Part shown: one piece after another, positions 1-36,500 of the stretch
Layout of the letters: each line of letters begins with the position of its first letter
Position numbering within the stretch: position 1 is the first letter of the stretch
NCBI GenBank assembly: GCA_946411215.1
Contig: CAMKDH010000003.1
Span: 1 to 36,500 of the forward strand
Reading direction: 5' to 3'
DNA length: 36,500 nucleotides
From: an uncultured Treponema sp.
GTDB taxonomy: Bacteria > Spirochaetota > Spirochaetia > Treponematales > Treponemataceae
Notes under the pieces: generated by a model
What the model was told of the DNA's origin: nothing
Seen by the model: only the letters and a program-made list of their open reading frames with translations
Databases searched by the model: none
Made by a program: the position numbers and the translations under genes

Positions 1-198
1 ACAAGTATTTTTATGTACCCTGGGTACAAGTTTAAAGTTGTAGATAAAATGTTCACAAACTTTCATACACCAGAAAGTACTTTGATTATGCTTGTTTCTG
101 CTTTTGCGGGCCGCGACCATATCCTGAACGCTTACAAAACTGCTGTTGAAAATAAGTACAGATTTTTCTCTTACGGCGATTGCATGTTTATAAGATGA
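1..198 (+). CDS. queA: S-adenosylmethionine:tRNA ribosyltransferase-isomerase, C-terminal fragment (5' truncated by window edge)
   Basis: Open from base 1: [65 protein letters not shown], the conserved QueA C-terminus ([19 protein letters not shown], YRFFSYGD). Confidence 0.95.
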
Positions 199-219
199 TG
201 TCCTCTCGAATGGGGACCC

Positions 220-1014
220 TTATGTCAATTGCTCAAAACTATAACGTGTAAGATTTAGGAACTGCTGTCGTACAACATCGCTGATCATCTGGTCTGTTGA
301 GGCTTTGTTGAATTCCTGTTCAACCATATTTTGAATTTCATCAATATCTTTTTTCGAAAGCGGCAGACGATGACCAATCAAAAAGTTTTCAAGATTTTTA
401 CTGCGAAAAACAAATGGTCCCGCAAACGCAAGTTTAGCATCAACAAGAGAGTTCCTTTCTGTGTCTCCCAAAAATACAAACGAAGCAGAGTTTTGTGTTA
501 TTGCATGTTCCGGACCGATTCGTCTGAAAATACAAACTTCAGGGTAGAGAAGTGGAATGCGTATACTTGTAAGAACAAAACCTTCCGGGATTTTCTTAAA
601 GGTTTGAAGCGGTTCAATTCTGGTTTCTGTCTGACTTCTGAATTCAAGCTTTGTATCAAGAGCAAGTAGCGGTGCAAATAAAGTATGCTTGTGCCCTTCG
701 GTGCAGATGTTGCCGCCGATTGTTGCCATGTTTCGAATAATCGGATTTGCAATACTCAAAAGAGCTTCATATAAAACTACAGGAAGGTGAGTTTGTCCTA
801 TTGAAAGAATCTCTGCAAGTGTTGCACCAGGTCCAATTTCCAGATATCGTTCATGGCGTGTTATGTGAGAAAGATCTGGGATGCCGTATACCGAAATTGA
901 TTTTTCTGGAAGTTCATCGAGCTCTGTGCAGCCGCCAACAATAGTAAGCTCTTTATTGCTCTTAAGCTGGAAGAAAAGTTCTGATGTATTTTTTGCAAAT
1001 AAAATTGATTTCAT
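220..1014 (-). CDS. FAD-binding subunit of a xanthine dehydrogenase/molybdenum hydroxylase family enzyme
   Basis: 264 aa with the TIGGNIC FAD-binding motif; overlaps the 2Fe-2S subunit gene by 4 nt. Confidence 0.85.
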   Translation of the reverse strand: MKSILFAKNTSELFFQLKSNKELTIVGGCTELDELPEKSISVYGIPDLSHITRHERYLEIGPGATLAEILSIGQTHLPVVLYEALLSIANPIIRNMATIGGNICTEGHKHTLFAPLLALDTKLEFRSQTETRIEPLQTFKKIPEGFVLTSIRIPLLYPEVCIFRRIGPEHAITQNSASFVFLGDTERNSLVDAKLAFAGPFVFRSKNLENFLIGHRLPLSKKDIDEIQNMVEQEFNKASTDQMISDVVRQQFLNLTRYSFEQLT

Positions 1015-1511
1015 TTAAGTTTCTCCGCTTTTTTTACAGCCTTTTCAATTCCATGATCCCTAACTTCAAGAGCAAGAATGATTCCGTTTATAAGAGTGTT
1101 TAAATCTGTGCAGCATGGAGCAAGACTTCGTACCTGCTCATAGATTTCATCGCGTGTAGGAATCCTGTTAAGCTTGACTAACTGATATGCCGAAAAGATT
1201 TTTCCGGAATCACAAAGTCCGCAAAGCTTTATGCCCGCAAGTTCAAAGCCTTTCATTATAATTGAATATTCTTTTGTTCGTTCAAAATATTCCAGAGTTA
1301 CAAGATCTGCATTTTGAATTATTCCAAGCGGAATCTTGCAGGTAGCAACAGGACTATCATTAAGAAGAACTGTACACGAACCGCAGGTGCCCTGACCGCA
1401 ACCGCATTTTACACTTGAACATCCAATTCGTCTTAAAACAGACATGAGTGTTTCGTCTGCAGGTGCTTCGAGAATTGTTTTGTTGCCGTTCAAAATTACT
1501 GGTACGTTCAT
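1011..1511 (-). CDS. 2Fe-2S subunit of a xanthine dehydrogenase family enzyme (divergent second cluster)
   Basis: CGCGQGTCGSCTVLL plant-type ferredoxin motif followed by LCGLC...APCCTDL in the helical-bundle domain; 4-nt overlap with the upstream gene. Confidence 0.87.
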   Translation of the reverse strand: MNVPVILNGNKTILEAPADETLMSVLRRIGCSSVKCGCGQGTCGSCTVLLNDSPVATCKIPLGIIQNADLVTLEYFERTKEYSIIMKGFELAGIKLCGLCDSGKIFSAYQLVKLNRIPTRDEIYEQVRSLAPCCTDLNTLINGIILALEVRDHGIEKAVKKAEKLK

Positions 1512-3739
1512 TCTTTATCTCCTGCTATTCTTGTTTCTCGTTTTTTAATCAATTCAAAAATCTGTTTTTCGGTACAAGGCAATCTTGTAAGTTGTGTTGC
1601 AAGTGCCAGAGAAAGTGCAGAGGAGAATGCTGCTGGAAGAGTGTTTCGAACAAGATCTCCAATCTGTCCCGGTTTATTTTTTGATTCAATAAAACTGATT
1701 GAAATATTGTCGCACGGAATTGATTTGTCTTTTACAAGCATTTCAAGCTGTTGCTGGATTTCAAGTCTGATTGCTTTGAGCGCTGCAGATTTATCAAAAA
1801 GTTCACCACAGTCAATTACAAGCCAGATTCCCTTTATTCGTTCATTGTATGTATATGTATCAAGTTCAACTTCAACAACTGCGGTAGCAAAAGATGCTGG
1901 GCCAAAAGGAGTTCCTTTGAAATTTTCACTATCCCAGTTTTTCTTAAGCGAAGCAGGTTGAGATTTCTTTACAGTTATAGGAAGCGCATTGTGAAAGCGT
2001 TTTTTCTCAATATCAAGGCAAGCCTTTTTTATAAGTTCGTTTACTGTACTTATAGAATTAATTGCATCTTCCGGTGTATCAGGCAAATCTTCAAGCTCAT
2101 ATTCCGAATCAATTACAATATTATCTTTTTTGATTTTTAGAATTTCAGCTGCTGTTTTTTTCCAGATTTCCTGAATACCTTTTGAAGGATTCAATGCGTG
2201 AATTACAACATGTTCATCTGGCTGTAAAGAAACTTCAACTTTACAATCAGAAGCAAAGCTTGTCGTTCCATAAAAATCAGAAACATTAAATGAAGTTGCT
2301 ATTCCAACACCACGCAAAGGAAGCGCAAAAAATGGATTGCTGTTTTCCTGGACACGGTCTACGGCATCCATGTTATATGAAGAATATTTTCTATTAAAAT
2401 CACTTATTTCAACTGCCTTTTCAAAACAATCCTGTGCATTCTGGTTATCAAATTTAAAAGGATATTCCTTGTCGCTTGTTTCCATATTTATACGGCGAAG
2501 TACTTCCGGCAGTATGTTAGTTTGTTCAGCAATTTTTTGCATCTGATTTTCTATAGCAAAAAAGACTTGAGAATCAATTCCACGCAGACAGATAGAAGTC
2601 GGCGGATTTTTTGAAGTATGTACCTTTGCAATTATATGAACATTCTGCGGCTTGTAATAATTGCATGCAAGAATAGCCATTCTGTCTGCAATTTCCTGTG
2701 CAAACGGATTAAAGCAGCCCACATCAATATCAATAACTGCAGAAATTGCGGTTAGAATTCCTTCCTTAGAAACAGCAGTTTTATAAGTTAACTGAGTATC
2801 AACACCTGGCGCCATGTAAGAGTCCTGTTCCTCCTGAGTAAGAACAAGCTTTACCGGTTTTGAAGTTAAGAAAGATGCAAGCGCAACCTGAGTTGAAACT
2901 ACAGAGGTTCGCCACAATCCTTTTGAAAATACGCCGGAGGTTTTTGTTTTATGAACAATTATTTTGTCTTTTGGAATATTAAGCGTGTTTGAAACTGTTT
3001 CCATAAGATGAGTTGTCCATCTTGTTGGTGCAGATATGTGAAGATAGTCGCCATCCTTCCAGCAGAATGAACCACAGGTTTCTTTCCAAAGCGGCGGAAG
3101 AAAACTAAGCTTCCAGTTTTCCTGACTTATATAATCTTTGGTATTTTCAAAAAGTTTTTTCTCTGCCTGAGGAACGCTCTTTTTAAGGAACAGCCCGGTT
3201 TTAATTTCGCGGAATGCAATCTGCTCTTCAACATTCTGTTCAATTCGTCTGTTATCCAAAACTGTATCAAGCGACGGAAGCTCATTAATTTCCGAAACAA
3301 ACGAAGAAAGATCATTTGATTTTTTTGAAACATTCACTACCGGACGTCTGTGATATTTCATTGCTTTTTTGAGCGCAGACTCTAGGGAATCAATATCAAA
3401 ATTTACAGAAACATTTTCGAGCAGTTCAAGAACTTTATTTTCATCAGGACCACAAAGAATACCAACTGGTTCTCCGCTGTAGGAAACATCATCGTATCCT
3501 AAGATTTTCCATTCCTGATTATTTACTTTGACTTTTTTGCTGCCTGGAATATCATGTGCCGTAAAAAGAAAATATCCTTCCGGAAGCTCTGGAATTGTTA
3601 CGCCTTTGATTTTACCAGTTGCAGCGGGACTGCGGACAAGAACAGCATATAGCGTACCTTCGCGACTTGAATCGCTGTAAAAGCCCGTGGCTTCCATGGA
3701 ACGTTTAATCTGTTTTTCTGTCTGCACTTTTCTAGGCAT
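1508..3739 (-). CDS. Molybdopterin-binding subunit of a xanthine/aldehyde oxidoreductase family enzyme (divergent)
   Basis: 743 aa; SGEPVGILCG near the N-terminus, CLRGIDSQVFFAIENQMQKIAE corresponds to the RGxGxPQ...E region, C-terminal SKNKPGQIGDL region. Adjacent to FAD and 2Fe-2S subunits. Confidence 0.83.
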   Translation of the reverse strand: MPRKVQTEKQIKRSMEATGFYSDSSREGTLYAVLVRSPAATGKIKGVTIPELPEGYFLFTAHDIPGSKKVKVNNQEWKILGYDDVSYSGEPVGILCGPDENKVLELLENVSVNFDIDSLESALKKAMKYHRRPVVNVSKKSNDLSSFVSEINELPSLDTVLDNRRIEQNVEEQIAFREIKTGLFLKKSVPQAEKKLFENTKDYISQENWKLSFLPPLWKETCGSFCWKDGDYLHISAPTRWTTHLMETVSNTLNIPKDKIIVHKTKTSGVFSKGLWRTSVVSTQVALASFLTSKPVKLVLTQEEQDSYMAPGVDTQLTYKTAVSKEGILTAISAVIDIDVGCFNPFAQEIADRMAILACNYYKPQNVHIIAKVHTSKNPPTSICLRGIDSQVFFAIENQMQKIAEQTNILPEVLRRINMETSDKEYPFKFDNQNAQDCFEKAVEISDFNRKYSSYNMDAVDRVQENSNPFFALPLRGVGIATSFNVSDFYGTTSFASDCKVEVSLQPDEHVVIHALNPSKGIQEIWKKTAAEILKIKKDNIVIDSEYELEDLPDTPEDAINSISTVNELIKKACLDIEKKRFHNALPITVKKSQPASLKKNWDSENFKGTPFGPASFATAVVEVELDTYTYNERIKGIWLVIDCGELFDKSAALKAIRLEIQQQLEMLVKDKSIPCDNISISFIESKNKPGQIGDLVRNTLPAAFSSALSLALATQLTRLPCTEKQIFELIKKRETRIAGDKE

Positions 3740-4961
3740 GATTTTCTAATCCTATAGTTTTTACTGTTTCAATTACAAGCTCTGCCTGTTCTTTTGTCAT
3801 GTCGGGATAGAGTGGAATTGAAATTGTTCTGTTATACTGATTTTCTGCATTCGGATAATTGTAAGCAGTAAAATCAGGGTAAAGCTCGCGCCAGTAAGTA
3901 AAATGGAAAATCGGAATAAAGTGAACCGAAATTCCAAGACCTGCTTCCTGCATTTTTTTAGCAAACTGTTCTCGTGTGATTTTTAATTTTTCAGGAACAA
4001 TCCTCATAAGGTAAAGATGCCAGCTGTTGCCCGGACCATCCGGTGGAAGCTCAATAAAATCAAGCGAACTGAATGCTTTGTTGTACATGTCTACAATTGC
4101 TTTGCGCTGTTCGTAAAAAAGCCAGGCCCTGTCTAACTGGCAAACGCCTATTGCTGCAAGAACATCTGGAAGATTGAACTTGTAGCCCGGAGCAATTATA
4201 TCATATTCCCACGATGCTCGCGGAGAAGTGTAGCGGTCCCATGTTGTGCGGTCCATTCCGTGCATTCTCATAACAGTCATGCGTCGTGCAAGCTCAGGGT
4301 CGCGGGTGCATACCATTCCGCCTTCTGCAGTTGTAATTGTCTTTGTTACATAGAAAGAAAAAACTCCTGCATCTCCAATTGTTCCGGCATACCCCATGTC
4401 TGTAGGAGACGGAAACGAGTGAGCGGCATCTTCAATAACTTTGATAGTGTTACTGGCGGTAGAATACTTTTTTGCAAGCTCCATAATTTTTTTCATATTG
4501 CAGACATTTCCCGCAATGTGAACCGGAACAATTGCTTTTACAATTTTTCCTTCTGCTGCCGCTTTTTTTAATATTTCTTCTATATTATTTGGGTCAATGC
4601 TGTAGGTGTCTTTTTCAATATCTGCAAAAAGAACGTGTGCACCAAGGTGTCTTGCACAGGTTGCAGTTGAAACAAAAGTGTATGGAGTTGTAATTACATA
4701 AGTTCCTTCGCAAACTCCACAGGCTTCCATTGCAAGAATCATTCCCGATGTATTTGAATTAACTGCAAGACTGATTACAGGAGCGCGTCCAGTTCCTTCA
4801 TCGCCTTTGCCTGCAATTTCAGAAAACTTTTTTTCAAACTCAAGCGCGTACTTTCCTGTTGTAAGCCATCCTGAACGAAGAACATCTAAAACGGCGTCTT
4901 CTTCGGCTTTTGTAATTGCTGCTTTATGAAATGGAACTTTTATCTGATTCACGGTACTCAT
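3732..4961 (-). CDS. DegT/DnrJ/EryC1/StrS family PLP-dependent sugar aminotransferase
   Basis: 409 aa; VIEDAAHSF...GDAGVFSFYVTKTITTAEGGMV active-site region, RxHGMDR, PGYKFNLPDVLAAIG. Confidence 0.93.
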   Translation of the reverse strand: MSTVNQIKVPFHKAAITKAEEDAVLDVLRSGWLTTGKYALEFEKKFSEIAGKGDEGTGRAPVISLAVNSNTSGMILAMEACGVCEGTYVITTPYTFVSTATCARHLGAHVLFADIEKDTYSIDPNNIEEILKKAAAEGKIVKAIVPVHIAGNVCNMKKIMELAKKYSTASNTIKVIEDAAHSFPSPTDMGYAGTIGDAGVFSFYVTKTITTAEGGMVCTRDPELARRMTVMRMHGMDRTTWDRYTSPRASWEYDIIAPGYKFNLPDVLAAIGVCQLDRAWLFYEQRKAIVDMYNKAFSSLDFIELPPDGPGNSWHLYLMRIVPEKLKITREQFAKKMQEAGLGISVHFIPIFHFTYWRELYPDFTAYNYPNAENQYNRTISIPLYPDMTKEQAELVIETVKTIGLENHA

Positions 4962-6460
4962 AATATGTCCGTCCTTTTTTGTCCGTCAGTTTTTATTTCT
5001 TCGTAAAAATCCTTGAGGCTCTGACAGTCGTCACACAAAAGCTGTACGAGTTTTTCTTTGTTGCGGAAATCTGATTCCTGACCGTTTGTATAAAAACAGA
5101 TAGGGTAGAGCTTTTCTAAAAGTGTATCAAGTCTGCCTTCTGCATAATCCTTGTTTTCGAGCTGAAGGATTTTTGGATATTCAGTTGGAGTAGGCTTTTC
5201 TTCTTTTAGCCACAGCGGTTCAATAAGTCGTTCACCCTTGCGCGCGCCCACAGTAATAATATCAATGTCTTTGTATGGTTCAAGGCCCGAAAACCTGATG
5301 ATTTGTTTTGCAAGATCGATGATTTTGATTGGCTCGCCCATATCAAGCAGGTATGACTGTCCGTTTTTGCCAACGCCACCTGTCTGAAGAACAAGCGAAC
5401 AGGCTTCAGGAATTGTCATAAAAAATCGTTCCATTTTTTCATCTGTAACAGTGATTGGTCCGCCAGTTTTAATCTGACTCTGGAAAAGCGGAAGAATTGA
5501 ACCGCGGGAACCAAGCACGTTTCCAAAGCGCACAAACATTACTGCCTGATCTTTATCAGCCTTTTTTGCATATTCAAGCACGAGCTTTTCGCAAAGCATT
5601 TTAGAAACGCCGTAAACGCTTACAGGAGCAACTGCTTTATCTGTAGAAATTAAAACAAATCGGTCAACATGATGTTTGATTGCTGCATCCAAAAGATTTT
5701 TGGTGCCGAATACGTTGTTTTCAATTGCCGCAACCTGATTTTCTTCCATCATTGGCACATGCTTGTAGGCTGCACAATGGAAAATTACATTACATTTTGT
5801 CTGTTTTATAATGTAATCAATGTATTCTCTGTCGCGCATGTCTCCAATAATCGGGACAACTGTTGCTTTTTCGCCAACGCCTTCTGTCTGAAGCACTTTA
5901 AGCTCGCGGAAAATCTGGCAAATTGAGTTTTCGCCATGACCAAGAAGGTAAAGTCGCTCAGCACCACCACTCAAAAGCTGACGTGCAAGTTCAGAACCAA
6001 TAGAACCACCGGCTCCTGTAATAAGAACACGCTTTCCGCGAAGGTAATTCAAGCTTTCTTTTAAGGAAATTGCAATTGGTGTGCGTCCAAGAATATCAAG
6101 CGGATCAATTTCACGAGTTTGAACAAGGTGTGCAGTTCCTTCTATTACCTGGCTTATACCAGGAAGGATTTTTATGTGGTTAAAACCGTTTTTTACAAGG
6201 GTTTCATATATTTCACGGATACGCTCAGTAGGAGCAGAAGGAATTGCAATGATTGCTTCGTCTAAATCAGAGTTAGAAAGGATAGAAGTTACGCTGTCAA
6301 TCGGGCCAAGAACAGGAATATCATCAATTGTAGTACCGATGATTTTCTTATCATCATCAAGAAAGGCGTTTACTTTTCCGAATATTTTTTTTCGCCGGAT
6401 ATCACTGGCAATAGTTTGTCCCGCAAAACCGGCCCCAATAATATAGATACGTTTATCCAT
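4958..6460 (-). CDS. NDP-sugar epimerase/dehydratase of the CapD/FlaA1 type (polysaccharide biosynthesis), lacking an N-terminal membrane domain
   Basis: 500 aa; VLITGAGGSIGSELARQL Rossmann motif, AAYKHVPMMEENQVAAIENNVFGTKNL, FVLISTDKAVAPVSVYGVSK, VRFGNVLGSRGS. Confidence 0.93.
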   Translation of the reverse strand: MDKRIYIIGAGFAGQTIASDIRRKKIFGKVNAFLDDDKKIIGTTIDDIPVLGPIDSVTSILSNSDLDEAIIAIPSAPTERIREIYETLVKNGFNHIKILPGISQVIEGTAHLVQTREIDPLDILGRTPIAISLKESLNYLRGKRVLITGAGGSIGSELARQLLSGGAERLYLLGHGENSICQIFRELKVLQTEGVGEKATVVPIIGDMRDREYIDYIIKQTKCNVIFHCAAYKHVPMMEENQVAAIENNVFGTKNLLDAAIKHHVDRFVLISTDKAVAPVSVYGVSKMLCEKLVLEYAKKADKDQAVMFVRFGNVLGSRGSILPLFQSQIKTGGPITVTDEKMERFFMTIPEACSLVLQTGGVGKNGQSYLLDMGEPIKIIDLAKQIIRFSGLEPYKDIDIITVGARKGERLIEPLWLKEEKPTPTEYPKILQLENKDYAEGRLDTLLEKLYPICFYTNGQESDFRNKEKLVQLLCDDCQSLKDFYEEIKTDGQKRTDIL

Positions 6461-6528
6461 GTCCCAACCCTTTGTTAAATATTATCACAATAAAGGCTTT
6501 TTCGCAAATATAATATGCCTTTATCATA

Positions 6529-6660
6529 GAAAACAGCTGGCTTCCGCGTAATCGTGTCAGCAAACTACTGCTAGCGCTGTATGGTAAACCATATATCTCG
6601 CTTCGCTCGGCAGCGCTAGATGTAGTTTCCTGCCCCGATTCCGCTCCACCATCTGTTTTC
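6529..6660. repeat. 132-nt palindromic element, copy 1
   Basis: Starts GAAAACAG and ends CTGTTTTC; inner arms CTAGCGCTG/CAGCGCTAG; central ATGGTaaACCAT hairpin. Confidence 0.9.
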
Positions 6661-6708
6661 AAGTGTTTTTTATAAATATTTTCCGCAAATATAATATGCC
6701 TTCATATG

Positions 6709-6840
6709 GAAAACAGCCGGCTCCCGCGTAATCGTGTCAGCAAACTACTGCTAGCGCTGTATGGTAAACCATTTTTCTCGCTTCGCTCGGCAGCGCTAGA
6801 TGTAGTTTTCTGCCCCGATTCCGCTCCGCCATCTGTTTTC
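6709..6840. repeat. 132-nt palindromic element, copy 2
   Basis: Same length and near-identical to copy 1, exactly 180 bp downstream. Confidence 0.9.
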
Positions 6841-6955
6841 AATCTATTTTAATATAATATTTGCGAAAAAGATTTATTTAAAAAAAACTAAACTCACCCA
6901 TGATAAACACCGAAAAACAAGTATAAAACCTATAGTGTGTTTATGGGGTGTAATT

Positions 6956-7432
6956 ATGGGGAAAACTAAACATATAATTCTTCTGGCTGTGATTTTTTTC
7001 TGCGCTAACTGTTGTTTCGCAAAACAAATTCAGTTACAGATCGTACAGCACGATGACAGAACAGACGCTGTTTCTGAAGACTCTCTTGTTATTGAAGATG
7101 AGCTTTTGAATGGCTTTTTTGAAACAGGATATATTATTACAAACTCACCTGCAGCAGTTTCATGCTCTGCGAGTGATGATTTGATACTTTTTAATAAGGC
7201 CATGGGTGATGCTTATGAGGGGTCTTCTGATTTCTTTGTACAAATCAAGCTTTATTATACCAATTCACTTCATACAATTGACTGGTCGGTTGCTTCGGTG
7301 TCGACTGGTAAGACTATAAAAGAGAGTAAATTTGAAAGTTCCGTCAAAGCGTTTGATGAAAAAGGCTTGCGGAGTGTTTCTTCGAGACTGATATCAGAGA
7401 TTTCAAAAATATTGAAATCTACTAAAGCATAA
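6956..7432 (+). CDS. Secreted hypothetical protein
   Basis: MGKTKHIILLAVIFFCANCCFA signal peptide; ATG at 6956 preferred over the GTG at 6935. Confidence 0.75.
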   Translation: MGKTKHIILLAVIFFCANCCFAKQIQLQIVQHDDRTDAVSEDSLVIEDELLNGFFETGYIITNSPAAVSCSASDDLILFNKAMGDAYEGSSDFFVQIKLYYTNSLHTIDWSVASVSTGKTIKESKFESSVKAFDEKGLRSVSSRLISEISKILKSTKA

Positions 7433-7444
7433 GGATGGGCGGGT

Positions 7445-9664
7445 ATGAAAAATAAATTGAAGAACAACAGAGTGTTTAAGAATATATCAAAGCTTGGATT
7501 CATAATAATAGGATGTCTAGTACTGGCATCCTTTAGCCCGTCTCTGGATGGTAGAGCCATTGTTGTTGAACCAGGTGTATTCCCGGAAGGACTCTTTGCA
7601 AGGACAGTAGGCTATCTCCCTGGTGATATTATCAGCGTAACAAACATCACCGGAGATGCAACAATCGATATTCTCGTAATTGGTGCCCTTGATCCATCCG
7701 AAGGTGTTGCAATTATGCTTTCTCCAGAAGCCGCAGACGCAATTGGAATCAGCAGAAATACAAACAACATCGTAAAAATCACAAAGCGCTCAAATCAGGA
7801 TGAAAGAGTTTATGGTTCTGCAGTAATTGCTTCAAACAACACAGAAAAAACTCCTGCAAAAGATCCAGAACCTGTAGTTGAACCAGTTAAAGAGCCTGAA
7901 CCAGTTGTTGAGCCTGTAAAAGAACCGGAGCCTGTTGAAACAACTCCAGTTTACGAACCAGAACCTGCAGAAGAAACTCCTGTTTATGAACCAGCAGAAG
8001 AATGGCAGGAACCTGATTCAGATTCTAAAACAACAATCCCTGCAACAGAGCCAGAAGAAGAAATCTATTCAAAGCCTGTTGAAGAACCTGTTGAAGAAGA
8101 ACCAGTTACAGAGTTTGAATATTTTGATGATGACGAAGTGCCAGATTTCTACGAGCCTGAACCTGTAGAAGAAAAGGCTCCTGAATATATAGAAGAAACT
8201 CCTACAGAAGAATCAATCCCAGAGGAAACTGAACCTGCAAAAGAAGAAGAACCTGTTCTTTACGAAGAGTTCAGTGATGAAGGAATTGATGATCTTCCAG
8301 CAGACGAACCAGAAGAATATGAAACAATTCCTGCTCAGGAAGAAGAAACAGAAGAGGAAACTGTAGAAGAAGAACCTTCTGTTGAGGAAGAGCCGGAAGA
8401 AGAAGCTTACGAGCCAGAATCAGAGTTTATTCAGGATGAAGGTATTGATGACCTTGAAGAAGAAGCTCCTGCTGAAGAACCAGAGGAAGAAGCTGTAGAA
8501 GAACCTGCAGAAGAGCCTGAAGAGGAAGCAGTAGAAGAAGAACCTGAAGAAGCAGTTGAAGAAACTTCTGAGCCAGAAGAAGAAATTGAAGAGGAATATA
8601 TTGAGGATGAAGAACCAGAAGATATTCCTGAAGATATTAAAGAAGAAGATATAATCGAAGAAGAACCAGAAGAAGAACTGGAGGACTTCGAAGAAGAAGA
8701 GTTCGAAACAGAAGAAACTGAAGAAGAAGTCGCTGAAGAAGTTGAAGAAACTCCAGAGGAAGAACCTGAAGAAGAACTCCTCGATGAAGATCTTGAAGAA
8801 GATTATTACGAAGATGAACCGGACGAACTTGTAGAAGAAGAGGAAGAAGCATTCCTTGAAGAAGAACTTGAAGAAGTTCCAGAGGAAGAACCTGCCGAAG
8901 AAGAACCGGAAGAAGAAGTTGCTGAAGAAGAAGAGGAAGAAATAGTAGAAGACTCTGAAGAAGAATTCGTGGACTCTGAGCCTGTCGAAGAGCCAGAAGA
9001 AGCTGAAGAAGTAGTCGAAGACGAAGTAATCGAAGAAGAAGAGGAAGTTAGCGACGAACCAGAAGTTCTTGAAGAAGATGAAGAAGAATACGATGCAATA
9101 GTTCTTGTTCCTGCTGACGAAAATCCTCCAGAGTACGAAGAAGAGGAAGAGGTAGAAGCACTTCCACCAGAATTCGATTCTTTGAACAACGAAGTTTCAT
9201 TGCCTGTAGAAGAGGCTGCTCCGGAACCAGTAGAAGAAGTTGTAGAAGAACCTGAGCCAGAAGTTATTGTTCCAGAAATCACTGTAAACAATAATGTTGT
9301 AGTTCAGCCTGCTGCTTCTGGAAACGAAACAAGCTACAGCAAGTTCATGATTGAAAGCTTGAACGAACTCGAAGCAGATAAGTACTATATCCAGATTGCA
9401 ACTTTGCGTGATGATGAAAATATTCTTGAGATTGTAAACAAGTACGGAAAGAAGTACCCACTTACAATTGTTCCAACTGCAAAGGGAACAAAACAGATTC
9501 TTATTGGACCTGTAACTCTTGATGAATACGGAACAGTTCTTGCACGCTTCAAGGCATACGGTTACAAGGATGCCTTCCTGCGCAAGGGAACAAATCCAAA
9601 TCCAAAACCACGCGGAAGCAGTAGTTCAAGCGGTTCAGCAAGTTCCGCTGCCGACGCAAAATAA
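7445..9664 (+). CDS. Extremely acidic E/P-rich repeat protein with C-terminal SPOR-like domain
   Basis: 739 aa; N-terminal hydrophobic segment, globular N-domain, ~450 aa of EEP/EEE/VEEP repeats, C-terminal KYYIQIATLRDDENILEIVNKYGKKYPLTIVP...KQILIGPVTLDEYGTVLARFKAYGYKDAFLRKG resembles SPOR. Confidence 0.85.
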   Translation: MKNKLKNNRVFKNISKLGFIIIGCLVLASFSPSLDGRAIVVEPGVFPEGLFARTVGYLPGDIISVTNITGDATIDILVIGALDPSEGVAIMLSPEAADAIGISRNTNNIVKITKRSNQDERVYGSAVIASNNTEKTPAKDPEPVVEPVKEPEPVVEPVKEPEPVETTPVYEPEPAEETPVYEPAEEWQEPDSDSKTTIPATEPEEEIYSKPVEEPVEEEPVTEFEYFDDDEVPDFYEPEPVEEKAPEYIEETPTEESIPEETEPAKEEEPVLYEEFSDEGIDDLPADEPEEYETIPAQEEETEEETVEEEPSVEEEPEEEAYEPESEFIQDEGIDDLEEEAPAEEPEEEAVEEPAEEPEEEAVEEEPEEAVEETSEPEEEIEEEYIEDEEPEDIPEDIKEEDIIEEEPEEELEDFEEEEFETEETEEEVAEEVEETPEEEPEEELLDEDLEEDYYEDEPDELVEEEEEAFLEEELEEVPEEEPAEEEPEEEVAEEEEEEIVEDSEEEFVDSEPVEEPEEAEEVVEDEVIEEEEEVSDEPEVLEEDEEEYDAIVLVPADENPPEYEEEEEVEALPPEFDSLNNEVSLPVEEAAPEPVEEVVEEPEPEVIVPEITVNNNVVVQPAASGNETSYSKFMIESLNELEADKYYIQIATLRDDENILEIVNKYGKKYPLTIVPTAKGTKQILIGPVTLDEYGTVLARFKAYGYKDAFLRKGTNPNPKPRGSSSSSGSASSAADAK

Positions 9665-9705
9665 ATTGAGTTGAAAATCAATAATATGGGATGTATAATT
9701 ATTTC

Positions 9706-12700
9706 ATGAAGAAAATAATTTGCATCCCATTTTTTTTAGCAGCATTCTTTCTTATAGCATCTTGTAAAGGCACTGTAACTCCCGAAAATCCGGATGATTC
9801 TCAAAATCAAAATCACGAACAGCAGGAAAATCAGGATTCTTCTATTATAAACAAGTTTTTCTGGGGAACCTGGGTACGCATGGATAGCGGTGCCGTTTAT
9901 GTAATTGATGAAAGTCAGATTACAGTTTACAAAAAAGATTCTTCGGAAATTTCAAATGTTTATGATGCAGTTTCTTCTACAGAATCAGAATTATCAGTAA
10001 GTGGAATTGGTAAGTTCACAAAACAGTCCGATTCTGTTATTCAAAATAATGCCATTCCATTTTTCAGAAAGGGTGGTTTTAATCTTTCTTACAGCATGAA
10101 GCTTGTAGGTTTTGAAGATACAGTTTCAAGAGCTGCATCGTCAATAACTCCTGGTAGCGTAAAGGTAAAAGCAACTTCAAAGAAATATAAATCCTATAAA
10201 AAAGAAGCCGAGCCAACAGACGACGGTGTAATAAATCTTACTGCCCCGGTTTCCGGCGATGAGCAGACAGTAACAGTTTCTACAAAAGATACCGTGCTCG
10301 TTATTCCAGAAATCAAGATTGAAAACGACGGCTCAGATATGGGAACAATTCCTGTAACAAATCCGGGCGAATACAGCCTTAAAGTTACAGGTGTAATTAG
10401 TGATGATCAAAAAGATGACGGTTATTTATATGGAAACAATCTTAAAACTTATACCATGACCCTAACCATTACAAATATCAGCGAAGTAACTTCAGAAACC
10501 TCTGCCTGTGAAATAAAAAGTGAAGATCCTCAGCTAAAAATCACAGACGAAAATGGTGCCGCTTTAAATGCAATTACTTTTTCAACCTTAAAACCAGGCC
10601 TTACAAAAGAAATCAAACTTAAAGTAACCTATGGAACTATTGACAGCGGTTATGTTGACACAGGTCTAAATATAAACATTAGAAATCTGGAAACAGGTAG
10701 AACCTGGAAAGACTATGTGCCATTAAGATTTTTCAGAGGAATGCTCCCGATTACTGTTTCTGCAAAAAGCACAGAAAACAATAAAGATGCAGCCTTAAAC
10801 GGTTTTGTAATTTACCCTGATTATAATTCCCAGTTCTTTGATATTCAGCACGGTACTTCTAAAACTCTCTATGTTCCTGATTTTGGTAAGGATAAAACTT
10901 ATATACTTTCTTTCAGCGGAGCCACTGTAGAAGGTGAACTTTCTGCAAGTACCGAAATGTTTTATGTTGTAAATCCCGGCTCAACAGAACAGGATTATTT
11001 TACAATTCCAACAACAACAGACGACTTAATGACCTGCTATAATTACGGCGAACCTAACGACACCGAATTTGATGCAGTTGAAGTTTCCGATAAATTCACA
11101 GCGTACCTTAATGACGGTGATATTGATTTCTTTTCTGTAAAGATTGATTATGATGATTTTATCTTCCCAGATAAAGCTCTTAAGTATAGGGTTACTTTTG
11201 AAGACCCACTTAATAAGAAAAACTGTACTGTAAAATTATTTAAACCTGGCGAAAAATTAGGACAGTCTCTTTCTAGAAGCGATTATTCCTGTCCAGAAGG
11301 TTACCAGTCCTTTTCGGGCTGGTTTTTGAATAATGAAACATGGAATATAACGGAAACTTATGTTGTTAATAGTAATATAACTCTTTATGCAAGATATATA
11401 CCAAAAAATTATACAATTACTTATAATTTGAATGATGGTTCCTATACTAAAGTAACTGGATTATATACGATAGAAGAAGAAAAGCAATTATATATTCCTA
11501 CCCGTGAAAATTATATCTTTAAAGGCTGGTATGATTCTTCTGATTTTTCCGGGAACCCCATATTGTCGATTCCTTTGGGATCTTTTGGCGATAAAAGTTT
11601 TTATGCAAAATGGGAACCAGTAAAATATAATATTGTTTATAATCTGAATGGAGGAATACAATCAGACTTAAATCCCGATTATTACACAATAGAACAAAAA
11701 ATAACTCTTTCTTCTCCTGTGCGTTCTGGATATTATTTTGTTGGTTGGTATGAAAAATCAGATTTTTTCTGTAATAAAATGACAGAAATTTCAAAGGGAA
11801 CATCTGGTGATATAACTTTATGGGCCTGTTGGGATGATGTAATACCACAGAATAATACTGCTACGGTTTATAACATAATTTATAATCCTAATGGCGGAGT
11901 TTTCGATTCTCAATCAAATGTTCATCGTATCTTTACTTCAGATTGTACTGATATTGATTTGGAACCTCTTGTGCGTGAAGGATATATTTTTGAAGGGTGG
12001 TATACAGAAGATACATTTGAAAATAAAATCGATAAAATTCCAACGGGTAGTACACAAGATTATTGTCTTTATGCAAGATGGGGTATAAAAGTATTCCCCG
12101 AAACATTATATACCTTTGCTCAAAATTCTTCATTATATGATGTTGTTTATTATGAAGGTGGATTGTCAGCGGAAGTTTTACAAGTTTTAAGTGATAATCT
12201 TCCTGACAATAAAAAATTAGATTTATCAAATACAACTGGTTTATCTGTGCTTAATTATAAGTCTTATACACAAGGTGGTTATTACACTTCGTATTTTTCA
12301 TCTTGCAAAGCTGTAGTGTTACCAGATTCGTTAATAAGTATTGATAAATGTGCATTTGTAAGTTGTTTATTGTCAGAAATAATAATTCCGGGCAATGTTG
12401 AAAATATTGGTCAATCAACATTTTCGGGGTGTAGGTCTTTGAAAAGGATAACAATTCCAGATAGTGTTACAAATATTGGCAGTTATGCCTTTGATCATTG
12501 CAGTTCATTAGAACAAATAACAATACCAGAAAATGTTACAAGTATTGATTCCAGTGCCTTTGATGGTTGCAGTTCATTAACAAAAATAACAATACCTGAA
12601 AGTGTTACAAGTATTGGTAGCAGAGCCTTTTATGGCTGCAGTTCATTAACAGAAATAACAATTCCAGATAGTGTTACAAGTATTGGTTTCAGTGCCTTTT

Positions 12701-13308
12701 ATGGTTGCAGTTCATTAACTGAAATAACAATACCTGAAAATGTTTCAAGTATAGAAACCAATACTTTTTATGGCTGCAGTTCATTAACAGAAATAACAAT
12801 ATCTGAAAATGTTTCAAGTATAGGAAGCGATGCCTTTTCTGGTTGCAGTTCATTAACAGAAATAACGATACCTGAAAATGTTACAAGTATTGGCAGTCAT
12901 GCTTTTTCTAGTTGCAGTTCATTAACAGAAATAACAATCCCTGAAAATGTTACAAGTATTGGCAGTTATGCTTTTTCTGATTGTAGTTCATTAAAACAAA
13001 TATCAATACCAGAAGGTGTTAAGGGTATCGAATCTGAAACATTTGAAGGTTGTTCTTCATTGATTCAAATAACAATACCAATAGGAGTTACAAGTATTGG
13101 AAGCTATGCATTTGAAGATTGTAGTTCATTAAAAGAAATAATAATACCACAAAGTCTTTCAAGTATTGAATCATCGGCATTTAGAAATTGTTCGAAACTT
13201 AAAAAAATCAATTATAATGGTACCAAAACCCAATGGAAATCTGCATGGAATTCTTATTTCCCTTCTGGCGCAACAGTCTACTGCACCAACGGAAATATTT
13301 CTTTATAA
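9706..13308 (+). CDS. Lipoprotein with InlB/Listeria-Bacteroides repeats and C-terminal BspA/TpLRR-type leucine-rich repeats
   Basis: MKKIICIPFFLAAFFLIASCKG lipobox; GWYDSSDFSGNPI...FYAKWEPVKYNIVYNLNGG repeats; about ten 23-aa GCSSLTEITIPENVTSIGSxAF repeats. Track start is 9691; ATG at 9706 fits the signal peptide. Confidence 0.92.
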   Translation: MKKIICIPFFLAAFFLIASCKGTVTPENPDDSQNQNHEQQENQDSSIINKFFWGTWVRMDSGAVYVIDESQITVYKKDSSEISNVYDAVSSTESELSVSGIGKFTKQSDSVIQNNAIPFFRKGGFNLSYSMKLVGFEDTVSRAASSITPGSVKVKATSKKYKSYKKEAEPTDDGVINLTAPVSGDEQTVTVSTKDTVLVIPEIKIENDGSDMGTIPVTNPGEYSLKVTGVISDDQKDDGYLYGNNLKTYTMTLTITNISEVTSETSACEIKSEDPQLKITDENGAALNAITFSTLKPGLTKEIKLKVTYGTIDSGYVDTGLNINIRNLETGRTWKDYVPLRFFRGMLPITVSAKSTENNKDAALNGFVIYPDYNSQFFDIQHGTSKTLYVPDFGKDKTYILSFSGATVEGELSASTEMFYVVNPGSTEQDYFTIPTTTDDLMTCYNYGEPNDTEFDAVEVSDKFTAYLNDGDIDFFSVKIDYDDFIFPDKALKYRVTFEDPLNKKNCTVKLFKPGEKLGQSLSRSDYSCPEGYQSFSGWFLNNETWNITETYVVNSNITLYARYIPKNYTITYNLNDGSYTKVTGLYTIEEEKQLYIPTRENYIFKGWYDSSDFSGNPILSIPLGSFGDKSFYAKWEPVKYNIVYNLNGGIQSDLNPDYYTIEQKITLSSPVRSGYYFVGWYEKSDFFCNKMTEISKGTSGDITLWACWDDVIPQNNTATVYNIIYNPNGGVFDSQSNVHRIFTSDCTDIDLEPLVREGYIFEGWYTEDTFENKIDKIPTGSTQDYCLYARWGIKVFPETLYTFAQNSSLYDVVYYEGGLSAEVLQVLSDNLPDNKKLDLSNTTGLSVLNYKSYTQGGYYTSYFSSCKAVVLPDSLISIDKCAFVSCLLSEIIIPGNVENIGQSTFSGCRSLKRITIPDSVTNIGSYAFDHCSSLEQITIPENVTSIDSSAFDGCSSLTKITIPESVTSIGSRAFYGCSSLTEITIPDSVTSIGFSAFYGCSSLTEITIPENVSSIETNTFYGCSSLTEITISENVSSIGSDAFSGCSSLTEITIPENVTSIGSHAFSSCSSLTEITIPENVTSIGSYAFSDCSSLKQISIPEGVKGIESETFEGCSSLIQITIPIGVTSIGSYAFEDCSSLKEIIIPQSLSSIESSAFRNCSKLKKINYNGTKTQWKSAWNSYFPSGATVYCTNGNISL
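12420..13160 (+). repeat. Tandem ~69-bp coding repeats (LRR units), near-identical in the centre
   Basis: Recurring ggttgcagttcattaacagaaataacaatacctgaaaatgttacaagtattggc...gcctttt units, also conserved at synonymous sites. Confidence 0.9.
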
Positions 13309-13332
13309 CTAAGTAAATTTTCTATTTTCAGT

Positions 13333-13413
13333 AACAAAGCAATTTTTTTTGTAAATTTTTCATTTTTTTTTCAAAATTTTTGTAAGAAGTCACTTTTTAT
13401 TTCTAATATATAT
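13333..13413 (+). promoter_or_regulatory. Putative promoter block upstream of the Rpn-family nuclease
   Basis: T-rich block ending CAAAATTTTTGTAAGAAGTCACTTTTTATTTCTAATATATATAC; TTGTAA and TAATAT separated by 18 nt; matches 35921-36000 on the minus strand. Confidence 0.55.
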
Positions 13414-13440
13414 ACAGGAAATTCATTTAAGGAGACTTCT

Positions 13441-14274
13441 ATGCCAGAAACAGTTTTTGACAATATTGATCCGGCTATGATGGAACGGATTAAGAAACTA
13501 AGACTCATTGATGATGAGCTTATGACGGTGGTTTTCAGCGGGGACAAAAAGGTAACGGAGTTGCTGATTAGGATTCTGTTAAACAGAAATGATTTGAGAG
13601 TTACAAAATCAATGACTCAGGAGCAGAAGCACAATTTGTTTGGTCATTCAGTCACGCTTGATATTGTTGCAGAAGATATCTTCAAAACCGAATACAATAT
13701 CGAAATCCAAAGGGCTGATAAGGGGGCTGTGGCACGGCGAATCAGATATCATCAGGCGATGATAGACAGTCACACTCTCAAGAAACAGGAGGATTTTGAT
13801 AAACTTCCGAATCTGTATATTATCTTCATTCTAGAGCATGATATGTTTGAAATGGGGGAGCCTGTTTATTTTGTAAACAAAACCTTAAATGCAATTGATG
13901 AAGAAGGCAATAATTTGCTTTTTGATGATGGTTGTAATATAATGTACGTCAACGGCGAATACAAGGGTGATGATTCTCTTGGCAAATTGATGCATGATTT
14001 TTCCACCCCAGATGCCGACGAAATGTATTACACTGAACTTGCCGAAAGGGTAAGGTTTTATAAACAGAATGAAACGGGGGTAAAAATGGCAAGTAAAATT
14101 GTTGAAGAATACGGCAATGACCGTGCCGCCGAAGCATTTAAACAGGGGGCTGAGCAACAAGCAATTGAGACTGCTACCAGATTGCTAAAAAAGAATGTTC
14201 CTGTTGATGATATTGCTGAATATACAGGACTTACGGTAGAAAAAATACTGGAACTGAAAAACCAGTGTGAATAA
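13441..14274 (+). CDS. Rpn family recombination-promoting nuclease / PD-(D/E)XK family putative transposase
   Basis: 277 aa; DDELMTVVFSGDKKVTELLIRILL, LDIVAEDIFKTEYNIEIQRADKGAVARRIRYHQAMIDS is typical of the family; SD aaggag upstream. Confidence 0.9.
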   Translation: MPETVFDNIDPAMMERIKKLRLIDDELMTVVFSGDKKVTELLIRILLNRNDLRVTKSMTQEQKHNLFGHSVTLDIVAEDIFKTEYNIEIQRADKGAVARRIRYHQAMIDSHTLKKQEDFDKLPNLYIIFILEHDMFEMGEPVYFVNKTLNAIDEEGNNLLFDDGCNIMYVNGEYKGDDSLGKLMHDFSTPDADEMYYTELAERVRFYKQNETGVKMASKIVEEYGNDRAAEAFKQGAEQQAIETATRLLKKNVPVDDIAEYTGLTVEKILELKNQCE

Positions 14275-14307
14275 AAAAAGGCACGTTGTAAAGACGTGCC
14301 TTTTTTT
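14273..14307. terminator. Rho-independent terminator, likely bidirectional
   Basis: AAAAAAAGGCACGTtgtaaagACGTGCCTTTTTTT: 7-bp stem flanked by A- and T-runs, between convergent genes. Confidence 0.9.
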
Positions 14308-14312
14308 ATGAG

Positions 14313-14335
14313 ATTATCGGGTCAAGCCCGATAAT
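14313..14335. repeat. Small REP-like palindrome ATTATCGGG-TCAAG-CCCGATAAT
   Basis: Perfect 9-bp inverted repeat with TCAAG loop; related to 28411-28433 in the opposite orientation. Confidence 0.75.
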
Positions 14336-14351
14336 GACACAAATGAATCTC

Positions 14352-15374
14352 TTATATTGTATAGATCCAACCTTCTGGAGCTGGTAAACGACCCATCTGA
14401 ATACCTGTCAAAGTGTCGTAGATTTCTTTGAGCTTTGGACCCATTTCTGGTTTGCCGTCGTTGTAGATGATGCTCTTGCCGTGGTCGTCGATCTGGCCAA
14501 CTGGAGAGATAACTGCTGCAGTACCGCAAAGTCCGCATTCTACAAACTTTCCAAGTTCATTCTTGTTAATCTTGCGCTCTTCAACTTCCATCTTAAGGTA
14601 TTCTTTTGCAACAATCAGCAAAGAACGACGTGTAATTGAAGGAAGAATTGAGTCAGATTTTGGAGTAACAAGCTTTCCGCTCTTTGTGATGAAAATGATG
14701 TTTGCTCCACCTGTTTCTTCAAGATATGTATGTGTTGCAGGATCAAGATACATGTTTTCTGCATATCCGCATTTGTGTGCATCTACGATGTTGTGCAAGC
14801 TCATTGCATAGTTCAAACCAGCTTTGATATCACCTGTTCCATGAGGAGCAGCACGGTCCATATCGCTAAGGCGAACTTTAATTGGCTTTACGCCGCCCTT
14901 GAAATATGGTCCAACTGGTGTAACAAGAATACGGAACTGATATTCATCAGCAGGTTTTACACCAATTACAGCGTTTGAACCAAACATATATGGACGAATA
15001 TAAAGAGTAGCACCGCTTCCATAAGGAGGAACCCATTCTTTATTTGCTTTGATTGTCTTAAGTACTGCTTCAATAAATTTATCTTTAGGGAATACAGGCA
15101 TTTCAAGACGCTTGCAGGAATTTTCCATGCGTTCTGCGTTCAAATCAGGACGGAAGGTAACAATGTCACCGTGTTCTGTTGTATATGCCTTAAGTCCTTC
15201 AAAACAAGTCTGTGCATACTGAAGAACTCCTGCACATTCACTAATTGTTACGGTGTGGTCAGTAGTAAGCTTTCCAGCATCCCATTTTCCTTTTTTCCAG
15301 TTAGAAACAAAGCTTTTTGTTGTTTCCATGTAACCAAAAGGCAAGTTGCCCCAATCAAGTTCTTTTTTTGCCAT
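14352..15374 (-). CDS. ilvE: Branched-chain amino acid aminotransferase
   Basis: MAKKELDWGNLPFGYMETTKSFV..., QTCFEGLKAYTTEHGDIVTFRPDLNAERM, YIRPYMFGS, YLEETGGANIIF; ATG at 15374 follows an AGGA-type SD (track start 15392). Confidence 0.95.
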   Translation of the reverse strand: MAKKELDWGNLPFGYMETTKSFVSNWKKGKWDAGKLTTDHTVTISECAGVLQYAQTCFEGLKAYTTEHGDIVTFRPDLNAERMENSCKRLEMPVFPKDKFIEAVLKTIKANKEWVPPYGSGATLYIRPYMFGSNAVIGVKPADEYQFRILVTPVGPYFKGGVKPIKVRLSDMDRAAPHGTGDIKAGLNYAMSLHNIVDAHKCGYAENMYLDPATHTYLEETGGANIIFITKSGKLVTPKSDSILPSITRRSLLIVAKEYLKMEVEERKINKNELGKFVECGLCGTAAVISPVGQIDDHGKSIIYNDGKPEMGPKLKEIYDTLTGIQMGRLPAPEGWIYTI

Positions 15375-15475
15375 AAAAGAATCCTCCGTCACAAAAATTT
15401 AAATATACTTAATAATTTTAATACCATTAAAGATAAATGTCAATAAAATTCTATAGGAAAAAAAAGGATCTTATA

Positions 15476-15607
15476 GAAAACAGCTGGCTCCCGCGGAATC
15501 GTGCCCCCAAACTGCGGCTAGCGCTGTATGGTAAACCATTTATCTCGCTTCGCTCGTCAGCGCTAGATGCAGTTTGGGGTCCCGATTTCGCTCCGCCATC
15601 TGTTTTC
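15476..15607. repeat. 132-nt palindromic element, copy 3
   Basis: Same boundaries and length as copies 1 and 2; middle stem changed on both arms (CCCCAAACTGC / GCAGTTTGGGG versus CAGCAAACTAC / GTAGTTTCCTG). Confidence 0.9.
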
Positions 15608-15691
15608 AATCTCTTCAATTTTCATCAACAATATTATATTTAATTGTATTTTAATTGTATCTTTTTACAAATAAAATTATTATATATATGT

Positions 15692-16744
15692 ATGCATGCA
15701 GATATAAAACCCGCAAAAAAAGTACTTTTTTCTCTTTGTTTTGTTATTTTTTTATCAATTATTTATATATCTTGTGCTTCTACACAAAAAAATCAAATTC
15801 CGGAGCCGGAGTGGATTGCAAATAAAAAATCTGTTTTTCCGGATAGTACTTATCTGGCGCAACTTGGAACAGGTATAACTGCTGCCGAGGCTAAAAATAA
15901 TGCTATTGCGCAACTGGCTTCTTATTTTAATACTAATGTTAAATCGCTTGTAGAAGGCGAAACTTATACTTATAACAGTTCAAATGATGTTACAAAGGTT
16001 GAACGTACAATAAAATCTAGCACTGTTACTTCTACTGACCTGGAGCTGTTTGCGTTGGAAACGGAAGAGCCTTACTTTTTGAAACGGGAAAATAAATGGT
16101 ATTGCTGTGCGCATATTAATAGAAAAGATGCATGGAATCAGTATGAACCGATTGTTCGCGATAATAAAAACTCTTTTTACAGCATTTTTGGGCTTGTGGC
16201 AAAAACTACAGATCCGCTGGAGCGCATAAAAATCTATAATCAGACAGAAATGGCTTCTGAAATTTTCCTTGGCAGCCTTTACAAAGCAACAATGTTTTCA
16301 AAACCACTAACAGACAAAGCTTTTGGTGAAGATAGGGAAGTAATTGCTTCAATTCCGGGCCTTATTCAAAACGAAAAAAACAACTGTGTAATGTGCATCA
16401 AGACAAACGGAGATTTTGGTGGCACAGTTTCTTCAACTGTAAACAGCATTTTTGCGCAGCTTGGTTTTACAACAAGTGATAATGCACAAAAATCAACTTA
16501 TATAGTAGAAACAGACGTGCTTTACAACGAAGTAAAGGAGGATGACCTTTTTGTTTATAATCCTTCTGTAAAGCTCAGTGTAAAATCGCAGAATAAAACT
16601 CTGTACGTTTATGAAAATAAACTCGACAGAATTCTATCATATAACGAAACAAAAGCAAAAAAGAATGTATGCGAAGGTATTGCGGACCTTCTAAAAAAGG
16701 AACTTGCCGACGATTTTAATTCGATTATTGGATTGAATAAATAG
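15692..16744 (+). CDS. LPP20-like family lipoprotein
   Basis: MHADIKPAKKVLFSLCFVIFLSIIYISCAS lipobox; PEWIANKKSVFPDSTYLAQLGTGITAAEAKNNAIAQLASYF resembles the LPP20 domain. Track start is 15644. Confidence 0.75.
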   Translation: MHADIKPAKKVLFSLCFVIFLSIIYISCASTQKNQIPEPEWIANKKSVFPDSTYLAQLGTGITAAEAKNNAIAQLASYFNTNVKSLVEGETYTYNSSNDVTKVERTIKSSTVTSTDLELFALETEEPYFLKRENKWYCCAHINRKDAWNQYEPIVRDNKNSFYSIFGLVAKTTDPLERIKIYNQTEMASEIFLGSLYKATMFSKPLTDKAFGEDREVIASIPGLIQNEKNNCVMCIKTNGDFGGTVSSTVNSIFAQLGFTTSDNAQKSTYIVETDVLYNEVKEDDLFVYNPSVKLSVKSQNKTLYVYENKLDRILSYNETKAKKNVCEGIADLLKKELADDFNSIIGLNK

Positions 16745-16756
16745 AGAGTTAACAGT

Positions 16757-19060
16757 ATGAAAAAGATTTGGTTATTTTTGATTGTTTTATTGAGTATCTC
16801 ATTTGCAGCAACTGCCGCTGGAAAACGAATTGCAATATTTAATCCAACAGCAGAAGGGCTTTCTGCAGAAGAACAGAACTGGGTTCCTTCATCTGTAAGA
16901 CGACGTCTTGAAGCAAATTTCAACGACTATACAACTTATCAGCTTGTGGATATTCAGAACGAAGAACAAATCAAAAAAATCCAGAAGGATGCCGAAAGCT
17001 TTACACATAATCAGGATACAAGCATTGAAATTGGAAAGCTTGTTTCTGCCGAAATCGGTATTTTTTCAAACATCACAAAAGCAAACGGAAAATACATTCT
17101 TTCTACAAGCGTAACAAATCTTACTACAGGTGTCAGGCTTTCTTCTGTTACAACAGACAGCGTGGCAGAAGCTGTAAAGCTTTTTGAAGGCGCAGGCTCT
17201 TCTGTAAACAAGGTAACTGTAAAAATCTGCGACGACCTTGGAATTAAACTTTCTGCAATAGATCTTTATGTTCTTTTAAAAGGTCAGGATTTGTCAGAGA
17301 AAGATCAGATTTCGATGACACAGGAAGAGGTTAGTAAGTACGAAAAGAAACAGAAGGAACTTGAAAAACAGATTAAAGAAGTTTCTCTTTCTACAGAGCT
17401 CGATGCCGAAACTCGCAAAGCAAAGCTCGAAGCAGAAAAAGCACTTGCCGATCAGCAGAAGAAGATTGCCGAAGAACGACTTGAACGCTTAAGACTTCAG
17501 CAGCAGAGACTTTTGGAAGACCAGGAGCAGCAGAAAACTCGAACAGCAGCTCAGCGTGAAAAAATTGAACAGGCCGCAGCACTTGCAGAAAAACAGGCTA
17601 AGCTTGTACGTCAGCAAAAAATAGATTCTCTTTCTGTTGATAATCAGATTGCAATAATTGAAGCAAAAAAGCAGGCAATGGTTGATATTCATGAAAGTGT
17701 TCTTAGCCAGGAAAAATTTATAAAGCAGTCTGCAAATGATGAATATAAGGCACGCTGCGAAGCAATTGATGCAGAGCCTCTTCGCAATGGAGAAACAGAT
17801 TCAAAAGGAAAAATCCTTCCCGCAGTTCAACAGCTTAGAAAAGAACGCAAACTCGAAATCCGTAAAGAAATTGAATCAAAGGCCCTTGAAGACCTTGCAA
17901 AAATCCAGGGAAAAACTACAGAACAGGAAGATTCTCTTTACAACGATATTCAGAATGACCTTGAAAAGCTTCGTGCCCGCAGAACAATTTCTTCTATAGA
18001 AGATGGTCGCATTCTTGATATTGGAAACTACGCCGGTGACAAATATGAATGGGATACAACAGTTTCGCTTTATATAAACGACGTAAAGATTTTTGGTCAA
18101 AACGCAAATATTGCCTACAGCAACGTGAGTGGTAAAAATCCTGTTTCACCAGCTGCAGGTAATGCAAGTGCATGGAACGATTATCTTGATACGGTAGACC
18201 TTTATGATTATATGTTCCGCCGCAAGGTTCCAGCTATAACTCTCGAAGTTGATTATTCAATTGACGCAATGCCAGATAATTATCCTTCGATGTACAAAAT
18301 GACTTTGTATGAATTCCGTTTTATAGATACAATCAGCGGAAAGGTTGTTCAGTCAATTACTCCCGCAAAATCTTCTTACAGATTCTCGGTAAATCCAACT
18401 GTTGATATTTCTTACTACGGTAAATCTCTTTCGGCAAATTCGGAAAATGATTCTTCGAAGGCAAAAGCTTCTTCTGGCGAAAAGCACCTTATTAAAACCG
18501 AAGAAGTAAAAACCGGAAAGAATTTTAAAAAGCGAAAAAAGATGGAGCCGATGTATGATCAGAAAAAAGACGGTGGGGCAAGATGTAATCTGGGTTTTAA
18601 TATTGCCCGTGCAGTTTCTGATCAATTAATGGAAGATCCTGCTTCGGGCATTCAGCTTGAAGGTTACTGTTCAATTCCTCTTACACCCTTTATGTTCATG
18701 CAGCTGGATTATTCGTGGTATTCAATTCCATGGAAATTCAGTGTAGACAAAAATCTTCCAACAGAATTGACTTTTGCAAGCTTTAATTTGGGATTTAATT
18801 TCAGACCACGATTGCCTGGAAAAGTTCCAAACATTTATGTGCTTGGTGGCGCTGGTCCTGCTTTTTCTGACCATGAGCAGTACAAGAATTCAGAGGCTCT
18901 TTTTGGATATAAGGGAGCAGTGGGTATAGATATTCCAATGGCAGATTTCTGGTGCTTTACAGCAGAAACAGGAGTGCTTGGACTTGAAGATATGGAACCC
19001 GCTCCTTACGCAAAAATTGGTGTAGCTATTACTATTCCAAACTTTAAGATTTGGGATTAA
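16757..19060 (+). CDS. Secreted protein: CsgG/LpoB-like N-domain, long coiled coil, C-terminal beta-barrel-like domain
   Basis: Signal peptide; RIAIFNPTAEGLSAEEQNWVPSSVRRRLEANF...; K/E/Q-rich coiled coil; C-terminus with alternating aromatic beta strands (YCSIPLTPFMFMQLDYSWYSIPWKF...). Confidence 0.7.
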   Translation: MKKIWLFLIVLLSISFAATAAGKRIAIFNPTAEGLSAEEQNWVPSSVRRRLEANFNDYTTYQLVDIQNEEQIKKIQKDAESFTHNQDTSIEIGKLVSAEIGIFSNITKANGKYILSTSVTNLTTGVRLSSVTTDSVAEAVKLFEGAGSSVNKVTVKICDDLGIKLSAIDLYVLLKGQDLSEKDQISMTQEEVSKYEKKQKELEKQIKEVSLSTELDAETRKAKLEAEKALADQQKKIAEERLERLRLQQQRLLEDQEQQKTRTAAQREKIEQAAALAEKQAKLVRQQKIDSLSVDNQIAIIEAKKQAMVDIHESVLSQEKFIKQSANDEYKARCEAIDAEPLRNGETDSKGKILPAVQQLRKERKLEIRKEIESKALEDLAKIQGKTTEQEDSLYNDIQNDLEKLRARRTISSIEDGRILDIGNYAGDKYEWDTTVSLYINDVKIFGQNANIAYSNVSGKNPVSPAAGNASAWNDYLDTVDLYDYMFRRKVPAITLEVDYSIDAMPDNYPSMYKMTLYEFRFIDTISGKVVQSITPAKSSYRFSVNPTVDISYYGKSLSANSENDSSKAKASSGEKHLIKTEEVKTGKNFKKRKKMEPMYDQKKDGGARCNLGFNIARAVSDQLMEDPASGIQLEGYCSIPLTPFMFMQLDYSWYSIPWKFSVDKNLPTELTFASFNLGFNFRPRLPGKVPNIYVLGGAGPAFSDHEQYKNSEALFGYKGAVGIDIPMADFWCFTAETGVLGLEDMEPAPYAKIGVAITIPNFKIWD

Positions 19061-19069
19061 AATATACCT

Positions 19070-19834
19070 ATGAATGTTTTTACATGGAGTCAAAAAGAAC
19101 TTCACGATTTTTCTCAAACTGATTTTTATAAAGGCGGCACAGGTGTTTCTGTAGGAAGCTTTGACGGTCTTCATCTGGGACATCGGTTTCTTTTGCAGGA
19201 GCTTGTTTCAAAATGTTCTTCAAAAAATATTGCTCCCGGTCTCATAACTTTTACAAGGCCGCTTCCTGCTTACAAACATTCCGATGATTACACTGGAGAT
19301 ATTTCTACACTAGGTCAGCGTCTGAGACTTTTTGAAGAAATGGGAATGCAGTTTGTTTTTATTGTAGATTTTACCCAGGATTTTTCGGGGCTCAAAGGCG
19401 TGGACTTTTTAAATATCCTTCATGAGAATTTGAATATGAAATTTATTGCCGAAGGAATTGATTTTAGATGCGGATACAAGGGCGCCACAGATACTCAGGC
19501 AATTAAATATTGGGCTGAACAAAACAATATTGATTTTTCTTTTGTTGATCCTGTTTATTACACCGAAGCCGATGGCGAAGAAGAACGCGTGAGCTCTTCG
19601 TATATCCGCAAAATGATTCAGAAAGGATTTTTTAATACTGCAAAAGAACTGCTTGCACGTCCATACCAGATTGATATCGAGCAGATAAAAGAGCAGGGCT
19701 GTTCAACACAAATTCTTCCGCCAGACGGTTTTTATTCCTGCACCGATGAAAACCAAAAATCAGTTCGAGTGCAGATTCAAAATCATCAGCTTGTAGCTAT
19801 TCCGGATTGTAAGTACATTACTATTTTATTGTAA
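19070..19834 (+). CDS. RibF-type FAD synthetase (adenylyltransferase), short form
   Basis: GVSVGSFDGLHLGHRFLLQELV, FLNILHENLNMKFIAEGIDFRCGYKGATDT, VSSSYIRKMIQKG; no full riboflavin kinase domain. Confidence 0.85.
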   Translation: MNVFTWSQKELHDFSQTDFYKGGTGVSVGSFDGLHLGHRFLLQELVSKCSSKNIAPGLITFTRPLPAYKHSDDYTGDISTLGQRLRLFEEMGMQFVFIVDFTQDFSGLKGVDFLNILHENLNMKFIAEGIDFRCGYKGATDTQAIKYWAEQNNIDFSFVDPVYYTEADGEEERVSSSYIRKMIQKGFFNTAKELLARPYQIDIEQIKEQGCSTQILPPDGFYSCTDENQKSVRVQIQNHQLVAIPDCKYITILL

Positions 19835-19869
19835 ATCTGCCGACAATAAATTATAATTAAATTACGATT

Positions 19870-21996
19870 ATGAAAAAACAGTTGTCTGCATTTTTTATAA
19901 TTTTGTTTTCTCTTTTTTGTATATCCTGTGACAGTATACTTGCAGACAAGTTAAATGAAAAATTCAACTTAACCCCTCCAATATATCTTTCTTATAAAAC
20001 AGATTACGGAAAAGCGCCAAGCCGTGTTACAATTACAAAAGGCGATGTTATTACAGAAGAAATGCTTCCTTCTGTTGCGTACGTAAACAATAACGGTTCA
20101 TCGTATTATTACTATGACGGCCAATACTATTATTATGATGATGACGAAAAAACCTTTGTGGGCTGGTATTATGATGATCAGTATACACAGGAAGTTCATG
20201 TTGGCGATGTTATTGAAGGTGCTTTAACGTTGTATGCCAAATGGTCAGATTCCTATGTGTATGTATATTATAATTTTTATTCAGATTATGGATACTATTC
20301 TCACTCGGATCGGATAAAGGTTGGTACAAAGCTTTCTTCTGATAACTGGTATTATCCTAAATATGACTTTTCAAGCGATTATGAATTCACTGGCTGGTAT
20401 TTAGATGTGGGGTACCAGACCTCCGCTGAAGGTTATGTTGTAACATCTGATATATACTTATATGCAAGTCTTTATCCAAAATATTATTATATAGATTATG
20501 TTACTTCATATTATTGTGACCCGTTGCCACAGGGAGCTGTACGTCGCGGCGAAACGCTAAGTTCATCTGAGCTTCCAACTCTTTATCCATATTCAGAGTA
20601 TGATAATATGGAATTTGAAGGCTGGTATTATGGCTCTGCTTGTGAAGACAGAGCAAATGTAGGTGATGAAGTAACAGGCAATATTACACTTTATGCAAAT
20701 TTTGTGCCAAGATATTATACAATTACGTATGAAACTTTTGGATGGGCAACTACTCCTGAAGACAGGATTTTATATAAGGGTGAGGAATTTACTTCATCAT
20801 ATCTTCCAGATCTAGTTTCAACGTATAATTCCATGAGATTTTTGGGATGGTATTTTGATTCTGAATGTGAGGTGTATCCTGCAAATGCGGGACAGATTAT
20901 AACTAGTGATACACGTTTATTTGCAAAATGGGAAACTATACCATCAACAAATATAGTAGAATATTGGCTTTATGATTTTGATGTATCAGACGAGTGTATG
21001 ATTTTGAATGAATATACTCACCTGGATGATGGCGGTGAATATTCTACTCCATCATATTTTGCAAATGAATTTTACAGGCAGGTAGGTGACGATTACGCAT
21101 TTTATGAGAGTTATACTTTTGATGGAGTAGAGTATTGTAATGTTAGCGTGTATAGAAACCTGTATTGTCATACTTTTGTTAGCGCCGAAAATTTGTGGAA
21201 GGTTCTTGAAAAATTTCCTATATTCCCGGATACGTCCCAATTTCAAAATGCTGTAAGTGTAGCAATAAACGATGTTAATCCAGATATGTCTGTGGTTGCT
21301 TCTGCAATTGCAGATCATAATAGAATGCAAAATTATTTAAGATTGAATTTAAGCAATTGTATCGAATTAACAGAGATTCCTGATAATTGTTTCGCGAATG
21401 AATTTTACTTAAAAGCAATTGTTCTGCCTGAATCTATTCAGACTATTGGAGAGGCTGCATTTAAATACTGTTCTGCATTGGAAGATACAGGCATTCTTTG
21501 GCAGAATTTAACAACAATTGGTGAAAGTGCTTATGAATATTCAGGACTTAAATATATAGAATTACATCGTTGTAATAGTCTTACAATAATTCCAAAAAAT
21601 ATGTTGGCCGGATGTTCTGCTTTAGAGACTGTTTTACTGCCTGAATCAATTCAAACTATTGGAGAAAATGCATTCCAGTCTTGTCAAAATCTTAGCAGCA
21701 TTCAGATTCCTCGTTATGTTACTCAAATAGGTGAACGGGCTTTTAGTGATTGCCTGCAATTAACCGAAATCGAAATTCCAAATGGTGTTTCAACAATCCC
21801 TCAGTATTGTTTTTATAATGATACTTCACTTAAGACAGTAATACTTCCTTCAACAATTACTTTGATAGAAAACTTGTCTTTCTATAATTGCCCTCTTGAA
21901 AATGTTTATTTCTATGGAACTGAATCCCAAAAAGATGGCATTACAAATTACGACACAACAATTTCTTCAGTTAATTGGGATTGTAATTATCATTAA
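19870..21996 (+). CDS. Lipoprotein with InlB-type repeats and BspA-like leucine-rich repeats
   Basis: LFCISCDS lipobox; FVGWYYDDQYTQEVHVGDVIEGALTLYAKW repeats; LLPESIQTIGENAFQSCQNLSSIQIPRYVTQIGERAFSDC LRRs. Confidence 0.9.
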   Translation: MKKQLSAFFIILFSLFCISCDSILADKLNEKFNLTPPIYLSYKTDYGKAPSRVTITKGDVITEEMLPSVAYVNNNGSSYYYYDGQYYYYDDDEKTFVGWYYDDQYTQEVHVGDVIEGALTLYAKWSDSYVYVYYNFYSDYGYYSHSDRIKVGTKLSSDNWYYPKYDFSSDYEFTGWYLDVGYQTSAEGYVVTSDIYLYASLYPKYYYIDYVTSYYCDPLPQGAVRRGETLSSSELPTLYPYSEYDNMEFEGWYYGSACEDRANVGDEVTGNITLYANFVPRYYTITYETFGWATTPEDRILYKGEEFTSSYLPDLVSTYNSMRFLGWYFDSECEVYPANAGQIITSDTRLFAKWETIPSTNIVEYWLYDFDVSDECMILNEYTHLDDGGEYSTPSYFANEFYRQVGDDYAFYESYTFDGVEYCNVSVYRNLYCHTFVSAENLWKVLEKFPIFPDTSQFQNAVSVAINDVNPDMSVVASAIADHNRMQNYLRLNLSNCIELTEIPDNCFANEFYLKAIVLPESIQTIGEAAFKYCSALEDTGILWQNLTTIGESAYEYSGLKYIELHRCNSLTIIPKNMLAGCSALETVLLPESIQTIGENAFQSCQNLSSIQIPRYVTQIGERAFSDCLQLTEIEIPNGVSTIPQYCFYNDTSLKTVILPSTITLIENLSFYNCPLENVYFYGTESQKDGITNYDTTISSVNWDCNYH

Positions 21997-22053
21997 TAGA
22001 CTATATTATTCAAATTAACTAAAACAAAAATCTCATTTAATAAAGGATTCTTT

Positions 22054-25000
22054 ATGACACACTCTACTCATTTATTTTCAAAAATCACAACATCCATTTG
22101 CATGTTTGCTTTTTTCCTGGTTTTTGCAGCATGTAGTCCTCAGACAATCCAGTTACAGCCTGAAGAAATTGAAGTTAGTTATACTGTTGAACACTGGCAG
22201 CAGAATGTTAGCGGAAACGGCTACGGAAATGAACCTGTTCTTACAGAAGTTTTATCAGGAATGACAGGTTCTTTCACAAATGCCATGACTAAGAATTATG
22301 AAGGCTTTGAAGCCAGAAATTTTGATCAGATAAAGCTTGCACGAGACACTACAACAATAATCAAAATTTATTATGACAGAAAATCAATCGAATATACCTT
22401 TGACGCAGGTGAAGGAAAGTTTGTCCACGGCGAATCAACCAAAACAGTAACCGGCCTTTATGGCGCCAGCGTTACCGCTCCTGATAATCCCCAGAAAGAG
22501 GGGTTTGATTTCGTTGTCTGGGATGAAACAGTTCCAGAAACTTTCGGCGCAGAGAATAAAACTTTTACTGCGTCATGGACACAAAAAACTTCTCAGGGTG
22601 AAGATGAACAGGGAGAAGGACAGGGAGAAAATCCTGAAAATCAAGGGGAAAATCCTGAACAGAATCAACAGACAACTGCAAGCTATACTGTAGAACATCA
22701 TCAGCAGAAAACAACCGGAGATGGATATACAACAATTTGGGATGATACAGAAGAAAAGACGGGAACTATAGGTGCACAGACTTCTGCCACTGCAAAAACT
22801 TACACAGGATTCACAGCAAAAACAATCAAACAAGAAACTATCGCTGAGGATGGAAGTACTGTTGTAATAATTGAATATGACAGAAATATAATTACTTACA
22901 CTTTTAATGCCGGAGACGGAATGTTCGATGATAATAATGCAGAAAAAACTGTAAGCGGCCGTTATGATACGAGTGTTTCTTTTACATCAGAACCATCTCG
23001 GCTAGGATATGAATTTAATAAATGGGATAAAACAATCCCACCTTACTTTGGTACAGAAAATCTTACTTTTAATGCATTATGGTATCGTTCTGATTCAAGA
23101 TATACTGTAGAACATTATCTTCAGGATCTTGAAGGTGATGGATATACTATTCAATCAAGTGATACTGAACATACACGTACTGGATTAACAGATACTATGA
23201 CAGAAGTTCGTCCAGGACAATATACAGGTTTTACTGCAAAAACAATCGAACAGAAAAAAATTGCTGCTGATGGAAGTACTGTTGTAAAGGTTTATTATGA
23301 TAGAGATATTATTACATATACCTTTGAAGATGACCTGGATTTCACAGATGATATTGTAATAAGCGGTCGTTACGGGGCAACTGTTCCTATTCCTGACATG
23401 GCAACCACGGGGTATGATTTTGGACATTGGCTTGGATTTGTTGATCCACCTGATACTTTTGGAACATATAATAACACGTTTAAAGCTATAACGGATCCAA
23501 GATCCGATACTCTAGTTACAATAAAATATTTCAAGCAAATAATTACAGGTAATACGGATGTAGTTTATACTGTTGATGAGATAAAACAAGAGAAAAAAAC
23601 ATCTGGATTTACATTAAATTCTAGTTTTTATCTAAAAGATTGTGATAATGATTCTGAATATAAAGATTATGAATATAGTCATGAAGATGGAGATGACCAA
23701 GTCAACCCTGATGGAAGTTCTGTTTTAAATATTTACTATAAACTTAAAACACTTACTTACAATTTTAATGCAAATGGTGGAAAATGGGGTGATTCTCAAG
23801 AAATTATGCCAATAAGTGGAACATTGGGCACTCGAGTTGTGGTTCCAGAAGATCCCGTTCGAGGTGGATATGAATTCTTAGGTTGGGATCGTGAAATCCC
23901 AGTAGTATTTGAACCTCTTATTGCTGGTTGGTATGTAATTGATATTTATGGAACATGGCAGGCAAGAGGAGATATTCGTTATAAAGTAGAACATTATCAG
24001 CAGAATCTGAGCGATAATGAATATACTCATGTATCAAATGAAGATGAAGATAGAACTGGTACAACAAATTCTTCTACAGAGGCCCGAGCAAATACTTACG
24101 AGGGCTTTACTGCAAAACCTTTTACTCAAGAAAAAATAGCTGGTGATGGTTCTACAGTAGTTAAAATCTTCTATGACAGAAATAATATAACCTATACCTT
24201 TAATCCTAACGGTGGAAGTTTGAATGGTTCTCCTCAGACTCAAACTCAGACTGTACGTTATGGAACTTTAGTTCCTGTTCCTCAGGCGCCTTCTTTAAAT
24301 GGCGATTGGACCTTTGACGGCTGGTACGAAGGTCAGTTTATTGCTCCTGAATATACTCCTTCTGCTACTAATACTAGAAATATTGATGTATATGCACACT
24401 GGAAATATACTCCAAAAAATGTTCTGGGTGGTGGTATAAGCTTTGATGGAACAACCTTTACATATACTGACGAAGTATATGTAATAGACCCTGCAAAAAC
24501 AGGTGAAAACATTACAGTAATACCTGGAACTAACAAAAATGGAGTATTTATAAATAACCGTACTACAAAATTAAGTCCATTTATTATGAGTAAATATGAA
24601 GTTACACAGGAGCTTTATACTGCAGTTATGACAGGTCAGACTGTTACAAAAGATGGTAAAACTTATGAACTCGATGCAGCTCCATTTAAATGTAAAACAA
24701 ATGAACATGCCGGTGATATCCAGAAATATCGCCCGGCAGACAATATCAACTGGTATGATGCCGTATACTTCTGTAATGCTCTTTCAGAAAAACTTGGACT
24801 TACAAAACCTTATGAAATAACTGATATTTTAGTTATTAATGGTCATATAGAACATGCAGATGTAACTCTTGTTCCTGGTGCAAACGGTTACCGTCTTCCA
24901 ACAGAAGCAGAATGGGAGTTTGCCGCACGCGGTGGAAATCCTTCTGACGAAACTAACTGGAATTACACTTATAGTGGAAGCGATGCTATTAATAAAGTAG

Positions 25001-25290
25001 GCTGGGCTAATGAAACCTCTGGAACTCACCAGGTTGGAAAAAAGGCTCCTAACTATCTTGGAATATATGATATGAGCGGAAACGTATATGAATGGTGTTA
25101 TGACTGGCAGGACGGAATTTACCAGGGAGAAGTTACTGATCCAACTGGAGGAACTCTGCAGAATGTAAAGGTTTTCCGTGGAGGTGGATACACTGATGAC
25201 GGATTATGTAGAGTCTGGCAAAGACAATATCAAAGACTTACCTTGAGATATCAAGAATCAGGTTTGCGACTTGTTCGTTCTGCCCAGTAA
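22054..25290 (+). CDS. Lipoprotein with InlB/MucBP-like repeats and C-terminal formylglycine-generating-enzyme (SUMF1) fold domain
   Basis: FLVFAACSPQ lipobox; repeated YTVEHYQQN...GFTAKTI...DGSTVVKIYYDRNIITYTFNAG; C-terminal MSKYEVTQELYTAVM...INWYDAVYFCNALSEKLGL...GYRLPTEAEWEFAARGG...DMSGNVYEWCYDW...VFRGGGY. Confidence 0.93.
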   Translation: MTHSTHLFSKITTSICMFAFFLVFAACSPQTIQLQPEEIEVSYTVEHWQQNVSGNGYGNEPVLTEVLSGMTGSFTNAMTKNYEGFEARNFDQIKLARDTTTIIKIYYDRKSIEYTFDAGEGKFVHGESTKTVTGLYGASVTAPDNPQKEGFDFVVWDETVPETFGAENKTFTASWTQKTSQGEDEQGEGQGENPENQGENPEQNQQTTASYTVEHHQQKTTGDGYTTIWDDTEEKTGTIGAQTSATAKTYTGFTAKTIKQETIAEDGSTVVIIEYDRNIITYTFNAGDGMFDDNNAEKTVSGRYDTSVSFTSEPSRLGYEFNKWDKTIPPYFGTENLTFNALWYRSDSRYTVEHYLQDLEGDGYTIQSSDTEHTRTGLTDTMTEVRPGQYTGFTAKTIEQKKIAADGSTVVKVYYDRDIITYTFEDDLDFTDDIVISGRYGATVPIPDMATTGYDFGHWLGFVDPPDTFGTYNNTFKAITDPRSDTLVTIKYFKQIITGNTDVVYTVDEIKQEKKTSGFTLNSSFYLKDCDNDSEYKDYEYSHEDGDDQVNPDGSSVLNIYYKLKTLTYNFNANGGKWGDSQEIMPISGTLGTRVVVPEDPVRGGYEFLGWDREIPVVFEPLIAGWYVIDIYGTWQARGDIRYKVEHYQQNLSDNEYTHVSNEDEDRTGTTNSSTEARANTYEGFTAKPFTQEKIAGDGSTVVKIFYDRNNITYTFNPNGGSLNGSPQTQTQTVRYGTLVPVPQAPSLNGDWTFDGWYEGQFIAPEYTPSATNTRNIDVYAHWKYTPKNVLGGGISFDGTTFTYTDEVYVIDPAKTGENITVIPGTNKNGVFINNRTTKLSPFIMSKYEVTQELYTAVMTGQTVTKDGKTYELDAAPFKCKTNEHAGDIQKYRPADNINWYDAVYFCNALSEKLGLTKPYEITDILVINGHIEHADVTLVPGANGYRLPTEAEWEFAARGGNPSDETNWNYTYSGSDAINKVGWANETSGTHQVGKKAPNYLGIYDMSGNVYEWCYDWQDGIYQGEVTDPTGGTLQNVKVFRGGGYTDDGLCRVWQRQYQRLTLRYQESGLRLVRSAQ

Positions 25291-25299
25291 TTAAAGAAC

Positions 25300-25334
25300 A
25301 GCCGGATTTGTATTCAAGATCCGGCTATTTTTTT
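25300..25334 (+). terminator. Rho-independent terminator
   Basis: AGCCGGATttgtattcaagATCCGGCTATTTTTTT. Confidence 0.85.
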
Positions 25335-28305
25335 ACTCATGCATCTTATATTCCGTATCCTCGTCGATCATTTCGATGATTACGTCGGTGACGCGAGGGT
25401 CGAACTGGATGCCGCGGTATTTGATGAACTCTTCGCGAACTTTTTCCTGTGGCAGATAGTTACGGTAGCTGCGGTTTGAGGTCATGGCATCGTAGGCGTC
25501 GGCAACTCCGATAATGCGTGCAATCCATGGAATGTCTTCGCCTGCAAGACCATCAGGGTAACCTTTACCGTCGTAGTGTTCGTGGTGACTTCTGGCGCCA
25601 ATAGAAATTTCTGGCATAGAAGAAATTGATTTTAAGATGTCGCTTCCAATTACAGGGTGCGCTTTTACAGTTTCGTATTCTTCTGTTGTAAGCTTGCCCG
25701 ACTTATTGATGATTGCGTTAGGAATACCTATCTTTCCAATATCATGCAGTAGGGCAGCGTAGTAAATGCTTTCCTGTGTTTTTTCATTTTCGCCAAGCCT
25801 TTGTGCAAGCATCCTTGAATATTCTGCAACGCGGTTTGAGTGACCGTTTGTGTATTTATCCTTAGCATCAATTGTCTGAGCAAGAGCACTTGTAACTTCT
25901 ATAGAAAGCTTTTTGATTTTTTCCTGATTACGTCTTGCAATATCAAGTCTTATAAATACAAAAAGTCCGATTGTTCCAAAAATCAGCAGAATAACCAGAA
26001 TGCGGAACCAGGTTTTCTGCCACAAATATGCTTTCTTAACAATTGTAATTGTTGCTTCTTTTTCGCATTGAACACCATCAGCGTTCTGAGCAATAACATG
26101 GAATACATAAGTTCCCGGACGAAGGTTTGTATATGAAGCATTTCGTTCGCCTGTCCATTCAGAATAATCTTCATCAAAGCCTTCGAGCATTGTCTTAAAC
26201 TGAACCTGTTCAGAAGAAACCTGGCTTATACCTGTATACTTAATGCTAAGACGTTTTACATTAGGCTCAACTTTAATCTTAACCCCGCCATCATGTGTAA
26301 TAAGAAGTCGTTCGCTGTCGAGTGTGAGTGTCTGGATTTTTACAGTAGGGGAGTAAATGTTTGAAGCGCTGCGCACAGGATCCATCAGTGTAAAACCGTC
26401 AATCAGAGTAAACCAGAGTCGTCCCTTGTCATCCTGCATTGAAAGTGAAGTAGAAGTAACTCCGCCCGAATTAATACCGTCAAGCTTGCTGAAGTAATTG
26501 AGCGTAACTGAGTTTTTTGTTCCGTTTATAACTTCATCAAGCTCCGAAAGTTTGATATTGAAAATTCCCTTATTGTTTGTTGCCCAGACTTTTTGAGTAT
26601 AATCGAGCATAACCTGGAATACACCGTCGGCACCAAAACCATTTTCGATATTGAAATTAAAAATCTTTCCGGTGTCTTTTGAAATGATGCTCATGCCCGA
26701 ACCTGTAGTAACCCAGATTTCTCCCGCACGAATAGAAGAGATTTTAAAAATAATGTTTCCCGCAAGACCATCATCCTTTGTAAGCTTCTTAGTGATTTCT
26801 TTTGTTTGAGGATTCATTATGTAAACGCCACCGCCGTCGGTACCAAACCAGATTGAACCGTCGGTATCTTCAAAAAGGCACATGATGTAATCATTGTCGA
26901 GCACATTATTTTTGTTGATGTTCAGAATGTTTTTTGTTTCCGGATCAATGATGGAAAGTCCTGTAGTTGTTCCAACATAAAGCTCGCCGTTACTCATCTG
27001 AATTGCAACACGAACTTTGTTTCCAGCAAGACCTTCGCTTTTTGTCCATTGCTCAATTGTACCGTCAAGATTAAATTTTACCTGACCATGATTTTCGTAA
27101 CAGCTTACAAGAACAGCGCCTTCTTGTGTTACTCCAACATGACGGATTCGAGTGTTCTTGCAGTATTCAGTAATTGAATTTTCTATAAAGGTGTTGTTGT
27201 TGTAACAGTAAAGACCATCATCACAGCCAATCCAGATTACATCTCGGAATGTATCCTGTGCAATTGCATTTACTGTTGTAGAAAGATTCGTTGTCTGGAA
27301 TTTTCCATAGCTGAGTTTTTGAACACCACCGCGGTCCAAAGCCATCCAGATGTTGTGTTCATGATCTTCCATAATATCATTTACACTGTCATCAGGAAGC
27401 AGGGTTCCGGTATCAAGATAAGAAAGAACTCCGTCATGAAGAACTGTAATTCCGTTATCAAGTGCAAACCATGTATTCTTTGATGAATCCTGGAAGATAC
27501 AGGTTACGGTAGTTCCCTGCTGATTTCCGTGTCCGATATTATAAACAGTTTCGTTTTCCGAAGTGATTTTTACAGCATAATGAGGCGCAACTCCAAACCA
27601 GAAGGTGCCTGCAGGATCCTGACTTACAGTTGTTACGATCGGATTTTGTATTGACTTGATTATTTTGCTTACCTGAAACTTACCGCTCGAATAACAGTAA
27701 AGTCCGTCTTCTGTTCTTGTTACAATCCATACACGTCCGGCAGTATCGCAGTAGAGTTGATTTACAATAAAGTTGTTATTTTGAGGAATATTTTCAGAAT
27801 CAGAAAAGCTTTCAACTTCATATTTTCTGTTGATGCGGACAATACCCGAAGCAGTTCCAACCCACATAGTGCCGTTTTTGTCTTCGCAGATTGCACGGAT
27901 AGAATTGTTTGGAAGTCCTTCTTTTACAGTAAATTTTATTACTTCTCCATCAGTGCGAAGACAAAGCAGACCTTCATCGTTTGAACCAATCCAGATGTTT
28001 TTTCGCGAATCCTGGAACATCGTTCGTGCACTAATAAAATCATAACGTTCATCATAAAGGCGGTTCATAGAAGTAAACTCAACGCCGTCAAATCGTAGCA
28101 GACCAGTATAAGTTCCAAAATACATATACCCGTCGCTGTCCTGCATAAGATCAGTAATAGTATTGCCAGGCAGCCCCGACTCCGCATTCCAGTTTCGGCT
28201 TATAAAATCCTTGAAAAAAGGATCCACTGTTTTCTTAGTCTGTGCCATCAACACGCCACAAAAAATCCCCGCACAGACCATAATCGTAAATAGCTTCTTC
28301 ATCAT
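25333..28305 (-). CDS. Periplasmic two-component-regulator-propeller / Y_Y_Y sensor fused to cytoplasmic HD-GYP phosphodiesterase
   Basis: 990 aa; signal peptide, repeated DxxGxxWFGT/xGGGV propeller motifs, one TM near residue ~770, then HDIGKIGIP and HHEHYDGKGYPDGLAG. Confidence 0.92.
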   Translation of the reverse strand: MMKKLFTIMVCAGIFCGVLMAQTKKTVDPFFKDFISRNWNAESGLPGNTITDLMQDSDGYMYFGTYTGLLRFDGVEFTSMNRLYDERYDFISARTMFQDSRKNIWIGSNDEGLLCLRTDGEVIKFTVKEGLPNNSIRAICEDKNGTMWVGTASGIVRINRKYEVESFSDSENIPQNNNFIVNQLYCDTAGRVWIVTRTEDGLYCYSSGKFQVSKIIKSIQNPIVTTVSQDPAGTFWFGVAPHYAVKITSENETVYNIGHGNQQGTTVTCIFQDSSKNTWFALDNGITVLHDGVLSYLDTGTLLPDDSVNDIMEDHEHNIWMALDRGGVQKLSYGKFQTTNLSTTVNAIAQDTFRDVIWIGCDDGLYCYNNNTFIENSITEYCKNTRIRHVGVTQEGAVLVSCYENHGQVKFNLDGTIEQWTKSEGLAGNKVRVAIQMSNGELYVGTTTGLSIIDPETKNILNINKNNVLDNDYIMCLFEDTDGSIWFGTDGGGVYIMNPQTKEITKKLTKDDGLAGNIIFKISSIRAGEIWVTTGSGMSIISKDTGKIFNFNIENGFGADGVFQVMLDYTQKVWATNNKGIFNIKLSELDEVINGTKNSVTLNYFSKLDGINSGGVTSTSLSMQDDKGRLWFTLIDGFTLMDPVRSASNIYSPTVKIQTLTLDSERLLITHDGGVKIKVEPNVKRLSIKYTGISQVSSEQVQFKTMLEGFDEDYSEWTGERNASYTNLRPGTYVFHVIAQNADGVQCEKEATITIVKKAYLWQKTWFRILVILLIFGTIGLFVFIRLDIARRNQEKIKKLSIEVTSALAQTIDAKDKYTNGHSNRVAEYSRMLAQRLGENEKTQESIYYAALLHDIGKIGIPNAIINKSGKLTTEEYETVKAHPVIGSDILKSISSMPEISIGARSHHEHYDGKGYPDGLAGEDIPWIARIIGVADAYDAMTSNRSYRNYLPQEKVREEFIKYRGIQFDPRVTDVIIEMIDEDTEYKMHE

Positions 28306-28410
28306 AATTTTCTATTATACTATGGATTGGTGGTTTTTCAACTGTTTCTATGAGCATGTGGTCCCTGAGCCTGTCGAAGGGCCTTTTGTCATTGTCTGTT
28401 GACCTTTGTC

Positions 28411-28433
28411 ATTGTCGGGCTTGACCCGACAAT
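28411..28433. repeat. Small REP-like palindrome ATTGTCGGG-CTTGA-CCCGACAAT
   Basis: Perfect 9-bp inverted repeat; reverse complement matches 14313-14335 apart from a compensatory G-C to A-T pair. Confidence 0.75.
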
Positions 28434-28591
28434 CTTTTCTTTACAATTCATTTTTCCTATTGTAAAATTAACTATTAAATTAATTACACGGGGCCAAAAA
28501 TGAAAAACAAACTTTCTTTGCTTAAAACTACTATACTGTTGTTAGGGGGGGGCTGCTCGCGTTAAGTAGTCTTATTTCTTGTGATAATTTT

Positions 28592-31500
28592 TTGCGTTCA
28601 GATGATGTTAAGCGTGAAATTGAAGAGACAATTGCTTATAATAACGCAAAAGAAATTCCAGTTTTTATCCAAGCTCAGGAAGGTTCAGGTTCTACAGTTC
28701 CAAAAGACAATCATATTGCAAAAAAAGGTTATGCCTTTGAAATAAGTTTTTCAGAAAATCCTGCCTATAGCTTTATTAAATGGACAGCCGTTTCCAAAGA
28801 TGATAATTCCAAAGCAATTACAGATGGTGTAGAATTTGAAGATGCAACCGCTCTTAAAACTAAAGTAACAATTACTAATGATACTCAGGCAATTCAAATT
28901 ATTCCTGTCTGTACACAGAGAATTACTGTTTCTGGTGAACCAAGTCCTCGTTATGATCCTCTAGGAGTAAGCAGAGACAGAGCCATCACAGTAAGCTTTA
29001 CAAAACCTTTAAAAGAAACAAATTTTATTTTTTCCCAAAATGAAATTCCTGCTTCTGCACAAGTAAAACAGGATAATGCAGGAAACATATGGGCATATAC
29101 TTTAGAAGGACAAACATATTTAAAAAATATTTCAATAACAAATATAGATGACTATTCAATTGCAGAACATTTTACCTGTCCTGTAATTAACGGAAATCTT
29201 CTTACAATTGAAACAGACAAAACAAATCCGATATCTTTTAATTCCAGCGAAATCTTTAAAACGGTAAAAGTCACTTTAAGTAAAGATATTGTTGATATTG
29301 ATGGTATAAAGATGAACTCATCTAAAACCTGGAATTATCAGATAACCGAAGCAACTGATGAAAAAGCAACTGTAAATCTTACAAGCGTTGCAGCCGAAGG
29401 TTCTGTGTATCTGGCTGGAACAAAAGACTATTCAATTGGTCAAAAACTTTCACTTGCTTTTACAGAAGATGCTGATTATCAGTTCGTAAAGTGGGTTTAT
29501 GATAATTCCATTGTTTATATTGCGGAACCTTGTAGTGCAAATACAACAGCAACAATACTTGAAAAAACAACTCCAGAAAATCCTACTCAAATAAAGGCTG
29601 TCTGTGCTCCTCGTCTTAGAGTTACAGCTTTTAGTCCTATAAATAACAGTTCAAATCCTACGGTATGTAAAAATTCTTCTATAATAATTACTTTCAACCA
29701 CAATTTGTCTGATAATGCAGAAGATCTTTTACAGCTTCAGAATATTTCAATTGCTCTTGGAGGTTCCCCTGTAAATACCTGTTTCAAAGCTCCGGTTTTA
29801 CAAGATAATACAGTAACCTTTATTGCAGATAATTCGAATATGCTTTCTGTTCCTGCTGGTCAAACAAAAACAGTTACTGTTTCTATTCCTGCCGATTTTT
29901 ACTATAGACTTGATGATGAAAACAAAACCAAAATAACTTATGGTGCCAACGGCGTTTTGTTTGATTATAAAATTGATGAAACAACTCTTAATAAAGCAGA
30001 AATTACTTTCACAGCTGCAAGCGGTTCTGGTTCATTAACAAAAGCTTCCGGTACTAACCAATATTCAATAGGGCAGGAAGTACCAATTTCGTTTGAACCT
30101 GCAGCAGGCTGGAAATTCAACGGTTGGACTATTACCAGCGGAAATCAACCTGTTGAAGAATCAAAAATTTCAATAGCAGATAAAGATTCCCTTTCTACAA
30201 AACTTACAGTTTATGAAGCTCTACAAGGTGTAACGGTTACGGCTAAAACAAGTGAATGTCTTTCAGTTAGCTCTGTTAGTCCTCGCTTACAAAGCAATCC
30301 AAAGGATTCAGAAATTGTAATTACATTTAATAAAACTTTGGATGCTAATTGCAGTAGTTTGCTCGATAAAATTATTATTGATTCTTATGATGGAAAACTT
30401 GGAAATTATTACACACAACGAACTCTTTCCGATAAAACAATCACGATTAAAAATACAGTTCCCATTTCTGTTCCAAAAGGAAATCAAAAAATTATAACAG
30501 TAACAGTTCCTTCTGATTTTTATTATGTAAATGACGGTAACAAAATAAATCTTGAAGAAACATCTTTTAGTTTTGTTGTTGATTACACAACAATTGCAAA
30601 ATCAAAGGTTCATTATACGCTTCTTAATGGAGAAACTAATTCTACTTTTGCCGAAGGCATTTCAGGCGGAACTATAAATCACCAGTCTTACGAAGAATAT
30701 AATATTGGAGAGGAAGTTGCGCTTTCTTTTGAACCTGCAGCCGGATATCAGTTTTATACCTGGAAGCTTCTTGATTCTCAAGGAAATGATGTAATCAATC
30801 AGATATCTTATAAAGATACATTCAAAGCTACTGATAAACAGCCAACAGTTGTTATGAATGCGGCAGAGGAACTTTATATAAATGTAGTCTGCTATAAACG
30901 ACCTGTAATTTCTACCGCAACTGTAAGTCCATATAAAGAAAATCAGGCCGACGAAGTTCCAAAGAATACACCTATTATTCTTACCTTTGGACATGCAATA
31001 AATCCTGCAACAAAAGATGAAATTATTATAAATTATTCTGCAATATCAAATTTTCTGAAGTCTGATTATTTTACTACTTCTATAAGTAGTGATTATACAA
31101 CAATTACTTTGACTCCTAAAAAAATGCTGCCTGTTGACCATGCTTACGAAACTGTGACTGTAACTGTTCCTCACAATGACATTTATTATTCTGTTGCAGG
31201 TGGCGCACAAAAAATTACTCCAGCCGATTCTGATTTTACCTGGTCGTATAGAGTTAATTCTTCGACAATTACAAAAACAATTGTGCGAGTAGATTCTAGT
31301 GATGCAAAGGCGAACTCATTAACTGTAAATGGTGCAGTTATTTCAAGTGGTGCAACACAGGTTCTGAATGTAGAACAGAGTATGAATATTGAATATCCAT
31401 TGGAAGATGGGTATCTGTTCTGTGGTTGGAAAATTGTTCCTGCTACAAGCGGTTACACTGTAGTACCAAGCGGATATGTAAAAAGTGGTGATATAGAAGT

Positions 31501-34500
31501 AAAAATCGGTAACAAAACTTACTTTATATTACAGATACCTGATTCTGAGAATCATCCTGAAAAAGCTATAATAAAATCTAATGATGCAATTGCCAATGGT
31601 TCTGCCAATTATGCAATCACTGTTTCTGCAAAAGACTTCTTGATTCCAAAAGTGACTTCAAAATTACCTGAATATGTTTCAGCTGGAAAAGATTGCGATT
31701 CCGAAATCTGTATAGAATTTAATAAAGAAATGAATAAGGAAAATCTAAATCTGTATTCTACAGCAACTAATGCAGATAATCGTAATGCGACAATACAAAT
31801 TGTAGATGCTTCAAATCCAAACGAGCATTACGAAAGTTATTTTAATGCACCTGAATGGACAAATAATACTTTGAAAATCAAACCAAAAAAAGAAATACGA
31901 TCTCTTTTGTCTGGAGAAAGTGATTTAAAAAATATAAAAATTATATTTGATTATACCAAGATAAAAGATATTGACGGTATTGTCCTTAATAGCGATCCTT
32001 CGTGGATATATAGAATAAATTATGATATGGAGAAAATTGCCCCGGCTGTATCAGGCATGAAAGTTTCTAAGCCGCAGTTTGAACTTGCAAGACACCAGAC
32101 TTCTGATGGAAATTATGAATATTATGCCAAAGAAAAAAAATCTGCCTCAGATTTACAGGAATTATCAAACACGACTTTCACAAGTTTTGTTAACAATACT
32201 TATAAGCAAAACCATGTAGGTAATAAGATTTATTTTTCTGCAAGTGTGTCCGATTCTGGTTCAGGATACAAGGGATTAACTATAAAAGAAAAACGAATAA
32301 GAACAGTTGATAATGTTACTGTTTCTGAACCTTGTGCTGACTTTACATATCCAGCAACAAAAACTGTTTTTGCAAATGAGCCTTATGTTTTGCAATCGGA
32401 AAATGATGGTGTTATTCAGCTTGATTTTATCTTTGAAGATTATGCTCTAAATAACACAACTAAAACTTACTATGTAATTAGAGATACAGCACTTGATGCG
32501 GGTAGCGCAATAAAAAATCAAATGTATGGTTATTATACAACTGAAATTGGCCCTGATGGAGAACATCCTGGTGTGTTATCCTCTAAGGCTTTATATTACA
32601 AACTAAATTCGCAAGATGTTATTGCTTATTATACTGATGATAATGGCTATAGAACTGAACAGTTAAATTTTTATAGTTGTAAAGATATATATTTAACCAA
32701 TTATTCTTCACAATCTTCTACACAAACAATTACATATAAAGTGGAATATGGATATTCGAAAAATGACTTTATGACACAGGAAAACTCTGCAACTGCAACC
32801 TCTTCTATCACTGGATATTTTAATTTTACCCGAGATGTAACAAAAGATTGTTTTGTACGAATTTCTGCAATTGATGATGTAGGAAATTTTCAAAGTATAA
32901 TTCGAGTTATTCCTGCGAAAACCTCAATTTCCAATATGCAGAGAGATGGAAATTACATGAATGTATATCTGAATGGTATAGCATATAAAGATTTTAAAGT
33001 TACCGATTATGGTGCTAATAATTTTGATTATTTACTTGTTTATACATATCAAGCTGATGAAACTTCTACACCAACAGAATTTAGGGCAAGAATGTCTAGA
33101 AGTATGGGGGATATTGCTAATTTAGGGGGGTATCATAGTAGCGATAGATTTGCAATTACAAATACTGCTTTGGAAGTAGAAGATCAGCCTGATTTTTTTC
33201 CTGACGGAATATATAAATTCTATGTCCTGCCATGTTATTGCTATTCAGAAACTTCATTTTTTGGATGTCTTTCTGATCCTTATACCTTGTATTATAATTA
33301 TACTCCTCAAAATCAAGGTGGAGGAACAGATCCTGAATCTCCAAATCTGCCATCAAGTTTTACTTTAACGAATATTCAGCATCCTGTAAGTACTGGTTAT
33401 CATACTGCATCTGTAGAATTCCCTGAAGGATTTACTCCGTCTGCGAATTTTTCTTATGGAGTAAAATACAAAAAGCAGAATACTTCAAAATATGAATATG
33501 GAGAATTAAATTTTGGAACCCAAAGTGGCAGTAAATATGATGTATCTATTTATGCAAAAGATGCAAATGGAACAATATATGAACCAGATCCTGCTTATTC
33601 TGTTGAACTTGATGCTACTTATGATAATATACCCCCTTCTGTTAATGTAAAAAATTCCTGGAATTCTTTATTTTCTTCTACTCCGAATAAAATTCACCTG
33701 GGGAATTTTTCTTCTGTTGCAAACTCTATGCCTTCTGACACAGGTGGGGCTGGCATGTACGTCAATGAGGATGGTTTAATACAATTTGATTATTATCTCA
33801 TAAAAAAAGAAACTGCGGGATATTCTTCGCATGAAGAAATAACAAGAGATAAACTTGTAAATTTTCAAAAGCATACTTTTTGTTATACACCAGGAACAAC
33901 ACGTTTAGCATTGGATTGGGATTCTTTTTTGGAAGGCTATTATATTCTTGTACTGGATTTAAAAGATAACAATGATAATTCTGCACTATATAGTTATGTC
34001 GTTATGAATATTACAGAACCTGGAATACCAAAAATCTGGGTAGCCGATTCTAAAATGTATGTACAGGCCTTGAAAACACACTCCTCATATTCCGGTTATA
34101 TTTATAGACTACAAAATGATACATGGTCTAACCGTAGTGCTTTTGAAGGGCAGGCTATGACTAATAATGGAATGGATAATAGAGCTTATGGTTTTGGTAC
34201 TCCAAAATACTTTTTTAAATGCTCGGTTTATAATGGTGCAAAGAATTCTTTATATGCCTTTGTTTATCCTAACTATTTTGACCGATTAAATAAGGGTGAA
34301 AATGTTTCTTGTTCAAGCAAAGCGGTAATTCCTGGTTTGTCAGATTCATATCAGGTTTTCTATGATGCACCTTGTTTTGCGCATACAATGGCGTTCCCAA
34401 CAGAACTGCTTGCAGAAATTGACTCCAAGACAGATGCTGCCCTTGTATATGATACTACACTTGATAGAAAAACTGCCTATACCGCAGTTTGGGAAACAAA

Positions 34501-34681
34501 GGGTAGGGAATACGGTCTAAAACTATTGTATGGCGGTGAATCAGATGCAAACAATAGCTGGTTGCAGGGTAATACTACATATATTGCCCCTGTAAATGAG
34601 ATTCCTTCCGGCTTCTCCTATGTAACAGTTTTCCATTTTGCCGACGGAACCACAGCCATGAGCGACGTAAAGCAGAAGTAG
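28592..34681 (+). CDS. Giant repetitive surface protein (2029 aa in the open frame); probable lipoprotein whose start at 28500 is out of frame in this sequence
   Basis: Repeats such as SVSPRLQSNPKDSEIVITFNKTLD (Big_5-like) and YSIGQEVPISFEPAAGWKFNGW. Signal peptide MKNKLSLLKTTILLLGGG begins at 28500 and LLALSSLISCDN lipobox is in the downstream frame; the frames join at a G tract. Confidence 0.85.
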   Translation: MRSDDVKREIEETIAYNNAKEIPVFIQAQEGSGSTVPKDNHIAKKGYAFEISFSENPAYSFIKWTAVSKDDNSKAITDGVEFEDATALKTKVTITNDTQAIQIIPVCTQRITVSGEPSPRYDPLGVSRDRAITVSFTKPLKETNFIFSQNEIPASAQVKQDNAGNIWAYTLEGQTYLKNISITNIDDYSIAEHFTCPVINGNLLTIETDKTNPISFNSSEIFKTVKVTLSKDIVDIDGIKMNSSKTWNYQITEATDEKATVNLTSVAAEGSVYLAGTKDYSIGQKLSLAFTEDADYQFVKWVYDNSIVYIAEPCSANTTATILEKTTPENPTQIKAVCAPRLRVTAFSPINNSSNPTVCKNSSIIITFNHNLSDNAEDLLQLQNISIALGGSPVNTCFKAPVLQDNTVTFIADNSNMLSVPAGQTKTVTVSIPADFYYRLDDENKTKITYGANGVLFDYKIDETTLNKAEITFTAASGSGSLTKASGTNQYSIGQEVPISFEPAAGWKFNGWTITSGNQPVEESKISIADKDSLSTKLTVYEALQGVTVTAKTSECLSVSSVSPRLQSNPKDSEIVITFNKTLDANCSSLLDKIIIDSYDGKLGNYYTQRTLSDKTITIKNTVPISVPKGNQKIITVTVPSDFYYVNDGNKINLEETSFSFVVDYTTIAKSKVHYTLLNGETNSTFAEGISGGTINHQSYEEYNIGEEVALSFEPAAGYQFYTWKLLDSQGNDVINQISYKDTFKATDKQPTVVMNAAEELYINVVCYKRPVISTATVSPYKENQADEVPKNTPIILTFGHAINPATKDEIIINYSAISNFLKSDYFTTSISSDYTTITLTPKKMLPVDHAYETVTVTVPHNDIYYSVAGGAQKITPADSDFTWSYRVNSSTITKTIVRVDSSDAKANSLTVNGAVISSGATQVLNVEQSMNIEYPLEDGYLFCGWKIVPATSGYTVVPSGYVKSGDIEVKIGNKTYFILQIPDSENHPEKAIIKSNDAIANGSANYAITVSAKDFLIPKVTSKLPEYVSAGKDCDSEICIEFNKEMNKENLNLYSTATNADNRNATIQIVDASNPNEHYESYFNAPEWTNNTLKIKPKKEIRSLLSGESDLKNIKIIFDYTKIKDIDGIVLNSDPSWIYRINYDMEKIAPAVSGMKVSKPQFELARHQTSDGNYEYYAKEKKSASDLQELSNTTFTSFVNNTYKQNHVGNKIYFSASVSDSGSGYKGLTIKEKRIRTVDNVTVSEPCADFTYPATKTVFANEPYVLQSENDGVIQLDFIFEDYALNNTTKTYYVIRDTALDAGSAIKNQMYGYYTTEIGPDGEHPGVLSSKALYYKLNSQDVIAYYTDDNGYRTEQLNFYSCKDIYLTNYSSQSSTQTITYKVEYGYSKNDFMTQENSATATSSITGYFNFTRDVTKDCFVRISAIDDVGNFQSIIRVIPAKTSISNMQRDGNYMNVYLNGIAYKDFKVTDYGANNFDYLLVYTYQADETSTPTEFRARMSRSMGDIANLGGYHSSDRFAITNTALEVEDQPDFFPDGIYKFYVLPCYCYSETSFFGCLSDPYTLYYNYTPQNQGGGTDPESPNLPSSFTLTNIQHPVSTGYHTASVEFPEGFTPSANFSYGVKYKKQNTSKYEYGELNFGTQSGSKYDVSIYAKDANGTIYEPDPAYSVELDATYDNIPPSVNVKNSWNSLFSSTPNKIHLGNFSSVANSMPSDTGGAGMYVNEDGLIQFDYYLIKKETAGYSSHEEITRDKLVNFQKHTFCYTPGTTRLALDWDSFLEGYYILVLDLKDNNDNSALYSYVVMNITEPGIPKIWVADSKMYVQALKTHSSYSGYIYRLQNDTWSNRSAFEGQAMTNNGMDNRAYGFGTPKYFFKCSVYNGAKNSLYAFVYPNYFDRLNKGENVSCSSKAVIPGLSDSYQVFYDAPCFAHTMAFPTELLAEIDSKTDAALVYDTTLDRKTAYTAVWETKGREYGLKLLYGGESDANNSWLQGNTTYIAPVNEIPSGFSYVTVFHFADGTTAMSDVKQK

Positions 34682-34694
34682 CAGGGGATTGAAG

Positions 34695-35483
34695 TCAAAC
34701 TAAAAATTGATTTATCATTCTTTCTACTTCTTTTACATCTAGAGGAGTTTGTTCTGTTTCCATTGTGATAATCAGGTTGTTGCCAAGTAGTATACCAGTC
34801 CTGGAATATTCACTTATACGCCGTGTCATGTTTGTTGTGTAGTCCGGATCATCCATGCGGCCGCAATGTTCCCAATAAAACTCCTTACGTGTCCTAGGGT
34901 TGAGACATAAAAAGTCTACATGAAAGGTTGCTCCATTTTTCATGTGAACAGGGTACTCGTAATGGTAGGGGATGTTCTTCTCCTTCAAAAGGTTTGCAAT
35001 AATTACTTCTGATTTTGAACGCATGGGTTCATTTTTGAAGGAAACTAGATTTCCCTCTGGGGTTTCTTTTTTATGTTCATATTCTTTATTTTGCCAGCGA
35101 AGTGCATATTCTTTGTTGTTCACAAAAAGTGGTGTTACAAGGAGTTTCCGTGCCTGGGGCAGACTGGAATAGCAGTTTATTAACTCTAGAGGTTTGTAGG
35201 TATTTATAAAATTGTCTAGCGCGGAGAGATTTGTTTTGAGGGTGTCAAGAAGCTTTTTGTTATAATCACGTTGTGCGATTCCAATCGCAAGATTTCGTTT
35301 TTTCTTGTTCAAATAAAACCGTTTGTTTGGATTTCCTTCTGCAGCCATATAATATTGAAAAGTGTTGTGGCTTTTTGAAACACAAAGATTTCCTTTCGGA
35401 GGTGATTTTAATTGTTTTTCAACACCAGCGATAATTGTTGCCAGTTCTTTTTGTCTGATTTTTGCTTTTTCAAGTAATTGCAT
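34695..35483 (-). CDS. Hypothetical protein with PD-(D/E)XK-like nuclease C-terminal domain
   Basis: 262 aa; RSKSEVIIANLLKEKNIPYHYEYPV...FHVDFLCLNPRTRKEFYWEHCGRMDD has the E...D...E-x-x-x-E-H layout of PD-(D/E)XK nucleases; N-terminal coiled-coil region; SD AGGAGAT upstream. Confidence 0.7.
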   Translation of the reverse strand: MQLLEKAKIRQKELATIIAGVEKQLKSPPKGNLCVSKSHNTFQYYMAAEGNPNKRFYLNKKKRNLAIGIAQRDYNKKLLDTLKTNLSALDNFINTYKPLELINCYSSLPQARKLLVTPLFVNNKEYALRWQNKEYEHKKETPEGNLVSFKNEPMRSKSEVIIANLLKEKNIPYHYEYPVHMKNGATFHVDFLCLNPRTRKEFYWEHCGRMDDPDYTTNMTRRISEYSRTGILLGNNLIITMETEQTPLDVKEVERMINQFLV

Positions 35484-35509
35484 TTGTTTTATCTCCTTTT
35501 TGATCCAAT

Positions 35510-35906
35510 TTACGTGAATTCCTCTTTGAAAGTGATAAACCTCATGTAATTGCAGATCCTATTCTGCTTCTACATCCAATTAATTACGTGACATTTTCTA
35601 CAGATTTTGTGAAACTCACGTAAAACCAAGCCCCTAATGAACATATCAGGTTAATGATTATGTCTATCAATTCATTAATTCCTCAAAATTACGTGAATAT
35701 TCCGTTGTCTCCAACAGAGTTCACGTAATTACAATTCCAATGCCTGTATTAAGTATTTCCAATTACGTGAGTTTCACTTTGAAAGTGTCAAAACTCACGT
35801 AAAACTCCTTGATTTGAAAATCAATACAGCTACTATTGAGTGTTTAAAAACTCCAATTGTCTTTGGTTACGTGAGTTCTCCTCCTGAATAAATCTTTCTC
35901 ACGTAA
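35510..35906. repeat. Array of five TTACGTGA-N24-TCACGTAA inverted-repeat units
   Basis: Units at 35510-35549, 35584-35623, 35689-35728, 35763-35802, 35867-35906; nine of ten arms exact (35542-35549 is TCATGTAA); inter-arm spacing exactly 24 bp in all five. Confidence 0.97.
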
Positions 35907-35920
35907 CCTAAAAAACTACA

Positions 35921-36000
35921 TATATAATATGGCAAAAAAAGTGGACTTCTTACAAAAATTTGAGAAAAAAAAGGCATTATTTTACAAAAAAAGATTTGTT
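35921..36000 (-). promoter_or_regulatory. Putative leftward promoter block reading into the inverted-repeat array and the PD-(D/E)XK-like gene
   Basis: Reverse complement CTCAAATTTTTGTAAGAAGTCCACTTTTTTTGCCATATTATATATG matches the block upstream of the Rpn gene (13333-13413). Confidence 0.5.
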
Positions 36001-36145
36001 CTATACGAAACGCGTGCCCAAAGTTCACCGGGAGCCTTTTTTTCTAATTGAATTTTCTTTATCTTTTCGATATTATGTAAAATTGTAAAATCGGGGCGAA
36101 AGTTTTTCGATTTTTACGACTTTTATTGTATTTAAGGATTTTTTT

Positions 36146-36394
36146 ATGACTATTACACAAATGCTTGGTCAGAGCGGACTTCTGACATTGCTTGGAATGT
36201 GTGTTGTATTCAGTTTTATCATCATCCTGATTATCTGCATGACTATTCTCAAAGCTGTTATTCATGCGCTTAAGCTTGATAAGGACAAACCTGCTGACAC
36301 ACCTGCGGCTTCTTCTCCGGCTCCTGCTGGAAATGATGGGGCTATTGTTGCTGCTATTGCGGCTGCCGTACACGACAAGGCATTAAAATCATAA
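36146..36394 (+). CDS. oadG: OadG family sodium-pump decarboxylase gamma subunit
   Basis: 82 aa; single N-terminal TM segment and Ala/Pro-rich tail, directly upstream of an oadA-like start; SD AAGGA. Confidence 0.8.
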   Translation: MTITQMLGQSGLLTLLGMCVVFSFIIILIICMTILKAVIHALKLDKDKPADTPAASSPAPAGNDGAIVAAIAAAVHDKALKS

Positions 36395-36412
36395 AAAATT
36401 AGGGGAAATAAA

Positions 36413-36500
36413 ATGGCTAAAGTTGGAATTTCTGAACTTGCAATTCGTGATGCTCATCAGAGTCTTCACGCAACACGTATGACAACAGCAGATATGCTGC
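36413..36500 (+). CDS. oadA: Oxaloacetate decarboxylase alpha subunit / carboxyltransferase, N-terminal fragment (truncated by window edge)
   Basis: MAKVGISELAIRDAHQSLHATRMTTADML, the conserved RDAHQSLxATRM start of OadA/PycB; SD AGGGGA. Confidence 0.92.
   Translation, partial: MAKVGISELAIRDAHQSLHATRMTTADML

Follow-up and report, generated by a model that had tools for sequence, protein, structure and literature searches.

The window analysed here, a stretch of 36,500 nucleotides that forms an entire contig (C3) of an uncultured Treponema MAG (2.52 Mb, 75% complete), carries three copies of a 132-nt palindrome, and the question that they raise is whether such an element is a mobile DNA repeat, a MITE- or REPIN-like palindrome, or a structured RNA. 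The positions and lengths given in the original prediction are exact on rechecking (Table 1). The long imperfect hairpin with a side hairpin, ATGGTaaACCAT, was also found; under DNA folding the z values range from -6.1, for the window strand of copy 1, to -11, for the opposite strand of copy 3, and 0 shuffles reach the same stability. An AAAACAG-N90..120-CTGTTTT end pattern has four occurrences in the window where 0.05 are expected, and three of the four are copies 1–3. The middle stem of copy 3 is CCCCAAACTGC/GCAGTTTGGGG, that of copies 1 and 2 is CAGCAAACTAC/GTAGTTTYCTG, and all three two-sided changes described between them are correct. A fourth difference in this stem leaves copies 1 and 2 mismatched (C opposite C or T) where copy 3 has a C-G pair. 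The single ortholog of copies 1 and 2 in the nearest relative, G121, also has C-G at this position, and since both copy 3 and this ortholog keep the pair, the mismatch is a decay in the window's own genome.

Copies 1 and 2 are the products of one 180-bp tandem duplication, G121 having a single copy, and an outer inverted repeat encloses the two copies together. The copies had been placed in intergenic regions beside minus-strand gene starts, which lie at distances of 68 and 83 nt, but plus-strand ORF starts are also near, 94 and 36 nt from the copies, and both sites are divergent intergenic regions. Elsewhere in the window, an ORF at 13441-14274 matches the PD-(D/E)XK nuclease family transposase PF12784 (E 6e-8) and adjoins a gene for a BspA-type leucine-rich-repeat protein at 9691-13308.

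Table 1. Coordinates of the palindromic copies and associated features in the window, and loci of a second hairpin family in related genomes.
Feature	Position	Strand	Remarks
Palindromic element copy 1	6529..6660	+ (orientation of model R1; minus strand folds better)	132 nt
Palindromic element copy 2	6709..6840	+	132 nt; 180-bp tandem duplication product with copy 1
Palindromic element copy 3	15476..15607	+	132 nt
Tandem duplication, left unit (~180 bp)	6498..6678	+	repeat families D1 and D2
Tandem duplication, right unit (~180 bp)	6679..6869	+	repeat families D1 and D2
Outer inverted repeat, left arm	6497..6516	+	I6, 95% complementary over 20 nt
Outer inverted repeat, right arm	6852..6871	-	I6
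Conserved apex CTCGCTTCGCTCG, copy 1	6597..6609	-	minus strand CGAGCGAAGCGAG, holds d(GCGAAGC)
Conserved apex, copy 2	6777..6789	-	
Conserved apex, copy 3	15544..15556	-	
Second hairpin family, L227	G019:C49:11500-12300		opposite orientation to G122
Second hairpin family, L225	G122:C10:18600-19600		opposite orientation to G019
Second hairpin family, L224	G121:C121:3300-4000		

The element is not confined to the window. BLAST with the 132-mer finds 13 strong places in the MAG, or about 16 copies when weak ones are counted, and further copies in G019 and G008. The covariance model R1 detects the element in 37 of 98 Treponema genomes, at 1–31 copies per genome. In a sample of 146 genomes from the order, which includes members of the genus, it gives a single weak match (E 2.6e-5) outside Treponema. 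In a pattern search the relatives with names are ruminant or gut Treponema; one of them is the isolate T. bryantii NK4A124, with one copy on a contig (L196). The element family is limited to ruminant/gut Treponema. No earlier description of the family in Treponema was found in the open-licence literature. The palindromes form a real, structure-conserved repeat family that is apparently undescribed. For annotation, the family accounts for many of the long palindromes in rumen Treponema assemblies, and it lies at contig ends in G111.

The core of the element is an imperfect hairpin of 127–150 nt with four stems. Above an outer stem of ~14 bp and an internal loop come stems 2 and 3, separated by a small loop, and then stem 4, which a TG/AT loop separates from stem 3. 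The basal internal loop, which reads CTNCCGC on the left and GCTCNCG on the right of the plus strand, is conserved across copies. The apex is two-lobed and features a weak side hairpin (GGTAAACC, GGAAGATTTCC, or similar) and an almost invariant CTCGCTNCGCTCG, and on the minus strand it contains GCGNAGC. The sequence d(GCGAAGC) is an extraordinarily stable DNA mini-hairpin, and such a mini-hairpin is employed in aptamer papers. In more distant lineages the stems have hardly any sequence in common with the copies of the window, whereas the loops and the apex are kept. Additionally, the terminal sequences vary (GAAAACAG, AAAATCTG, TAGAGTAAAAG, GTTTTGTG), each with its own complement; the element ends in GAAAAC..GTTTTC and others, and the 5' flank is loosely TCATRTG. 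A pattern search of the window's own genome for simple outer hairpins of the form AAAANNGCTCCG..CGCNNTTTTT found none.

Pairing of the stems has been maintained while their sequence changed. Because part of stem 2 is misplaced in the initial MAFFT alignments, covariation was counted on model-fitted alignments of 38 distinct copies, one of which is a reverse-strand match of L011. Such alignments lean towards the structure, but the controls stay low: the covariation score is 0.551 compared with 0.168 ± 0.009 for shuffled alignments and ≤0.10 with slid partners. Two-sided changes are present in 36 of 42 pairs, and 323 cells are two-sided versus 12 that are one-sided, counted over related copies so that the cells are not independent. 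The stem substitutions are still compensatory in this larger alignment, and selection for pairing, as first proposed from three copies, is strongly supported. Orthologous copies show the same pattern; between G019_C96 and G122_C19, with an upstream flank that is 94% identical, 8 pairs differ two-sidedly and 1 one-sidedly.

Young copies are different. The paired sites of 18 young copies in G111 vary in 11 kinds, all of which are one-sided and 0 two-sided, and window copies 1 and 2 also feature one-sided changes relative to the single G121 copy, which shows that pairing is lost first and regained later. The regain may proceed by selection, by template switching from arm to arm, or by the loss of unpaired copies. 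Template switching between arms is a mechanism that has been described for RNA stems (PMC8794818). Template switching alone is insufficient here because the mismatched loops are conserved and the strands are asymmetric. The family is a test bed for the origin of compensatory change in DNA hairpins, by selection or by template switching. Three ortholog pairs, G019_C46/G122_C42a, G019_C60/G122_C21, and G019_C47/G119_C69, have no core differences; the flanks in these species are mostly 77–97% alike, and other orthologous elements are strongly diverged. Either local exchange or uneven constraint would account for this difference between orthologs, and the three identical pairs imply that some copies are conserved or exchanged and are not simply moving.

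The type of base pair distinguishes between DNA and RNA as the level at which pairing is kept. G-U intermediates are common in RNA stems, and in a control set of 29 distinct SRP RNA hairpin sequences of the genus G-U makes up 8.7% of cells. In the palindromes G-U accounts for 0.8% of plus-strand cells and 1.0% of minus-strand cells (counted as A-C on plus), and one-sided differences amount to 3% versus 16% in the SRP RNA hairpin. The rarity of G-U on either strand thus indicates that pairing is kept between DNA bases. The two strands are not equivalent. Of 80 elements, 74 fold more stably as the minus strand with DNA energies (p = 5e-16) and 70 do so with RNA energies, the energy models treating G-A pairing and cruciforms only approximately. 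Pyrimidine-pyrimidine mismatches (C-T) on the plus strand, which are G-A on the minus strand, are found in 62 cells, compared with 2 cells for the reverse. Pairing at the DNA level in combination with this asymmetry points to a minus-strand single-stranded DNA hairpin as the functional form, and the modelled folding asymmetry is consistent with a single-stranded DNA mobile substrate. The family provides a clear natural example of apparent selection on the secondary structure of DNA instead of RNA, with dozens of alleles, orthologs from sister species, and an RNA control from the same genomes.

Comparison of orthologous intergenic sites shows turnover, although insertion boundaries are defined only approximately and not to the base. 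The site of copies 1 and 2 holds one copy in G121, a copy with other arms in G119, and a different hairpin of ~150 nt in G019 and G122, and is empty in G008, G123, and G124. The site of copy 3 is empty in G019, G119, and G122 and is occupied by other hairpins in G008 and G121. The ~150-nt hairpins belong to a second family, AAAAAATGGC..GCCATTTTTT, that shares orthologous intergenic sites with the 132-nt element and includes side palindromes, e.g. GTGGGCTAGCCCAC, together with a shared AGTTCCAAGGC (Table 1). A third kind of ~115 nt, AAAAATCTTATCTGGCGGGCCCC..TAAGATTTTTT, is found at the orthologous site of copy 3 in L232 (G008:C201:41000-41600). Elements are also nested: at G000:C4, an element at L012 777-907 lies inside the arms of another at about L012 739-944, and the ortholog in both G019 and G119 is a single element. 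The flanks of the elements form further inverted repeats, and 25 of 35 exceed the 95th percentile of mismatched flank pairs (p about 1e-19).

The highest copy number, 31, is found in G111, where the hairpin is embedded in a larger element that has inverted ends of its own; because the expansion rides in this larger element, it does not demonstrate that the hairpin moves by itself. The larger repeat (L095-L105, e.g. L097 and L099) is ~230–650 nt long with ends TAGGTTTAAATTAAAG..CTTTAATTTAAACCTA, has many copies that are often at contig ends, and looks like a separate MITE family. The same genome contains adjacent repeats at L101 6925-7010 and 7382-7460 (G111:C186), each encoding a short hydrophobic peptide (MTIYEIFSLAINLAILILSLLSYLDKKE, MTKYEKISLAISIALLILSLLSYFKM) with similar promoters upstream, which resemble type I toxin genes.

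Gene context was determined for 59 element-bearing loci, 44 of which could be classified by a crude ORF call. The flanking genes are divergent at 15 sites, convergent at 7, and tandem at 22, and a role as a terminator was rejected because convergent sites are a minority (7 of 44). At the 22 tandem sites the minus strand points the same way as the genes 18 times, or about 15 times out of 20 once orthologs are merged, which is suggestive only. This co-direction is explained by neither the DNA model nor GC skew. Elements of the IS200/IS605 type prefer one replication strand; the Treponema hairpin, in contrast, has no such preference by GC skew (39:29).

On balance, the family probably consists of non-autonomous mobile palindromes that act as a single-stranded DNA hairpin, a reading that draws on the covariation, the rarity of G-U, the strand asymmetry, and the turnover. 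In this mechanism the minus strand would be exposed as a single-stranded DNA hairpin in replication, repair, or transcription, and a postulated protein would read the loops and the apex, not the stems, and would move or copy the hairpin to intergenic positions, frequently at the centre of other inverted repeats. Changes in a single arm would lower activity and could later be compensated, aided by template switching between the arms; such later compensation would leave old copies with paired changes and young copies with single ones. The family suggests that Treponema has a hairpin-handling enzyme that has so far escaped recognition. It is conceivable, but only a tentative proposal, that the element is coded by structure, with a Treponema recombinase recognising the folded minus strand by its internal loops and GNA apex and leaving the stem sequence free. 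If this were true, the element would be the equivalent of an attC site that is dispersed and has no cassettes, handled by an enzyme other than the known Y1 and integron types, and several hairpin families would compete for the same intergenic sites.

A structured RNA, in which the minus strand would be transcribed in untranslated regions and act in mRNA processing, stability, or regulation, is rather unlikely. The clear folding preference for one strand and its tendency to run with the genes of tandem pairs fit this part of the original prediction, but G-U is ~10x rarer than in SRP RNA, an Rfam search of the palindromes gave sub-threshold noise and no family match, placement is not fixed 5' or 3' of genes, and presence is patchy, with unrelated hairpins replacing the element. 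Covariation limited to Watson-Crick pairs is what arm-to-arm copying would yield, and two-sided changes do dominate even at orthologous sites, so that a passive palindrome family, spread by a past event and kept paired only by template switching around a functionless hairpin, has also to be weighed. This reading is quite unlikely given the conservation of the apex and of the mismatched internal loops in copies whose stems have little sequence in common, the strand asymmetry, which symmetric copying would not give, and the lack of two-sided change in young copies.

The preferred reading of mobile single-stranded hairpins also has to be set against known mobile systems. The original prediction of a MITE- or REPIN-like element holds as a likeness, since the copies are dispersed, intergenic, present or absent between species, and nested, but not as membership. 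An ordinary MITE, derived by deletion from an insertion sequence and moved by a DDE transposase recognising terminal inverted repeats, would be compatible with the inverted ends, the intergenic location and copy number, and the G111 hairpins inside an element with fixed ends, and the many dispersed non-coding copies with presence/absence between relatives are MITE-like. It is nevertheless very unlikely: the ends are inverted but not fixed in sequence and differ between copies, and no target duplication is present at the element edges for k = 2–8, shifts of up to 16 nt giving no consistent excess. No mobilising transposase was identified among Y1 enzymes, integron integrases, and phage and plasmid collections. 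The window's own genome, at 75% completeness, has 0 Y1 transposases, and Y1 is above cut-off in 22 of 98 genomes with an overlap of 8 with element genomes versus 8.3 expected, so Y1/RAYT was rejected as the mobiliser because its distribution is independent of the element. Carriage by phages or plasmids was likewise rejected; the collections contain none, and three loose pattern matches in viral contigs gave 0 confirmations by the covariance model. Finally, the elements might be integron attC sites scattered through the genome, since attC sites likewise function as hairpins of the folded bottom strand and vary in sequence, and 28 of 98 genomes of the genus contain an integron integrase above cut-off. 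This is extremely improbable, because integrase and hairpin genomes overlap in 13 cases versus 10.6 expected, the covariance model finds no hairpin near the integrases examined, the window's own genome has no integrase above cut-off, and the resident attC array of G099 uses a different motif of ~63 nt with CATAACAA/TTGTTATG ends.

In its possible mode of working, the family may resemble REP/REPIN, ERIC, and attC by analogy. REP/REPIN sequences with RAYT are GTAG-tagged intergenic palindromes (PMC3733652, PMC3116915). They share with the Treponema hairpin the intergenic location and alternative complementary stems, and are thought to move as single-stranded DNA hairpins; however, the Treponema hairpin is several times longer, has no terminal GTAG or near variant, and has no Y1/RAYT association, and G-T pairs, common in REP stems, are at about 1%. 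CGTC-tagged REPs, including Rickettsia palindromic elements, have been reported from Spirochaetes among other phyla (PMC3733652). These are likewise palindromic repeats with no dedicated transposase, but the Treponema copies read have no terminal CGTC and feature a longer, compound internal-loop architecture. ERIC, with a ~127-bp enterobacterial consensus, is an imperfect palindrome of similar length for which no mobilising gene is known, and ERIC and Correia copies share their sequence. The Treponema copies, in contrast, share loops and apex only and belong to a different phylum, ERIC being compared by description only. ERIC and Correia elements (reviewed in PMC10969869) are mostly intergenic, as is the Treponema hairpin. 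The likeness to integron attC sites is that one strand folds and that structure is conserved more than sequence; the Treponema hairpin differs in having no RYYYAAC/GTTRRRY (AAC/GTT) boxes, no gene cassettes, and no cassette array next to intI, and the integron examined uses a different site. This integron, at L282 7885-11946 (G099:C1), carries attC-like sites of about 63 nt, CATAACAAAGGTTCGTAGCC..GGTACAACCAGTTGTTATG.

Follow-up and report, generated by a model that had tools for sequence, protein, structure and literature searches.

Poly-G tracts in the signal-peptide region of a large lipoprotein family as probable on/off switches in rumen-type Treponema

Introduction

The start of a very large lipoprotein gene in an uncultured Treponema is split between two reading frames at a run of eight guanines (G8), which raises the question of whether the split is a sequencing artefact, a sign of gene decay or one state of a reversible switch. 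The window analysed in this study (a whole stretch of 36,500 nucleotides) is part of contig C3 of a 2.52-Mb metagenome-assembled genome (MAG) that is 75% complete. Two groups of known systems bear on the question. In Neisseria, pilC1 and pilC2 carry poly-G in the 5' part of the open reading frame (ORF) and undergo translational phase variation, and a gonococcal 'repetitive large surface lipoprotein' with G7/G8 has also been described (PMC5320596). In Treponema pallidum, the poly-G loci tprE/G/J, tprL and tp0126 act mainly through promoters, with tprL tract lengths of 7 to 11 varying in vivo (PMC7864442).

Results and Discussion

Organization of the locus

On the forward strand, translation from the ATG at 28500 gives the 21-residue peptide MKNKLSLLKTTILLLGGGCSR and ends at a TAA (28563-28565); this start-codon frame (28500-28565) represents the OFF state. 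The G8 tract (28545-28552) lies 45 nt into the frame, between the start codon and the lipobox. The downstream frame reads LLALSSLISC-DNFLRSDD, comprising the second half of a signal peptide (LLALSSLIS, 28553-28579), which has an in-frame counterpart in a G9 paralogue on contig C6, followed by the lipobox cysteine of L-I-S-C (28580-28582), which is mature residue 1 and opens a C-[DE]-N-F motif whose C, N and F are invariant in the family alignment. Thus, the complete lipoprotein signal of basic start, hydrophobic core and lipobox cysteine, as found in in-frame members such as those on C6 and C88, is present in the window gene only across two frames. On re-reading of coordinates and frames, the start codon, early stop, tract and out-of-frame lipobox described in the earlier note proved exact. 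The large ORF reported there also stands, but its 2029 residues count from a formal TTG at 28592, and the frame is really open for 2,051 codons, up to the TAG at 34679-34681; the mature lipoprotein accounts for 2,033 of these (28580-34681).

Upstream, a candidate sigma-70-type promoter (TTTACA-N17-TAAAAT, 28440-28468) was recognized from sequence, its 17-bp spacing being kept in the C6 paralogue, together with a candidate ribosome-binding site 6 nt 5' of the ATG (GGGG, 28490-28493; GGAG in the C6 paralogue). An intergenic repeat with a palindrome (CCTGAGCCTGTCGAAGGGCC and TGTCATTGTCGGGCTTGACCCGACAATC) at 28360-28445 recurs in more than 30 places in the MAG and looks REP-type. Family comparison identified a conserved DNA block around ACTATACT (28531-28544) adjoining the tract on its 5' side; ACTATAC is present in 29 of the 57 members with a tract, which it precedes, and in 6 of the 38 that lack one, and GTATAG follows the tract in 20 of 57 compared with none of the 38. 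These two motifs were considered as an inverted repeat forming a slippage-promoting hairpin, which is unsupported because just 6 of the 57 have both halves.

The encoded protein matches the divergent InlB B-repeat and Big_5 families (PF18998 and PF13205) above the curated Pfam cut-offs, and the AF2 model of mature residues 1-430 (pLDDT 88) displays an N-terminal helix followed by tandem beta domains, suggesting an elongated surface stalk. Because a sequence search of solved structures with the lipoprotein returned zero matches and a fold search with the model gave weak tandem Ig-like matches only (TM 0.1-0.2), no ligand can be named. Elsewhere in the window, two more large proteins with Listeria-Bacteroides repeats are encoded at 19870-21996 and 22054-25290, one of them with BspA-type leucine-rich repeats and one with a sulfatase-modifying-factor (FGE-like) domain. 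Past the gene downstream of the lipoprotein, TTACGTGA / TCACGTAA motifs of either orientation cluster within 400 bp (35500-35900).

Tract length and frame state

The G8 run is the sole such tract in the window, where shuffled windows expect 0.09. Across the whole 2.52-Mb assembly there are four tracts of at least eight guanines, each in the signal-peptide region of a member of one lipoprotein family: G8 in the window gene (C3; out of frame, OFF), G9 in the paralogues on C6 (MKHRNSLLKTTILLLGGGLLALTSLTSC-ENF) and C88 (both in frame, ON) and G10 in the paralogue on C86 (out of frame, OFF). A search with the window protein and a profile of the mature N-terminus found nine family loci in the MAG, and the chance that all four tracts would fall in about nine 90-nt signal regions is below 1e-14, as calculated from the MAG counts under random placement. 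A distant member (L284, G000:C6:19131-19535) has a 4,235-codon open frame and is tract-free and in frame.

The same association was observed across 95 family members, which are distinct by sequence only, such that a few may be one gene from two collections, and which derive mostly from MAG consensus contigs with one genome per species. The longest G run before the cysteine is bimodal, with 1-5 guanines in 38 members, 8-11 in 57 and 6-7 in none; when loci were retrieved on family membership instead of tract, runs of 1-5 outnumbered runs of 8-11 by 33 to 11, again with zero at 6-7. The reading frame is intact in 36 of the 38 tract-free members (2 out of frame) versus 24 of the 57 tract-bearing ones (33 out of frame; Fisher p=6e-8). 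Off-frame copies are therefore practically confined to tract bearers. Among 47 copies bearing the tract together with the C-[DE]-N-F layout, the frame is intact in 20 and shifted in 27, and the 44 of these with a clear ATG divide 20/14/10 over the three frames. Near-identical copies also differ in tract length (L089 G8 and L101 G9; L117 G9 and L118 G10; L079 G9 and L118 G10), these pairs being paralogues and orthologues within and between genomes, not one locus in two isolates.

These distributions bear directly on the possibility of an assembly or sequencing error, by which the true tract would be in frame and the gene always on. The window is a MAG contig and sequencing is known to be weak at homopolymers, yet a further 99 A/T runs of 6-8 and a G6 lie in the window's ORFs with the frames intact, which shows that homopolymers do not break the assembly in general. 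Combined with the contrast in frame state between tract-bearing and tract-free members, these A/T runs of up to 8 that keep frame form the main control against such error, which would also have to produce all three frames. Even with one wrong length, a G8-G11 run conserved at the same place would remain, and an error is consequently regarded as very improbable.

Gene decay, with the frameshift fixed in a dying pseudogene, would likewise account for the early frame interruption and for the numerous OFF copies, and its probability is rated marginally lower still. The downstream frame is open for more than 6 kb in the window gene and is also open in all 47 of the copies with tract and C-[DE]-N-F layout, and nearly all members without a tract are in frame. 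Against six relatives, the window ORF has a dN/dS of 0.16-0.27, pairwise values that average over time and do not date the OFF state, and it thus evolves under purifying selection. The tree built from 94 mature N-termini (148 columns, leaving many forks unresolved) was compared with 500 label shuffles. Tract presence is clustered on this tree, needing 22 changes where the shuffles gave 29.8 (none of the 500 had so few), whereas ON/OFF state is unclustered (20 changes versus 18.0 with shuffled labels), such that frame state is without phylogenetic memory. Programmed transcriptional or translational slippage, which would yield a fixed share of full-length protein from unchanged DNA, is about as improbable as the pseudogene, because although transcription could also slip on G8-G11 runs, it predicts one length and one offset, and lengths of 8 to 11 in all three frames with no phylogenetic pattern were found.

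With a probability of roughly 0.9, the G8 tract is interpreted from these sequence comparisons as a contingency-locus switch in which slipped-strand mispairing drives translational phase variation. During replication, the tract would gain or lose a G, with slippage as the presumed cause. One of the three frames would join the start codon to the lipobox, and a lipoprotein of approximately 2,000 residues would be exported and lipidated; in the two other frames translation would end within a few codons, after 21 in the window copy. The sequenced consensus is an OFF copy. With tract-bearing members beside fixed-ON ones, each cell would then display a random subset of lipoproteins. The proposal in the earlier note of poly-G phase variation of lipoprotein export is thus one that the comparison strongly supports, through the G9 and G10 copies in the same genome, the random frame of the 57 tract-bearing members and the near-identical copies that are one G apart. 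Its picture of a single frameshifted gene has to be widened; the reading as a switch holds, and the gene is one of a large paralogous family.

Distribution across the genus and beyond

A genus-wide scan for G8, 10 to 70 nt and TGYGANAAYTTY (C-[DE]-N-F) gave the 47 matches discussed above in 18 of 200 genomes, with 0 matches to the reversed pattern in all of them, and every matched tract is G8-G11. A stricter pattern applied over 84,980 species returned 35 stretches, 34 of which come from MAGs of Treponema or Spirochaetaceae. Many of these carry rumen or water-buffalo stomach labels, and on this basis the window organism is taken to be a rumen-type Treponema rather than T. pallidum. The single remaining stretch, from Bacteriovorax, had no match in the family profile scan and was taken as a chance hit. 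Overall, the lipoprotein family is paralogous and genus-wide in rumen treponemes, with many members tract-bearing and others fixed ON.

A second class of poly-G tract was detected in promoters. A scan of 196 genus genomes for TTGACA-G7+-TATWAT found about 65 sites in 38 genomes, with 0 in the control, and the poly-G spacers between the -35 TTGACA and the -10 TATAAT measure 14-22 with a mode of 18-19 (including loci L247-L276). Of 32 readable first genes at these sites, 23 are lipoproteins by rule and most others have a Sec-type start. Five relatives and the window's own genome together have 77 tracts of at least eight guanines; automatic calling, which misses several cases visible by eye, placed 27 of them, read in sense orientation, in lipoprotein signal peptides and 7 in promoter spacers (mirror control, 0 of 77). 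The assembly of the window genome itself has no promoter-type tract. One member of the window gene's lipoprotein family (L183) carries its tract in the promoter layout, so that a single family uses both arrangements.

Possible exchange of leaders between paralogues

The 145 nt before the cysteine are 80% identical between the C3 and C6 genes and their mature parts 53%, compared with 58% and 68%, respectively, for C3 and C51. In the same-genome pairs C3/C6, L122/L123 and L126/L108, the 5' 140 nt are 79-93% identical and the mature parts 53-60%; in L126 the longest run is only G5 and the gene is in frame. Leaders that are more alike than the mature parts, with the largest identity gaps among all pairs coming mostly from within one genome, suggest movement of leaders between paralogues. 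Tentatively, and at somewhat less than even odds, the switch may be an exchangeable module of promoter, ribosome-binding site, signal peptide and G tract that moves between paralogues by recombination.

Relation to known phase-variable systems

Because the window tract lies inside the reading frame, the nearest precedent is Neisseria pilC rather than T. pallidum, with a logic resembling pilC and Opa. As in pilC and in opa (CTTCT repeats), a simple repeat sits in the 5' coding part of a surface protein, where length changes shift the frame, and the opa genes, like the treponeme lipoproteins, form a multi-copy family. Unlike the Neisseria genes, those described here belong to another phylum with no known protein relationship, their tract falls between start codon and lipobox, and several tract copies per genome occur beside fixed-ON paralogues.

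The earlier note had drawn its precedent from T. pallidum, which fits as to genus name, repeat type and surface proteins. The fit does not extend to the mode of action, as the T. pallidum loci act mainly through promoters and the window tract is within the ORF downstream of a candidate promoter with a normal 17-bp spacer. Relatives of the window genome do have tracts placed as in tp0126, in the spacer between -35 and -10. The proteins also differ, being lipoproteins of commensals here versus porin-like Tpr/OmpW in T. pallidum. In the parts of their survey considered here, Staton et al. 2021 counted G/C homopolymeric tracts in cultivable treponemes including the rumen commensal T. ruminis, found the fewest in the commensal and linked tracts to pathogens (PMC8049484); compared with that portion of the survey, the few tracts of some commensals are here aimed at one lipoprotein family. 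A literature search, mostly outside subscription papers, returned no report on this lipoprotein family or on phase variation in rumen treponemes. The mechanism class is known, and the family and its setting in commensals are new.

Conclusions

Among treponemes, poly-G phase variation has been described in the syphilis agent, and such tracts have been regarded as a trait of pathogens. In uncultured rumen treponemes, a large lipoprotein family displays a switch of this kind in two layouts, and the tract-bearing members very probably act as on/off switches for the cell surface of a gut commensal. Surface exposure of these lipoproteins is presumed, and the benefit may be evasion of host antibody, phage or protists, or varied adhesion. 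If the reading of the leader as a mobile module is true, different large lipoproteins of one genome would gain or lose random on/off control. Random variation of the surface in harmless gut spirochaetes, too, becomes a testable idea, as does the question of whether host IgA, phages, protists or adhesion would be the driver.

Follow-up and report, generated by a model that had tools for sequence, protein, structure and literature searches.

An array of helically phased inverted repeats beside a predicted nuclease gene of an uncultured Treponema sp.

The DNA analysed here (the window) is a stretch of 36,500 nucleotides from an uncultured Treponema sp. Near its end, a minus-strand gene for a 262-aa protein, P0001 (34695..35483), adjoins an array of five inverted-repeat units of the form TTACGTGA-N24-TCACGTAA, to which no strand was assigned (35510-35906). 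The units lie at 35510..35549 (unit 1, dyad 35529.5), 35584..35623 (unit 2, dyad 35603.5), 35689..35728 (unit 3, dyad 35708.5), 35763..35802 (unit 4, dyad 35782.5) and 35867..35906 (unit 5, dyad 35886.5). The preliminary description of this DNA had reported five units, nine exact arms and an invariant 24-bp gap, and all three statements hold: each unit was located at its position, nine of the ten arms are exact, and the interior measures 24 bp in 5/5 units. Units 2–5 are perfect, and the exception is the right arm of unit 1, which reads TCATGTAA (a single mismatch). Start-to-start distances are 74, 105, 74 and 104 bp, which, with 10.55 bp to the turn of B-DNA, makes 7.0, 10.0, 7.0 and 9.9 turns. 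The alternation of gap sizes had been noticed before, but its helical meaning, distances of about whole turns, had been missed.

A search tolerating up to two mismatches gave five matches in the window versus 0.01 expected from dinucleotide shuffles, and 0/100 shuffles attained five units, which bears out the earlier view that the array exceeds chance. Within the window genome (2.52 Mb, ~75% complete), the full arm pattern was confined to this locus rather than dispersed, and no second array with the window arms was found; a single two-mismatch match elsewhere (contig C91) looks like chance. The ribosome-binding-site region (AAAAGGAGATAAAACAA on the minus strand, read directly) occupies 35484..35509, between the last unit and the start codon. 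Upstream of the array, at 35910..35965 on the minus strand, an AT-rich promoter-like leader (TTTTTGTAAnAAGTC...TATTATATATG) is predicted from the sequence and resembles that of many Treponema members of the P0001 family. Since the array sits between this leader and the start codon, it is probably part of the transcribed 5' leader of the minus-strand gene.

The AlphaFold (AF2) model of P0001 has a pLDDT of 95. Residues 1-112 form a helix, a three-stranded sheet (32-57) and a long helix (pLDDT 94), and residues 150-262 form a PD-(D/E)XK-like nuclease domain. The best PDB matches of the C-terminal half were Bax1, R2 endonuclease, DrdV, Can2, MunI and BamHI, with weak E-values (≥0.008). Across 94 members of the family, E159 (99%), D190 (99%), E205 (100%), H206 (99%) and D211 (93%) are conserved, as is E242, and the classical K of the PD-(D/E)XK motif is absent from its usual place. 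By its modelled fold and acidic motif, P0001 qualifies as a PD-(D/E)XK-type nuclease, predicted to cleave. Neither Pfam nor NCBIfam gave P0001 an accepted match, and the family has no entry in them. For the N-terminal domain (112 residues), a Foldseek search against the PDB returned weak best matches to prefoldin-like coils, none convincing; an AP2 or integrase-arm fold, our initial guess from the sequence, was dropped, as Foldseek matched neither.

Of 200 genomes of the genus, 61 contain members of the family, and a single genome can have up to ~14 matches. Relatives also occur in Lachnospiraceae, other Clostridia, Fibrobacter and one Eggerthellales MAG (at least 561 confirmed stretches, obtained with an alignment query; the contig search with P0001 alone gave zero relatives). 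Presence is patchy, many paralogues with different arms can share a genome, and broken copies exist. The family was not found in viral contigs; three unannotated faecal phage records match it weakly, and plasmid matches are limited to the shared nuclease domain, there as part of larger proteins. Beyond orthologous loci, no recurrent neighbour genes or defence islands were found. One gap, between a helicase and a PTS gene, contains the element in G002, G156 and G186 and a partial element in G184; in G004 another gene occupies it, and in G003 it is empty. At this single empty site (G002 versus G003), no terminal repeats or target-site duplication were evident, and the empty site carries no arm. 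Four family matches (G041:C6, G143:C33, G156:C22 and G174:C364; open frames of 289-359 aa) are split near residue 195 by an extra in-frame stretch, a possible insertion within the nuclease domain. In four Clostridia loci (L131, L150, L170 and L171), the family gene lies close to guaA (GMP synthase).

We measured how often arrays accompany the gene in 138 non-redundant members with both flanks readable. A mismatch-tolerant search of both flanks found at least three units beside the gene in 110 members (99 upstream only, six downstream only and five on both sides); shuffles never exceeded one unit. Arrays went undetected in the other 28 members, some of which show one or two units by eye. With exact 6-bp arms, at least three upstream units were present in 90/138 members versus 0/690 shuffles (maximum one), and at least three units lay within 700 bp downstream in 7/144. 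These downstream arrays are not accounted for by a second family gene. In G184, the gene of a 63% identical relative is preceded by five units and followed by a long degenerate array with slightly different left arms. An unbiased scan of 836.5 kb, in which the G003 pieces had been chosen for known arrays and the G056 contig for its element, returned six arrays; a family gene adjoined three of them, and the other three were gene-less arrays already known. The same type of scan gave zero arrays in 12 shuffled 20-kb pieces. For G056 C31 this amounts to one array in 400 kb, a density that is indicative only. The preliminary description had envisaged relatives that keep the gene and lack the arms and spacing; the array as such proved to be retained, while the arm sequence is particular to each relative and the spacings differ between relatives by whole turns.

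The spacing of units follows the DNA helix. The 308 successive distances in 90 arrays fell at 62-65, 72-76, 83-86, 93-95, 104-106, 115-116 and 126-128 bp, and so on; outside these classes there were a minor class at 52 and a few unusually long distances. Nothing lay between the modes at 63, 74, 84, 95 and 105. The best period was 10.55 bp (R = 0.875, 187 per-array distinct distances), with orthologous arrays in the set not fully independent. Between orthologous arrays, distances change by roughly one full turn or a larger whole number of turns (74/83/74 versus 84/84/74 in one case). Spacing quantised in steps of 10.55 bp points to double-stranded DNA bound on one face, not an RNA or a spacer array, as expected for units read from a single side of the double helix.

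When the half-sites of the 90 arrays are aligned on the dyad, most fall into one common register: a diversified core ~13-20 bp from the dyad, then A-rich bases inward. Arm sequence varies between members. Half-site similarity correlated with the identity of residues 25-60 (rho 0.345) and hardly with that of the nuclease domain (rho 0.067). A partial Mantel test controlling for the nuclease domain gave r = 0.27 (p ≤ 0.0005, 61 members at <75% identity), the largest of 2000 permutations being 0.153. Arm-associated columns cluster in the sheet (32, 33, 36, 38, 42, 46, 53 and 55), with A70 and a few elsewhere. The simplest reading of this moderate correlation is that the N-terminal sheet contacts the arm, and each enzyme apparently reads its own short paired DNA word. 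The earlier suggestion of an array of protein-binding sites, recognised by the product of 34695-35483, is well supported by both the covariation of arms and sheet and the helical register. The array very probably consists of cognate double-stranded DNA binding sites of the adjacent predicted nuclease.

Between orthologues, arms are 90-99% identical, interiors 34-87% and linkers 32-94%. In close pairs (41 alignable units), mismatches reach their minimum, ~2%, at 11-18 bp from the dyad and amount to 14% in the central 8 bp versus 9% in the linkers (p = 0.02), a modest excess. Some units are replaced at the centre only. In orthologous units of L085/L101, L015/L054 and L089/L095, a block difference sits exactly at the dyad centre, and arms and linkers are identical; such blocks look as if they had been cut and then rewritten. 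Two loci with 95.2% identical coding sequences and ~90% identical flanks, L096 (G003:C17) and L084 (G179:C80), have unrelated interiors and linkers and have kept their arms, a contrast that, in these sequences, is one of very fast array turnover. L075 (G003:C4) and L100 (G184:C332), with nuclease coding sequences 97% identical, have one adjacent unit versus 14.

Arm changes also bear on the choice between DNA and RNA. Among 3288 paired core positions in 377 units, 122 changes were one-sided, 95 of them pair-breaking; the G-U-compatible share (22%) was not enriched. Two-sided changes numbered eight versus 1.4 expected, and seven of these stay complementary, a small excess that could come from unit duplication or gene conversion. 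Rfam returned nothing above chance over 34600-36500, and Pfam scans of P0001 and 71 members contained no Nop or Cas domain. An RNA guide or hairpin array was rejected on the helical phasing, these pair-breaking changes and the lack of Rfam, Nop or Cas matches. The small-RNA-hairpin option of the preliminary description goes with it, because a 10.5-bp phase belongs to double-stranded DNA; the dismissal, in that description, of a CRISPR (the arms are inverted and no Cas domain occurs) and of integron attC sites stands.

Arrays without a family gene were sought by exact search with two arm types besides that of the window. The TTACGGACGA arms form three arrays in G056 beyond the gene-linked one; gene-less TTCCGACAAA arrays number several in G003, two loci in G184 and one in G002. 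Such arrays occupy intergenic gaps of divergent, tandem and convergent type; the adjoining genes are unrelated, and no family gene occurs within the fetched 6-7 kb. The arrays are phased too (R = 0.964 for 33 distances; R = 0.950 for 21 per-array distinct values). Arms are common to the loci and linkers are local to each array, with hardly any interior or linker shared, so that movement of units is not directly seen. Three gene-less loci are common to different species, and this persistence at the same loci also fits selected binding sites. Among 196 genomes, TTCCGACAAA units occurred only in G002, G003 and G184 (3, 14 and 16), exactly those whose own family gene uses TTCCGACAAA arms, so that one of the two arm types with gene-less arrays is restricted to genomes with the cognate gene; a reversed control pattern gave single matches in three other genomes. 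Copy number ranged from 3 to 18 exact-pattern units per genome at a handful of loci. In L238 and L240, a gene-less array lies directly 3' of an apparent tRNA-Ser gene and is 98% conserved between two species. Viral targets were considered and set aside: the exact pattern occurred in three viral contigs as a single unit each with no family gene, consistent with chance.

We compared the system with known ones. REPIN-RAYT (TnpA-REP) systems consist of intergenic inverted-repeat doublets, some in tandem clusters in which the flanks of the doublets are repeated too; the cognate gene adjoins a cluster, and repeat flavours are enzyme-specific (PMC3116915). The likeness lies in dispersed intergenic paired repeats with a cognate linked gene, here for two specificities. 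The REPIN-RAYT enzyme is an HUH Y1 transposase, whereas here it is a PD-(D/E)XK-like nuclease, and none of 71 family members had a Y1 transposase match in Pfam. REPIN-RAYT copies run to tens to hundreds, compared with 3 to 18 units at few loci per genome here; the arms here are ~12 bp, and the spacing is strictly helically phased. The system works most like REPIN-RAYT and is not a member, because its enzyme is not an HUH transposase and its copy number is low.

Other known systems resemble it in part. EDxHD / PD-(D/E)XK homing endonucleases such as I-Bth0305I act as dimers on long sites, and the homing endonuclease I-TevI is an autorepressor that binds its own promoter (PMC3943268). Like the present family, they are compact, sequence-specific nucleases that bind DNA through a separate region and have catalytic E/D residues; unlike them, the family has no intron, intein or target gene, and has many repeated sites beside its own gene and dispersed arrays. 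The C-terminal nuclease domain is homologous to that of PDC-S68 in PADLOC (best E 2e-31, 71/71 members). PDC-S68, a helicase-nuclease, is ~1200 aa long and lacks the N-terminal arm-reading domain; the family matches only the last ~115 residues of its 1221-position profile, and plasmid proteins that match this region bear the annotation AAA or RecD-like ATPase. Plasmid partition and iteron arrays (ParR-parC and similar) also have phased sites beside the gene of the binding protein, but the present arrays are chromosomal and multi-copy, with a nuclease fold and inverted half-site pairs three turns apart. In TIGR-Tas, a compact nuclease gene lies beside a tandem array with locus-specific repeats (PMC12045711). 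The likeness is limited to the look of a locus-specific array, as TIGR-Tas has RNA-guided Nop-domain proteins and 36-nt processed RNAs, and here there is no Nop domain and the spacing is DNA-phased. A search of open-access literature found no description of such a nuclease-array system. The family is apparently undescribed and present in many gut bacteria.

The architecture, the phasing, the conserved arms and their covariation with the sheet, the gene-less arrays and the co-occurrence were all read from sequence. They suggest to us a self-maintaining repeat-plus-endonuclease system that works like REPIN-RAYT, a reading to which we give a probability of about 0.6. Each unit would comprise two ~12-bp half-sites (TTACGTGAGTTT and its complement) with 8-bp cores 32 bp (~three turns) apart. 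We infer a P0001 dimer as the likely reader, with each protomer's N-terminal sheet on one arm. Sheets so placed would bring both PD-(D/E)XK domains over the non-conserved centre and put cleavage at the dyad. With units whole turns apart, bound dimers would line up on one DNA face and could assemble into a single ordered complex. By acting at units, the nuclease may cause their amplification and spread; bound at the leader array, it may limit its own expression. That the nuclease spreads the repeats falls somewhat short of even odds in our estimate. More tentatively, the system could represent a class of genetic element that is itself new, in which a nuclease dimer, its arm-reading domain diversifying rapidly, makes, amplifies and scatters phased target arrays of its own; they would be phased since new units would form on the face held by the bound complex.

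A different, rather unlikely explanation is that the array is both operator and sequestration site: phased cooperative binding of its own leader would repress the gene and store a potentially toxic enzyme inactive, gene-less arrays would be decoys or operators, and the nuclease activity would serve, for example, defence against invading DNA. The location of the array between promoter-like leader and start codon in most members suits this, I-TevI provides an example of a nuclease repressing itself (PMC3943268), and PDC-S68, related in its C-terminus to all 71 members compared, is a candidate defence protein in PADLOC. However, a simple upstream operator is weakened by the six members with an array downstream only and the five with arrays on both sides. 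Up to 14 sites far exceed the needs of repression, unit number can be 14 versus 1 at 97% coding-sequence identity, recurrent neighbours and defence islands were not found, and gene-less arrays occupy convergent gaps too.

We consider it improbable that the arrays are dispersed chromosomal sites of a domesticated DNA-organising protein (nucleoid or partition-like) that has kept its nuclease fold for other reasons. Phased one-face arrays, gene-less arrays persisting at orthologous loci and arms conserved against a diverging background would be expected of such sites, but catalytic residues are retained in nearly all members, arrays are few (one in an unselected 400-kb stretch, though on a contig chosen for its element), gene presence is patchy and one genome can hold many differently armed paralogues. 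Still less probable is a classical homing endonuclease with the units as cleavage targets. Dyad-symmetric half-sites around a variable central gap would suit a dimeric nuclease, and dimer formation on targets of close to 60 bp is known from EDxHD enzymes, for example I-Bth0305I (PMC3943268). Against this, the sole empty site compared (G003) has no arm, and the target lies intact inside the element in many copies, not destroyed by insertion. An RNA-level array, its units transcribed as hairpins or as guides with spacers in the manner of CRISPR or TIGR-Tas, is scarcely credible: the array is probably transcribed, its units are repeated, its interiors vary like spacers and 7/8 double changes keep complementarity, but the spacing tracks the B-DNA helical repeat, 95/122 single arm changes break a pair with no enrichment of G-U changes, and Nop, Cas and Rfam searches gave no match.

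If the preferred reading of a self-maintaining repeat-plus-endonuclease system is true, a widespread bacterial system would pair a sequence-specific nuclease with arrays of its sites that follow the turn of the helix, and this would be a clean, testable case of a nuclease beside target sites that it possibly spreads. From the dozens of natural enzyme/site pairs, a recognition code could be read off directly for a sheet domain to which the PDB search found no structural match. Elsewhere in the window, two copies of a 180-bp tandem repeat (91% matches) lie in an intergenic stretch at 6498-6862. Upstream of the array gene, 28592-34681 and 19870-25290 encode very large secreted-type proteins with InlB B-repeat, List_Bact and BspA leucine-rich repeats.
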